Below, one piece after another: positions 1-32,546 of a stretch of DNA of 32,546 nt; within the stretch, counting starts at the first letter, position 1, and each line of letters begins with the position of its first letter. Source of the stretch: a virus; IMG/VR virus record IMGVR_UViG_3300040808_000925, positions 1 to 32,546 of that record. One strand, 5' to 3'. Below the pieces are notes generated by a model. That model did not search any database. It was not told the DNA's origin and saw nothing but the letters and a program-made list of their open reading frames with translations. Position numbers and translations under genes: made by a program.

Positions 1-1044
1 ACCATCAGGATCAGCGTTAATATCTTCAATAGCTGCTTTAATGGTACGCTTAGGGTTACTAATACGGTGACCAGCAAGGGTATCATCACCGTTAACAGAG
101 TCAACGTAGACAACCTTAGTCAGTTCGGTAAACGCACCACCAGAAGCAACAGCTACCCAAGTACTACCATTCCAAATCGAAACAGTCTTGTCAGCATCAT
201 TTTGAAGCCACGTCTTACCAACTTCGTAATCAGAGCCGGAAGGGGTAGCAACTTGAACAATGGTGTCAAACCGCTTAGCAGCAGCACTACCGGTAAAGAG
301 GTTAGTATCGGCAGGGGCTGGAGAACCGGCGTCCTGCTCGGCTTCTGTGATAATGTCTACATTCTTAATGCGATCAAAATCAATAGAATTAGCCCCAAGA
401 CCAAGGGTAATAGTTCCATCGCCGTCGTTAGTAATGGTAATGCCAGTACCATCGGTTCCAATGTCCCCAGTAATGGCGCTATCAATCTTGGCATCGACAC
501 GATCATCAATGGCCGCAGTAGTGGCAATAGTCGTGTCATTATCGGGCCAAGCTTCACCACTTTGAATGGTTTCGGTGTCATCATCAAAGTAGTTATCCTC
601 AAGGTACTGCTTGGTTACAGCATCCTGTTGATCTACTGGATCACCAACATTAGTAAGGCGATGACTGTTAAGATCAACATCAGTATCAAATTCACCACTA
701 GAGCGAGTTACATACTGATCTTTGATCTCTTGAATTGCAAAGAGCGCCTGCTCAGTATTGTCGTTAACGTTCTGTGCTCGGATAGAAGAACCCGGATACA
801 GAATTGCCTTTGCATTTTCAACAGGGGTTTCCCGAAAGATGCGAATAACGGCCCCCACATCAGGAGCCGTTACAAAGGTGACAGTTGACGTTGCAGAATC
901 AATAGTGTATTCAGTTGTCAGAGTCTGAAGGACTCCATCAAGACTAACCTTGATGTCAGTAATATCAATATATTCGATAGCGAAGGGACCAAAATCTTGG
1001 TTCCCTCCTACCGTTTGAGTTGTAATGAGTTCTGTGTTCGCCAT
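1..1044 (-). CDS. Tail fibre protein, T7 gp17-like (N-terminal part, cut by window edge)
   Basis: This open frame starts at an ATG at 1044 and runs without a stop for 348 codons to the left edge, so the C-terminus lies outside the window. The N-terminus (MANTELITTQTVGG, then a stretch with FAIEYIDITDIKVSLDG) and a VIRIFRETP motif near residue 67 are typical of the T7 tail-fibre N-terminal domain that attaches the fibre to the tail. A T-K-Q-Y-L segment near residue 140 resembles the start of the shaft seen in many phage fibres. Near residue 315 a motif VDSVNGDDTLAGH followed by P-K-R-T-I-K-A-A looks like the start of a beta-helix repeat domain, which would contact the host surface. It is the last gene of the virion block, 14 bases after the gp16-like gene, as in T7. 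The family call is firm; receptor specificity cannot be inferred. Confidence 0.88.
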   Translation of the reverse strand, partial: MANTELITTQTVGGNQDFGPFAIEYIDITDIKVSLDGVLQTLTTEYTIDSATSTVTFVTAPDVGAVIRIFRETPVENAKAILYPGSSIRAQNVNDNTEQALFAIQEIKDQYVTRSSGEFDTDVDLNSHRLTNVGDPVDQQDAVTKQYLEDNYFDDDTETIQSGEAWPDNDTTIATTAAIDDRVDAKIDSAITGDIGTDGTGITITNDGDGTITLGLGANSIDFDRIKNVDIITEAEQDAGSPAPADTNLFTGSAAAKRFDTIVQVATPSGSDYEVGKTWLQNDADKTVSIWNGSTWVAVASGGAFTELTKVVYVDSVNGDDTLAGHRISNPKRTIKAAIEDINADPDG

Positions 1045-1058
1045 TTAAAAGAGAACCT

Positions 1059-4000
1059 TTAATAGGTCATAAGACGTTGAAGACGGTCGCCCTCTTCGTC
1101 AGTCATGGTGGAGTAGAACTTTTGCGGTTTGTCTAGCTGGTAATTACCATTTTCAAGCTGAGTCTTCTTAAGACCAAGACCTTGAAGCTGGGTAGCAAAG
1201 GTAGCATCTTGATCGGCAAGCCGTTCAAATGCCATCTCGCGGTGTTTGTTCCAGATCTTACTAACGTTGTCATAGACCTTAGGACGTTCCGAACGGAAGT
1301 ATTCCCGATCAGGTCCAAGCCTACGATTACGCCAGTTATTAAGATCTTCTTGGAAATAGGGTTTCTTCATTTCCATGTCCATCTCAGACCGTAATCCAGA
1401 TTCAAACATGAAAGTTCGAATTTGATTCTTTTGATCTGCGTTAAGACGAAGGCCGGTCTTGTCCCGATCAAGATCATCCTTCCACTTGTAATCAATATCA
1501 GCCAGCATATCAATAACTGGATCTTTGATCTGTGTGTTGATCTCAAAGGGAACGTTGGCATTCCACAAGCCTCCGTTGGGGTTCTTCATCGGCTTACCGG
1601 TAAAGACACTGATCATCGCCGGGCGGAAGTTACGATAAACAGGAATGGCAGCTTGAAGGCTACGATCAAATTCATCGTTGTATTCACGCAGATATGGGTC
1701 AAGAGTGTTACCAATACCACGACGCAACGAACCAAGAGGGAAGGCGTTATTCAACGTAGACAACAGTCCACGCACAGCCTTTTCACTTGTCCAGTTTTCG
1801 GGGTCTGCCATGTCTGCCATAGCAGCAATACCCGAAAAATAAGACTTCTCAGTAAAGGAAGCAACAGTACTAAGGACTGCCATGCCCATAAACTTATCAG
1901 CAAAGTCCTCACGGAATCCATAGGTTTGAACAACCCGAGCCAGGTTTGCACTAATGGCAATAAGGTTCGACAGTGGTTCCACCATATTATAAGAAATATA
2001 GTTATCACCAAACCGCAAAGACCTAGGCTGGATATTCAGCTCCTTCCATCGCTTGAACTCTTCCTTTTCGGTCACTGGATTGGGCCAGTCACCAGTGATC
2101 ATGTTGTTGGAAGCCATCATATAGGCGGCACCCATTGACATCAAACCAATAGCTTGACGGCCTTCATACTCAGCAGCCAACAGCGGATCACCTGACTTCA
2201 TAGCCTTCTGGTAATTCCGAGAAAGCATACTGGTCAAAGGAAGGTGTTCTGCTTGATAAGCAAGAATGTTTGCCGGAGTCCGAATAAACGGAACAACCAG
2301 CTTGCCACCAGGAACCAACTCAACAAAGCGAGAGAAAGTATTGACAAGTTCACCAGGGTCAGATTGGAACGTACCAATGTCGGCATATTCTTGAAGGGCT
2401 TTACTCTTGATAACGCCTGTCTGTGGATCAATGGCGTTCGAGTATTCCTTAAGCTTGGCTTCCATAACACCCTTCCAATTAGAGGGGTTTTCTTGGTATG
2501 CCTTATATGCTGCTAGTTCGTTAATACGTTGACGGACAAGGATGGTTTTAAAGTAATCATCCATACCCATCATGATCTTTTCTGGTACGGCAAAGTACTC
2601 AGCCATACGGTAGTGCCACTTAAGGTGACCAACAGCGCGTTGTTCTCCAGCAGTCTGCGCGGTCTTCTCAAGGTTCTCCAGCATTGCCAGGGTTTCTGTC
2701 CGCTGCATAAATTGCTTTGGAGTAGCCTGGATAGGAATGCCAGTACGCATGGTCTGACGAGCAACCTTCCACGCCTCACCCATGCCAGTAATAATGGAGC
2801 TATAACCGGCAAGACCAGCGTTGATCAAAGCCTTATCACCAGTAAAAGCACCACGCAGAGCAATGCTGGTAGGAGCCTCAACCAAGCGGTAGAACGTACC
2901 ACCGTTACGGAATAGGGTTTTAGCACCAGAAAGGATGGAGTTATAGAAGTTCCGAGTACCAATCCGAAGGGCAATAGCACGAGCCGTAGCACCGAAGCTA
3001 ATCGCCTTAGACGGGTCACCACCGGCCAATACCATGGCTCTGGTAAGCGTCCGCATCTTTTCAAGACCATCGGCATCACCTCTACGATAGGCATCCTTTG
3101 CTTCTTGTGCAAACTTACGCAAGCGAGCAAGGGTAACCATGGCATCCTCGTCTCCTTCTTCCTTTGCCATATATTGAAGTGCTTCCCGTGCGGAAACATT
3201 ATCAACAAGACTCAGACGAAGGGCATTAAGGCTGCCACCAAGGAATTGGGTTCCGGTTTTATAGAACTCAAGCAGACCAATAAAGCGGTCAGTCAGGCGT
3301 TCGTAATAGTTAAAGTTAGCGATCTGACGGGTGTCTGCTTCTTCTGCCAGCTGGGACAGACGGTAAAGCTCATTAGACCAGTCAGCAATGATTGCCTTAG
3401 AAGCAATGATGGTTTCCGCAGTAGCACCAAGGGTGCCTCGCTTAGAACCAACAATAACCTCACCGGACTCAGACATCAAACGCTTAACCAGATCACCCTC
3501 AGTAGCACTAAAGATGTCATCAAAAGACTTGATACCATCAAGGAAACCTTGGTAAATCTTGGCTGCGTTTTCCAAGACCTGTCCAGTGGTTAGTCCACTC
3601 TCCTTAGAAATACGAAGAACGTCAACGTCCTTTTCATACTTCTGAAGAATCTTCTTTGCACCACCTTCAATGCCAGCACTCTTGACAGCAGATTCAGTAA
3701 GCACACGACCAGAAGCCGCATGAATGCTCACCTTACCCTTACCAGGAATGCCTTCTTCCATCAGTATTTGGTTTGATGCAACATTGTTGATGTCTTCGGC
3801 CTTGTCAACCCGGCTGTTTTCAAAGTCGAATTGCTTGGTAGAAGGGTCAGCAATGTTTTCCATCTGAGTGGAAAGGTCCTGCTTTCTTTGACGAAGGTTT
3901 TCTAGTTCTTCGGTAAGCTTAGCTGCATCCTCAGGAGACGCCTCATTGATACGCATCTGTACGCGCATCATTTCTTCGTCTGCTTCGTTGGCCTGATCAC

Positions 4001-5087
4001 TCAGGGCCTTTAGCATATTGCCGTCTTCTGTCTTAGAAACTTTGGCATATTCGCCCAGCTCATCCGACAGTTTGGCAATTTCATTGACACCAGCAGTAAC
4101 GGCTTCTTCAGGAGTAGCTCCTTTTTTAATAAGTTTGCGAGCAACACGATAGCCGCCAGCAAGAGCCGAAATGCCTACATTAAAAACAGGGCCAAGCATC
4201 AGACCTTCGCCTGCGCTCTTGACACGGTTCATCCAAGGGTCACCGTATTTGTCAGTAGCCAAGCCAAAGATAAAAGCCTCACGGTAGTTCTCAGGAACCA
4301 AGTCCTTGATTACTTCCATCATGTTGCCATCTTTGGCATCAGTAAGAAGAAAGTCAGAAATAGCACCAGGGACAGCCCCTTCAAGGATAGCTCGCTTACC
4401 TTTAGCAGCAAGCCACTGAGCACCCTTGAGATCCTTTGGCATAGGCTTAGTACCTAGTTTCGCACCAGGAACATTACGCAATTGCCGAGCCATAATGACA
4501 AAGCTCAGGATGCGCTCAGCAGCGACACCGGCGTCCGTCTTAGGCGAATTGATAAGCTGGGTATATGCCCGCTTATACGCCTCGTCCGTAGGCTTAAGAC
4601 CTTTGTTTACGGTTTGATCAAGATAGACCTGATAGCCAAGATCAATAGCACCTTCAATAGGCTTAGCAAAAGCACCAGCAATAGCAGTTGTGGCTTCATA
4701 AGCAAGACCCTGTTGGATCTGTTCATCCGCCTCCTTGTACTTTTGCTGGGTTTCTGTCCTAGCTTGTTGACGTTCTTGAGCAATCTGTTCTGGGGTCTTA
4801 CGATCACCAGTCAAGTTATCCAGCATATCAGACGCTGGAATGTAGATGTTTTCTTCCATCCACTTGGAAACACCCTCTAGGGGCGCACCAGGCTGTGGTT
4901 GTTGGGGAAGAGGACTAACAAGTTGCTGTTGGAACTGCTGTTCTTTTTGTTGCGTTTCTTCTTGTTGTTGTTGCTGTTGAGCAGCTGCTTCAAGACGAAC
5001 TTGTTCTTGACGCTTTTGATAGTCTTCTTCTTGAAGAGCACGCAGCTTTTCAGTATCAACAAGGGGAAAGGAATCAGGACTTGCCAT
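1059..5087 (-). CDS. Internal virion protein, T7 gp16-like (DNA-ejection core protein)
   Basis: At 1342 residues this is the largest gene in the window and is close in size to T7 gp16 (1318). In T7, gp16 sits in the internal core and is ejected into the cell to form part of the DNA channel. Identification rests on position (between the gp15-like and tail-fibre genes) and size. The N-terminal 75 residues are rich in Gln and Glu and look disordered or coiled. Residues around 340-430 are strongly charged and probably coiled coil. I see no lytic transglycosylase motif at the N-terminus, unlike T7 gp16. The ATG at 5087 follows an A-rich leader with GGAG about 15 bases upstream, just downstream of an intrinsic terminator. 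Confidence 0.85.
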   Translation of the reverse strand: MASPDSFPLVDTEKLRALQEEDYQKRQEQVRLEAAAQQQQQQEETQQKEQQFQQQLVSPLPQQPQPGAPLEGVSKWMEENIYIPASDMLDNLTGDRKTPEQIAQERQQARTETQQKYKEADEQIQQGLAYEATTAIAGAFAKPIEGAIDLGYQVYLDQTVNKGLKPTDEAYKRAYTQLINSPKTDAGVAAERILSFVIMARQLRNVPGAKLGTKPMPKDLKGAQWLAAKGKRAILEGAVPGAISDFLLTDAKDGNMMEVIKDLVPENYREAFIFGLATDKYGDPWMNRVKSAGEGLMLGPVFNVGISALAGGYRVARKLIKKGATPEEAVTAGVNEIAKLSDELGEYAKVSKTEDGNMLKALSDQANEADEEMMRVQMRINEASPEDAAKLTEELENLRQRKQDLSTQMENIADPSTKQFDFENSRVDKAEDINNVASNQILMEEGIPGKGKVSIHAASGRVLTESAVKSAGIEGGAKKILQKYEKDVDVLRISKESGLTTGQVLENAAKIYQGFLDGIKSFDDIFSATEGDLVKRLMSESGEVIVGSKRGTLGATAETIIASKAIIADWSNELYRLSQLAEEADTRQIANFNYYERLTDRFIGLLEFYKTGTQFLGGSLNALRLSLVDNVSAREALQYMAKEEGDEDAMVTLARLRKFAQEAKDAYRRGDADGLEKMRTLTRAMVLAGGDPSKAISFGATARAIALRIGTRNFYNSILSGAKTLFRNGGTFYRLVEAPTSIALRGAFTGDKALINAGLAGYSSIITGMGEAWKVARQTMRTGIPIQATPKQFMQRTETLAMLENLEKTAQTAGEQRAVGHLKWHYRMAEYFAVPEKIMMGMDDYFKTILVRQRINELAAYKAYQENPSNWKGVMEAKLKEYSNAIDPQTGVIKSKALQEYADIGTFQSDPGELVNTFSRFVELVPGGKLVVPFIRTPANILAYQAEHLPLTSMLSRNYQKAMKSGDPLLAAEYEGRQAIGLMSMGAAYMMASNNMITGDWPNPVTEKEEFKRWKELNIQPRSLRFGDNYISYNMVEPLSNLIAISANLARVVQTYGFREDFADKFMGMAVLSTVASFTEKSYFSGIAAMADMADPENWTSEKAVRGLLSTLNNAFPLGSLRRGIGNTLDPYLREYNDEFDRSLQAAIPVYRNFRPAMISVFTGKPMKNPNGGLWNANVPFEINTQIKDPVIDMLADIDYKWKDDLDRDKTGLRLNADQKNQIRTFMFESGLRSEMDMEMKKPYFQEDLNNWRNRRLGPDREYFRSERPKVYDNVSKIWNKHREMAFERLADQDATFATQLQGLGLKKTQLENGNYQLDKPQKFYSTMTDEEGDRLQRLMTY

Positions 5088-5117
5088 TTAGTTTTGTGTC
5101 TCCGCAGAGAGAAAAAG

Positions 5118-5156
5118 AAAAAAAGGAAAGACCCCAATCCGCAGAAGAGGGTCTTT
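5118..5156 (-). terminator. Intrinsic terminator between gp15-like and gp16-like genes
   Basis: On the minus strand an 8-bp stem AAAGACCC/GGGTCTTT (arms 5149-5156 and 5127-5134) encloses a 14-base loop and is followed by CC and a seven-T run (5118-5124). The upstream arm touches the stop codon of the gp15-like gene. The stem is perfect, so attenuation of the last virion genes is likely, although read-through must occur unless a promoter follows. Confidence 0.7.
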
Positions 5157-7807
5157 TAATATCCAAAGGTAGCGCCAATCCTACGACGTAAACGATCAAA
5201 GTTACGATAGGGTTTCATACTGCCGCTACCACGAGGAGCTGGAGCAAGAAAATCAATACTAGCAATGGTTCCATCCGCAGATCGGACATTACCAGTACCG
5301 CCTTGGATACCAACTAATTGACCAGCAGAAACCTGTTGACCAATGGTAAGTGGAGAGCGAGATGCAAGGTGGGCATAAAGAACATCAACCTGTTCGCCAG
5401 TTTCTGGATCAGTGGATTCAATCACCACATAATTACCATAACCAGACTCATAGGAAATGTCTTTAACACGGCCATCCATAACTACGGGAAATTGCTTATC
5501 TTCAAAGAAGATGTCAAGGCCGGGTTGTCCACGTTTTCCTGGAACATAATCTTCATAAGTCACAGAACTAACCTGTGCTTTAAAGCTTTCCAGTTGGCGG
5601 ATAGGTTGCAAGGGAAGCTGTTGTTGCGCCTTAAGACGCGCCAGTTCCCGTTCCAATTGCCGACGTTGCTCAGGAGCGGTACGAGGGTTAGCAAGAGCAT
5701 TAGCAATGCGAGGGCTGACTTTCTTGTTTTCAAGATAGTTGTTAGCGCCCTGACCAAGTTCTGCTTCGTTGTACTCCATGTCATACTGAGCAGCCTGACG
5801 ACGCAGATATTCCGGGACCGAAACACCCGCAGTCTGTGCTGCAAACTGGACATCAGAAGGAACCTGTCCACCATTACGGAGTACTTCCATAGAAAGCGAA
5901 ATACGCTCAGGACTAAGGACAACATCCTTAACAGCAGAGGTGGTCTTAGGAAGACGCTCTAGAGCCGTGTTAACAAGGTCTAGACCCGTGCCAGCTTTAC
6001 TCGTATTGGTAGAAGCAGTAGCCCGAGAAAGGCGATCACTTTGAGGAGTAGAGTGGAATTTAACTTGGGTAACGCCACCACGAGGGCCTTTCTGAATTTG
6101 AACAAACTCAGGCAGCAGTGATTTAACTGCGGCATCAAAGTCCCGTTGAGCGTCTAGTGCGGTGTATTCCTTGCCAGCTGCTCGTGCCTTTGCGGCGTTA
6201 TTAAGAACAACAGCTTCTGCAAGACCAACGATAGCATTGACGGCACCTTGACTCTTCTCAACAAAAGCCTCAGGAACATTACCGACTTGATCTTTGGTAA
6301 CCTCACGGATAGCACCGCGAACAAGGTTCTGACGATTTCCAGGAAGAATGTCTTTGGCTTCTTGCTCAGAGGCGAATCGCTGTGATCCACGCTCATAAGC
6401 ATCAGAAGAAATATAACCAGCTGCCTTTAGAGCTGCCAGTTCGCCAAGACTTGTAGCAGAATCAACAAGAGCCTGTTCCCGACCGGGGTTCCAGTTCGGA
6501 CCACGATTCTGAAGACGATCAATCTCAGCAAGAACACCAGAAGTAGGATTCTTAGTCCGTAACTCCTCAAGGCGTCTCATTGCCTCGTTATAGGTTGCCT
6601 TACTTGGGTTGGCATAGAAGACCTTAGTGATGCCTTCTGCTTCGTCATCGACAACAGCATCAGCTTCTGCTTTCTTTTTATCGCTGGTTTGATCCAGGAA
6701 CGTAGCAAGATCCGTCAGGTCATAACGGTCTCCATAAGTACCAAGAGATGGTTTGTCTGGATTAAGGCCAGCCTTACGGTACTCATTAAACATACGATTG
6801 GCCAAAGCAAGATCTTCACTTGCCGTGACACGAATCATATGCGTCATCATATCATGAGTTTCTTCGTTTGCCTTAGTGCGGTCACCACCGTAATAATCGG
6901 TTGCCCACTTATTAAGACGAAGAATCTCTTGTTGTGCGGTTTGAGGATTGGCAAAGTTATTCTTACCAGCATAGATCTCAGCTCGTTTATCTTCGAGTTG
7001 ATTACTACGCCGAACCTCAATGATGTCTTGCATCTTCTGGCCGAGCAGCTCGCCCCTGGCACGAACCATAATGGGGGTTACATGTTCAGCAAGAATCACA
7101 GGATTAAGTTGGTTAAGACCAGATGTCTGAAGAAACTTCTGGGTTCCAACTTCCCACACAGCTTCCAGCTGTTCTCGCGTCTTAGCCGTTCTCGGCGTAA
7201 ACGTTTGAACCTGGCCGTTTACAGTAGTTTGGATGGGTTCGTCACTTGCGAGAAACGCACTAAAGAAGGAACTGATCGAACCAGCACCCATCATTGCCTT
7301 GCCGACAGCCTGACCGTAGCCACGCCAACCGCCAACGGCTTTGCTTTCTTGATAAAGACTTTCAGCAAGAGCAGGATCTTGTTTTTCTACCTCAGCAATG
7401 GCTTGGACTTCTGCCTCGTTTGCCTTTTCTAGATAGTCTCGATCCTGTTCGTATTTTTCAAGCAGCTTAGGATTCAGCTCAGTCTTGCCATTAAGGATGT
7501 CGGCAATACCAAGGTTCTTCTGATTCTCGTTATACTCCTTTTGCTTCTCGACAACAAACTTAGAAAGCGTCTCGCTAAAGTTAACAAGAGCTTCGGTGTT
7601 CTCTTGACCAAGAGCATCAAAGTCGCGGCTAAGCTGACTCAGTTGATTGGAGTATTGATTGGCAGCTTCTCCAGCTTTTTGAATACGATCAGAAGCTGCT
7701 TGACCTAAAGATTTGCTAGGGTCATAGATTTGTTGGCCTCGAAAGCCGCGTTGGATTTCCCGACCCTCTAGCTGAACGCGGCGGCCCTTTGATTGATAAA
7801 TTGCCAT
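5156..7807 (-). CDS. Internal virion protein, T7 gp15-like, with C-terminal M23-peptidase-like domain
   Basis: This 883-residue protein lies between the gp14- and gp16-like genes, where T7 has gp15 (747 residues), a core protein ejected with the DNA. Most of it is long, charged and helical. The last ~125 residues resemble an M23 (LytM/lysostaphin) fold: a QPGLD motif (761-765) in the place of HxxxD, then GYGNYVVIE, then YAHL with His813, then a GQQVSAGQLVG segment, then SID (850-852) where M23 enzymes have HxH. So the Asp and the YAHL His are kept, but the first metal His is Gln and the final HxH is S-I-D. The domain may be a peptidoglycan-binding or altered-metal relic. The ATG at 7807 follows the gp14-like stop by six bases. 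Virion role: confident; enzyme activity: doubtful. Confidence 0.83.
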   Translation of the reverse strand: MAIYQSKGRRVQLEGREIQRGFRGQQIYDPSKSLGQAASDRIQKAGEAANQYSNQLSQLSRDFDALGQENTEALVNFSETLSKFVVEKQKEYNENQKNLGIADILNGKTELNPKLLEKYEQDRDYLEKANEAEVQAIAEVEKQDPALAESLYQESKAVGGWRGYGQAVGKAMMGAGSISSFFSAFLASDEPIQTTVNGQVQTFTPRTAKTREQLEAVWEVGTQKFLQTSGLNQLNPVILAEHVTPIMVRARGELLGQKMQDIIEVRRSNQLEDKRAEIYAGKNNFANPQTAQQEILRLNKWATDYYGGDRTKANEETHDMMTHMIRVTASEDLALANRMFNEYRKAGLNPDKPSLGTYGDRYDLTDLATFLDQTSDKKKAEADAVVDDEAEGITKVFYANPSKATYNEAMRRLEELRTKNPTSGVLAEIDRLQNRGPNWNPGREQALVDSATSLGELAALKAAGYISSDAYERGSQRFASEQEAKDILPGNRQNLVRGAIREVTKDQVGNVPEAFVEKSQGAVNAIVGLAEAVVLNNAAKARAAGKEYTALDAQRDFDAAVKSLLPEFVQIQKGPRGGVTQVKFHSTPQSDRLSRATASTNTSKAGTGLDLVNTALERLPKTTSAVKDVVLSPERISLSMEVLRNGGQVPSDVQFAAQTAGVSVPEYLRRQAAQYDMEYNEAELGQGANNYLENKKVSPRIANALANPRTAPEQRRQLERELARLKAQQQLPLQPIRQLESFKAQVSSVTYEDYVPGKRGQPGLDIFFEDKQFPVVMDGRVKDISYESGYGNYVVIESTDPETGEQVDVLYAHLASRSPLTIGQQVSAGQLVGIQGGTGNVRSADGTIASIDFLAPAPRGSGSMKPYRNFDRLRRRIGATFGY

Positions 7808-7813
7808 CAGTAA

Positions 7814-8578
7814 TTAACCACCAAATGCGGGTCCATAATATGCTTTACCAGCAGGAGAGAAAAGTTGCGTTGCCTTTCCAGCGGCTTTAGGTGTCGGTTT
7901 AGGTGTCGGTATTGTTCCCTTTGGAGCTTTGAGCGCACCATAAGTACCGGCAGCACTAAGAGCGGCTTGACCAATGCCAAGGATCATGCCAGCAGAACTG
8001 GGCTTCATAACAGCAGCAGGAGGTGCCACATACTGCTTAACGGGTTCAATCATACGCTGGCTAGCAGCAATGTTATTGGCCGACTCAGCTTCTGCCATGA
8101 TGTCTTGGACATTGAATCCATAGCTCTGAGTAGCATAACCAAGGTTAGTTCCAAGGTTTGCCAAGTCCCGACCATATTCACGCTCAGCATCGGAAGTCAA
8201 CATAGCAATCGACTTACCAGTGCGACCAGAAGACAGAACCGTACCCTGTGATTGAAGCTTCTCAATAAGAAGGTCTTGTGCTCGCTGGGATGCTTCTGCT
8301 TTCTTTTCTTGAAGCCTTAGCTGTTCCCGCTGATAACCACGGTTGGCTGCTTCTGCGTTGGCTTCAATCTGTTGATTGTATGCCTGTTGAGAAGCATCAT
8401 ACTGTTGCATTTGCAGGTTGTACTCATAGTCAGCCTGCTGTTTTTGGATTTGATATTGTTGTTGACGGACCTGTTCCTCGTAGTTAGCTGCTGCCTGTTG
8501 CTGCTGATATTGAGCAATAGAAGAAACAGCACCGACGACAAACTGGCCAATCGCTACGGCGGCGGCTGGGAGACACAT
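7814..8578 (-). CDS. Internal virion protein, T7 gp14-like
   Basis: A 254-residue protein between gp13- and gp15-like genes, where T7 has gp14 (196 residues), an ejected protein thought to form the outer-membrane part of the DNA channel. It begins Met-Cys, as T7 gp14 does (MCW), followed by a short apolar segment (about residues 5-20) and then a long Gln/Ala/Tyr-rich helical region (20-120). The C-terminal third is rich in Ala, Gly, Pro and Lys. Its start overlaps the end of the gp13-like gene by 25 bases, suggesting translational coupling. Assignment rests on gene order, the N-terminus and composition. Confidence 0.82.
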   Translation of the reverse strand: MCLPAAAVAIGQFVVGAVSSIAQYQQQQAAANYEEQVRQQQYQIQKQQADYEYNLQMQQYDASQQAYNQQIEANAEAANRGYQREQLRLQEKKAEASQRAQDLLIEKLQSQGTVLSSGRTGKSIAMLTSDAEREYGRDLANLGTNLGYATQSYGFNVQDIMAEAESANNIAASQRMIEPVKQYVAPPAAVMKPSSAGMILGIGQAALSAAGTYGALKAPKGTIPTPKPTPKAAGKATQLFSPAGKAYYGPAFGG

Positions 8579-9024
8579 GATGTTAGTTTAGCAAATTCAA
8601 CATAAGTAAGGTTTTGTGGTCCGACAGACACATATCGAAGTTTCTTAAATCCAAGAAGGTGAAGAAGCTTCATGTGCATTCGGTTGCGCGGATCAGCTAT
8701 GTTGTGGAGAATGTCGTAGGAGGTTTGTTGATCGACCCATTTCTTTGCCTCCTTAAAAAATAGTTTGGGATACGGGCGGAGATAGTCTGTGGTTAGCATC
8801 CAAATACTTCCGCTATGGGCATCTGTTCTGGATACCCCCGCCATCCCACAAATTTGGTCTTTGATGAGAAAGGTTATGGGCTCATCAGATTTGTAAAACG
8901 AAACGGGCAGAGCTACGATTGGATCGTAACCCCACCCGAGTAATTCGTTGCGATCATCCGCTTGGAGGTGTTTAGCAACAAAAAAAGAATCTTCAATTGT
9001 CGCTGGGCGGATTTCGTGGATCAT
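8554..9024 (-). CDS. T7 gp13-like protein with GNAT-acetyltransferase-type fold
   Basis: A 156-residue protein directly after tail tube B, the position of T7 gp13. The T7 gp13 family resembles GNAT acetyltransferases, and this sequence has that look: an N-terminal IRPATIEDSFFVAKHL segment, a central strand-like stretch (TFLIKDQICGMAGV, then SIWMLTTDYL) and a C-terminal segment N-x-x-M-x-x-L-x-x-L-G-F-K-K. In GNAT proteins the last of these is the helix and strand after the acetyl-CoA site. I do not see a clear Q/RxxGxG/A loop, so catalysis is uncertain; the family is needed for virion assembly. ATGA overlap joins it to the gp12-like gene. Confidence 0.75.
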   Translation of the reverse strand: MIHEIRPATIEDSFFVAKHLQADDRNELLGWGYDPIVALPVSFYKSDEPITFLIKDQICGMAGVSRTDAHSGSIWMLTTDYLRPYPKLFFKEAKKWVDQQTSYDILHNIADPRNRMHMKLLHLLGFKKLRYVSVGPQNLTYVEFAKLTSCVSQPPP

Positions 9025-11699
9025 ACGGCTCTGATGCCTTTGTTGTTATAGGTGCCTTCCCAAGTCATAGTAACAAGGGCAAGCGGGAATGGTGCGTTAC
9101 AAATAACTCGCAGATCAGCATCCTTACCCTTCGCCATGATGGGAACAATGTTTTCTGCGGTGCGTAACATAGGAGCTTGGTTAAAGCTAGTCAGGTCGGA
9201 AGTGATCTGAGGAAGAGTAAGCTCAAACTCATTACGTCCAGGAACATTAAGAGTAACCTGGAAGGGACCAGACTCGTGACTATAAAGACGGACACGATGA
9301 ACAATAGGTGGATTCAGTTCATCAGCCACTTTGTCTTTTTTAACATAGAAACCAGGGAACCGGGCATCAGCGGTGATCTGATAACCAAGAGCAAACTGCT
9401 GACTGGTTTCGTCGTTTGGTATCGCCACATAGTACTGCTGTCCTACTGGAGCACCAGCATCATGTTGGAGATCTAGATACTGAACATAAGCAGCATCATT
9501 CGGAGTAATGAAAACAAGACAAGGCTGAGCATCAGCAATATCAGCACCTTCCTTGAAGAAGATGCGCGTTTCATCAGCTCCAGCATCATAAGAAGTTTCA
9601 GGATTATAATCAAAAAGATCCATGCGGAGATCCACATAGTCCCCTTCAAATAAGATTGCGCCGCCTGCGCCTTCGGTAAGAAGGTTCATTTGACACAAAG
9701 CTACTCCGTTGTCTGTTTGGATAGCCATAAAGACTTCATCCTCAACAAACTCCATCATGCGGATCTCACCGGGGAAGGTCCACTTAAACCAAGACGCCAT
9801 AAGACGTTCTTGATTTTGAGTATAATACCGGAAGAGATAAGCAGAGTTAGGCTCCTGGACGGAACGAAGACCAAACACCGAAGCACTTAGCGTGTTGGTG
9901 ATGGCAGTAATACCAGTAGGAATATAAGAAGGAACAAGCTTACTAAGATCTGTCTTTAGGGGCGGAGTGTCGATGTTAATCGTCAGCTCAGTAACAGAAA
10001 TAGATTTGGAGTTTTGTTCCGTAATGACCAGGGTATTGCCAAGGTCGATTGGTTTAATGTTGTTGCTATGACTAAAGGTAGACAGGGCATTCAATTCAGC
10101 CGTAGCTGGAGAGAACGCTTCCGTCCGTGTCTGCAACATATACTGTGCGTTGTCGGCAAAGGCCAACAAACCAACAGGCTGCTGAATAGCATACCGAAAC
10201 TCAATACGAGTCTTAGAACCTGCCGATAGGTCAATTGGATCGCTATCGACAATAGTAATAACAGTAGACGGATAGAAATCAAGGAAGCTTCCTGCCTGTG
10301 AACAAACAACGTTTTCGTTGCTCATTAGGACAAGACGGTTCTTGAAGAATGAGATGCCAGTAATCCGCTCATTAACAAAGCTGGGACTTTCGGCAGACAC
10401 CTCATCACCCACAGTACGTTGACCCCAATACTGCGTAGCCCAAGTGCTACCAGAAAGAGAAGCAGAACCAACAGTATCAATGGTAAACGTGTCCCCTTCA
10501 AGGTTGGTTACAACATCAGCTGCGGTGTAGTTACGTCCAGCACGGACAATACTTACAGCAGTAATCTGACGGTCATCGTTAATGGCAGTAACCTGAAGAC
10601 GAAGGTTCAGTCCGGTTCCATCATAGACCGGGAACTTTTGACCAATACTCCAACGAGCGTTTCCATTGCTGGTCACGCTAACAGCAGTAGGAATACCAGA
10701 CACCGTTGTGGAGGTGGTATAAGCCGCAGCAGCAGCCTCGGAAAGCTCACGGAAGGTATAAGTACCATCAGCCTCACGGATGAGCGCATGGGGCATTGTG
10801 GTGGCATCTACGCCAAGAGGAACGTCCGGTCCAATGGTTTCAACCCAAGTACCAGCACCCTGAGAAGAGCCATCACTGGTTTCAAACTCAAGATAATAGT
10901 CATCCTCATCAGCCTCACCTGCTCCAACACGGATAACTTCTCCGTCAAGGAATTGATCAGGAAGATCCTCAACACCAGACACAACGCCTTTGTAAGCAGT
11001 CAGACCAGTACCAGAGATACTACCTGTTGCTTCAAGGCTAAAGTCTGCGTTGTCTGCTCTACGGATGTGGATGTGGTTAGCAACACCAGTAGCAACATAA
11101 GCAGGGTTGCCATTGATAGCACTAACAAGAGCATTGATAATGGTGTTTGCGTCAATGTTAGAACCAGCACTAGTAGGACTATTATAGGTAAAATTAGTAC
11201 CATCAATAGTAACCCGATAGCTGGTGTCATACGCAATGGTCGTCAGCGTCACATAACCAAATGGGGTTTGTGCTGCTGAGTTAACACCATCATCCTCAAC
11301 AAAGACACTACGGTTCAGAACAAAGACGTAATCGTTGATCTGAAGAACTTCAATGTCTGATGAGTTTGTGTGGGACGCATAGGTCTGGGCAGAACCACTA
11401 AGGGCATTTAAAGTCTGCTCAACACCACTTTGGCCATCCCACAAATTAAGTGTGCCGTCTTCATTGATTTGAAGAATCAGCTTATCGTCATCGCCTTTGG
11501 AAATAAAGAACCAGCTACCACCATCATCAGCATTTTCAAGACGCCGAATCAGCTTAGTGCCTGGACGCTTTAGTAATCCAAAGGTAGGGTCGGGGTAATA
11601 GTTATCGCATTCTCGGAACTGACCCGGAAGCATCAGTGAGTCAGGCTGTTGCGATACCCCACCAATCAGACCGACGATTCTTTGTGAGATAGCAGCCAT
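9021..11699 (-). CDS. Tail tubular protein B, T7 gp12-like (nozzle)
   Basis: An 892-residue protein following tail tube A by two bases, as T7 gp12 (794 residues) follows gp11. The N-terminus (SQRIVGLIGGVSQQPD, then FRECDNYYPDPTFGLLKRPG) is the hallmark of this family, in which phage tail nozzles start with GVSQQP and an RPGT motif. The C-terminus ends with a WEGTYNNKG segment also typical of the family. The protein forms the lower tail tube and carries fibres. It is about 100 residues longer than in T7; the extra length probably lies in residues 130-420, which are rich in Thr, Ser, Gly and Asp. The ATG at 11699 fits the conserved N-terminus. Confidence 0.93.
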   Translation of the reverse strand: MAAISQRIVGLIGGVSQQPDSLMLPGQFRECDNYYPDPTFGLLKRPGTKLIRRLENADDGGSWFFISKGDDDKLILQINEDGTLNLWDGQSGVEQTLNALSGSAQTYASHTNSSDIEVLQINDYVFVLNRSVFVEDDGVNSAAQTPFGYVTLTTIAYDTSYRVTIDGTNFTYNSPTSAGSNIDANTIINALVSAINGNPAYVATGVANHIHIRRADNADFSLEATGSISGTGLTAYKGVVSGVEDLPDQFLDGEVIRVGAGEADEDDYYLEFETSDGSSQGAGTWVETIGPDVPLGVDATTMPHALIREADGTYTFRELSEAAAAAYTTSTTVSGIPTAVSVTSNGNARWSIGQKFPVYDGTGLNLRLQVTAINDDRQITAVSIVRAGRNYTAADVVTNLEGDTFTIDTVGSASLSGSTWATQYWGQRTVGDEVSAESPSFVNERITGISFFKNRLVLMSNENVVCSQAGSFLDFYPSTVITIVDSDPIDLSAGSKTRIEFRYAIQQPVGLLAFADNAQYMLQTRTEAFSPATAELNALSTFSHSNNIKPIDLGNTLVITEQNSKSISVTELTINIDTPPLKTDLSKLVPSYIPTGITAITNTLSASVFGLRSVQEPNSAYLFRYYTQNQERLMASWFKWTFPGEIRMMEFVEDEVFMAIQTDNGVALCQMNLLTEGAGGAILFEGDYVDLRMDLFDYNPETSYDAGADETRIFFKEGADIADAQPCLVFITPNDAAYVQYLDLQHDAGAPVGQQYYVAIPNDETSQQFALGYQITADARFPGFYVKKDKVADELNPPIVHRVRLYSHESGPFQVTLNVPGRNEFELTLPQITSDLTSFNQAPMLRTAENIVPIMAKGKDADLRVICNAPFPLALVTMTWEGTYNNKGIRAV

Positions 11700-11701
11700 G
11701 A

Positions 11702-12301
11702 TTATCGAGCAATAGCGCGGAATGGAGTATAGCTGATGTAAAGATTCTGGCCGTTCTCCTGACCAAAGATATTCACATCAGAACTGCTGGTGTCATAGGC
11801 CAAGCAGTTAGCACGAAGAAGAGCTTCGTCTTGAGCATTGAAGGTTACCATTTCTTGGGAACCCAAAACCCGTCCAGAGAACACACGGGTAGCACGTTGA
11901 GTGATGTAGTCCTTAAAGACCTGAGGAAGATCAGTAAAGTCAAACTTCCACACAACATCACATTTCACTTGTTGTCCGGCAGTAAACGTGTAGGTGTGCT
12001 TTATCTTATCGTAAAGCTTGCCATCACGCAATACGGTCTGGTATTTCTGATTGTTAGCAAACTTATTATCCGAAACCTGAAGTGCTGTTGACGGAACAAA
12101 AATAAATCCATTATTATCAGCAGTAAAGGGATAGGCAACCTCAGTATTGAAGTGCCAGCCTTCACCTTGTACTTCTCTATCTACTTGCTCAAGAACGTCA
12201 AGAGCAATAGCGATTTCGGGGTTAGCGACATCTAGGCTTACCACCGGGGCTTGCCCGATGCCACTAAGCATCTGGTTAATAGCTTCTAGTTGAGTAGTCA
12301 T
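11702..12301 (-). CDS. Tail tubular protein A, T7 gp11-like (gatekeeper/adaptor)
   Basis: A 199-residue protein (T7 gp11: 196) beginning MTTQLEAINQMLSGIGQAPV, the conserved start of the tail tubular A family that forms the adaptor ring below the portal. Further motifs are EVQGEGWHFNTE (near residue 55) and the C-terminal region with FNAQDEALLRAN. The frame stays open upstream to an ATG at 12352, adding 17 residues, but that extension would run through a strong terminator hairpin and lacks family resemblance, so I choose the ATG at 12301. There is no good Shine-Dalgarno sequence upstream. The gene lies between the capsid terminator and tail tube B. Confidence 0.92.
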   Translation of the reverse strand: MTTQLEAINQMLSGIGQAPVVSLDVANPEIAIALDVLEQVDREVQGEGWHFNTEVAYPFTADNNGFIFVPSTALQVSDNKFANNQKYQTVLRDGKLYDKIKHTYTFTAGQQVKCDVVWKFDFTDLPQVFKDYITQRATRVFSGRVLGSQEMVTFNAQDEALLRANCLAYDTSSSDVNIFGQENGQNLYISYTPFRAIAR

Positions 12302-12314
12302 TATGGTCGGGCAA

Positions 12315-12340
12315 GAAAAAAGGGGGCCATAAAGACCCCC
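12315..12340 (-). terminator. Intrinsic terminator after the major capsid gene (T7 T-phi equivalent)
   Basis: On the minus strand GGGGGTC pairs with GGCCCCC (five G-C pairs, one G-T, one C-G) around the loop TTTAT, followed directly by six T. It lies about 25 bases after the capsid stop codon and before the tail tube A start. T7 has its main class III terminator, T-phi, at the same place after gene 10, which lowers tail gene expression relative to capsid. The hairpin geometry is seen directly; function is inferred. Confidence 0.85.
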
Positions 12341-12363
12341 ACATGAACGCATGAAAGAAGGAA

Positions 12364-13365
12364 TCAGACGTTACGGAAAGCACCAGCCACAGCAGGGCGG
12401 ACGGATCCACAGCCGTAGGCAAGGCGTCCCACGATTACATCGCCTTGATAGATCACCTTCGTGTCGGCACCGGTGGTTTGCACGCTGGGGCCAATGGCCT
12501 CAACGACACCAGCAGCGTCACGGTGGAAGATCAGACCACAGCTGTTATCGAAGTCACCGCCAGGGCCATCACCGTAGTCGTTGTTCTCGCCAGCAGCAGG
12601 AGCCTCAATGGCAGTGCCAGCAGCAGAGCCGTAGTTACCCAGGAAGGGAATGTTGTTGGACTTACGGATGGAGATACCGGCGATCTCATAGAGACCTTCA
12701 CCGCTGTTCAGGGAACCCTGGCTACCGCCGAGCTCACGGTTCAGGATGTTGGTATCGACTTGGCTGATCAGAGCATAATACTGACGAGGGCTGAGCACCG
12801 CGACGCGGCCCTCCTGGGGCGCTGCCACTTCGTCCAGACGGGCAGCAGCTTCAAAGAAGCCATCAACCAGCGCCTGAGCGTCATACTCGTTACCAGCACC
12901 CAGGTTCACCTGGAAGCCACCAGGCTCGCCAGTCACAGGGGCGGTAGCAGCAGAAGCTTGATCCAGCACGCGGAAGATGCGGCGGTCATAGTATTCTGCG
13001 AGGCTCTGGCCGATTTGACGGGCGATGGGGCCACGAATATCGTATTGGGCCAGAACTTGATCAAGGTTGTCCACGAACGCGGAGGCGACCAGCAGGTCAT
13101 CCATCACGATGGTGGTCTCTGCCACGTTGGGGTCACCGCTGCCCAGGATAGCGTTACCGGGGGTGTGGTAACCAGCCGACACGCGACCGGTGTGAATGAA
13201 CTGAGCCTCGCGGCCGTTCTTGAGGGTCCGGTTCATGACCAGGCCCTTAGCAATCGTAGCGTTACGGAAGGCCTCATAGACCTCACCGGTGAAGAGTTTC
13301 AGGAACAGAGCCTGAGTATCGCCCGCGCCGTTAGCCTGGCCGAGCTGAGTTACAGAAAAAGTCAC
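12364..13365 (-). CDS. Major capsid protein, T7 gp10-like
   Basis: A 333-residue protein (T7 gp10A: 345) between scaffold and tail tube A. Sequence features of the T7-like capsid family are the segment LFLKLFTGEVYEAFRNATI near residue 20, a G-R-E-A-Q-F motif near residue 50, then TIVMDDLLVASAFVDNLDQ and an ARQIGQSLAEYYDRRIFRVL helix near residue 115, with YYALISQ near 200. It assembles into the HK97-fold icosahedral shell. The start codon is GTG at 13365; no in-frame ATG gives the conserved N-terminus. No gp10B-type frameshift extension is evident, because a terminator follows about 25 bases after the stop. A 188-base leader with hairpins precedes it. Confidence 0.95.
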   Translation of the reverse strand: MTFSVTQLGQANGAGDTQALFLKLFTGEVYEAFRNATIAKGLVMNRTLKNGREAQFIHTGRVSAGYHTPGNAILGSGDPNVAETTIVMDDLLVASAFVDNLDQVLAQYDIRGPIARQIGQSLAEYYDRRIFRVLDQASAATAPVTGEPGGFQVNLGAGNEYDAQALVDGFFEAAARLDEVAAPQEGRVAVLSPRQYYALISQVDTNILNRELGGSQGSLNSGEGLYEIAGISIRKSNNIPFLGNYGSAAGTAIEAPAAGENNDYGDGPGGDFDNSCGLIFHRDAAGVVEAIGPSVQTTGADTKVIYQGDVIVGRLAYGCGSVRPAVAGAFRNV

Positions 13366-13553
13366 TTGTCTTTAAAAGAATAAGATTAGGTTGGTATTGT
13401 TGCGAGAGTCCCGGGAAAAATTATTTAGTTGTTGGGTTGCCTTTCGTATTGGGTATCCACCGCAGCGGGCCAATACTCCAGTCATGACTGGGTTTTTTAC
13501 GAGGTTATCCCATCCTCAATAGGCATGGGGGACATTGCAGTCCCCACGATCTG
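13366..13553 (-). promoter_or_regulatory. Leader region of the major capsid gene with three hairpins
   Basis: This 188-base gap between scaffold and capsid is the largest inside the virion block, and T7 has its strong promoter phi10 and an RNase III site here. Three inverted repeats are visible: GGGGAC/GTCCCC (13528-13545, loop six), the perfect palindrome CCAGTCATGACTGG (13478-13491) flanked by a six-T run on the plus strand, and GTATTGG/CCAATAC (13446-13476). An AT-rich segment (TAAATAATTTTT on the minus strand, about 13414-13425) lies nearer the gene. I cannot identify a defined phage promoter because the polymerase's recognition sequence is unknown. Confidence 0.45.
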
Positions 13554-14390
13554 TTAGAGAAGATCGCCGCTTGCAGCCAGGCGCTGTTCGATGTCAAGAC
13601 GGTAGGCAGGGTCATTCCGATAACGAGAATCAGAAATTGCCCGAGCCAGTTCTGCTTGACTACGGAATCCTTTGACAGAATTTTTCACCGACTTTCCAGA
13701 CATTCGTTTGCCCTCAAAGCCAACGCTATCTTTGTAACGTTGATTGAGTGCTTGGACTGCAAAGAAGATGGCATCCTTATTGCCGCTATTGACTACGTTG
13801 TCAAATGCAGCAACTTCATCTGGTTTTAGATTGTCTGCTGCCCAAGCAAGAGTTTCATTATAGGCAGCCTCACCACCAACCGAATCAAGAATCGCCGTTG
13901 CATCAGCATCAGTTAGTTGCTGTTGTTGGATGGGCGTATTTTTTTGCAGCTCCAGGTAAGCATCAATGAGTTGCTCAGACGGCATCTCCTTGAGCTTTTG
14001 AACTGTCTCAGGTTTCAGTTGGTTGGAGTTACTAAAGTATTCGTCAGAAGCTTCTTGGAGAAACTTAGTTGCTTCGGAAGCAGGATCTTCTTCGACAGCT
14101 TCTTCGGAAGTATCTTCCGTTGAATCGCCTTCTTCAGTACCTGCTTCTTCTTTCTTTCCAAGTTTGCTTTCCAGTTCTTTGTATGCCTTTTCCAAATCCT
14201 CAGCGGATTTGAACTTACCGGCATAACGCAGTTCTGACTCGGCGTCTTTTCGAGCTTGTTCATATTTAGCAAGATTGCGTTCTTCTTCTTCGGCAATCAG
14301 CTTATCACCAAGCTCCACAAGCCTCGCTTCCTCTGCCTGACGGGCTTCGGTTACTGCGGGGTCGTTTCCGTCAAAAGTGATTTCAGCCAT
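13554..14390 (-). CDS. Capsid assembly (scaffolding) protein, T7 gp9-like
   Basis: A 278-residue, highly acidic protein between portal and capsid, the position and size class of T7 gp9 (307). Residues 1-90 are charged and likely coiled coil, 88-108 form a very acidic linker (runs of Glu with Thr and Ser), and 170-205 contain GEAAYNETLAWAADNLKP, a motif shared by cyanopodovirus scaffolds. The C-terminus (FRSQAELARAISDSRYRNDP) matches the conserved scaffold tail, which in this family contacts the capsid protein. It would direct procapsid assembly and then leave. The ATG at 14390 is the natural start. Confidence 0.9.
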   Translation of the reverse strand: MAEITFDGNDPAVTEARQAEEARLVELGDKLIAEEEERNLAKYEQARKDAESELRYAGKFKSAEDLEKAYKELESKLGKKEEAGTEEGDSTEDTSEEAVEEDPASEATKFLQEASDEYFSNSNQLKPETVQKLKEMPSEQLIDAYLELQKNTPIQQQQLTDADATAILDSVGGEAAYNETLAWAADNLKPDEVAAFDNVVNSGNKDAIFFAVQALNQRYKDSVGFEGKRMSGKSVKNSVKGFRSQAELARAISDSRYRNDPAYRLDIEQRLAASGDLL

Positions 14391-14399
14391 AGGAGTGGT

Positions 14400-14615
14400 T
14401 TAGTGGGTGACGAGGGTAACTTTACCAAGACCAGGACTAACAATCCTTTTCTTGGGTTCGGGTTTGACTTTGTTTGTTTTTACCGTAGCTTTACCAGCAG
14501 GCTTCCGCTTAGGCTCAAGAGAGGTGACGGTTGCCTTAGGTGCTTCGGTAACTTCAAAGTCTTCAGGATTCAGGGGCTGGTCGTTGAGGTCCAGCGGCAG
14601 GTCCGGTGACGGCAT
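14400..14615 (-). CDS. Small hypothetical protein between portal and scaffold
   Basis: A 71-residue protein whose ATG (14615) lies inside the end of the portal gene (53-base overlap) and whose stop is nine bases before the scaffold start. The first half is acidic and Pro/Leu-rich (PSPDLPLDLNDQPLNPEDF), while the second half is basic (K-R-K-P-A-G-K, then K-P-E-P-K-K-R). It has no membrane segment. I do not recognise a family; the location suggests a head-assembly accessory role. The tight fit between two certain genes supports it being expressed. Confidence 0.65.
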   Translation of the reverse strand: MPSPDLPLDLNDQPLNPEDFEVTEAPKATVTSLEPKRKPAGKATVKTNKVKPEPKKRIVSPGLGKVTLVTH

Positions 14616-16206
14616 TACTTACTTGTGCGAGAGTGTCGGCAGCAGCAGGGTTCTTAGCAGGATCCATGAGAGGAGACTTAGCAAAGTCGCTAGCCTGGTT
14701 CATCATGGTAGCTTGCATCTGTTGCTGTTGTGCTTGCTTCATTTCATTGTCACGTTCCTCAGCTGTCTTAATAAGCTGAATCGGATCAATACCTTGAGCA
14801 GCAGCAAGGCGTTTGATGGCTTCATCAGGGTTGATAAACTTCATCATGGCCTCAGGTCCAAGGGACTGAGAAACAGTTTGAAGGAACATCATCAGTGATT
14901 CCCGATCCTGACCACGACCGATACCTTCGATACCAGCAATGACAGTTGGGAACACAACACCCTTAGGAAGTTTAGGCAACACACCCGAACGTTGCAACAC
15001 AAACATCTTCCGTTGAAGATACGGACGCAACAGCTCAGTGGTCAGGTTGCCATAGATACCACCCAGCTGTTCGTTAAGTTCTTGCTGGGTAGCGCGAATC
15101 TCTTCTGCGGTAGTACGTTCAGATTGACGTACCGTAAGAATAAGAAACGCTTCGCTCAGCCGTTGTGTTAGCTGAGTGATCATCTGATATGCCGTTGAGA
15201 AGTCAGCCTGTTTGGCTACTTGAACCACGGACACATCTTCTTGACGGCCTTGGATAATTGCTCCGTTTCCGGCCTTTGCCAAAGTAGCAGGCTTAACGGT
15301 AGCAGAAGGAGATACCAGAAAGACAACCTTAGCAGAAGCAGCGGAACCTTCGACCATGGCTTGCATGAGTCCCTCAAGCGACTTAAGGTCACCGAGGTAT
15401 TCTTCAATGCGGCCACGTCCGTAGTCTTCTCCATCGACAATGTTAAAGCGAAGGGGAAGCCAAGGGGTCGTGTTCTTTGGAGCTTTGCCGTAGCTTTCTT
15501 CAATGATCTCACCGTCTACTTCTTGACGCCAACGCCATTGGCCGTCGGTGAGTTTGGCCCAAGTATAGACCGCAGCCTCATCTTCACCAACAGTAACATC
15601 AATAGAAGGAGTAGCAGTGTTGTCATCTACTCGATTGATAGAGCGTTTTGGCTTTTGAAATTTTTCAGGTAGAAATTGACGGTTGATTGATTCAACAGTA
15701 ACGATCTCGGTGGGCTGACCATCTCCATCACGGACGACCACATAGCGGTCAAGAGGGTACAGTTTGACACCACTCGAACCCATGTAGACCAGGACATTCC
15801 CGGTTACAATCAGATGCTTCATTGCCTGATGTAGGACCACTCGGTCCTGTGATTCGGCAACGTGTTGCATGATAACCCGTTCCATTTTGGACAGGCTCAA
15901 GTCGATCTCAGATTTGATCCGAGCATCTAGATTGGGGTCCGAGGCGAGCTTACCGTCGTTGATCTGAAGCTTGAAGAACGTAGCCGTTACAGGGAACAGG
16001 CTAAGCATCAGCTTCGAGGCCATGACGTTCGCGCCTTTGGCACCGATTGATTGCCAAGGAGTGGGCAGCTTCTGACCGTTAATTACACCCGTAGGAGTAA
16101 GGAGGTAAGGAAGACTGAGGCGAGCACACTCCCTAGCAGTATCAAGAAAGATCGTTCTGTCGCTAGCGAGTCGGGCGTACCGAGATGCGGCAGACGAGTT
16201 TTCCAT
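14563..16206 (-). CDS. Portal (head-tail connector) protein, T7 gp8-like
   Basis: A 547-residue protein (T7 gp8: 536). The N-terminus has SRYARLASDRTIFLDTAREC and LPYLLTP, followed by GQKLPTPWQSIGAKGANVMASKLMLSLFP, the signature region of T7-like connectors. Residues around 330-390 (QLTQRLSEAFL, then RTTAEEIRATQQELNEQLGG) correspond to the conserved stem and wing helices. The C-terminal 80 residues are Gln/Met/Ala-rich. Twelve copies form the DNA entry vertex. The ATG at 16206 follows the preceding stop by four bases. Confidence 0.95.
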   Translation of the reverse strand: MENSSAASRYARLASDRTIFLDTARECARLSLPYLLTPTGVINGQKLPTPWQSIGAKGANVMASKLMLSLFPVTATFFKLQINDGKLASDPNLDARIKSEIDLSLSKMERVIMQHVAESQDRVVLHQAMKHLIVTGNVLVYMGSSGVKLYPLDRYVVVRDGDGQPTEIVTVESINRQFLPEKFQKPKRSINRVDDNTATPSIDVTVGEDEAAVYTWAKLTDGQWRWRQEVDGEIIEESYGKAPKNTTPWLPLRFNIVDGEDYGRGRIEEYLGDLKSLEGLMQAMVEGSAASAKVVFLVSPSATVKPATLAKAGNGAIIQGRQEDVSVVQVAKQADFSTAYQMITQLTQRLSEAFLILTVRQSERTTAEEIRATQQELNEQLGGIYGNLTTELLRPYLQRKMFVLQRSGVLPKLPKGVVFPTVIAGIEGIGRGQDRESLMMFLQTVSQSLGPEAMMKFINPDEAIKRLAAAQGIDPIQLIKTAEERDNEMKQAQQQQMQATMMNQASDFAKSPLMDPAKNPAAADTLAQVSNAVTGPAAGPQRPAPES

Positions 16207-16210
16207 TTAA

Positions 16211-16696
16211 TTAGTTAGGGACATTGAGACCCATACCGCCAGACAAGGAGCTTGCGGTAGGAATCTGTTTAACTCCAGACGTAGTTTTCAGAGAGCTACG
16301 AATGGGACGCACACGTTGAGGAGTGCGGGTGTTAGTGGAAGGGGTCTTTACAGAAGCAGCTTGGCTAGTAGAAATCGTGCCGAGTTGTGCTCGACCTTGT
16401 TGCTGTTGTAATTGATTTTCTAAAGCACCAATGCGGCTGCTTGTCGCTGCCTCTTTTTCTGCTCGAAGCCCATATGGATCAGCAGGATCGTACATTCTAT
16501 TTTCAGTACGAGCTACCATCTTAGCCATATAAGGATCGGTTCCAAACATAGATTCAAGACGACCTTGGTCGCGTGCGCTTTTTACAGCAGTTGGATCTTT
16601 TGCTAAAGAGGCTCCTAGTAAACCACTAGGCGAATAAAAAGATTGTCCGTTTTGTGATACATAGCCTGGACCTGCTAAGCCGCCCATCATGCACAT
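16211..16696 (-). CDS. Small putative virion protein upstream of portal (T7 gp7.3 positional analogue)
   Basis: A 161-residue protein starting Met-Cys-Met-Met-Gly-Gly and ending GGMGLNVPN. It is rich in Gln, Ser and Thr and has a likely coiled region near residues 80-105. I do not recognise the family by its core. It lies directly upstream of the portal gene, where T7 has gp7.3, a small tail protein that ends SSGGGINI; the similar C-terminal end and the place suggest the same class. The preceding gene ends with almost the same residues (GLNVPTAQ), so the two may share a docking tail. The ATG at 16696 follows that gene by 14 bases. Confidence 0.65.
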   Translation of the reverse strand: MCMMGGLAGPGYVSQNGQSFYSPSGLLGASLAKDPTAVKSARDQGRLESMFGTDPYMAKMVARTENRMYDPADPYGLRAEKEAATSSRIGALENQLQQQQGRAQLGTISTSQAASVKTPSTNTRTPQRVRPIRSSLKTTSGVKQIPTASSLSGGMGLNVPN

Positions 16697-16710
16697 AGTC
16701 TATTCCTCCG

Positions 16711-16977
16711 TTACTGAGCAGTAGGAACATTCAACCCAGTAGTCTGCCCGGAGATAGTTCCAACCATAGGCCTAGGGGCTTTAAATGCACCAGCGCCTTT
16801 GGTCTTGTCTTTAGCTGATTTGGTTGTTGCTTTGCTTTGAATAGTAGCCACCTTCTGACCAGCACTAACGGGTGCCGGAGGAGGGGCAGGAGGGGCAGGA
16901 GGCGGTGGGGGAGGCGCAGGCATCTGCGGCATCGGAGGCGGGGGAGGCGGGGGAGGAGGAGAACCACCAAAACACAT
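16711..16977 (-). CDS. Proline-rich small protein, putative virion component
   Basis: An 88-residue protein starting MCFGGS, followed by about 45 residues made almost entirely of Pro with Ala and Met (runs of nine and six Pro). A basic linker (KSAKDKTKGAG) follows, and it ends GLNVPTAQ. The frame is open upstream to 17025, but the Met-Cys start at 16977 matches the style of the next gene and of the gp14-like protein and avoids overlap with the upstream gene. The polyproline tract would form a stiff extended rod. A tail or head-tail joining role is inferred only from place and from the shared C-terminus with the next gene. Confidence 0.6.
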   Translation of the reverse strand: MCFGGSPPPPPPPPPMPQMPAPPPPPPAPPAPPPAPVSAGQKVATIQSKATTKSAKDKTKGAGAFKAPRPMVGTISGQTTGLNVPTAQ

Positions 16978-16981
16978 TGTT

Positions 16982-17182
16982 CTAATCTCGATTGGTTTTT
17001 GATTTAAGATACTTAATGACCGCAATAGCCCCGGCCTGGAAAGCTAGTTCCCGGTCGGAGATATTACAGTCAGGAAAGCGATCAGGATACATTTCTTCAA
17101 GCTCAGCAATAAGCCGAAGAAGGTCTACCTTGCCCCCAACAACCATGGTCAGGGGCAGGGCATCCTCATCTAGGTAGGCCAT
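16982..17182 (-). CDS. Hypothetical protein, 66 residues
   Basis: It starts at the ATG (17182) immediately after the reductase beta stop, and its stop is four bases before the proline-rich gene. The sequence is a compact mix of helix-forming segments (VDLLRLIAELEEMYPDRF and ELAFQAGAIAVIKYLKSK) with one Cys and no membrane segment. I do not recognise it. In T7-like cyanophages a small gene commonly stands between the nucleotide genes and the virion block, so it is probably a real small soluble protein. Confidence 0.65.
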   Translation of the reverse strand: MAYLDEDALPLTMVVGGKVDLLRLIAELEEMYPDRFPDCNISDRELAFQAGAIAVIKYLKSKTNRD

Positions 17183-17914
17183 TTAGCCGTATTGTGGAAG
17201 GTCAACGTTACTTGCCTCGAAAAAGGCAGGCATTCTGGCTCTTTGCGTGTCCTTAAGACCGGGGGCCTTACCACGCTCATAGAGGGAATCGGATTGATTC
17301 ATCCAGAAGTCTTTGTCCAAGTACTTGTTTTCATTGGACGAAAGAGAATCCATCACCCATCCAACAGTCGCTCGGCGTAAGCGATTGAGGCTTGATGTGG
17401 ACTTGAGGCCCAGCTCGGAGCAGACCATCGAGTGTATGGCGACGTGCGTTTGCTCGTCTCTGCTGATGTCTGCGGCTGTGCTGCGGATTCCGATGTCTCC
17501 ATTGAATCGGAAGAAGGGGAGGATGACGAAGAAGACACTGCGCTCAAGGATAGCTGCTTTCAGAATGGGATGCTCTGGTGCGTCTAGCCAAGCCTTGAGG
17601 ATGTGCTTTGCTTCATCTTCATGCTTCTGGTTTGCACCATGGGCATCAATGACATAGTTCAACGCCTGGTCATGACGCTCTTCATCCAATTGATTAGAAA
17701 GAAGAGCCTCTCGTAGACCAGGGGTGTTGGGTAGTTCGCGCTCAAGTCCCTGCTGAAGGAACTCTCGCACAGGAAGTTCTAGGTGGCGGAGGCCAAGGGC
17801 GCGTTTAAGTGCGTCCTCAGCCCCTTCAACCACCCGTCCCTTTTGAACAGCCAGAGGCGTCCATTTACGCTTCCGGCTGACAACTTGATCGTAAGGCGAC
17901 AGGATTTGGCTCAT
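17183..17914 (-). CDS. nrdB: Ribonucleotide reductase beta subunit, class I-like (ferritin-like)
   Basis: A 243-residue ferritin-like protein. The metal ligands can be placed: a first acid at Glu58 or Glu60, E78xxH81 (in LDEERHDQ), Glu124 (ILERSVFF) and E154xxH157 (SRDEQTHV). In standard class Ia enzymes the radical Tyr stands four residues after the first ligand His; here that residue is Leu85. The C-terminus VDLPQYG keeps a Tyr close to the end, where beta binds alpha and relays the radical. The protein is much shorter than E. coli NrdB (376). The ATG at 17914 overlaps the alpha stop (ATGA). A published reanalysis of the cyanophage P-SSP7 enzyme moved it from class II to class I on the basis of such a neighbour gene. 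Family: likely; radical chemistry: unknown. Confidence 0.82.
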   Translation of the reverse strand: MSQILSPYDQVVSRKRKWTPLAVQKGRVVEGAEDALKRALGLRHLELPVREFLQQGLERELPNTPGLREALLSNQLDEERHDQALNYVIDAHGANQKHEDEAKHILKAWLDAPEHPILKAAILERSVFFVILPFFRFNGDIGIRSTAADISRDEQTHVAIHSMVCSELGLKSTSSLNRLRRATVGWVMDSLSSNENKYLDKDFWMNQSDSLYERGKAPGLKDTQRARMPAFFEASNVDLPQYG

Positions 17915-19332
17915 TCTCCGCAGGGGATACAAATTTCGTTTTCTGGTTTGATTTTGGGACAGCCGCAATCAGGATCAACTTCTTCTTCCTCAAAGCCAAA
18001 GAGATCACGGAAATCCTCGTCAAGAGCGGCGAGGGCGTCATCCTTGGATTGAGTATCAGGCATCACCTGAAGGGAATAGTAAAGACTTGTCTGAGGAGAA
18101 TAGATCCACTCATAGATAAAGTCTCGGTCATAAGTCACAACATCAGACCAGCTGTTAAAGCTGTATCCATGGAAGAGCAGGGTGTTCTGGAAGAGACGGA
18201 TAATACCATCAGCCACTTCCTTGTAGGCATCCCAGCCCACCTCAGAGGCGATCTCTACATCCGGCGGGTAGTCATAAGACTGGACTCCGAAAGTCCCACT
18301 ATCCCTATCGACGTGACGACTGATAGGAGGGGCCAACTCTGGGGCAGCAGTATAGCCACGCAGGTCGATGTTGTTATAAGAGCAGGAAGCCGTAGGCGCG
18401 ATAGCAAACGCCCGGTCCATGTTGTGGAGTCGAGCAATCTGTGACGCAAGCTCAATGGCTTTTGCAAGTTCAGATACAAGTCGATATGCCGGAGTGTCCT
18501 CCGGTTGATGAGCATGGAATCTGGTTAGGGCGTTTCCAAACTCTTTATAAGTTACGCCGTTCTGGCAAAGGAAGTTAGCCAGACCAAGAATCCCAAGACC
18601 AACTTGTCGGTCAGTCTCGGGGGGAAGGTATTCACCAGTTTCCCCCACACCTGTTTTGGCGTGGAGGTCAATAAGACTGGTCATCCCTTCGGTAAACGCT
18701 TCAACAAGATCCTCGCGTTTGCAAGCACCAAGGTTGACATGCTGAAGCAAACAAGTGCCACGACTGCGGAGATACACCTCAAGGCATACATTGCCGTAGA
18801 TGCGATTCCCGAGAGAGTCATGGCGGATCTTGTTAAGCCAAATGTCGCCCTTTTTGATTCCTTCAATAGTGGCGTCAATCAGCTCATCGCTGGCATACTT
18901 GAGGAAGTTTTCATCAATATCAAGACAACGCTTGACCCAAGGCAACTCAGTACGAGAAGCATTGACAAACTCAAGTGCATCGCCATGCGTATAATCGAGG
19001 TGCAACACACACGCGCCGTTCTTGTAATGGCCGCCCCTACGAATTACTTCGTTAAGAGTAGAATAGATACGGCCAAAGGATACCGGACCAGAAGCGGTCA
19101 AGCCCTTACCATTTTCATGCCCCTTGGGGCGAAGCTTAGAAAGGTGAACGGCAACGCCTGCTCCATTCCGCAGGGCGTGGCTGACATAGCGCCAGCTGGC
19201 CTCGATACCTTCCGGCCCCTCCATGCTGTCATCTACAACAAAGACAGTACAGGACACCGGCAGGCGGGAGTCTGGGTTGTCAATCCAATTTTGAACACGG
19301 CCAGTGCGTGCAATCTTTTGAGGGGTGGACAT
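17911..19332 (-). CDS. nrdA: Ribonucleotide reductase alpha (catalytic) subunit, short cyanophage type
   Basis: A 473-residue enzyme that converts ribonucleotides to deoxyribonucleotides. Active-site features are Cys28 (RLPVSC), the N-x-C-x-E motif N181-V-C-L-E185, partner Cys194 (GTCLLQHVNLG), the phosphate-binding IAPTASCS near 311-318 and a C-terminal redox tail with CGC (456-458) and CIPC (468-471). A tandem tyrosine (SLYYSLQV, 418-419) matches the class I radical relay Tyr pair, which class II enzymes lack. There is no N-terminal ATP cone, so activity control is probably lost. It is far shorter than E. coli NrdA (761). It starts one base after the MazG-like gene and is followed by the beta subunit. 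It would supply dNTPs for phage DNA. Confidence 0.92.
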   Translation of the reverse strand: MSTPQKIARTGRVQNWIDNPDSRLPVSCTVFVVDDSMEGPEGIEASWRYVSHALRNGAGVAVHLSKLRPKGHENGKGLTASGPVSFGRIYSTLNEVIRRGGHYKNGACVLHLDYTHGDALEFVNASRTELPWVKRCLDIDENFLKYASDELIDATIEGIKKGDIWLNKIRHDSLGNRIYGNVCLEVYLRSRGTCLLQHVNLGACKREDLVEAFTEGMTSLIDLHAKTGVGETGEYLPPETDRQVGLGILGLANFLCQNGVTYKEFGNALTRFHAHQPEDTPAYRLVSELAKAIELASQIARLHNMDRAFAIAPTASCSYNNIDLRGYTAAPELAPPISRHVDRDSGTFGVQSYDYPPDVEIASEVGWDAYKEVADGIIRLFQNTLLFHGYSFNSWSDVVTYDRDFIYEWIYSPQTSLYYSLQVMPDTQSKDDALAALDEDFRDLFGFEEEEVDPDCGCPKIKPENEICIPCGE

Positions 19333-19333
19333 T

Positions 19334-19717
19334 TCAGATGAGGTCGTCGAGAACAGGAGGTTGATAGTTTGGTCCCTTCAATACTTTTCCATCGTCACGG
19401 CGAAGGGGTTTACCGTTGACAAGTTTGCTCATGTTGGATTCAAACACTCGCGTCATTGCGGTGTCTAAGTCCCAGCCGCGAGCAGCGGCAAATTGATAGC
19501 AAACAAAAACAAGATCAGCTAACTCTTTGAGCTGGTTGACTTTGTTTTCTTCGTGTTCGTTGAGTGGACTAAACTCAAGTTCAAAAGCTTCGTGAAACTC
19601 ATTCCACTCTTCTTGAATAAGAGCGTGTTGAAGCTCATGAACTGTTTCGTCTGTGGTGTTGATCGGTTGTTCCATTGCCAACCGAAATTTGATGGCTTGC
19701 TGGAGCAGCGGTTCCAT
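19334..19717 (-). CDS. MazG-like nucleotide pyrophosphohydrolase
   Basis: A 127-residue all-helical protein with the MazG-type metal motif: E37xxE40 (EEWNE) followed by E65xxD68 (KELADL). After these comes SNMSKLVNGKP and then DGKVLKGPNYQPP, a C-terminal pattern common in phage MazG-like proteins. The family cleaves NTPs or dNTPs to monophosphates and PPi; cyanophage members have been proposed to alter host nucleotide pools or alarmone levels. It starts at the base after the DUF3310 stop and precedes ribonucleotide reductase by one base, so it is part of a nucleotide-metabolism operon. The substrate is unknown. Confidence 0.85.
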   Translation of the reverse strand: MEPLLQQAIKFRLAMEQPINTTDETVHELQHALIQEEWNEFHEAFELEFSPLNEHEENKVNQLKELADLVFVCYQFAAARGWDLDTAMTRVFESNMSKLVNGKPLRRDDGKVLKGPNYQPPVLDDLI

Positions 19718-19945
19718 TTAGGTGTTGCGGTTTTCTTGGAGTTGTTTGATCTTACGTTCAACGTAAGCCTTGACCTTCAACCAATCATCCATTTCGGATT
19801 CATAGTTTTTAAAACCAGCACGGCAGACGTACTTTACCACGTTCCCTGCCAGGTAGTCAAGCTCTTGATCAACGATAAAATCCCAGACTTCAATCGTCCC
19901 CCTCTTGTAATGAGTCGGACTGTACTTTGCTGTCGAAGAAGTCAC
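19718..19945 (-). CDS. DUF3310-family protein (domain of the T7 gp1.7 nucleotide kinase)
   Basis: The C-terminal part of this frame carries the DUF3310 pattern: SPTHYKRGTIEVWDFI, then YLAGNVVKYVCRAGFK and a D-D-W-L-K-V-K-A-Y helix. In T7 gp1.7 this domain belongs to a small nucleotide kinase. The frame is open to an ATG at 20140 (140 residues), but the first 65 residues are Ser-rich with no family likeness and overlap another coding frame. A GTG at 19945 starts just before the domain (75 residues), so I prefer it. The stop is directly before the MazG-like start, placing it in the nucleotide operon. Family: likely; start: uncertain. Confidence 0.72.
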   Translation of the reverse strand: MTSSTAKYSPTHYKRGTIEVWDFIVDQELDYLAGNVVKYVCRAGFKNYESEMDDWLKVKAYVERKIKQLQENRNT

Positions 19946-20195
19946 GATAGGCAGGGTTGCGTCTAATTGAAAGGAGTTGGAGTTCCGTAAGTATTCTTCC
20001 CAGAAGTCCTGGTCGAAAGGCGAGTCGGTCGATTCGGAGTCGGACTCCAAGAATTGTTTGACGGATTCGTAACTGGATCCAGGTTGGGATACCGGACAGA
20101 ACGAGGTAGAAAGCGTGGAAGACATTCGGGTCAATGACATAGATCGTTAATGCAATAAGACCTATGTCGAGTCCGATGATGATGGAGGGGTCCAT
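19890..20195 (-). CDS. Putative small membrane-anchored protein, 101 residues
   Basis: It starts with an ATG at 20195 inside the end of the exonuclease gene. The first ~38 residues are strongly apolar (IIIGLDIGLIALTIYVI, then FHAFYLVLSGIPTWI) and could form one or two membrane segments. The rest is basic and helical (RIRQTILGVRLRIDRLAF), ending with an acidic tail (QEGDD). The frame overlaps the long version of the next gene by 250 bases; with the GTG start I chose there, the overlap is only 56 bases. No family recognised. Its composition is protein-like, which is why I keep it. Confidence 0.55.
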   Translation of the reverse strand: MDPSIIIGLDIGLIALTIYVIDPNVFHAFYLVLSGIPTWIQLRIRQTILGVRLRIDRLAFRPGLLGRILTELQLLSIRRNPAYRDFFDSKVQSDSLQEGDD

Positions 20196-21013
20196 AGGAT
20201 TGGCTCCTTAGTGGTTGAGTTGTACTCACCAGGCCGGAGAATCCGGGCGAGACGAGCATTACGGATGGCGTCATCAAGGGAAAGACCTGCCTTTTCGTAG
20301 GAGGTCACCACAGCCTGCCATGGGTCTTCTGCCTTGGCAAGTATCTTTTCGGCACCCTTTGCGCCAATACCGGGTACGCCCTTATAGCCGTCAACTGGAT
20401 CACCCGTAAGGCATTGTCGCCAGAACCAGTAGTCAGCTTCTTCAGGTGTTGTAAAGACCAGCTCATCCCCATTGAAGAGATGACAGCTGATCTGTTTCAT
20501 GTCCTTGTCAGGAGAAACAAGAATAAAATCGCTAGGATCGAGATGACATTCCAGACCCAAAGCGTCGTCTGCTTCGAGGTTTTCATAACGGATGGTCTTG
20601 TAGTTGGCTTTACACCACTCAAGTAACCGTTTGTAACCTACCGGTTTCCGCTTGGTGCGTTTGCCCTTGTATTCAGAGTCAATAGTCTTGCGGAAATTTT
20701 TGCTGTCAGAAAAGAACAGCAACACACGGTCGGTTTCAAAGCGACGTTGTAAGCGATCAATCTCTTGGGTGAATGCTTTGATAACTTCTTTAAAGTTACT
20801 AGCAATAGTGATTAGATCATCACCCCAATCAAGTTCGATCTCATTGACCTGACAAGTGCGGTAAGCATAGAAGTCAGCATCAATGCGGAGCTCTGGTTCA
20901 ATGACAATCGGCCCAGGTTTCTCCGTCCTTTGCTTCCCCTGCGAGGGGGACTTTGAGGTCGTAGTATTCGCCCGCTTGGACGATTGACCATTCGAGCGCG
21001 AACTTGGCGTCAT
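20162..21013 (-). CDS. 5'-3' exonuclease, T7 gp6-like (FEN/PIN family)
   Basis: Motifs of the 5'-nuclease family are present in order: DADFYAYR (Asp45, Asp47), the helical arch region SKNFRKTIDSEYKGKRTKRKP (104-124), ENLEADDALGL (Glu147, Asp149, Asp150), SPDKDMKQI (Asp169, Asp171) and TGDPVDGYKGVPGIGAKGA (Asp205, Asp208, then a helix-hairpin-helix). T7 gp6 removes RNA primers and degrades host DNA. The longest frame starts at an ATG (21013) 116 bases inside the polymerase gene; its first ~38 residues are Ser/Lys-rich and unlike the family, so the true start may lie close to the polymerase stop at 20898 and use a non-ATG codon. The enzyme call is firm, the start is not. Confidence 0.9.
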   Translation of the reverse strand: MTPSSRSNGQSSKRANTTTSKSPSQGKQRTEKPGPIVIEPELRIDADFYAYRTCQVNEIELDWGDDLITIASNFKEVIKAFTQEIDRLQRRFETDRVLLFFSDSKNFRKTIDSEYKGKRTKRKPVGYKRLLEWCKANYKTIRYENLEADDALGLECHLDPSDFILVSPDKDMKQISCHLFNGDELVFTTPEEADYWFWRQCLTGDPVDGYKGVPGIGAKGAEKILAKAEDPWQAVVTSYEKAGLSLDDAIRNARLARILRPGEYNSTTKEPILWTPPSSSDST

Positions 21014-22709
21014 TGACTAAGTGTGGTTGAACAGCGAGTTGAATTTCGTCATGGATCCATCCGAGCCATTGGTAATCAATGTCCCAGTGGAGTTTCTGAC
21101 TTTGGAACCAATCAAAAAGAATTACGTTCCAACGTTTGCACACAATTGCCCCAGCACTCTGTAAGAGATAGTTGAGGGCAGCATGTTTTTTCCCTTGTAG
21201 CTTGATTGGTCGGCCATCCAAGCCAACAAGAACGTCAGCGCGAGCAGACTCATCAACAGACTTGAGAAGACCATCAAGGCCGGGGATGGCCTTAAGGAAC
21301 TTAGCCCTAATCTCTTTGCCAAGTGCTTTAGCTTCCGTTTCATTGAGGGACTTATCGAGGGAAGTTCCGATCTTGCGATCAGATGCGCCGTAGATAAACG
21401 CATAGGTCAGGGTTTTTACTTCTTTACGAGTACAGCCAACTCGATCTGCATTCTGTTGGTGAATGTCTCCGTTGACTACAACGTCAGCGAACGCACCACC
21501 ATCAAACTCAGCGAGATAATGACCAAGCATCCGCAACTCCAAGCCGGAAGCATCGGCAGCAGCCTGACGCATATTGCGACCAGGACCAAATAGTTCACGA
21601 CAACGAGGGTCTGAACTCGTCTGGCCAAGATTTGGTCGGGAATGCGCGTTGCGACCGGTGTTGGTTGCAAGCTGGCAAGTATGGTGGATCCTTCCTTGGT
21701 TTGTGACCATTTTGAGCCAGGCGTTGGCTCCGTCACTGAGTTGTCCGAGGGCTTTTTGAAGCTCAAGGATGCGAGCAAAAGTTGTTGCCTCTTCGGTATC
21801 AATTGATTGGAGGACTCCTTCGTCAATCTTCGGTGCTCCGGTATCTGTAAATTGCTCAGGCTTCCAATCTCTCCAAGTAGCAAACGCAAAGGCAATGTGT
21901 TGGCGGCTTGTGGGATTGAACTCCTTAAGCTTGGTAAAGGAAGCGCCCTCAAAGTAACCCTTTGTTTTGTTGTTCCGCTTCGGGGTCATAATGCCACCGT
22001 TAACATAGGGGAAGGTTTCCCTCATGTGATCGGCAAGCTTGTCCATCTCTGTTCTGAGAGCGGATTCAAGCTTCTGAGCTTTGTCAACGTTAAAGGGCCA
22101 GCCAGAGGTCTCCTGCTTAGCCATGATGTGGGCTAAGTCATGTTCCAGTTTGATGGCATCATTAAAAAGAACAAGACGGTTCTTGCCTTCTTTATTTTTT
22201 TTGTTGACGAACATATCCTTGAACAGGGATTCACAAACGTGAACGTCCTGCTCGCAGTAGTCCTCCATCTCTTGGGACCAATCAGACCAGTCGGTAGTTT
22301 TACCAAACTCGCCCTTGTAATCACCGATCCGGTAACCCCATGCCTCAAGGCTGTGGCGACCATAGGCTTTCATTGGCATCCCAATGGGACGCTTTCGGTA
22401 ATCAATAGCAAGGATGTCAGGAAAGAACATCCGGCTAAGAATCAACGTGTCGTAGAGCCGTGCTTCTGGTTCAAAGAACGGATAAATGCTTTGGATGACT
22501 GGTACATCAAAGCCGACGATGTTGTGCCCGATGAGAAGTTTTGCCTCAGCAAGCATGTTGACACCAGTAGTCACAGACTCGTGAGTGCCGCTGTCGTTAT
22601 ACCGAAGCACTTCTCCGGTATCAATGTTTTTGGTGACGATGCAGTGGATACAGCTTAAACCTTGTCTTGGTAAGCCATTCGTCTCAATGTCGAAGACTAA
22701 CCTAGTCAT
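20898..22709 (-). CDS. DNA polymerase, family A, T7 gp5-like
   Basis: A 603-residue replicative polymerase (T7 gp5: 704). The proofreading domain keeps FDIET (Asp7, Glu9), GFDVP (Asp68) and CEQDV (Asp155). The polymerase domain keeps ADASGLELR (Asp386), helix O with Arg428, Lys432 and Tyr436 in KTLTYAFIYGA, and IHDEIQ (His553, Asp554). Tyr at 436 corresponds to T7 Tyr526. The region between RETF and FNPTSR, which in T7 holds the 76-residue thioredoxin-binding insertion, is only about 30 residues here, though a basic PKRNNKTK patch remains. The ATG at 22709 overlaps the upstream zinc-protein stop (ATGA). Confidence 0.96.
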   Translation of the reverse strand: MTRLVFDIETNGLPRQGLSCIHCIVTKNIDTGEVLRYNDSGTHESVTTGVNMLAEAKLLIGHNIVGFDVPVIQSIYPFFEPEARLYDTLILSRMFFPDILAIDYRKRPIGMPMKAYGRHSLEAWGYRIGDYKGEFGKTTDWSDWSQEMEDYCEQDVHVCESLFKDMFVNKKNKEGKNRLVLFNDAIKLEHDLAHIMAKQETSGWPFNVDKAQKLESALRTEMDKLADHMRETFPYVNGGIMTPKRNNKTKGYFEGASFTKLKEFNPTSRQHIAFAFATWRDWKPEQFTDTGAPKIDEGVLQSIDTEEATTFARILELQKALGQLSDGANAWLKMVTNQGRIHHTCQLATNTGRNAHSRPNLGQTSSDPRCRELFGPGRNMRQAAADASGLELRMLGHYLAEFDGGAFADVVVNGDIHQQNADRVGCTRKEVKTLTYAFIYGASDRKIGTSLDKSLNETEAKALGKEIRAKFLKAIPGLDGLLKSVDESARADVLVGLDGRPIKLQGKKHAALNYLLQSAGAIVCKRWNVILFDWFQSQKLHWDIDYQWLGWIHDEIQLAVQPHLVNDAKFALEWSIVQAGEYYDLKVPLAGEAKDGETWADCH

Positions 22710-22864
22710 AGACCCCAATACCCAGGTTCTTCGATTTCCAACGAACGTTGGGTAATTGGATCCGGTTTACCACACTCAATGCAGAAGTAGCCAGGCGGTT
22801 CCATTTCAGAATAGAAGTAGGAACTAGAGCCGCAGGTACAAACAGCATGGCTAGAAATCTCCAT
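22706..22864 (-). CDS. Small zinc-ribbon protein between primase-helicase and DNA polymerase
   Basis: A 52-residue protein with paired cysteines in the order C-T-C-G, about 20 residues, then C-I-E-C-G, a zinc-ribbon arrangement. The start at ATG 22864 (MEISSHAVCTCG) overlaps the primase-helicase end by 14 bases; an upstream ATG at 22897 would add 11 residues. It ends in an ATGA overlap with DNA polymerase, so both are probably translated together. The family is not known to me by function; a replisome accessory or nucleic-acid-binding role is inferred from context. Confidence 0.7.
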   Translation of the reverse strand: MEISSHAVCTCGSSSYFYSEMEPPGYFCIECGKPDPITQRSLEIEEPGYWGL

Positions 22865-24485
22865 ATTCTGAGGAAGATTTGGAGGATGAGTCATCATTAA
22901 AATCAGAAGTAAGATCTTCGATCATGCGACCGGTTTCGGAGTTGTAGCAGATGGTCCCAGCCTTACCTGTTTGACCATTGAAGCGGTTTTTCAACACCCG
23001 AATAGCAGCGTTGTTTTGTCCAGACGAAAGGTTTCGTTCTAGAGCAATCACCATGTCACTAAGTTGAACAATGCTGTGGCTACCACGGAGTTGTCCGAGG
23101 CTTACCTGTTGTCCATCCTCATGACCTTTGTCTCCTTGGGGACGCTTGAGGTGGCTGATAAGAATCATGCCAACGCCTGTTTCTTCAACAAAGGAACGAA
23201 GCTTTGTCATCGTGACATCAATGAGTTTCCTCTCGTCATGCGACTCATTCCCAGACATGAGAATGGAGAGGTGATCAAGGACAATCCATTTGACTTCCTT
23301 TGCCTGTGCCATGAACCGGCAATCACTAAGTATGGCTTCAGGATCGACTGACCCGAACCCATCACGAAGAAATACCTGTCCAGTGCCAAGCGACGAATCA
23401 AACGCTGTTTTAAGGTCAGTCTCTGGGAGTTCATTGTTGAGGTGAAGGGGTTTGTTGGCCTTGACGGACATCAAACGAAGAGCAGTCCTTTGGAGGCTCT
23501 CCTCAAGCGCAATGTAGCCAACCTTTTGAGATTGGTCAACCAGCGATTGAGCAACTTCTCCACAAAAAGTACTTTTCCCCACGCCGGAACCGGCAGTCAC
23601 CGTAACAAGTTCACCAAGACGGAGCCCGCTGGTGATGCTATCAAGGCAAGAAAAAGGCCAGTCAGAATCGCGGCCATGAAGCGGCTTGATTGCGAGATCA
23701 AAGAGATCACGCCCGTCGATGACTGTCTTTGGTGAGTAGGGTTTCTTTTGCCAAAAAGCTTGGCGGATAGCTTCAGGATCTTTAGCGACGATTGCTTCGT
23801 TGGCATCCTTGTAAGAAGAAAGAGATGCGATGAAGACCTTATCGTGTCTGAAGAGTTGAGCGCACTCCTGAGATGCTTTCTGGCCTGCTTCGTCAGAGTC
23901 GAACAGAAGGACGATCTCATCGAAGCGATCAATGAACTTGTACTGGTGCTGGAGAGACTTCTTAGCAGCATTGGCTCCGTTGTCAAGACTTACTACTGGC
24001 CAGTTAGGACGGGCTTGCCAGACGCTCAAAGCATCAATCTCACCCTCGGTAATAACAATGGTTTTGTTATTGCCCTTGGCACCTCCGAAGAGCTGCTGTC
24101 CAAACAACTGGTGGTCATCGTTCTTGCCTTGCCACCGGAAGTCCTTATCAGGAGTCCTGGCTTTAAAAGCAATCAGTTGACCTTGGGAGTTGTAGTAGGG
24201 AAACCTTAGGCTCCGTGATTCAGCGTCATATCTGACGTTGAACTTTTTGCAGGTTTCTTCAAGAATACCCCTGGAGCGTAAAGGAACAATGTCCCCGGAG
24301 AAGTCCATTCGGAATTGCGGCTTGTGAAAAGGAACAGTTTCGCCATCACCATGCTCATAGTGACCGCAAGAAAAGCAGTGCCCATGACCGTCAGAATAAC
24401 GACCAAGGGCATCACTGCTGCCACAGGAAGGGCAGGGCTCATGCCTTACGAACTCGCTTTCTGAGAGACTCTCGGATAAGCTCAT
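22851..24485 (-). CDS. Primase-helicase, T7 gp4-like
   Basis: A 544-residue bifunctional replication protein (T7 gp4: 566). The zinc-binding domain has four cysteines (C18, C21, C37, C40 in CPSCGSS and HCFSCG). The primase TOPRIM core has EGEIDAL (Glu147) and DSDEAG (Asp196, Asp198). The helicase part has Walker A GSGVGKST (299-306 region), Walker B IVLDH (Asp404), the His-containing ISHLKRP loop and KNRFNGQTG near 500. The C-terminus is acidic and ends in G-D-F, like the T7 tail that docks on the polymerase. The ATG at 24485 gives the family N-terminus; a GTG four codons upstream is possible. It overlaps the preceding small gene by 47 bases. Confidence 0.95.
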   Translation of the reverse strand: MSLSESLSESEFVRHEPCPSCGSSDALGRYSDGHGHCFSCGHYEHGDGETVPFHKPQFRMDFSGDIVPLRSRGILEETCKKFNVRYDAESRSLRFPYYNSQGQLIAFKARTPDKDFRWQGKNDDHQLFGQQLFGGAKGNNKTIVITEGEIDALSVWQARPNWPVVSLDNGANAAKKSLQHQYKFIDRFDEIVLLFDSDEAGQKASQECAQLFRHDKVFIASLSSYKDANEAIVAKDPEAIRQAFWQKKPYSPKTVIDGRDLFDLAIKPLHGRDSDWPFSCLDSITSGLRLGELVTVTAGSGVGKSTFCGEVAQSLVDQSQKVGYIALEESLQRTALRLMSVKANKPLHLNNELPETDLKTAFDSSLGTGQVFLRDGFGSVDPEAILSDCRFMAQAKEVKWIVLDHLSILMSGNESHDERKLIDVTMTKLRSFVEETGVGMILISHLKRPQGDKGHEDGQQVSLGQLRGSHSIVQLSDMVIALERNLSSGQNNAAIRVLKNRFNGQTGKAGTICYNSETGRMIEDLTSDFNDDSSSKSSSEYGDF

Positions 24486-24645
24486 AAGCGTCAGCACAAT
24501 TGTGGTGGTAGTTGATCCAACTATCTAGTTCCTCAACAAAAGCATCAGCTACTTCTTGAGGATCATACTGCTCGGAACATTCAGCAAGAGTGTCTCCGAA
24601 GAGAGCCTTCAAGCGTTCCTTACAACCAAAAGGAGGATGGATCAT
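24439..24645 (-). CDS. Hypothetical protein, 68 residues, upstream of primase-helicase
   Basis: Its start at 24645 forms an ATGA overlap with the stop of the 35-residue basic gene, and its 3' end overlaps primase-helicase by 47 bases. It is predicted helical, with an acidic middle (DPQEVADAFVEELDSW) and a basic C-terminus (RESLRKRVRKA). It has two Cys and two adjacent His but no clear metal motif. No family recognised. The tight coupling on both sides supports expression with the replication genes. Confidence 0.65.
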   Translation of the reverse strand: MIHPPFGCKERLKALFGDTLAECSEQYDPQEVADAFVEELDSWINYHHNCADAYELIRESLRKRVRKA

Positions 24646-24749
24646 CGGCGGCCTTGACCTCGGTAGGGTTTGACGCCCTTGGGAGGACGACGGCTTTTCT
24701 TTTTCTTGCTGATGAATGTTTTACCAGCAAGTGCTTTGGAGATTTTCAT
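24642..24749 (-). CDS. Small basic protein, 35 residues
   Basis: A short frame found by direct translation. It begins in an ATGA overlap with the endonuclease stop and ends in another ATGA overlap with the next gene, so it exactly fills the gap. The product starts MKISKALAGKTF and then becomes strongly basic (K-K-K-K-S-R-R, then K-P-Y-R-G-Q-G-R-R); 14 of 35 residues are Lys or Arg and none are acidic. That composition suggests nucleic-acid binding. No family recognised. The precise coupling makes a real gene likely despite its size. Confidence 0.68.
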   Translation of the reverse strand: MKISKALAGKTFISKKKKSRRPPKGVKPYRGQGRR

Positions 24750-25105
24750 TCAAACCAGTCAAGTGGAATGTCGTGGTAGGGACACCAAAGGAATCCATTC
24801 TTTTCTGCCCACATGGAGTAGGTAGTCTTGGACTCCTTGGTGATGGTGTTATAGGGTGCCTGGAAGACAAGGCGGATGTCTAGTTCTGGATGTTGTTTTT
24901 TAACAGCCAGCATCTTGCGACGATCCTCTGGTTTAAACCAACCCTTGGCTTCCAGCATTATCCCATTCGGAAGAATAAAGTCTGGTTTGTAAACGGCTTC
25001 AATTGTATAATTGAGCTTAACGGTTTCGTATTCAAAAGATAAGTCGTTCTGATGTAACCATTTAGCTAGCCGTTCCTCAAGACGGGACCGGTAGTTATTT
25101 GGCAT
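24746..25105 (-). CDS. Endonuclease I (Holliday junction resolvase), T7 gp3-like
   Basis: A 119-residue enzyme (T7 gp3: 149). The catalytic residues of T7 endonuclease I can be matched: Glu10 in YRSRLEER, Asp42 in YKPDFILPNG, Glu52 and Lys54 in MLEAKG. The following KQHPELDIRLVFQAP is nearly the T7 segment. The enzyme resolves branched DNA during packaging and breaks down host DNA. The start overlaps the ssDNA-binding protein stop (TGATG), as in the T7 gene order 2.5 then 3. The shorter length reflects a trimmed N-terminus; all catalytic residues are present. Confidence 0.95.
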   Translation of the reverse strand: MPNNYRSRLEERLAKWLHQNDLSFEYETVKLNYTIEAVYKPDFILPNGIMLEAKGWFKPEDRRKMLAVKKQHPELDIRLVFQAPYNTITKESKTTYSMWAEKNGFLWCPYHDIPLDWFE

Positions 25106-25680
25106 CAGAACGGAATGTCATCATCGGCAATAGGGTTTTCTTCCAACGCCTTATCGTTTGGTTGGAACGATGGAGAGCCTGACTTGAAACCGTCTGTAGT
25201 ACCAAAAATAGAAGCCACGTCTTCAAGATCAAGATCACCAGAATCAGACCCGCCGCTGCCGACAAGTCGGACCACCTGAGCTCCTTTAACCTTGAAACTA
25301 CATCCGACCTTGGAGGCGTAGACATAGGGCTTCAGATCAATGATCAGCTTGACAGCGGTGCCTTTCCAGATGGGAGTCTCAGGGTCAAGAGCAACACCAT
25401 CGGTATCAACCCACGGGAACATCGGAGCCCCGTTCTCGCCGCCGTAGCTGTATTTGAAAGCACCAGACTCATCCCACTTGGGAAGCTCTTCGGTGTGACG
25501 CTTACCGTCCATCTTGGTTCGACCCCAAGCAATGGCTCGTTCGTAGGCTTCGTCAAACTTCTTCAAGTCAGCATCGTTAAGACGAGCAGAGAAGCAGCAG
25601 TTATTAAACTTGCCGCTTGGTTTGAGGGCGTTGACATAACCCTCAAGTGTGGTGGAAACAATGAAGCGGGTTTCAGACAT
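25105..25680 (-). CDS. Single-stranded DNA-binding protein, T7 gp2.5-like
   Basis: A 191-residue protein (T7 gp2.5: 232) located just before endonuclease I as in T7. The body fits an OB-fold DNA-binding protein (for example GTAVKLIIDLKPYVYASKVGCSFKVKG near 105-132). The C-terminus is acidic and ends A-D-D-D-I-P-F, the type of tail with terminal Phe by which gp2.5 and bacterial SSBs contact polymerase and helicase. It coats single strands and organises the replisome. The ATG at 25680 overlaps the previous gene by eight bases. Confidence 0.9.
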   Translation of the reverse strand: MSETRFIVSTTLEGYVNALKPSGKFNNCCFSARLNDADLKKFDEAYERAIAWGRTKMDGKRHTEELPKWDESGAFKYSYGGENGAPMFPWVDTDGVALDPETPIWKGTAVKLIIDLKPYVYASKVGCSFKVKGAQVVRLVGSGGSDSGDLDLEDVASIFGTTDGFKSGSPSFQPNDKALEENPIADDDIPF

Positions 25681-25825
25681 GAGTCAGTAGGTAGGTTAGT
25701 TCGGTGGTGACGGTAATCAGTTGATGGTCTTGGAGAAGCTCGTAGACCTCTCTAACATTAGCATCAATCTCTGGATCGTAAAGCCGGGCAGCCTCCAGAG
25801 CGAGATCGTGATCAATCATCGTCAT
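25673..25825 (-). CDS. Hypothetical protein, 50 residues
   Basis: Read from an ATG at 25825 (or 25819) that overlaps the end of the upstream gene. A longer version from 25879 would add 18 apolar residues through that gene and is less likely. The product is acidic and helical (LALEAARLYDPEIDANVREVY). Its stop overlaps the ssDNA-binding protein start by eight bases. No family recognised; a small accessory gene of the early-middle operon. Confidence 0.5.
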   Translation of the reverse strand: MTMIDHDLALEAARLYDPEIDANVREVYELLQDHQLITVTTELTYLLTHV

Positions 25826-26057
25826 AGAGGTCGAAGGTGTGATCGTAAGACTCAAGGCAATCCACAGCATCACCACCATTTAGAGCGGTGACCATGAAGG
25901 ATGCTTGGGCAAACTCTTCAACAAGGTAGTGGTAGAAAGAGATGTCAAGATCAAATGCCTCGACCTCTCGTTCGTACTCTTCAAAAAGGTTTTCAATGAC
26001 CGACTCTCGGACAAGAAACCTTTCTGCCAGTGCGGCAAGATCAGGTGTGGTGTTCAT
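25812..26057 (-). CDS. Hypothetical acidic protein, 81 residues, after RNA polymerase
   Basis: The start forms a TAATG overlap with the RNA polymerase stop, so it is probably translated by coupling. The product is acidic (pairs such as EEYEREVEAFDLD and a YDDD end) and helical, with no membrane segment. I do not recognise a family. Acidic small phage proteins at this place can be inhibitors of host enzymes (T7 gp2, next to gp1 and gp2.5, inhibits host RNA polymerase), but sequence likeness to gp2 is not visible, so this is only an idea from position. Confidence 0.65.
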   Translation of the reverse strand: MNTTPDLAALAERFLVRESVIENLFEEYEREVEAFDLDISFYHYLVEEFAQASFMVTALNGGDAVDCLESYDHTFDLYDDD

Positions 26058-28393
26058 TAACAGAAGAAATAAGCGGAGTTTTGAACATCATTGATGTCCA
26101 GGGTGTTGATCATGACGGATTCATCAAAGGGAACTCCAAGCTGTTCTGCCCAGTCTTTGAGCACTGGCTTGGAATAGATCTCGACAAACTTGTCACGAAT
26201 AGCAGCAGCCATTTCCTCCATGTCACAGGAACGACCCAACACACAGTCGTGGATAACTGTGAAGGGTTTGTCCCAGTATGCAAAAGCTAAATGAAGCAGG
26301 GCTGCATCGAGGCTGTGAACAAGGTTAGGAGCTGCTGCTGTCTTGGCCTTTTGTAGGTCAATCTGTCGTTCTTCAAAGGGTTTCAAAAGATGAGTCTGAA
26401 GGCGCTGACCAAGAAGCTTGGTGTTGACACGTTCACAATCATTCCTTCGATACTCTTGAACAACAGGGAACCCAGAAGGTGTCATCCATTCAAGGCGTTC
26501 ACGACCAGACTTGATTACCTCACCGGCAGTCTTCTGGATGAACTCCATTGACTTACAAGGACCAGAGAAAACCTCCTTAACCGCATAGCGATAGATGGCT
26601 TTTACGATGGCTTGCAATTCGCCTTTTTGAAGTTCGACACCTTTGAGTTCCTGACGGATGTAATCCCTTGCGGAGTTCTCCGTCACCCCATAGGGCGTCG
26701 TCATCACAGTGCGCTTGCAAGTTTTCCTCGTAATTTCTTTATGAAGGTGCTCAGGTAAGACCTCCTTGGCTTTCTGGGCAACAATGGCATACCCGTCAGA
26801 GGGTTTCTCTGTGGGGACAACGTTGACCATTTCTGCTGCTGTTCTGTCAAGCGCAAGCGCTGATAGGTGCTGGAGACCAGAGCAAGTGGCATCAACAGAC
26901 ACAGGAAGACCAGAGGTTTGTTTTGTTTTGTCAATGACACAATCGTAGTACTCCATAGCAGCAGCTAAGAAACACCAAGGCTCCTCAGCAGTAGACCACT
27001 CATTGATTGTTCCTTTTGGATCAGAAGCAATCAAAGAAATAAAGTCATGGTTTTGTTTTGTCCATTCAATCCGCTCAGTCATTGGAGCTTTATCAAGACC
27101 CCAAGTAGTAGCAACTTGAAAAGACAACCACCAGTCATTGATTGGTCCTTCTTCTTCAAAGAGAATCAAACTCTTATCGAAGTCAGTACCCTGTGGACTG
27201 AGGCTTGTGGGAATTGGATATAACCTTCCCCGGAAGTCATACGACCAGGGAATCCAAAAGGTGTCGTCTTTGTATTTGTTAGAAACAAACAAACACTCAG
27301 TCGTTCGATAGTTCTTCTGCGCCAGTGCTGCGTTGTTGTCTTCGATCTCTGTTCGAGCTCGTCGATACGCAATCTTGTCCTCCTCGGAAGCGGATTCCCA
27401 GGGGTCTGGCTTTGGCGGTGGAGGTGTTGGCTCCTCAGCACGGAACTTACCCACACTGATGCGGTGTTCCTGGCAGAAGTTGGCTACGTCAAGGATCTTT
27501 GGATTGATCCGGTACGGCACCCGTTGGAGACGGTTCAGCATGACAAGGGCCGCGCTTTCCCGTCCTACGGAGCACCTTCTTGAAGACCTAGCTCTGATCA
27601 GGCGATTGAGCTTCCTCATGTCGTTGGTCAGATACCCCCCTTTCTGGTCTGGTGTCCAGTCGTTGGGTTCGCACAGCATCGGCCACAGACATGCAGCAAA
27701 GCCCTCAGCCTGCGCTAGGAGCGCCTCCTTGGCCTCTAAGAACTCCTTTGAGTAGGTGAGTACCGTCTGCTGCTTTTTGGCCCCCGTAATGACGGTCCTA
27801 GAGCCCACCCATCCGGTTGACTCAGCAAGACGATCCACCAACCACCCACCAACGAGGTGCTTGACCCCATCAGACCACCGATCAGGCTGGAAGTCCGACC
27901 GCCGAATGGCTGCTCGGAACTGCTGAACCTTGTAGATGTAGCCTTTGTGGGCGTGGATGTGGAGTTTGGCTTGTGAAAACAGCTCAGGATGCTGTGCCTC
28001 GAACTGGTCAAGCATGATCTGGTCATGAACAAGACGAGCAATGTGTGTGGTCACATAGGCGTAGGTGGGTCTCTCAAGACGAGGAACCCCAAGCACATCA
28101 AGCACACCCTTGGCCGTGATAAGAGCAAGGATGGCTGGATCACATTCCTTTACAAACGCAGCAGCCTCCGCCTTCTCACTGGCCCAGCCTTGGCTGATCC
28201 GATGAAGACGACCACTGATTGCCTCTGTGATGGCCTGTAACCCTTGTTTGATAAACGCTGACCCATAAACAGTAGAGCTGGCATACGTCCGCTCTTCTGC
28301 TGTCCTGGTGCGCTCTTGTAATCTGCGAATGGCTTCCGTGCGAGCGTCTAACTCTCGCTGAAACTGACGGGCGAGTTGCTCCTTTGTTGCCAT
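26057..28393 (-). CDS. Phage RNA polymerase, single subunit, T7 gp1-like
   Basis: A 778-residue enzyme, about 100 residues shorter than T7 RNA polymerase (883), mainly at the N-terminus. Catalytic features are present: WSYDFRGRLYPIPTSLSPQG (382-402, T7 DWRGR region), VDATCSGLQHLSA with catalytic Asp501 (T7 Asp537), KRTVMTTPYG with Lys560 and Tyr568 (T7 Lys631, Tyr639) and IHDCVLG with His715 and Asp716 (T7 His811, Asp812). It would transcribe the middle and late genes to the left. A Pro/Glu-rich stretch near 320-332 may be an insertion. It starts directly after the upstream stop, within an operon served by the promoter near 29414. Confidence 0.97.
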   Translation of the reverse strand: MATKEQLARQFQRELDARTEAIRRLQERTRTAEERTYASSTVYGSAFIKQGLQAITEAISGRLHRISQGWASEKAEAAAFVKECDPAILALITAKGVLDVLGVPRLERPTYAYVTTHIARLVHDQIMLDQFEAQHPELFSQAKLHIHAHKGYIYKVQQFRAAIRRSDFQPDRWSDGVKHLVGGWLVDRLAESTGWVGSRTVITGAKKQQTVLTYSKEFLEAKEALLAQAEGFAACLWPMLCEPNDWTPDQKGGYLTNDMRKLNRLIRARSSRRCSVGRESAALVMLNRLQRVPYRINPKILDVANFCQEHRISVGKFRAEEPTPPPPKPDPWESASEEDKIAYRRARTEIEDNNAALAQKNYRTTECLFVSNKYKDDTFWIPWSYDFRGRLYPIPTSLSPQGTDFDKSLILFEEEGPINDWWLSFQVATTWGLDKAPMTERIEWTKQNHDFISLIASDPKGTINEWSTAEEPWCFLAAAMEYYDCVIDKTKQTSGLPVSVDATCSGLQHLSALALDRTAAEMVNVVPTEKPSDGYAIVAQKAKEVLPEHLHKEITRKTCKRTVMTTPYGVTENSARDYIRQELKGVELQKGELQAIVKAIYRYAVKEVFSGPCKSMEFIQKTAGEVIKSGRERLEWMTPSGFPVVQEYRRNDCERVNTKLLGQRLQTHLLKPFEERQIDLQKAKTAAAPNLVHSLDAALLHLAFAYWDKPFTVIHDCVLGRSCDMEEMAAAIRDKFVEIYSKPVLKDWAEQLGVPFDESVMINTLDINDVQNSAYFFC

Positions 28394-28687
28394 TTACTCT
28401 TCGGTCTGGTTTGGTTGATGAATGGTTGCTCTTGCCTTTCTAATTACAATGATGTTGCTGATCATGGTAATCAGAGCCTGAGTAAGATCTATCTCTTCCT
28501 CAGATCCATCGAGACCAAGTTGGGCAGTGAAGAGTCGATCCATCTCTCCCTCGTCATTGTCTGGGTCAAGGATGTCGGCATGGGCATTGACCCGACCAAC
28601 AAGGTCAGTACAGCGGTCCACCGCCATATGCTGAAGGGTATAGAGGAGATCGTCATAGTCATCACTGTTGGGGGTTGGAAAGGGCAT
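28394..28687 (-). CDS. Hypothetical acidic protein, 97 residues, before RNA polymerase
   Basis: Starts at ATG 28687 (MPFPTPNSDDYDDLL); a TTG at 28720 could add 11 residues but has no support. The product is acidic (DPDNDEGEMDRLF) with an apolar helix near the C-terminus (LTQALITMISNIIVIRKA). It overlaps the previous gene by 26 bases and stops immediately before the RNA polymerase ATG. No family recognised. Confidence 0.62.
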   Translation of the reverse strand: MPFPTPNSDDYDDLLYTLQHMAVDRCTDLVGRVNAHADILDPDNDEGEMDRLFTAQLGLDGSEEEIDLTQALITMISNIIVIRKARATIHQPNQTEE

Positions 28688-28853
28688 GGCGTTGTGCTTT
28701 GTTAAAGGTGTTGATAGCAAGGAGCTGAGCTAGTTGTTTCTTCCCAAGATAAGAATACTGGGAAAGCCTGTTCCTTTTGGCTAGTTTGCGTAGCTGACGC
28801 CATGTAAGAATGTCCTCAAGATGATGAGCCAGTTGATCAATGGTGAAAGTCAT
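28662..28853 (-). CDS. Small protein, 63 residues, possible SAP/Rho-N-like nucleic-acid-binding motif
   Basis: It has ATGA overlap with the upstream gene. The middle part (LTWRQLRKLAKRNRLSQYSYLGKKQLAQLLA, shown here only by its key residues L-R-K-L-A-K then K-K-Q-L) has the helix-turn-helix layout of SAP or Rho N-terminal domains, which bind nucleic acid: an LRKLAK helix, a short turn, then a KKQLAQLL helix. The protein is basic. The resemblance is suggestive only. It is co-transcribed with RNA polymerase. Confidence 0.6.
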   Translation of the reverse strand: MTFTIDQLAHHLEDILTWRQLRKLAKRNRLSQYSYLGKKQLAQLLAINTFNKAQRHALSNPQQ

Positions 28854-29059
28854 CTCTTGTTGGTTTTGCGTGGTGGTTTAAGACCAAGGCAATGTTCAAG
28901 GTGTGCTTCTTGAATCATTCTCTTAACAGCAACCACGTTGGGATTGTTGGTCATGGCTGCTGCTCGAAATACCTCAACGATAAAGGTACGCTCTGACATT
29001 GTTAGGCTCGTTGTACCGTTAACCTCAATCTTGATAAGAAGATCCTCAACTGTAATCAT
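28850..29059 (-). CDS. Hypothetical protein, 69 residues
   Basis: Starts with ATG 29059 in an ATGA overlap with the tiny upstream frame and ends in an ATGA overlap with the next gene. The sequence is helical (ERTFIVEVFRAAAMTNNPNV, with a later EAHLEHCLG) and ends with a basic tail (KPPRKTNKR). It has no membrane segment and no known motif. The coupling on both sides argues for expression as part of the early operon. Confidence 0.6.
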   Translation of the reverse strand: MITVEDLLIKIEVNGTTSLTMSERTFIVEVFRAAAMTNNPNVVAVKRMIQEAHLEHCLGLKPPRKTNKR

Positions 29060-29151
29060 TTGTCCAAGTACTTCATGGGAAGGTTGTAACGTTTGCTTGG
29101 TTTGAGAAGTTCCTTTGCCTTTCTTACCTTTTCAATTTCCTCCCTTGTCAC
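29056..29151 (-). CDS. Possible tiny gene, 31 residues, GTG start
   Basis: A GTG at 29151 inside the end of the previous gene opens a 31-residue frame (starting MTREEIEKVRKAKELL) that stops in an ATGA overlap with the next gene. The product is charged and helical. It fills the 72-base gap between its neighbours exactly. The GTG start, small size and lack of a clear ribosome site keep confidence modest; the alternative is that the gap is simply non-coding. Confidence 0.42.
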   Translation of the reverse strand: MTREEIEKVRKAKELLKPSKRYNLPMKYLDK

Positions 29152-29389
29152 GACTGGTGGGTTGTTGAGAACAGCGATCCAGGGATTCATTGTGGAGTTT
29201 CAGAAGGGCGATCTCAAATTCAAGGAGTTGGATAAGACCATAAAAGAAGCCTGCCTTGTAGGCGTAGCTCTGGTCTTGGTCTTTGTAAAGCTCCTCAGCC
29301 TCCCTTAGCAGGGCCTCTACGCTCTTTGGCGTGGATTCAGGCTGTGGGAAGTGGTAGCGGGCCTCATCGGCATCCTTCCAGACTGTCAT
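29132..29389 (-). CDS. Hypothetical protein, 85 residues, first gene of the RNA polymerase operon
   Basis: This is the first gene downstream of the sigma-70-type promoter, with its ATG (29389) about 18 bases from the expected transcription start. The product has an acidic helical middle (SVEALLREAEELYKDQDQ), an apolar part (YKAGFFYGLIQLLEFEIALLKL) and a polar C-terminus. One weak membrane or hydrophobic helix is possible. No family recognised. Early phage genes next to a host promoter often act on host functions, but nothing here shows which. Confidence 0.62.
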   Translation of the reverse strand: MTVWKDADEARYHFPQPESTPKSVEALLREAEELYKDQDQSYAYKAGFFYGLIQLLEFEIALLKLHNESLDRCSQQPTSRDKGGN

Positions 29390-29406
29390 GGCTGGGGTTG
29401 GGTTGA

Positions 29407-29441
29407 CATTTACATTATAGCGATAAAAAAAGCCCCGTCAA
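29407..29441 (-). promoter_or_regulatory. Sigma-70-type promoter upstream of the RNA polymerase operon
   Basis: On the minus strand TTGACG (29436-29441) and a perfect TATAAT (29414-29419) are separated by 16 bases; the start site should fall near 29407. This is the best bacterial promoter match I see in the window and would let host RNA polymerase transcribe the operon that contains the phage RNA polymerase gene. The -35 box forms part of the downstream arm and loop of the terminator hairpin at 29425-29455. Confidence 0.8.
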
Positions 29442-29455
29442 CTAGGGGACGGAGC
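29425..29455 (-). terminator. Intrinsic terminator overlapping the promoter
   Basis: On the minus strand GCTCCGTC (29448-29455) pairs with GACGGGGC (29432-29439), seven Watson-Crick pairs and one G-T, around an eight-base loop, followed by seven T (29425-29431). It is a strong rho-independent terminator. Its T-run lies inside the promoter spacer. Confidence 0.85.
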
Positions 29456-29499
29456 TTCAGCCGTGCGGCTTGTGAATTTCTTAAGGGTTTGATTTTGGC

Positions 29500-29527
29500 A
29501 AAAAAAGAGAGAGAGCCGAAGCCCCCT
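29500..29527 (-). terminator. Intrinsic terminator with TTCG loop after the 66-residue gene
   Basis: On the minus strand AGGGGGC and GCTCTCT form a 7-bp stem (two G-T pairs) closed by a TTCG tetraloop, then CTC and seven T (29500-29506). The stem begins at the stop codon of the upstream gene. It is the first of two tandem terminators; a small AGCC/GGCT hairpin lies between them. Confidence 0.75.
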
Positions 29528-29727
29528 CAAAGATTGATTTGACACAGTCCATCAGGCTCAGAAAAGGCTTCAACCCGTAGCAGCTGTTCATTGGGCATGA
29601 CACGGTGCATTGCTAGCGTGATAGCTTGCTCAAGGTCATCGGCAAGGATGATCATTTCCTCTTTGATCAGCCATCCACCGCGTCCGCGACGGTGGCCATA
29701 GTATGCGGAGAATTGACGCTTTTCCAT
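29527..29727 (-). CDS. Hypothetical protein, 66 residues
   Basis: It starts in a TAATG overlap with the upstream gene and stops right at the first of two terminators, so it is the last gene of the upstream early operon. The N-terminus is basic and aromatic (MEKRQFSAYYGHRRGRGG), followed by strand-like and helical parts (EEMIILADDLEQAITLAMHRV). The mixed pattern looks like a small alpha-beta fold. No family recognised. Confidence 0.65.
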   Translation of the reverse strand: MEKRQFSAYYGHRRGRGGWLIKEEMIILADDLEQAITLAMHRVMPNEQLLRVEAFSEPDGLCQINL

Positions 29728-30149
29728 TAGTTGGCTTGCTCCTTTTGATAGTTGGCTTGGAATTGCTCACGGTAGCGATCCTTTTCAAGAATCACGTTGT
29801 CTTTGCGCTCTTCTACGGCATCCATTGTTGCTTTGATGTTAGCAACCTCGACACACTTGGCGACCATTAACTCATGACACAGTTCCTGGCCTCGATGATG
29901 TTTCATATACCATGATTCACCATCAATGCCTGTTATATTTTCTAAGGTCTCATCTTCCTCGGCACTAGTTTCCTCACCCCATTGTGATTTAAGGCTAAGA
30001 TCTTCTAAGGTATCAAGACAGCCAATGTCCCGAATCAATGCTCTAGTTTTGTTTCGTAGTTTGCCTATGTCATTGTGACATTGTTGGAGATCTTCTAACA
30101 AAGCTTTGTAAACCTTGTCAGCTTCCATAGCTTCATACCAAGTAGTCAT
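29727..30149 (-). CDS. Hypothetical coiled-coil protein, 140 residues
   Basis: Read from ATG 30149 (MTTWYEAMEADKVYKALL); the frame is open to 30164 but the five extra residues would overlap the previous gene. The product is strongly charged, with long helical heptad-like stretches at residues 8-45 and 100-140, and an acidic centre (EETSAEEDETLEN). A His-His and two Cys occur near residues 80-100 without a clear metal motif. Its stop overlaps the next start. Function unknown. Confidence 0.65.
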   Translation of the reverse strand: MTTWYEAMEADKVYKALLEDLQQCHNDIGKLRNKTRALIRDIGCLDTLEDLSLKSQWGEETSAEEDETLENITGIDGESWYMKHHRGQELCHELMVAKCVEVANIKATMDAVEERKDNVILEKDRYREQFQANYQKEQAN

Positions 30150-30153
30150 TTGA

Positions 30154-30780
30154 TTAGTACCCAAGAAGACGACGGTAGGTAACCCAGGTGACAGCCTGAA
30201 CCTCAGCAGGTGTCAGACGCTCACCACATACAGACACAGAATCTTTGCTGGTGTTTACATAGGCTCGGGTGATAGTTTGATAAAGCGCAGCACTGATAGA
30301 TGGTGTCTTTGTTGTTGGCACTCTATGGCCTAGCCAAATAGCGTAGGCATGGCCATCGACACACACAGTATCCTCAAAGCCCAGAATGCACCTGAAAAAG
30401 GCTGTGACTTTGCGGCCATTCAGGATCTCTTCTATGGCCTCGCTGTCTGGCGATTCCATGGCAAGGATCTTGGCTGCCTTTTCTTTGTTCTTGTTAAAGG
30501 TGCAAACTTTAACCGTGGTAGGGTCTGCCCCTAGCCAGTGTGCTTTGATCATAGCCTCAGCATCATTGCAATTCCGTTCCCATTTGTTATTAGGACTCAG
30601 GGCAGCAATGACACCGCAGACCTGTTCAATGGTCACACCATCGTAGACAGTGGTAAGACGAAGGGCAAGGTCTTTGGCTCGCTGATACCAGTGCTTGCCT
30701 TGTTCAATGTCTGACTCAGTGGCCAGCATGAGCATGGCTTTGATGTAGCGAGTGGCTGCTACGGGTTTGCGCTTTGTCAT
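30154..30780 (-). CDS. Uncharacterised phage protein, possible HhH-GPD/DNA-glycosylase-like fold
   Basis: A 208-residue protein. I recognise its pattern from uncharacterised proteins common in actinobacteriophages: AALSPNNKWERN near residue 60, then FNKNKEKAAKIL, then a segment I-L-x-G-x-K-V-x-A-F-F-x-x-I-L-G near 120-135, then VCVDGHAYAIWLG near 140-152 and VQAVTWVTYRRL near the C-terminus. The helical repeats and the central VD-x-H motif resemble the layout of helix-hairpin-helix DNA glycosylases, where a VD segment carries the catalytic Asp; this is inference only. ATG 30780 lies three bases after the upstream stop. It belongs to the early operon. Confidence 0.72.
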   Translation of the reverse strand: MTKRKPVAATRYIKAMLMLATESDIEQGKHWYQRAKDLALRLTTVYDGVTIEQVCGVIAALSPNNKWERNCNDAEAMIKAHWLGADPTTVKVCTFNKNKEKAAKILAMESPDSEAIEEILNGRKVTAFFRCILGFEDTVCVDGHAYAIWLGHRVPTTKTPSISAALYQTITRAYVNTSKDSVSVCGERLTPAEVQAVTWVTYRRLLGY

Positions 30781-30783
30781 GAT

Positions 30784-30948
30784 TCAGACAGGGTTAGTCC
30801 AAGTGTCACGTTGTTTTTGTGTGATCAGCTTATCTTCACAGAGCATGTCCACGAAGTTAAGCCAGCCTTCACGTTGCATGATCTTGTCACCACGGTACAT
30901 GTTACCAATGGTCTCGCGGAACTCAGCAACGGCTTGTGATTTTGTCAT
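30784..30948 (-). CDS. Hypothetical protein, 54 residues
   Basis: A small frame found by direct translation, starting at ATG 30948 (MTKSQAVAEFRETIGNMYRG) and ending with a TGA three bases before the next ATG. The product is helical with alternating charge, two Trp (near residues 32 and 50) and one Cys; it has no membrane segment. It fills the gap between its neighbours exactly, and codon use looks normal. No family recognised. Confidence 0.68.
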   Translation of the reverse strand: MTKSQAVAEFRETIGNMYRGDKIMQREGWLNFVDMLCEDKLITQKQRDTWTNPV

Positions 30949-30954
30949 GTTGGT

Positions 30955-31119
30955 TCAAAGATAAAGACGAAGGATGAGCGCACCGATACCAGCACACAGC
31001 AGCAGTAACGACACAGAAGGAATGCTGACCGATGCAGCAGTCACAAAGGTCAGGATGGCAAAGAACATCAGCATGGCTTCAGTAGAGTTGCGAGGGTTCA
31101 ATACAAAAGCCGTCACCAT
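30955..31119 (-). CDS. Small membrane protein, 54 residues (two predicted membrane helices)
   Basis: Read from ATG 31119 (MVTAFVLNPRNS); the frame is open to 31155, which would lengthen the overlap with the previous gene to 77 bases. Two apolar helices are visible, AMLMFFAILTFVTAASVSI and VSLLLLCAGIGALILRLYL, separated by a very short turn, with an Arg near the C-terminus. Size and layout would fit a small holin or another inner-membrane protein, but early position makes lysis less likely. No family recognised. Confidence 0.55.
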   Translation of the reverse strand: MVTAFVLNPRNSTEAMLMFFAILTFVTAASVSIPSVSLLLLCAGIGALILRLYL

Positions 31120-31276
31120 CGACACAGCGATAGCCAAGGCCTGCAATGGTCTCAATAGCGCCAGGCAGTAGCGTTTTGGACTGTGTGAGCTGACAAAGCA
31201 GCTTGGCTTCTTGGCTCACGGGATAGGCACGAGTGCGACCGTAGGCCGACTCAAGCTTGAAAGCGATTGTGATCAT
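31079..31276 (-). CDS. Small hypothetical protein, 65 residues
   Basis: Read from ATG 31276 (MITIAFKLESAYGRTRAYPV). The frame is open upstream to a TTG at 31414 (111 residues), but that extension is Arg/Ser/Thr-rich and lies in the non-coding control region. The short form has a pattern I associate with small cyanophage proteins: a beta segment followed by G-R-T-R-A-Y-P, then E-A-K-L-L-C-Q-L, then K-T-L-L-P and a closing I-A-G-L-G-Y. Function unknown. It is the first gene after the long non-coding region. Confidence 0.6.
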   Translation of the reverse strand: MITIAFKLESAYGRTRAYPVSQEAKLLCQLTQSKTLLPGAIETIAGLGYRCVDGDGFCIEPSQLY

Positions 31277-31733
31277 GAGCAGGGATTCAGCGGTGTGAAT
31301 GTGGGTTGAGCCTATCAGGCCCAGTTGGCGGCTGTCAAGCGTTAGGCCTGAGAGTCTGGCGGATGCTCGGTTGGCCTGACTTCGCGTCGGCGCCGTTTGA
31401 TCCGTTGCAAGCAACCTAGCCCCTGACCCTGCCCAAGGTCAACCCCCTAATCGATAACCGTTGCTTATATCATTGATAAGTAGGGCTAATGACACAGATT
31501 TTTTATAAAACAAGAACACGCGTACCAGCGCGCGCCCGCCTGCCCGCGCCCACACGCGCCATCGCCCGCACACACGCGCACACGCGGGGGCACGCGCGTT
31601 ACCTGTTGCGCCCTACCCCATTGGGGGGTGCTGCGGCCCGACTTACTAGCGTAAGGACTTCGCATTTTTGTGTCGAAATTTATGACCCTTGCGTAAGGCG
31701 CTGGAAAGGCCCTCCGAGGAGCCTTAGGTGTAC
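31277..31733 (-). other. Long non-coding region with GC-rich tract, hairpins and AT-rich segment
   Basis: No convincing gene is found in these 457 bases. Going leftward (the direction of transcription) it holds the repeated octamer GCGTAAGG (plus strand 31649-31656 and 31691-31698) with small hairpins such as CTTAC/GTAAG (31642-31655); an ACCCC/GGGGT hairpin (31615-31629); a C-rich, alternating CG/CA tract on the plus strand (about 31518-31600) able to adopt Z-DNA; an AT-rich stretch with TTTTATAAAA-like sequence (31499-31507) and the palindrome TATCATTGATA (31465-31475 region); and an inverted TGACC/GGGTCA pair near 31425-31444. A weak -10-like TATAAG occurs near 31463. This could be a replication origin or early control region. 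Confidence 0.55.
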
Positions 31734-31741
31734 TCACACCT
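31706..31741 (-). terminator. Pair of hairpins at the end of the 96-residue gene
   Basis: A perfect AGGTGT/ACACCT hairpin with a four-base loop (31726-31741) contains the stop codon of the upstream gene. A second stem follows (AAGG-CC-CTCC and GGAGCCTT on the plus strand, 31706-31725). Neither is followed by a clear T-run on the minus strand, so they may be RNA-processing or pausing hairpins rather than a rho-independent terminator. Confidence 0.4.
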
Positions 31742-32024
31742 GAGGGGAGTCGGAGGGGTCTTCCTGGGCCTTCCAGGGGCCGCTAAGACGCATCTCATCA
31801 AAGAAGTCCTTACCAGTCTCGGAATACACCGGAGGAACGACACCTGATGGACCAACATCAAGACCCTTGAGTGCTTCAAATACTGCTTGGGTCGTTTTGA
31901 TGTTGAGATACTGCTCTTCCAAAGACACAAGAAAACCCAACCAAAGAAACCGAAGCCACTTTGGAAGGGTCTTGCTGAGTTTATAGAGTTCTTTAAAACT
32001 GGTCGTTCTTAGTGATGGGTACAT
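31734..32024 (-). CDS. Hypothetical protein, 96 residues
   Basis: Starts at ATG 32024, overlapping the upstream small gene by 32 bases. The N-terminal third is basic with an aromatic-apolar stretch (LPKWLRFLWLGFLVSL) that could touch the membrane; the rest is soluble (TTQAVFEALKGLDVG, then ETGKDFFDEMRL) with an acidic end. No family recognised. It is the last gene before the long non-coding region and its stop codon lies in a hairpin. Confidence 0.62.
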   Translation of the reverse strand: MYPSLRTTSFKELYKLSKTLPKWLRFLWLGFLVSLEEQYLNIKTTQAVFEALKGLDVGPSGVVPPVYSETGKDFFDEMRLSGPWKAQEDPSDSPQV

Positions 32025-32172
32025 CAGCTTTTGGATACGGAGGCACCGGTCTACGGTAAAGACGATTCATAGCCTCTTCATAGAAGATCGAATCTGTCTT
32101 ACCAGAAGCTTCAAGAGATGTCTTGACATCAAGCCACTTCTTGTACTCCGCATAGGTCATGTTGTCGTCCAT
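31993..32172 (-). CDS. Hypothetical protein, 59 residues, downstream of thyX
   Basis: A frame found by direct translation. It starts at ATG 32172 (MDDNMTYAEYKKWLDV) or more likely at ATG 32160, which forms an ATGA overlap with the thyX stop and gives 55 residues. The product is helical and charged (SIFYEEAMNRLYRR), with a Pro-rich C-terminus (PVPPYPKADVP). No family recognised. Its coupling to thyX suggests co-expression. Confidence 0.68.
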   Translation of the reverse strand: MDDNMTYAEYKKWLDVKTSLEASGKTDSIFYEEAMNRLYRRPVPPYPKADVPITKNDQF

Positions 32173-32546
32173 TCAAGAGCCCTTGCAATGATGGGTAGTT
32201 GTTGACAAAAGATTTGTTTTGCTTGTTCTGCGATCTTTCGATGCTCTAGCTGAGTACCATCGGTCGTACGCAGTTGAATGTAGTGGATCCACGAACGAAC
32301 AGTCCCGTTCATGTATAGCCGTGTTGGGGAAGACAACGGAAGAACCTCTCGGGCACATTCCTTAGCAACACCCTTACTCAGCATTTCTTCATAGAGATCT
32401 TCTGCTTCGGCGTAATGAGCAGCTATCCGGCGATAGAACAGCTGTGTCCTTTCTTGAGAAAGATCATCAAACGAGTTCTGTCGGTTCTTAGTGTCCTGTC
32501 TTCTTAGGTGAGGAAGATCAATACCCCCAAGATCAGAGACCCTTGC
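32157..32546 (-). CDS. thyX: Flavin-dependent thymidylate synthase ThyX (3' part, cut by window edge)
   Basis: The frame is open from the right window edge and gives 129 C-terminal residues. ThyX traits are visible: HLRRQDTKNRQNSFDDL (R-R-Q followed after seven residues by Ser, in the position of the RHR-x7-S signature), then YEEMLSKGVAKECAREVLP (the G-x-A-x-E-x-A-R helix with the catalytic-region Arg) and then NGTVRSWIHYIQLR followed by Q-L-E-H-R-K-I-A. The last is the family's R-S-x-x-H-x-x-x-L-R segment. ThyX makes dTMP from dUMP with FAD and methylenetetrahydrofolate, matching the reductase and MazG genes in purpose. The N-terminus lies outside the window. Confidence 0.88.
   Translation of the reverse strand, partial: ARVSDLGGIDLPHLRRQDTKNRQNSFDDLSQERTQLFYRRIAAHYAEAEDLYEEMLSKGVAKECAREVLPLSSPTRLYMNGTVRSWIHYIQLRTTDGTQLEHRKIAEQAKQIFCQQLPIIARALEWTTT

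Follow-up and report, generated by a model that had tools for sequence, protein, structure and literature searches.

A degenerate M23/LytM domain with a conserved altered active site on the gp15-like ejection protein of a T7-like virus and its relatives

The DNA analyzed here, referred to as the window, is the complete 32,546-nucleotide stretch of the viral record IMGVR_UViG_3300040808_000925. Its gene order is T7-like, with genes for nozzle, tube, scaffold, portal, RNA polymerase, primase-helicase and DNA polymerase. Between a gp14-like and a gp16-like gene, as in the T7 order, lies the ORF of a large internal virion protein (Table 1). We call this protein gp15-like because of its gene order; its body yielded no match in Pfam, in a PDB sequence search or to T7 gp15, and a PHROG annotated as "virion structural protein" matched only the bodies of the relatives L062 and L048. 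Homologous loci keep this gene position: of the 68 with enough upstream sequence for the neighbor to be judged, 67 have a nozzle gene or a gp14-like gene there. In the gp16-like protein, a Pfam search detected no wall-hydrolase family, in agreement with the original prediction that this protein carries no wall-degrading domain. Among phage records, the proteins of the ejection genes matched mainly Synechococcus and Prochlorococcus podoviruses, which suggests a cyanobacterial host for the virus, and the gp15-like protein is probably injected into that host. The window stops within the tail fiber gene, so that an endolysin could be encoded beyond it. A further ORF of 473 aa (17911-19332, minus strand) is ribonucleotide reductase-like, its best Pfam stretch covering about 100 of 523 profile positions.

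Table 1. Genes and residues of the ejection protein locus in the window
Feature	Position	Strand	Basis
gp14-like internal virion protein, 254 aa	7814..8578	minus	Pfam T7_gp14, 1.5e-14
gp15-like ejection (internal virion) protein, 883 aa	5156..7807	minus	ORF call; gene order
Degenerate M23/LytM domain, residues 741-883 (~140 residues)	5159..5587	minus	Pfam, AlphaFold2, Foldseek
Gln761, replaces the first zinc His of HxxxD	5525..5527	minus	Alignment with the His of intact M23
Asp765, zinc-ligand Asp of HxxxD, retained	5513..5515	minus	Invariant
His813 of YAHL, catalytic-type His, retained	5369..5371	minus	Invariant; equals His260 of LytM
Ile848-Ala849-Ser850, most likely equivalent to HxH, with neither His	5258..5266	minus	BLAST, MAFFT
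Asp852, probably the acidic residue after HLHF, not a metal ligand	5252..5254	minus	BLAST, MAFFT; invariant
gp16-like internal virion protein, 1342 aa, SLT not found	1059..5087	minus	PHROG 6651 (internal virion protein), E = 4e-124

The C-terminal domain of the gp15-like protein belongs to the M23 family by fold and by sequence, as had been read from its motif layout (GYGN at residues 789-792, YAHL with His813, GQQVSAGQLVG from residue 823). Pfam PF01551 (Peptidase_M23) matched residues 741-883 with an E-value of 5.1e-9 (36.6 bits, cut-off 28.7), and hhalign against intact M23 gave E = 3.6e-22. The AlphaFold2 model of the domain, built from 29 homologues (pLDDT 88.0, pTM 0.85), has the M23 fold, whose absence had been named in advance as evidence against the assignment. 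In a Foldseek search of the PDB, the best 19 matches were all M23/LytM structures (E down to 7e-6), the top matches including ShyA, LytU, NMB0315, the phage 2638A endolysin, EnvC (4bh5, 8c0j, 8tzl) and SpoIIQ. The top matches in the viral library BFVD were likewise M23/LytM.

In M23 peptidases, zinc is held by the His and Asp of the HxxxD motif and by the second His of HxH, while water is handled by the first His of HxH together with a His about 30 residues earlier (PMC9662197). The window domain retains Asp765 as well as His813, which precedes HxH by about 30 residues and is equivalent to His260 of LytM, the role of which is described in the same work (PMC9662197). The H(x)nD zinc motif is broken, since RGQPGLDI of the window pairs with RGHEGTDI of a LytM protein, placing Gln761 opposite the first zinc His, and an HxH motif is missing as well. 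All residues named in the original prediction were found at their numbers, but its assignment of HxH to residues 850-852 is probably wrong. BLAST with the intact M23 of an Acinetobacter phage set GTIASIDF opposite GTHLHFDY, and MAFFT alignments that included 21 intact M23 domains placed Ile848 at the first His of HxH under six of the seven settings; the other register (Ser850/Asp852) was returned by one MAFFT setting and by hhalign in global mode. Judged from these alignments, HxH most likely corresponds to Ile848-x-Ser850, two residues upstream of the predicted place. Asp852 would then match the acidic residue after HLHF and is probably no ligand. It is therefore doubtful that a Gln/Asp/Asp set binds a different metal, as had been considered: this needs Asp852 as a ligand, with which most alignments disagree, though the global hhalign alignment and one MAFFT setting agree. 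Neither register retains the first zinc His or either His of HxH, so the canonical zinc site is lost regardless. With its LytM fold and incomplete catalytic residues, the domain conforms to the description of a degenerate LytM factor, and we refer to it as pseudo-M23.

We compared 88 homologous loci, drawn from two scans of viral contigs and from two phage records. Gln761, Asp765, His813, Ile848, Ser850 and Asp852 were invariant in all 88. The DNA patterns of the first scan covered Asp765 alone among these six positions, whereas one of the two patterns of the second scan (QPGxD) spanned Gln761 and Asp765, and the count over 51 sequences is for this reason the cleaner measure of invariance. Close homologues with an intact HxxxD and HxH had been suggested as a test of the prediction; all close homologues carry the altered set, and intact M23 domains were seen in more distant phages only. 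In bacterial genomes, all relatives found were M23 domains of the ordinary kind, most of them with their motifs intact, and a search for closer intact relatives starting from the Acinetobacter-phage protein found none. In a tree, one branch holds all sampled pseudo-M23 sequences (support 100/97), which is consistent with a single origin, several branches being long and the bootstrap not settled.

The domain is under strong purifying selection. Its median dN/dS was 0.23 (718 pairs from 70 distinct domain sequences), and across the same 70 sequences Ser850 is encoded by all six Ser codons and Gln761 by both CAA and CAG. Between the window and L062 the domain is 72% identical, compared to 30% for the body of the protein; between the window and phage S-CBP4 it is 66% identical, while the rest of gp15 cannot be aligned.

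A wall glycosidase lies directly upstream of the pseudo-M23 in about half to two thirds of the full-length relatives. In 34 of 73 full-length members this is an SLT domain with its catalytic Glu kept; in 11 it is an insert with weak likeness to lambda lysozyme (hhalign E = 7e-5, probability 63%), which is probably lambda-lysozyme-like; and a single member (L074) combines a glucosaminidase with the pseudo-M23. No glycosidase was detected before the domain in 24 members, among them the window type. The insert spans about residues 735-860 in L062 (it also occurs in L048, L049 and L064-L072), shows GxYQ and QD motifs and is absent from the window protein; a PDB search with the L062 and L049 inserts returned nothing useful. 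Two extensions behind the pseudo-M23 were also seen. L050 (4667-7843) has a DPBB stretch, similar to RlpA-like lytic transglycosylases and below the Pfam cut-off, and the gp15-position protein of S-CBP2 (L002) continues for about 200 residues (~850-1051) that were not seen in other members.

In three of the 73 members (L094, 6104-7414; L046, 6104-7414; L095, 6095-7414), a lambda-type lysozyme (E = 3e-19 to PDB 1am7) is fused to the pseudo-M23 in a short protein of 437-440 aa. These fusions belong to another virus type, on whose contigs (34-78 kb) a match to the T7-type nozzle was not found. The pseudo-M23 of the 437-aa fusion is 72% identical to that of S-CBP4.

Eight near-complete relatives were searched for further wall enzymes. 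GH24 and Amidase_2 were found in none of them, SLT was found on gp15 only, and the members of the window's own subgroup (G001-G004, 41-45 kb) had no SLT, GH24 or Amidase_2. That an intact M23 is encoded elsewhere in the same phage can be ruled out for these relatives, as the single M23 match in each of the eight was the pseudo-M23 itself.

In other cyanophages, the M23 domain on the equivalent protein is intact or, it appears, circularly permuted. HxGxD and HxH are intact in S-SRP01, A-4L, PP and Pf-WMP4 (4/4). In S-SRP01 (L250), the gp15-position protein consists of a body, which is homologous to the body of L074, a glucosaminidase and an intact C-terminal M23. HEGND and HxH are also kept in 16 further S-SRP01-like loci (L251-L266), one of which (L258) shows a different lysozyme-like stretch ahead of its intact M23. 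In A-4L, PP and Pf-WMP4 the intact M23 stops short of the very end of the protein. The C-terminal domain of S-CBP1, DSL-LC07 and P60 has its motifs in swapped order, GPHLD followed by HGID and then FLHG, with GAHLD in S-CBP1 and FGVD and FVHG in P60 as variants. Against S-CBP1, the M23 profile aligned as two separate segments with their order exchanged, the pattern expected from a circular permutation, and Pfam gave 0.04 for the native and 0.0078 for the rotated sequence. Foldseek returned no match for the S-CBP1 domain model (pLDDT 91), which is to be expected because Foldseek follows chain order. We regard a circularly permuted M23 as probable for this type. HLD was invariant in 82 sequences of the swapped-order C-terminal domain, which occurs at L163 (2733-3179), L165 (5581-6030), the C-terminus of P60 gp33 (L159) and L167-L246. 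P60 and Syn5 gave weak lysozyme-like matches, S-CBP3 has an SLT domain, and the equivalent protein of P-SSP7 had no wall domain match.

We propose that the pseudo-M23 is a LytM fold that has lost its zinc site and is kept as a ligand-binding module gripping the cell wall, a reading to which we assign a probability of roughly 0.6. The identical loss of the site in dozens of related viruses suggests that a grip on the wall, and not a cutter, has been kept, and the known use of degenerate M23 folds for binding rather than cutting supports this (PMC9662197). A dead enzyme that binds peptidoglycan had been one of the two options of the original prediction; the invariant altered site in 88 loci and the usual glycosidase neighbor speak for it, and the binding itself is what we infer from them. 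After ejection of the gp15-like protein into the periplasm, the emptied LytM groove would grip peptidoglycan, most simply its stem peptides, and thereby may hold the periplasmic tube at the wall. In relatives with an adjoining SLT, glucosaminidase or lysozyme domain, the pseudo-M23 might aim this enzyme, while in the window's subgroup it could be an anchor alone or the partner of an enzyme not detected here. Three observations argue against an anchor: the degenerate LytM proteins of known role, EnvC and NlpD, bind and activate amidases and do not anchor to the wall (PMC9662197), the window's subgroup has no glycosidase in cis to aim and its near-complete relatives showed no SLT, GH24 or Amidase_2 elsewhere, and the invariance of Asp765 and His813 exceeds what a plain binding groove strictly needs.

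Wall contact would be unnecessary if the domain were a structural component, of virion or ejectosome, that docks gp15 to gp16, gp14 or the portal. Such a fixed protein partner could account for the strong conservation, and the domain does reside on the gp15-position protein in nearly all loci. However, the neighboring gp14-like and gp16-like proteins have diverged so far that they often escape detection, whereas the domain remains 66% identical, and it is missing from many of the related ejection proteins, such as those of P-SSP7 and Syn5. The best argument for wall contact and against a fixed dock inside T7-like virions comes from the lambda-lysozyme fusion, in which the same domain ends a 437-aa protein on contigs without a nozzle match. 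We consider a purely structural role unlikely.

The groove could also be a purpose-built effector, by which the window's subgroup opens the wall without a recognizable hydrolase of its own, either through recruitment and activation of a host amidase or through new chemistry of the Gln/Asp/His/Ser residues. We give this only a low probability as a whole. In its first form, the dead groove would bind and switch on a host amidase in the manner described for EnvC and NlpD (PMC9662197), so that the wall would be opened at the site of injection by an enzyme of the host. This would account for the subgroups without their own glycosidase, and in the window's subgroup, where no SLT, GH24 or Amidase_2 but only the dead M23 was found, an anchor alone and amidase activation are both possible. 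EnvC is among the best fold matches, but the match concerns the general fold only, and most relatives bring their own glycosidase in cis; activation of a host amidase appears rather improbable to us. The second form, a rebuilt site of Gln761, Asp765, His813 and Ser850, with or without Asp852, that is still catalytic with another metal or in a Ser-His-Asp arrangement, we regard as very improbable. Asp765, His813, Ser850 and Asp852 are indeed invariant and located at or next to M23 zinc-site positions, but, whichever register applies, HxH no longer has its water-activating His. We know of no M23 peptidase that works through such a site. Finally, the altered residues in 88 of 88 loci rule out a local mutation or sequencing error, and the many synonymous codons, together with the domain being the best conserved part of the protein, rule out a drifting relic of a dead peptidase; only the loss of the ligands speaks for these two explanations, which jointly have a negligible chance.

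Little is known of how short-tailed phages get through the cyanobacterial wall. At the C-terminus of their gp15-type proteins, LytM-fold domains occur in intact, dead and apparently permuted forms beside exchangeable glycosidases. If the dead version binds peptidoglycan, it would count as a new wall-binding domain of phages, for which the isolates S-CBP4 and S-CBP2 exist, and the "peptidase" labels on such proteins would need correcting. If it activates a host amidase, this would represent a new infection strategy.

M23 domains on ejection proteins are already known; the conserved degenerate form is new. Our search of an open-access library turned up no description of a dead but conserved M23 on the ejection protein of a phage. 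The same pseudo-M23, altered residues included, is present in the gp15-position proteins of S-CBP4 (UniProt M1PXW6) and S-CBP2 (A0A096VL19). In S-CBP4 it directly follows an SLT domain, which is absent from the window protein. UniProt names both as SLT-domain and M23ase-core proteins; we found no report of their degenerate site, and the terms transglycosylase, peptidase and lysozyme are absent from a paper on the comparative genomics of estuarine cyanopodoviruses that includes S-CBP4 (PMC4646655). In S-SRP01, A-4L, PP and Pf-WMP4, the M23 lies between the gp14-like and gp16-like genes as in the window but with intact motifs, and the A-4L group has been published under the label "internal protein-M23-peptidase" (PMC6129581).

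T7 carries its wall-active lytic transglycosylase on the N-terminus of gp16 (PMC8954989), whereas the wall-type domain of the window is on the gp15-like protein. The location of the wall contact on gp15 instead of gp16 was thus correctly predicted, but the shift is not new, since many cyanopodovirus gp15-type proteins carry SLT, glucosaminidase or intact M23 domains and lysozyme-like domains have been described on the gp15 equivalent as well as on the gp16 equivalent in a study of the ejectosome of Pectobacterium phage PhiM1 (PMC11440229). The wall domains of T7 and PhiM1 are glycosidases presumed to be active, while that of the window is an M23. EnvC/NlpD, Csd2 and SpoIIQ share with the window domain a LytM fold with an incomplete zinc site and are used for binding and not for cutting (PMC9662197). 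Those proteins are cellular, acting in division, shape and sporulation, whereas the window domain is part of a virion protein and has its own fixed set of replacements.
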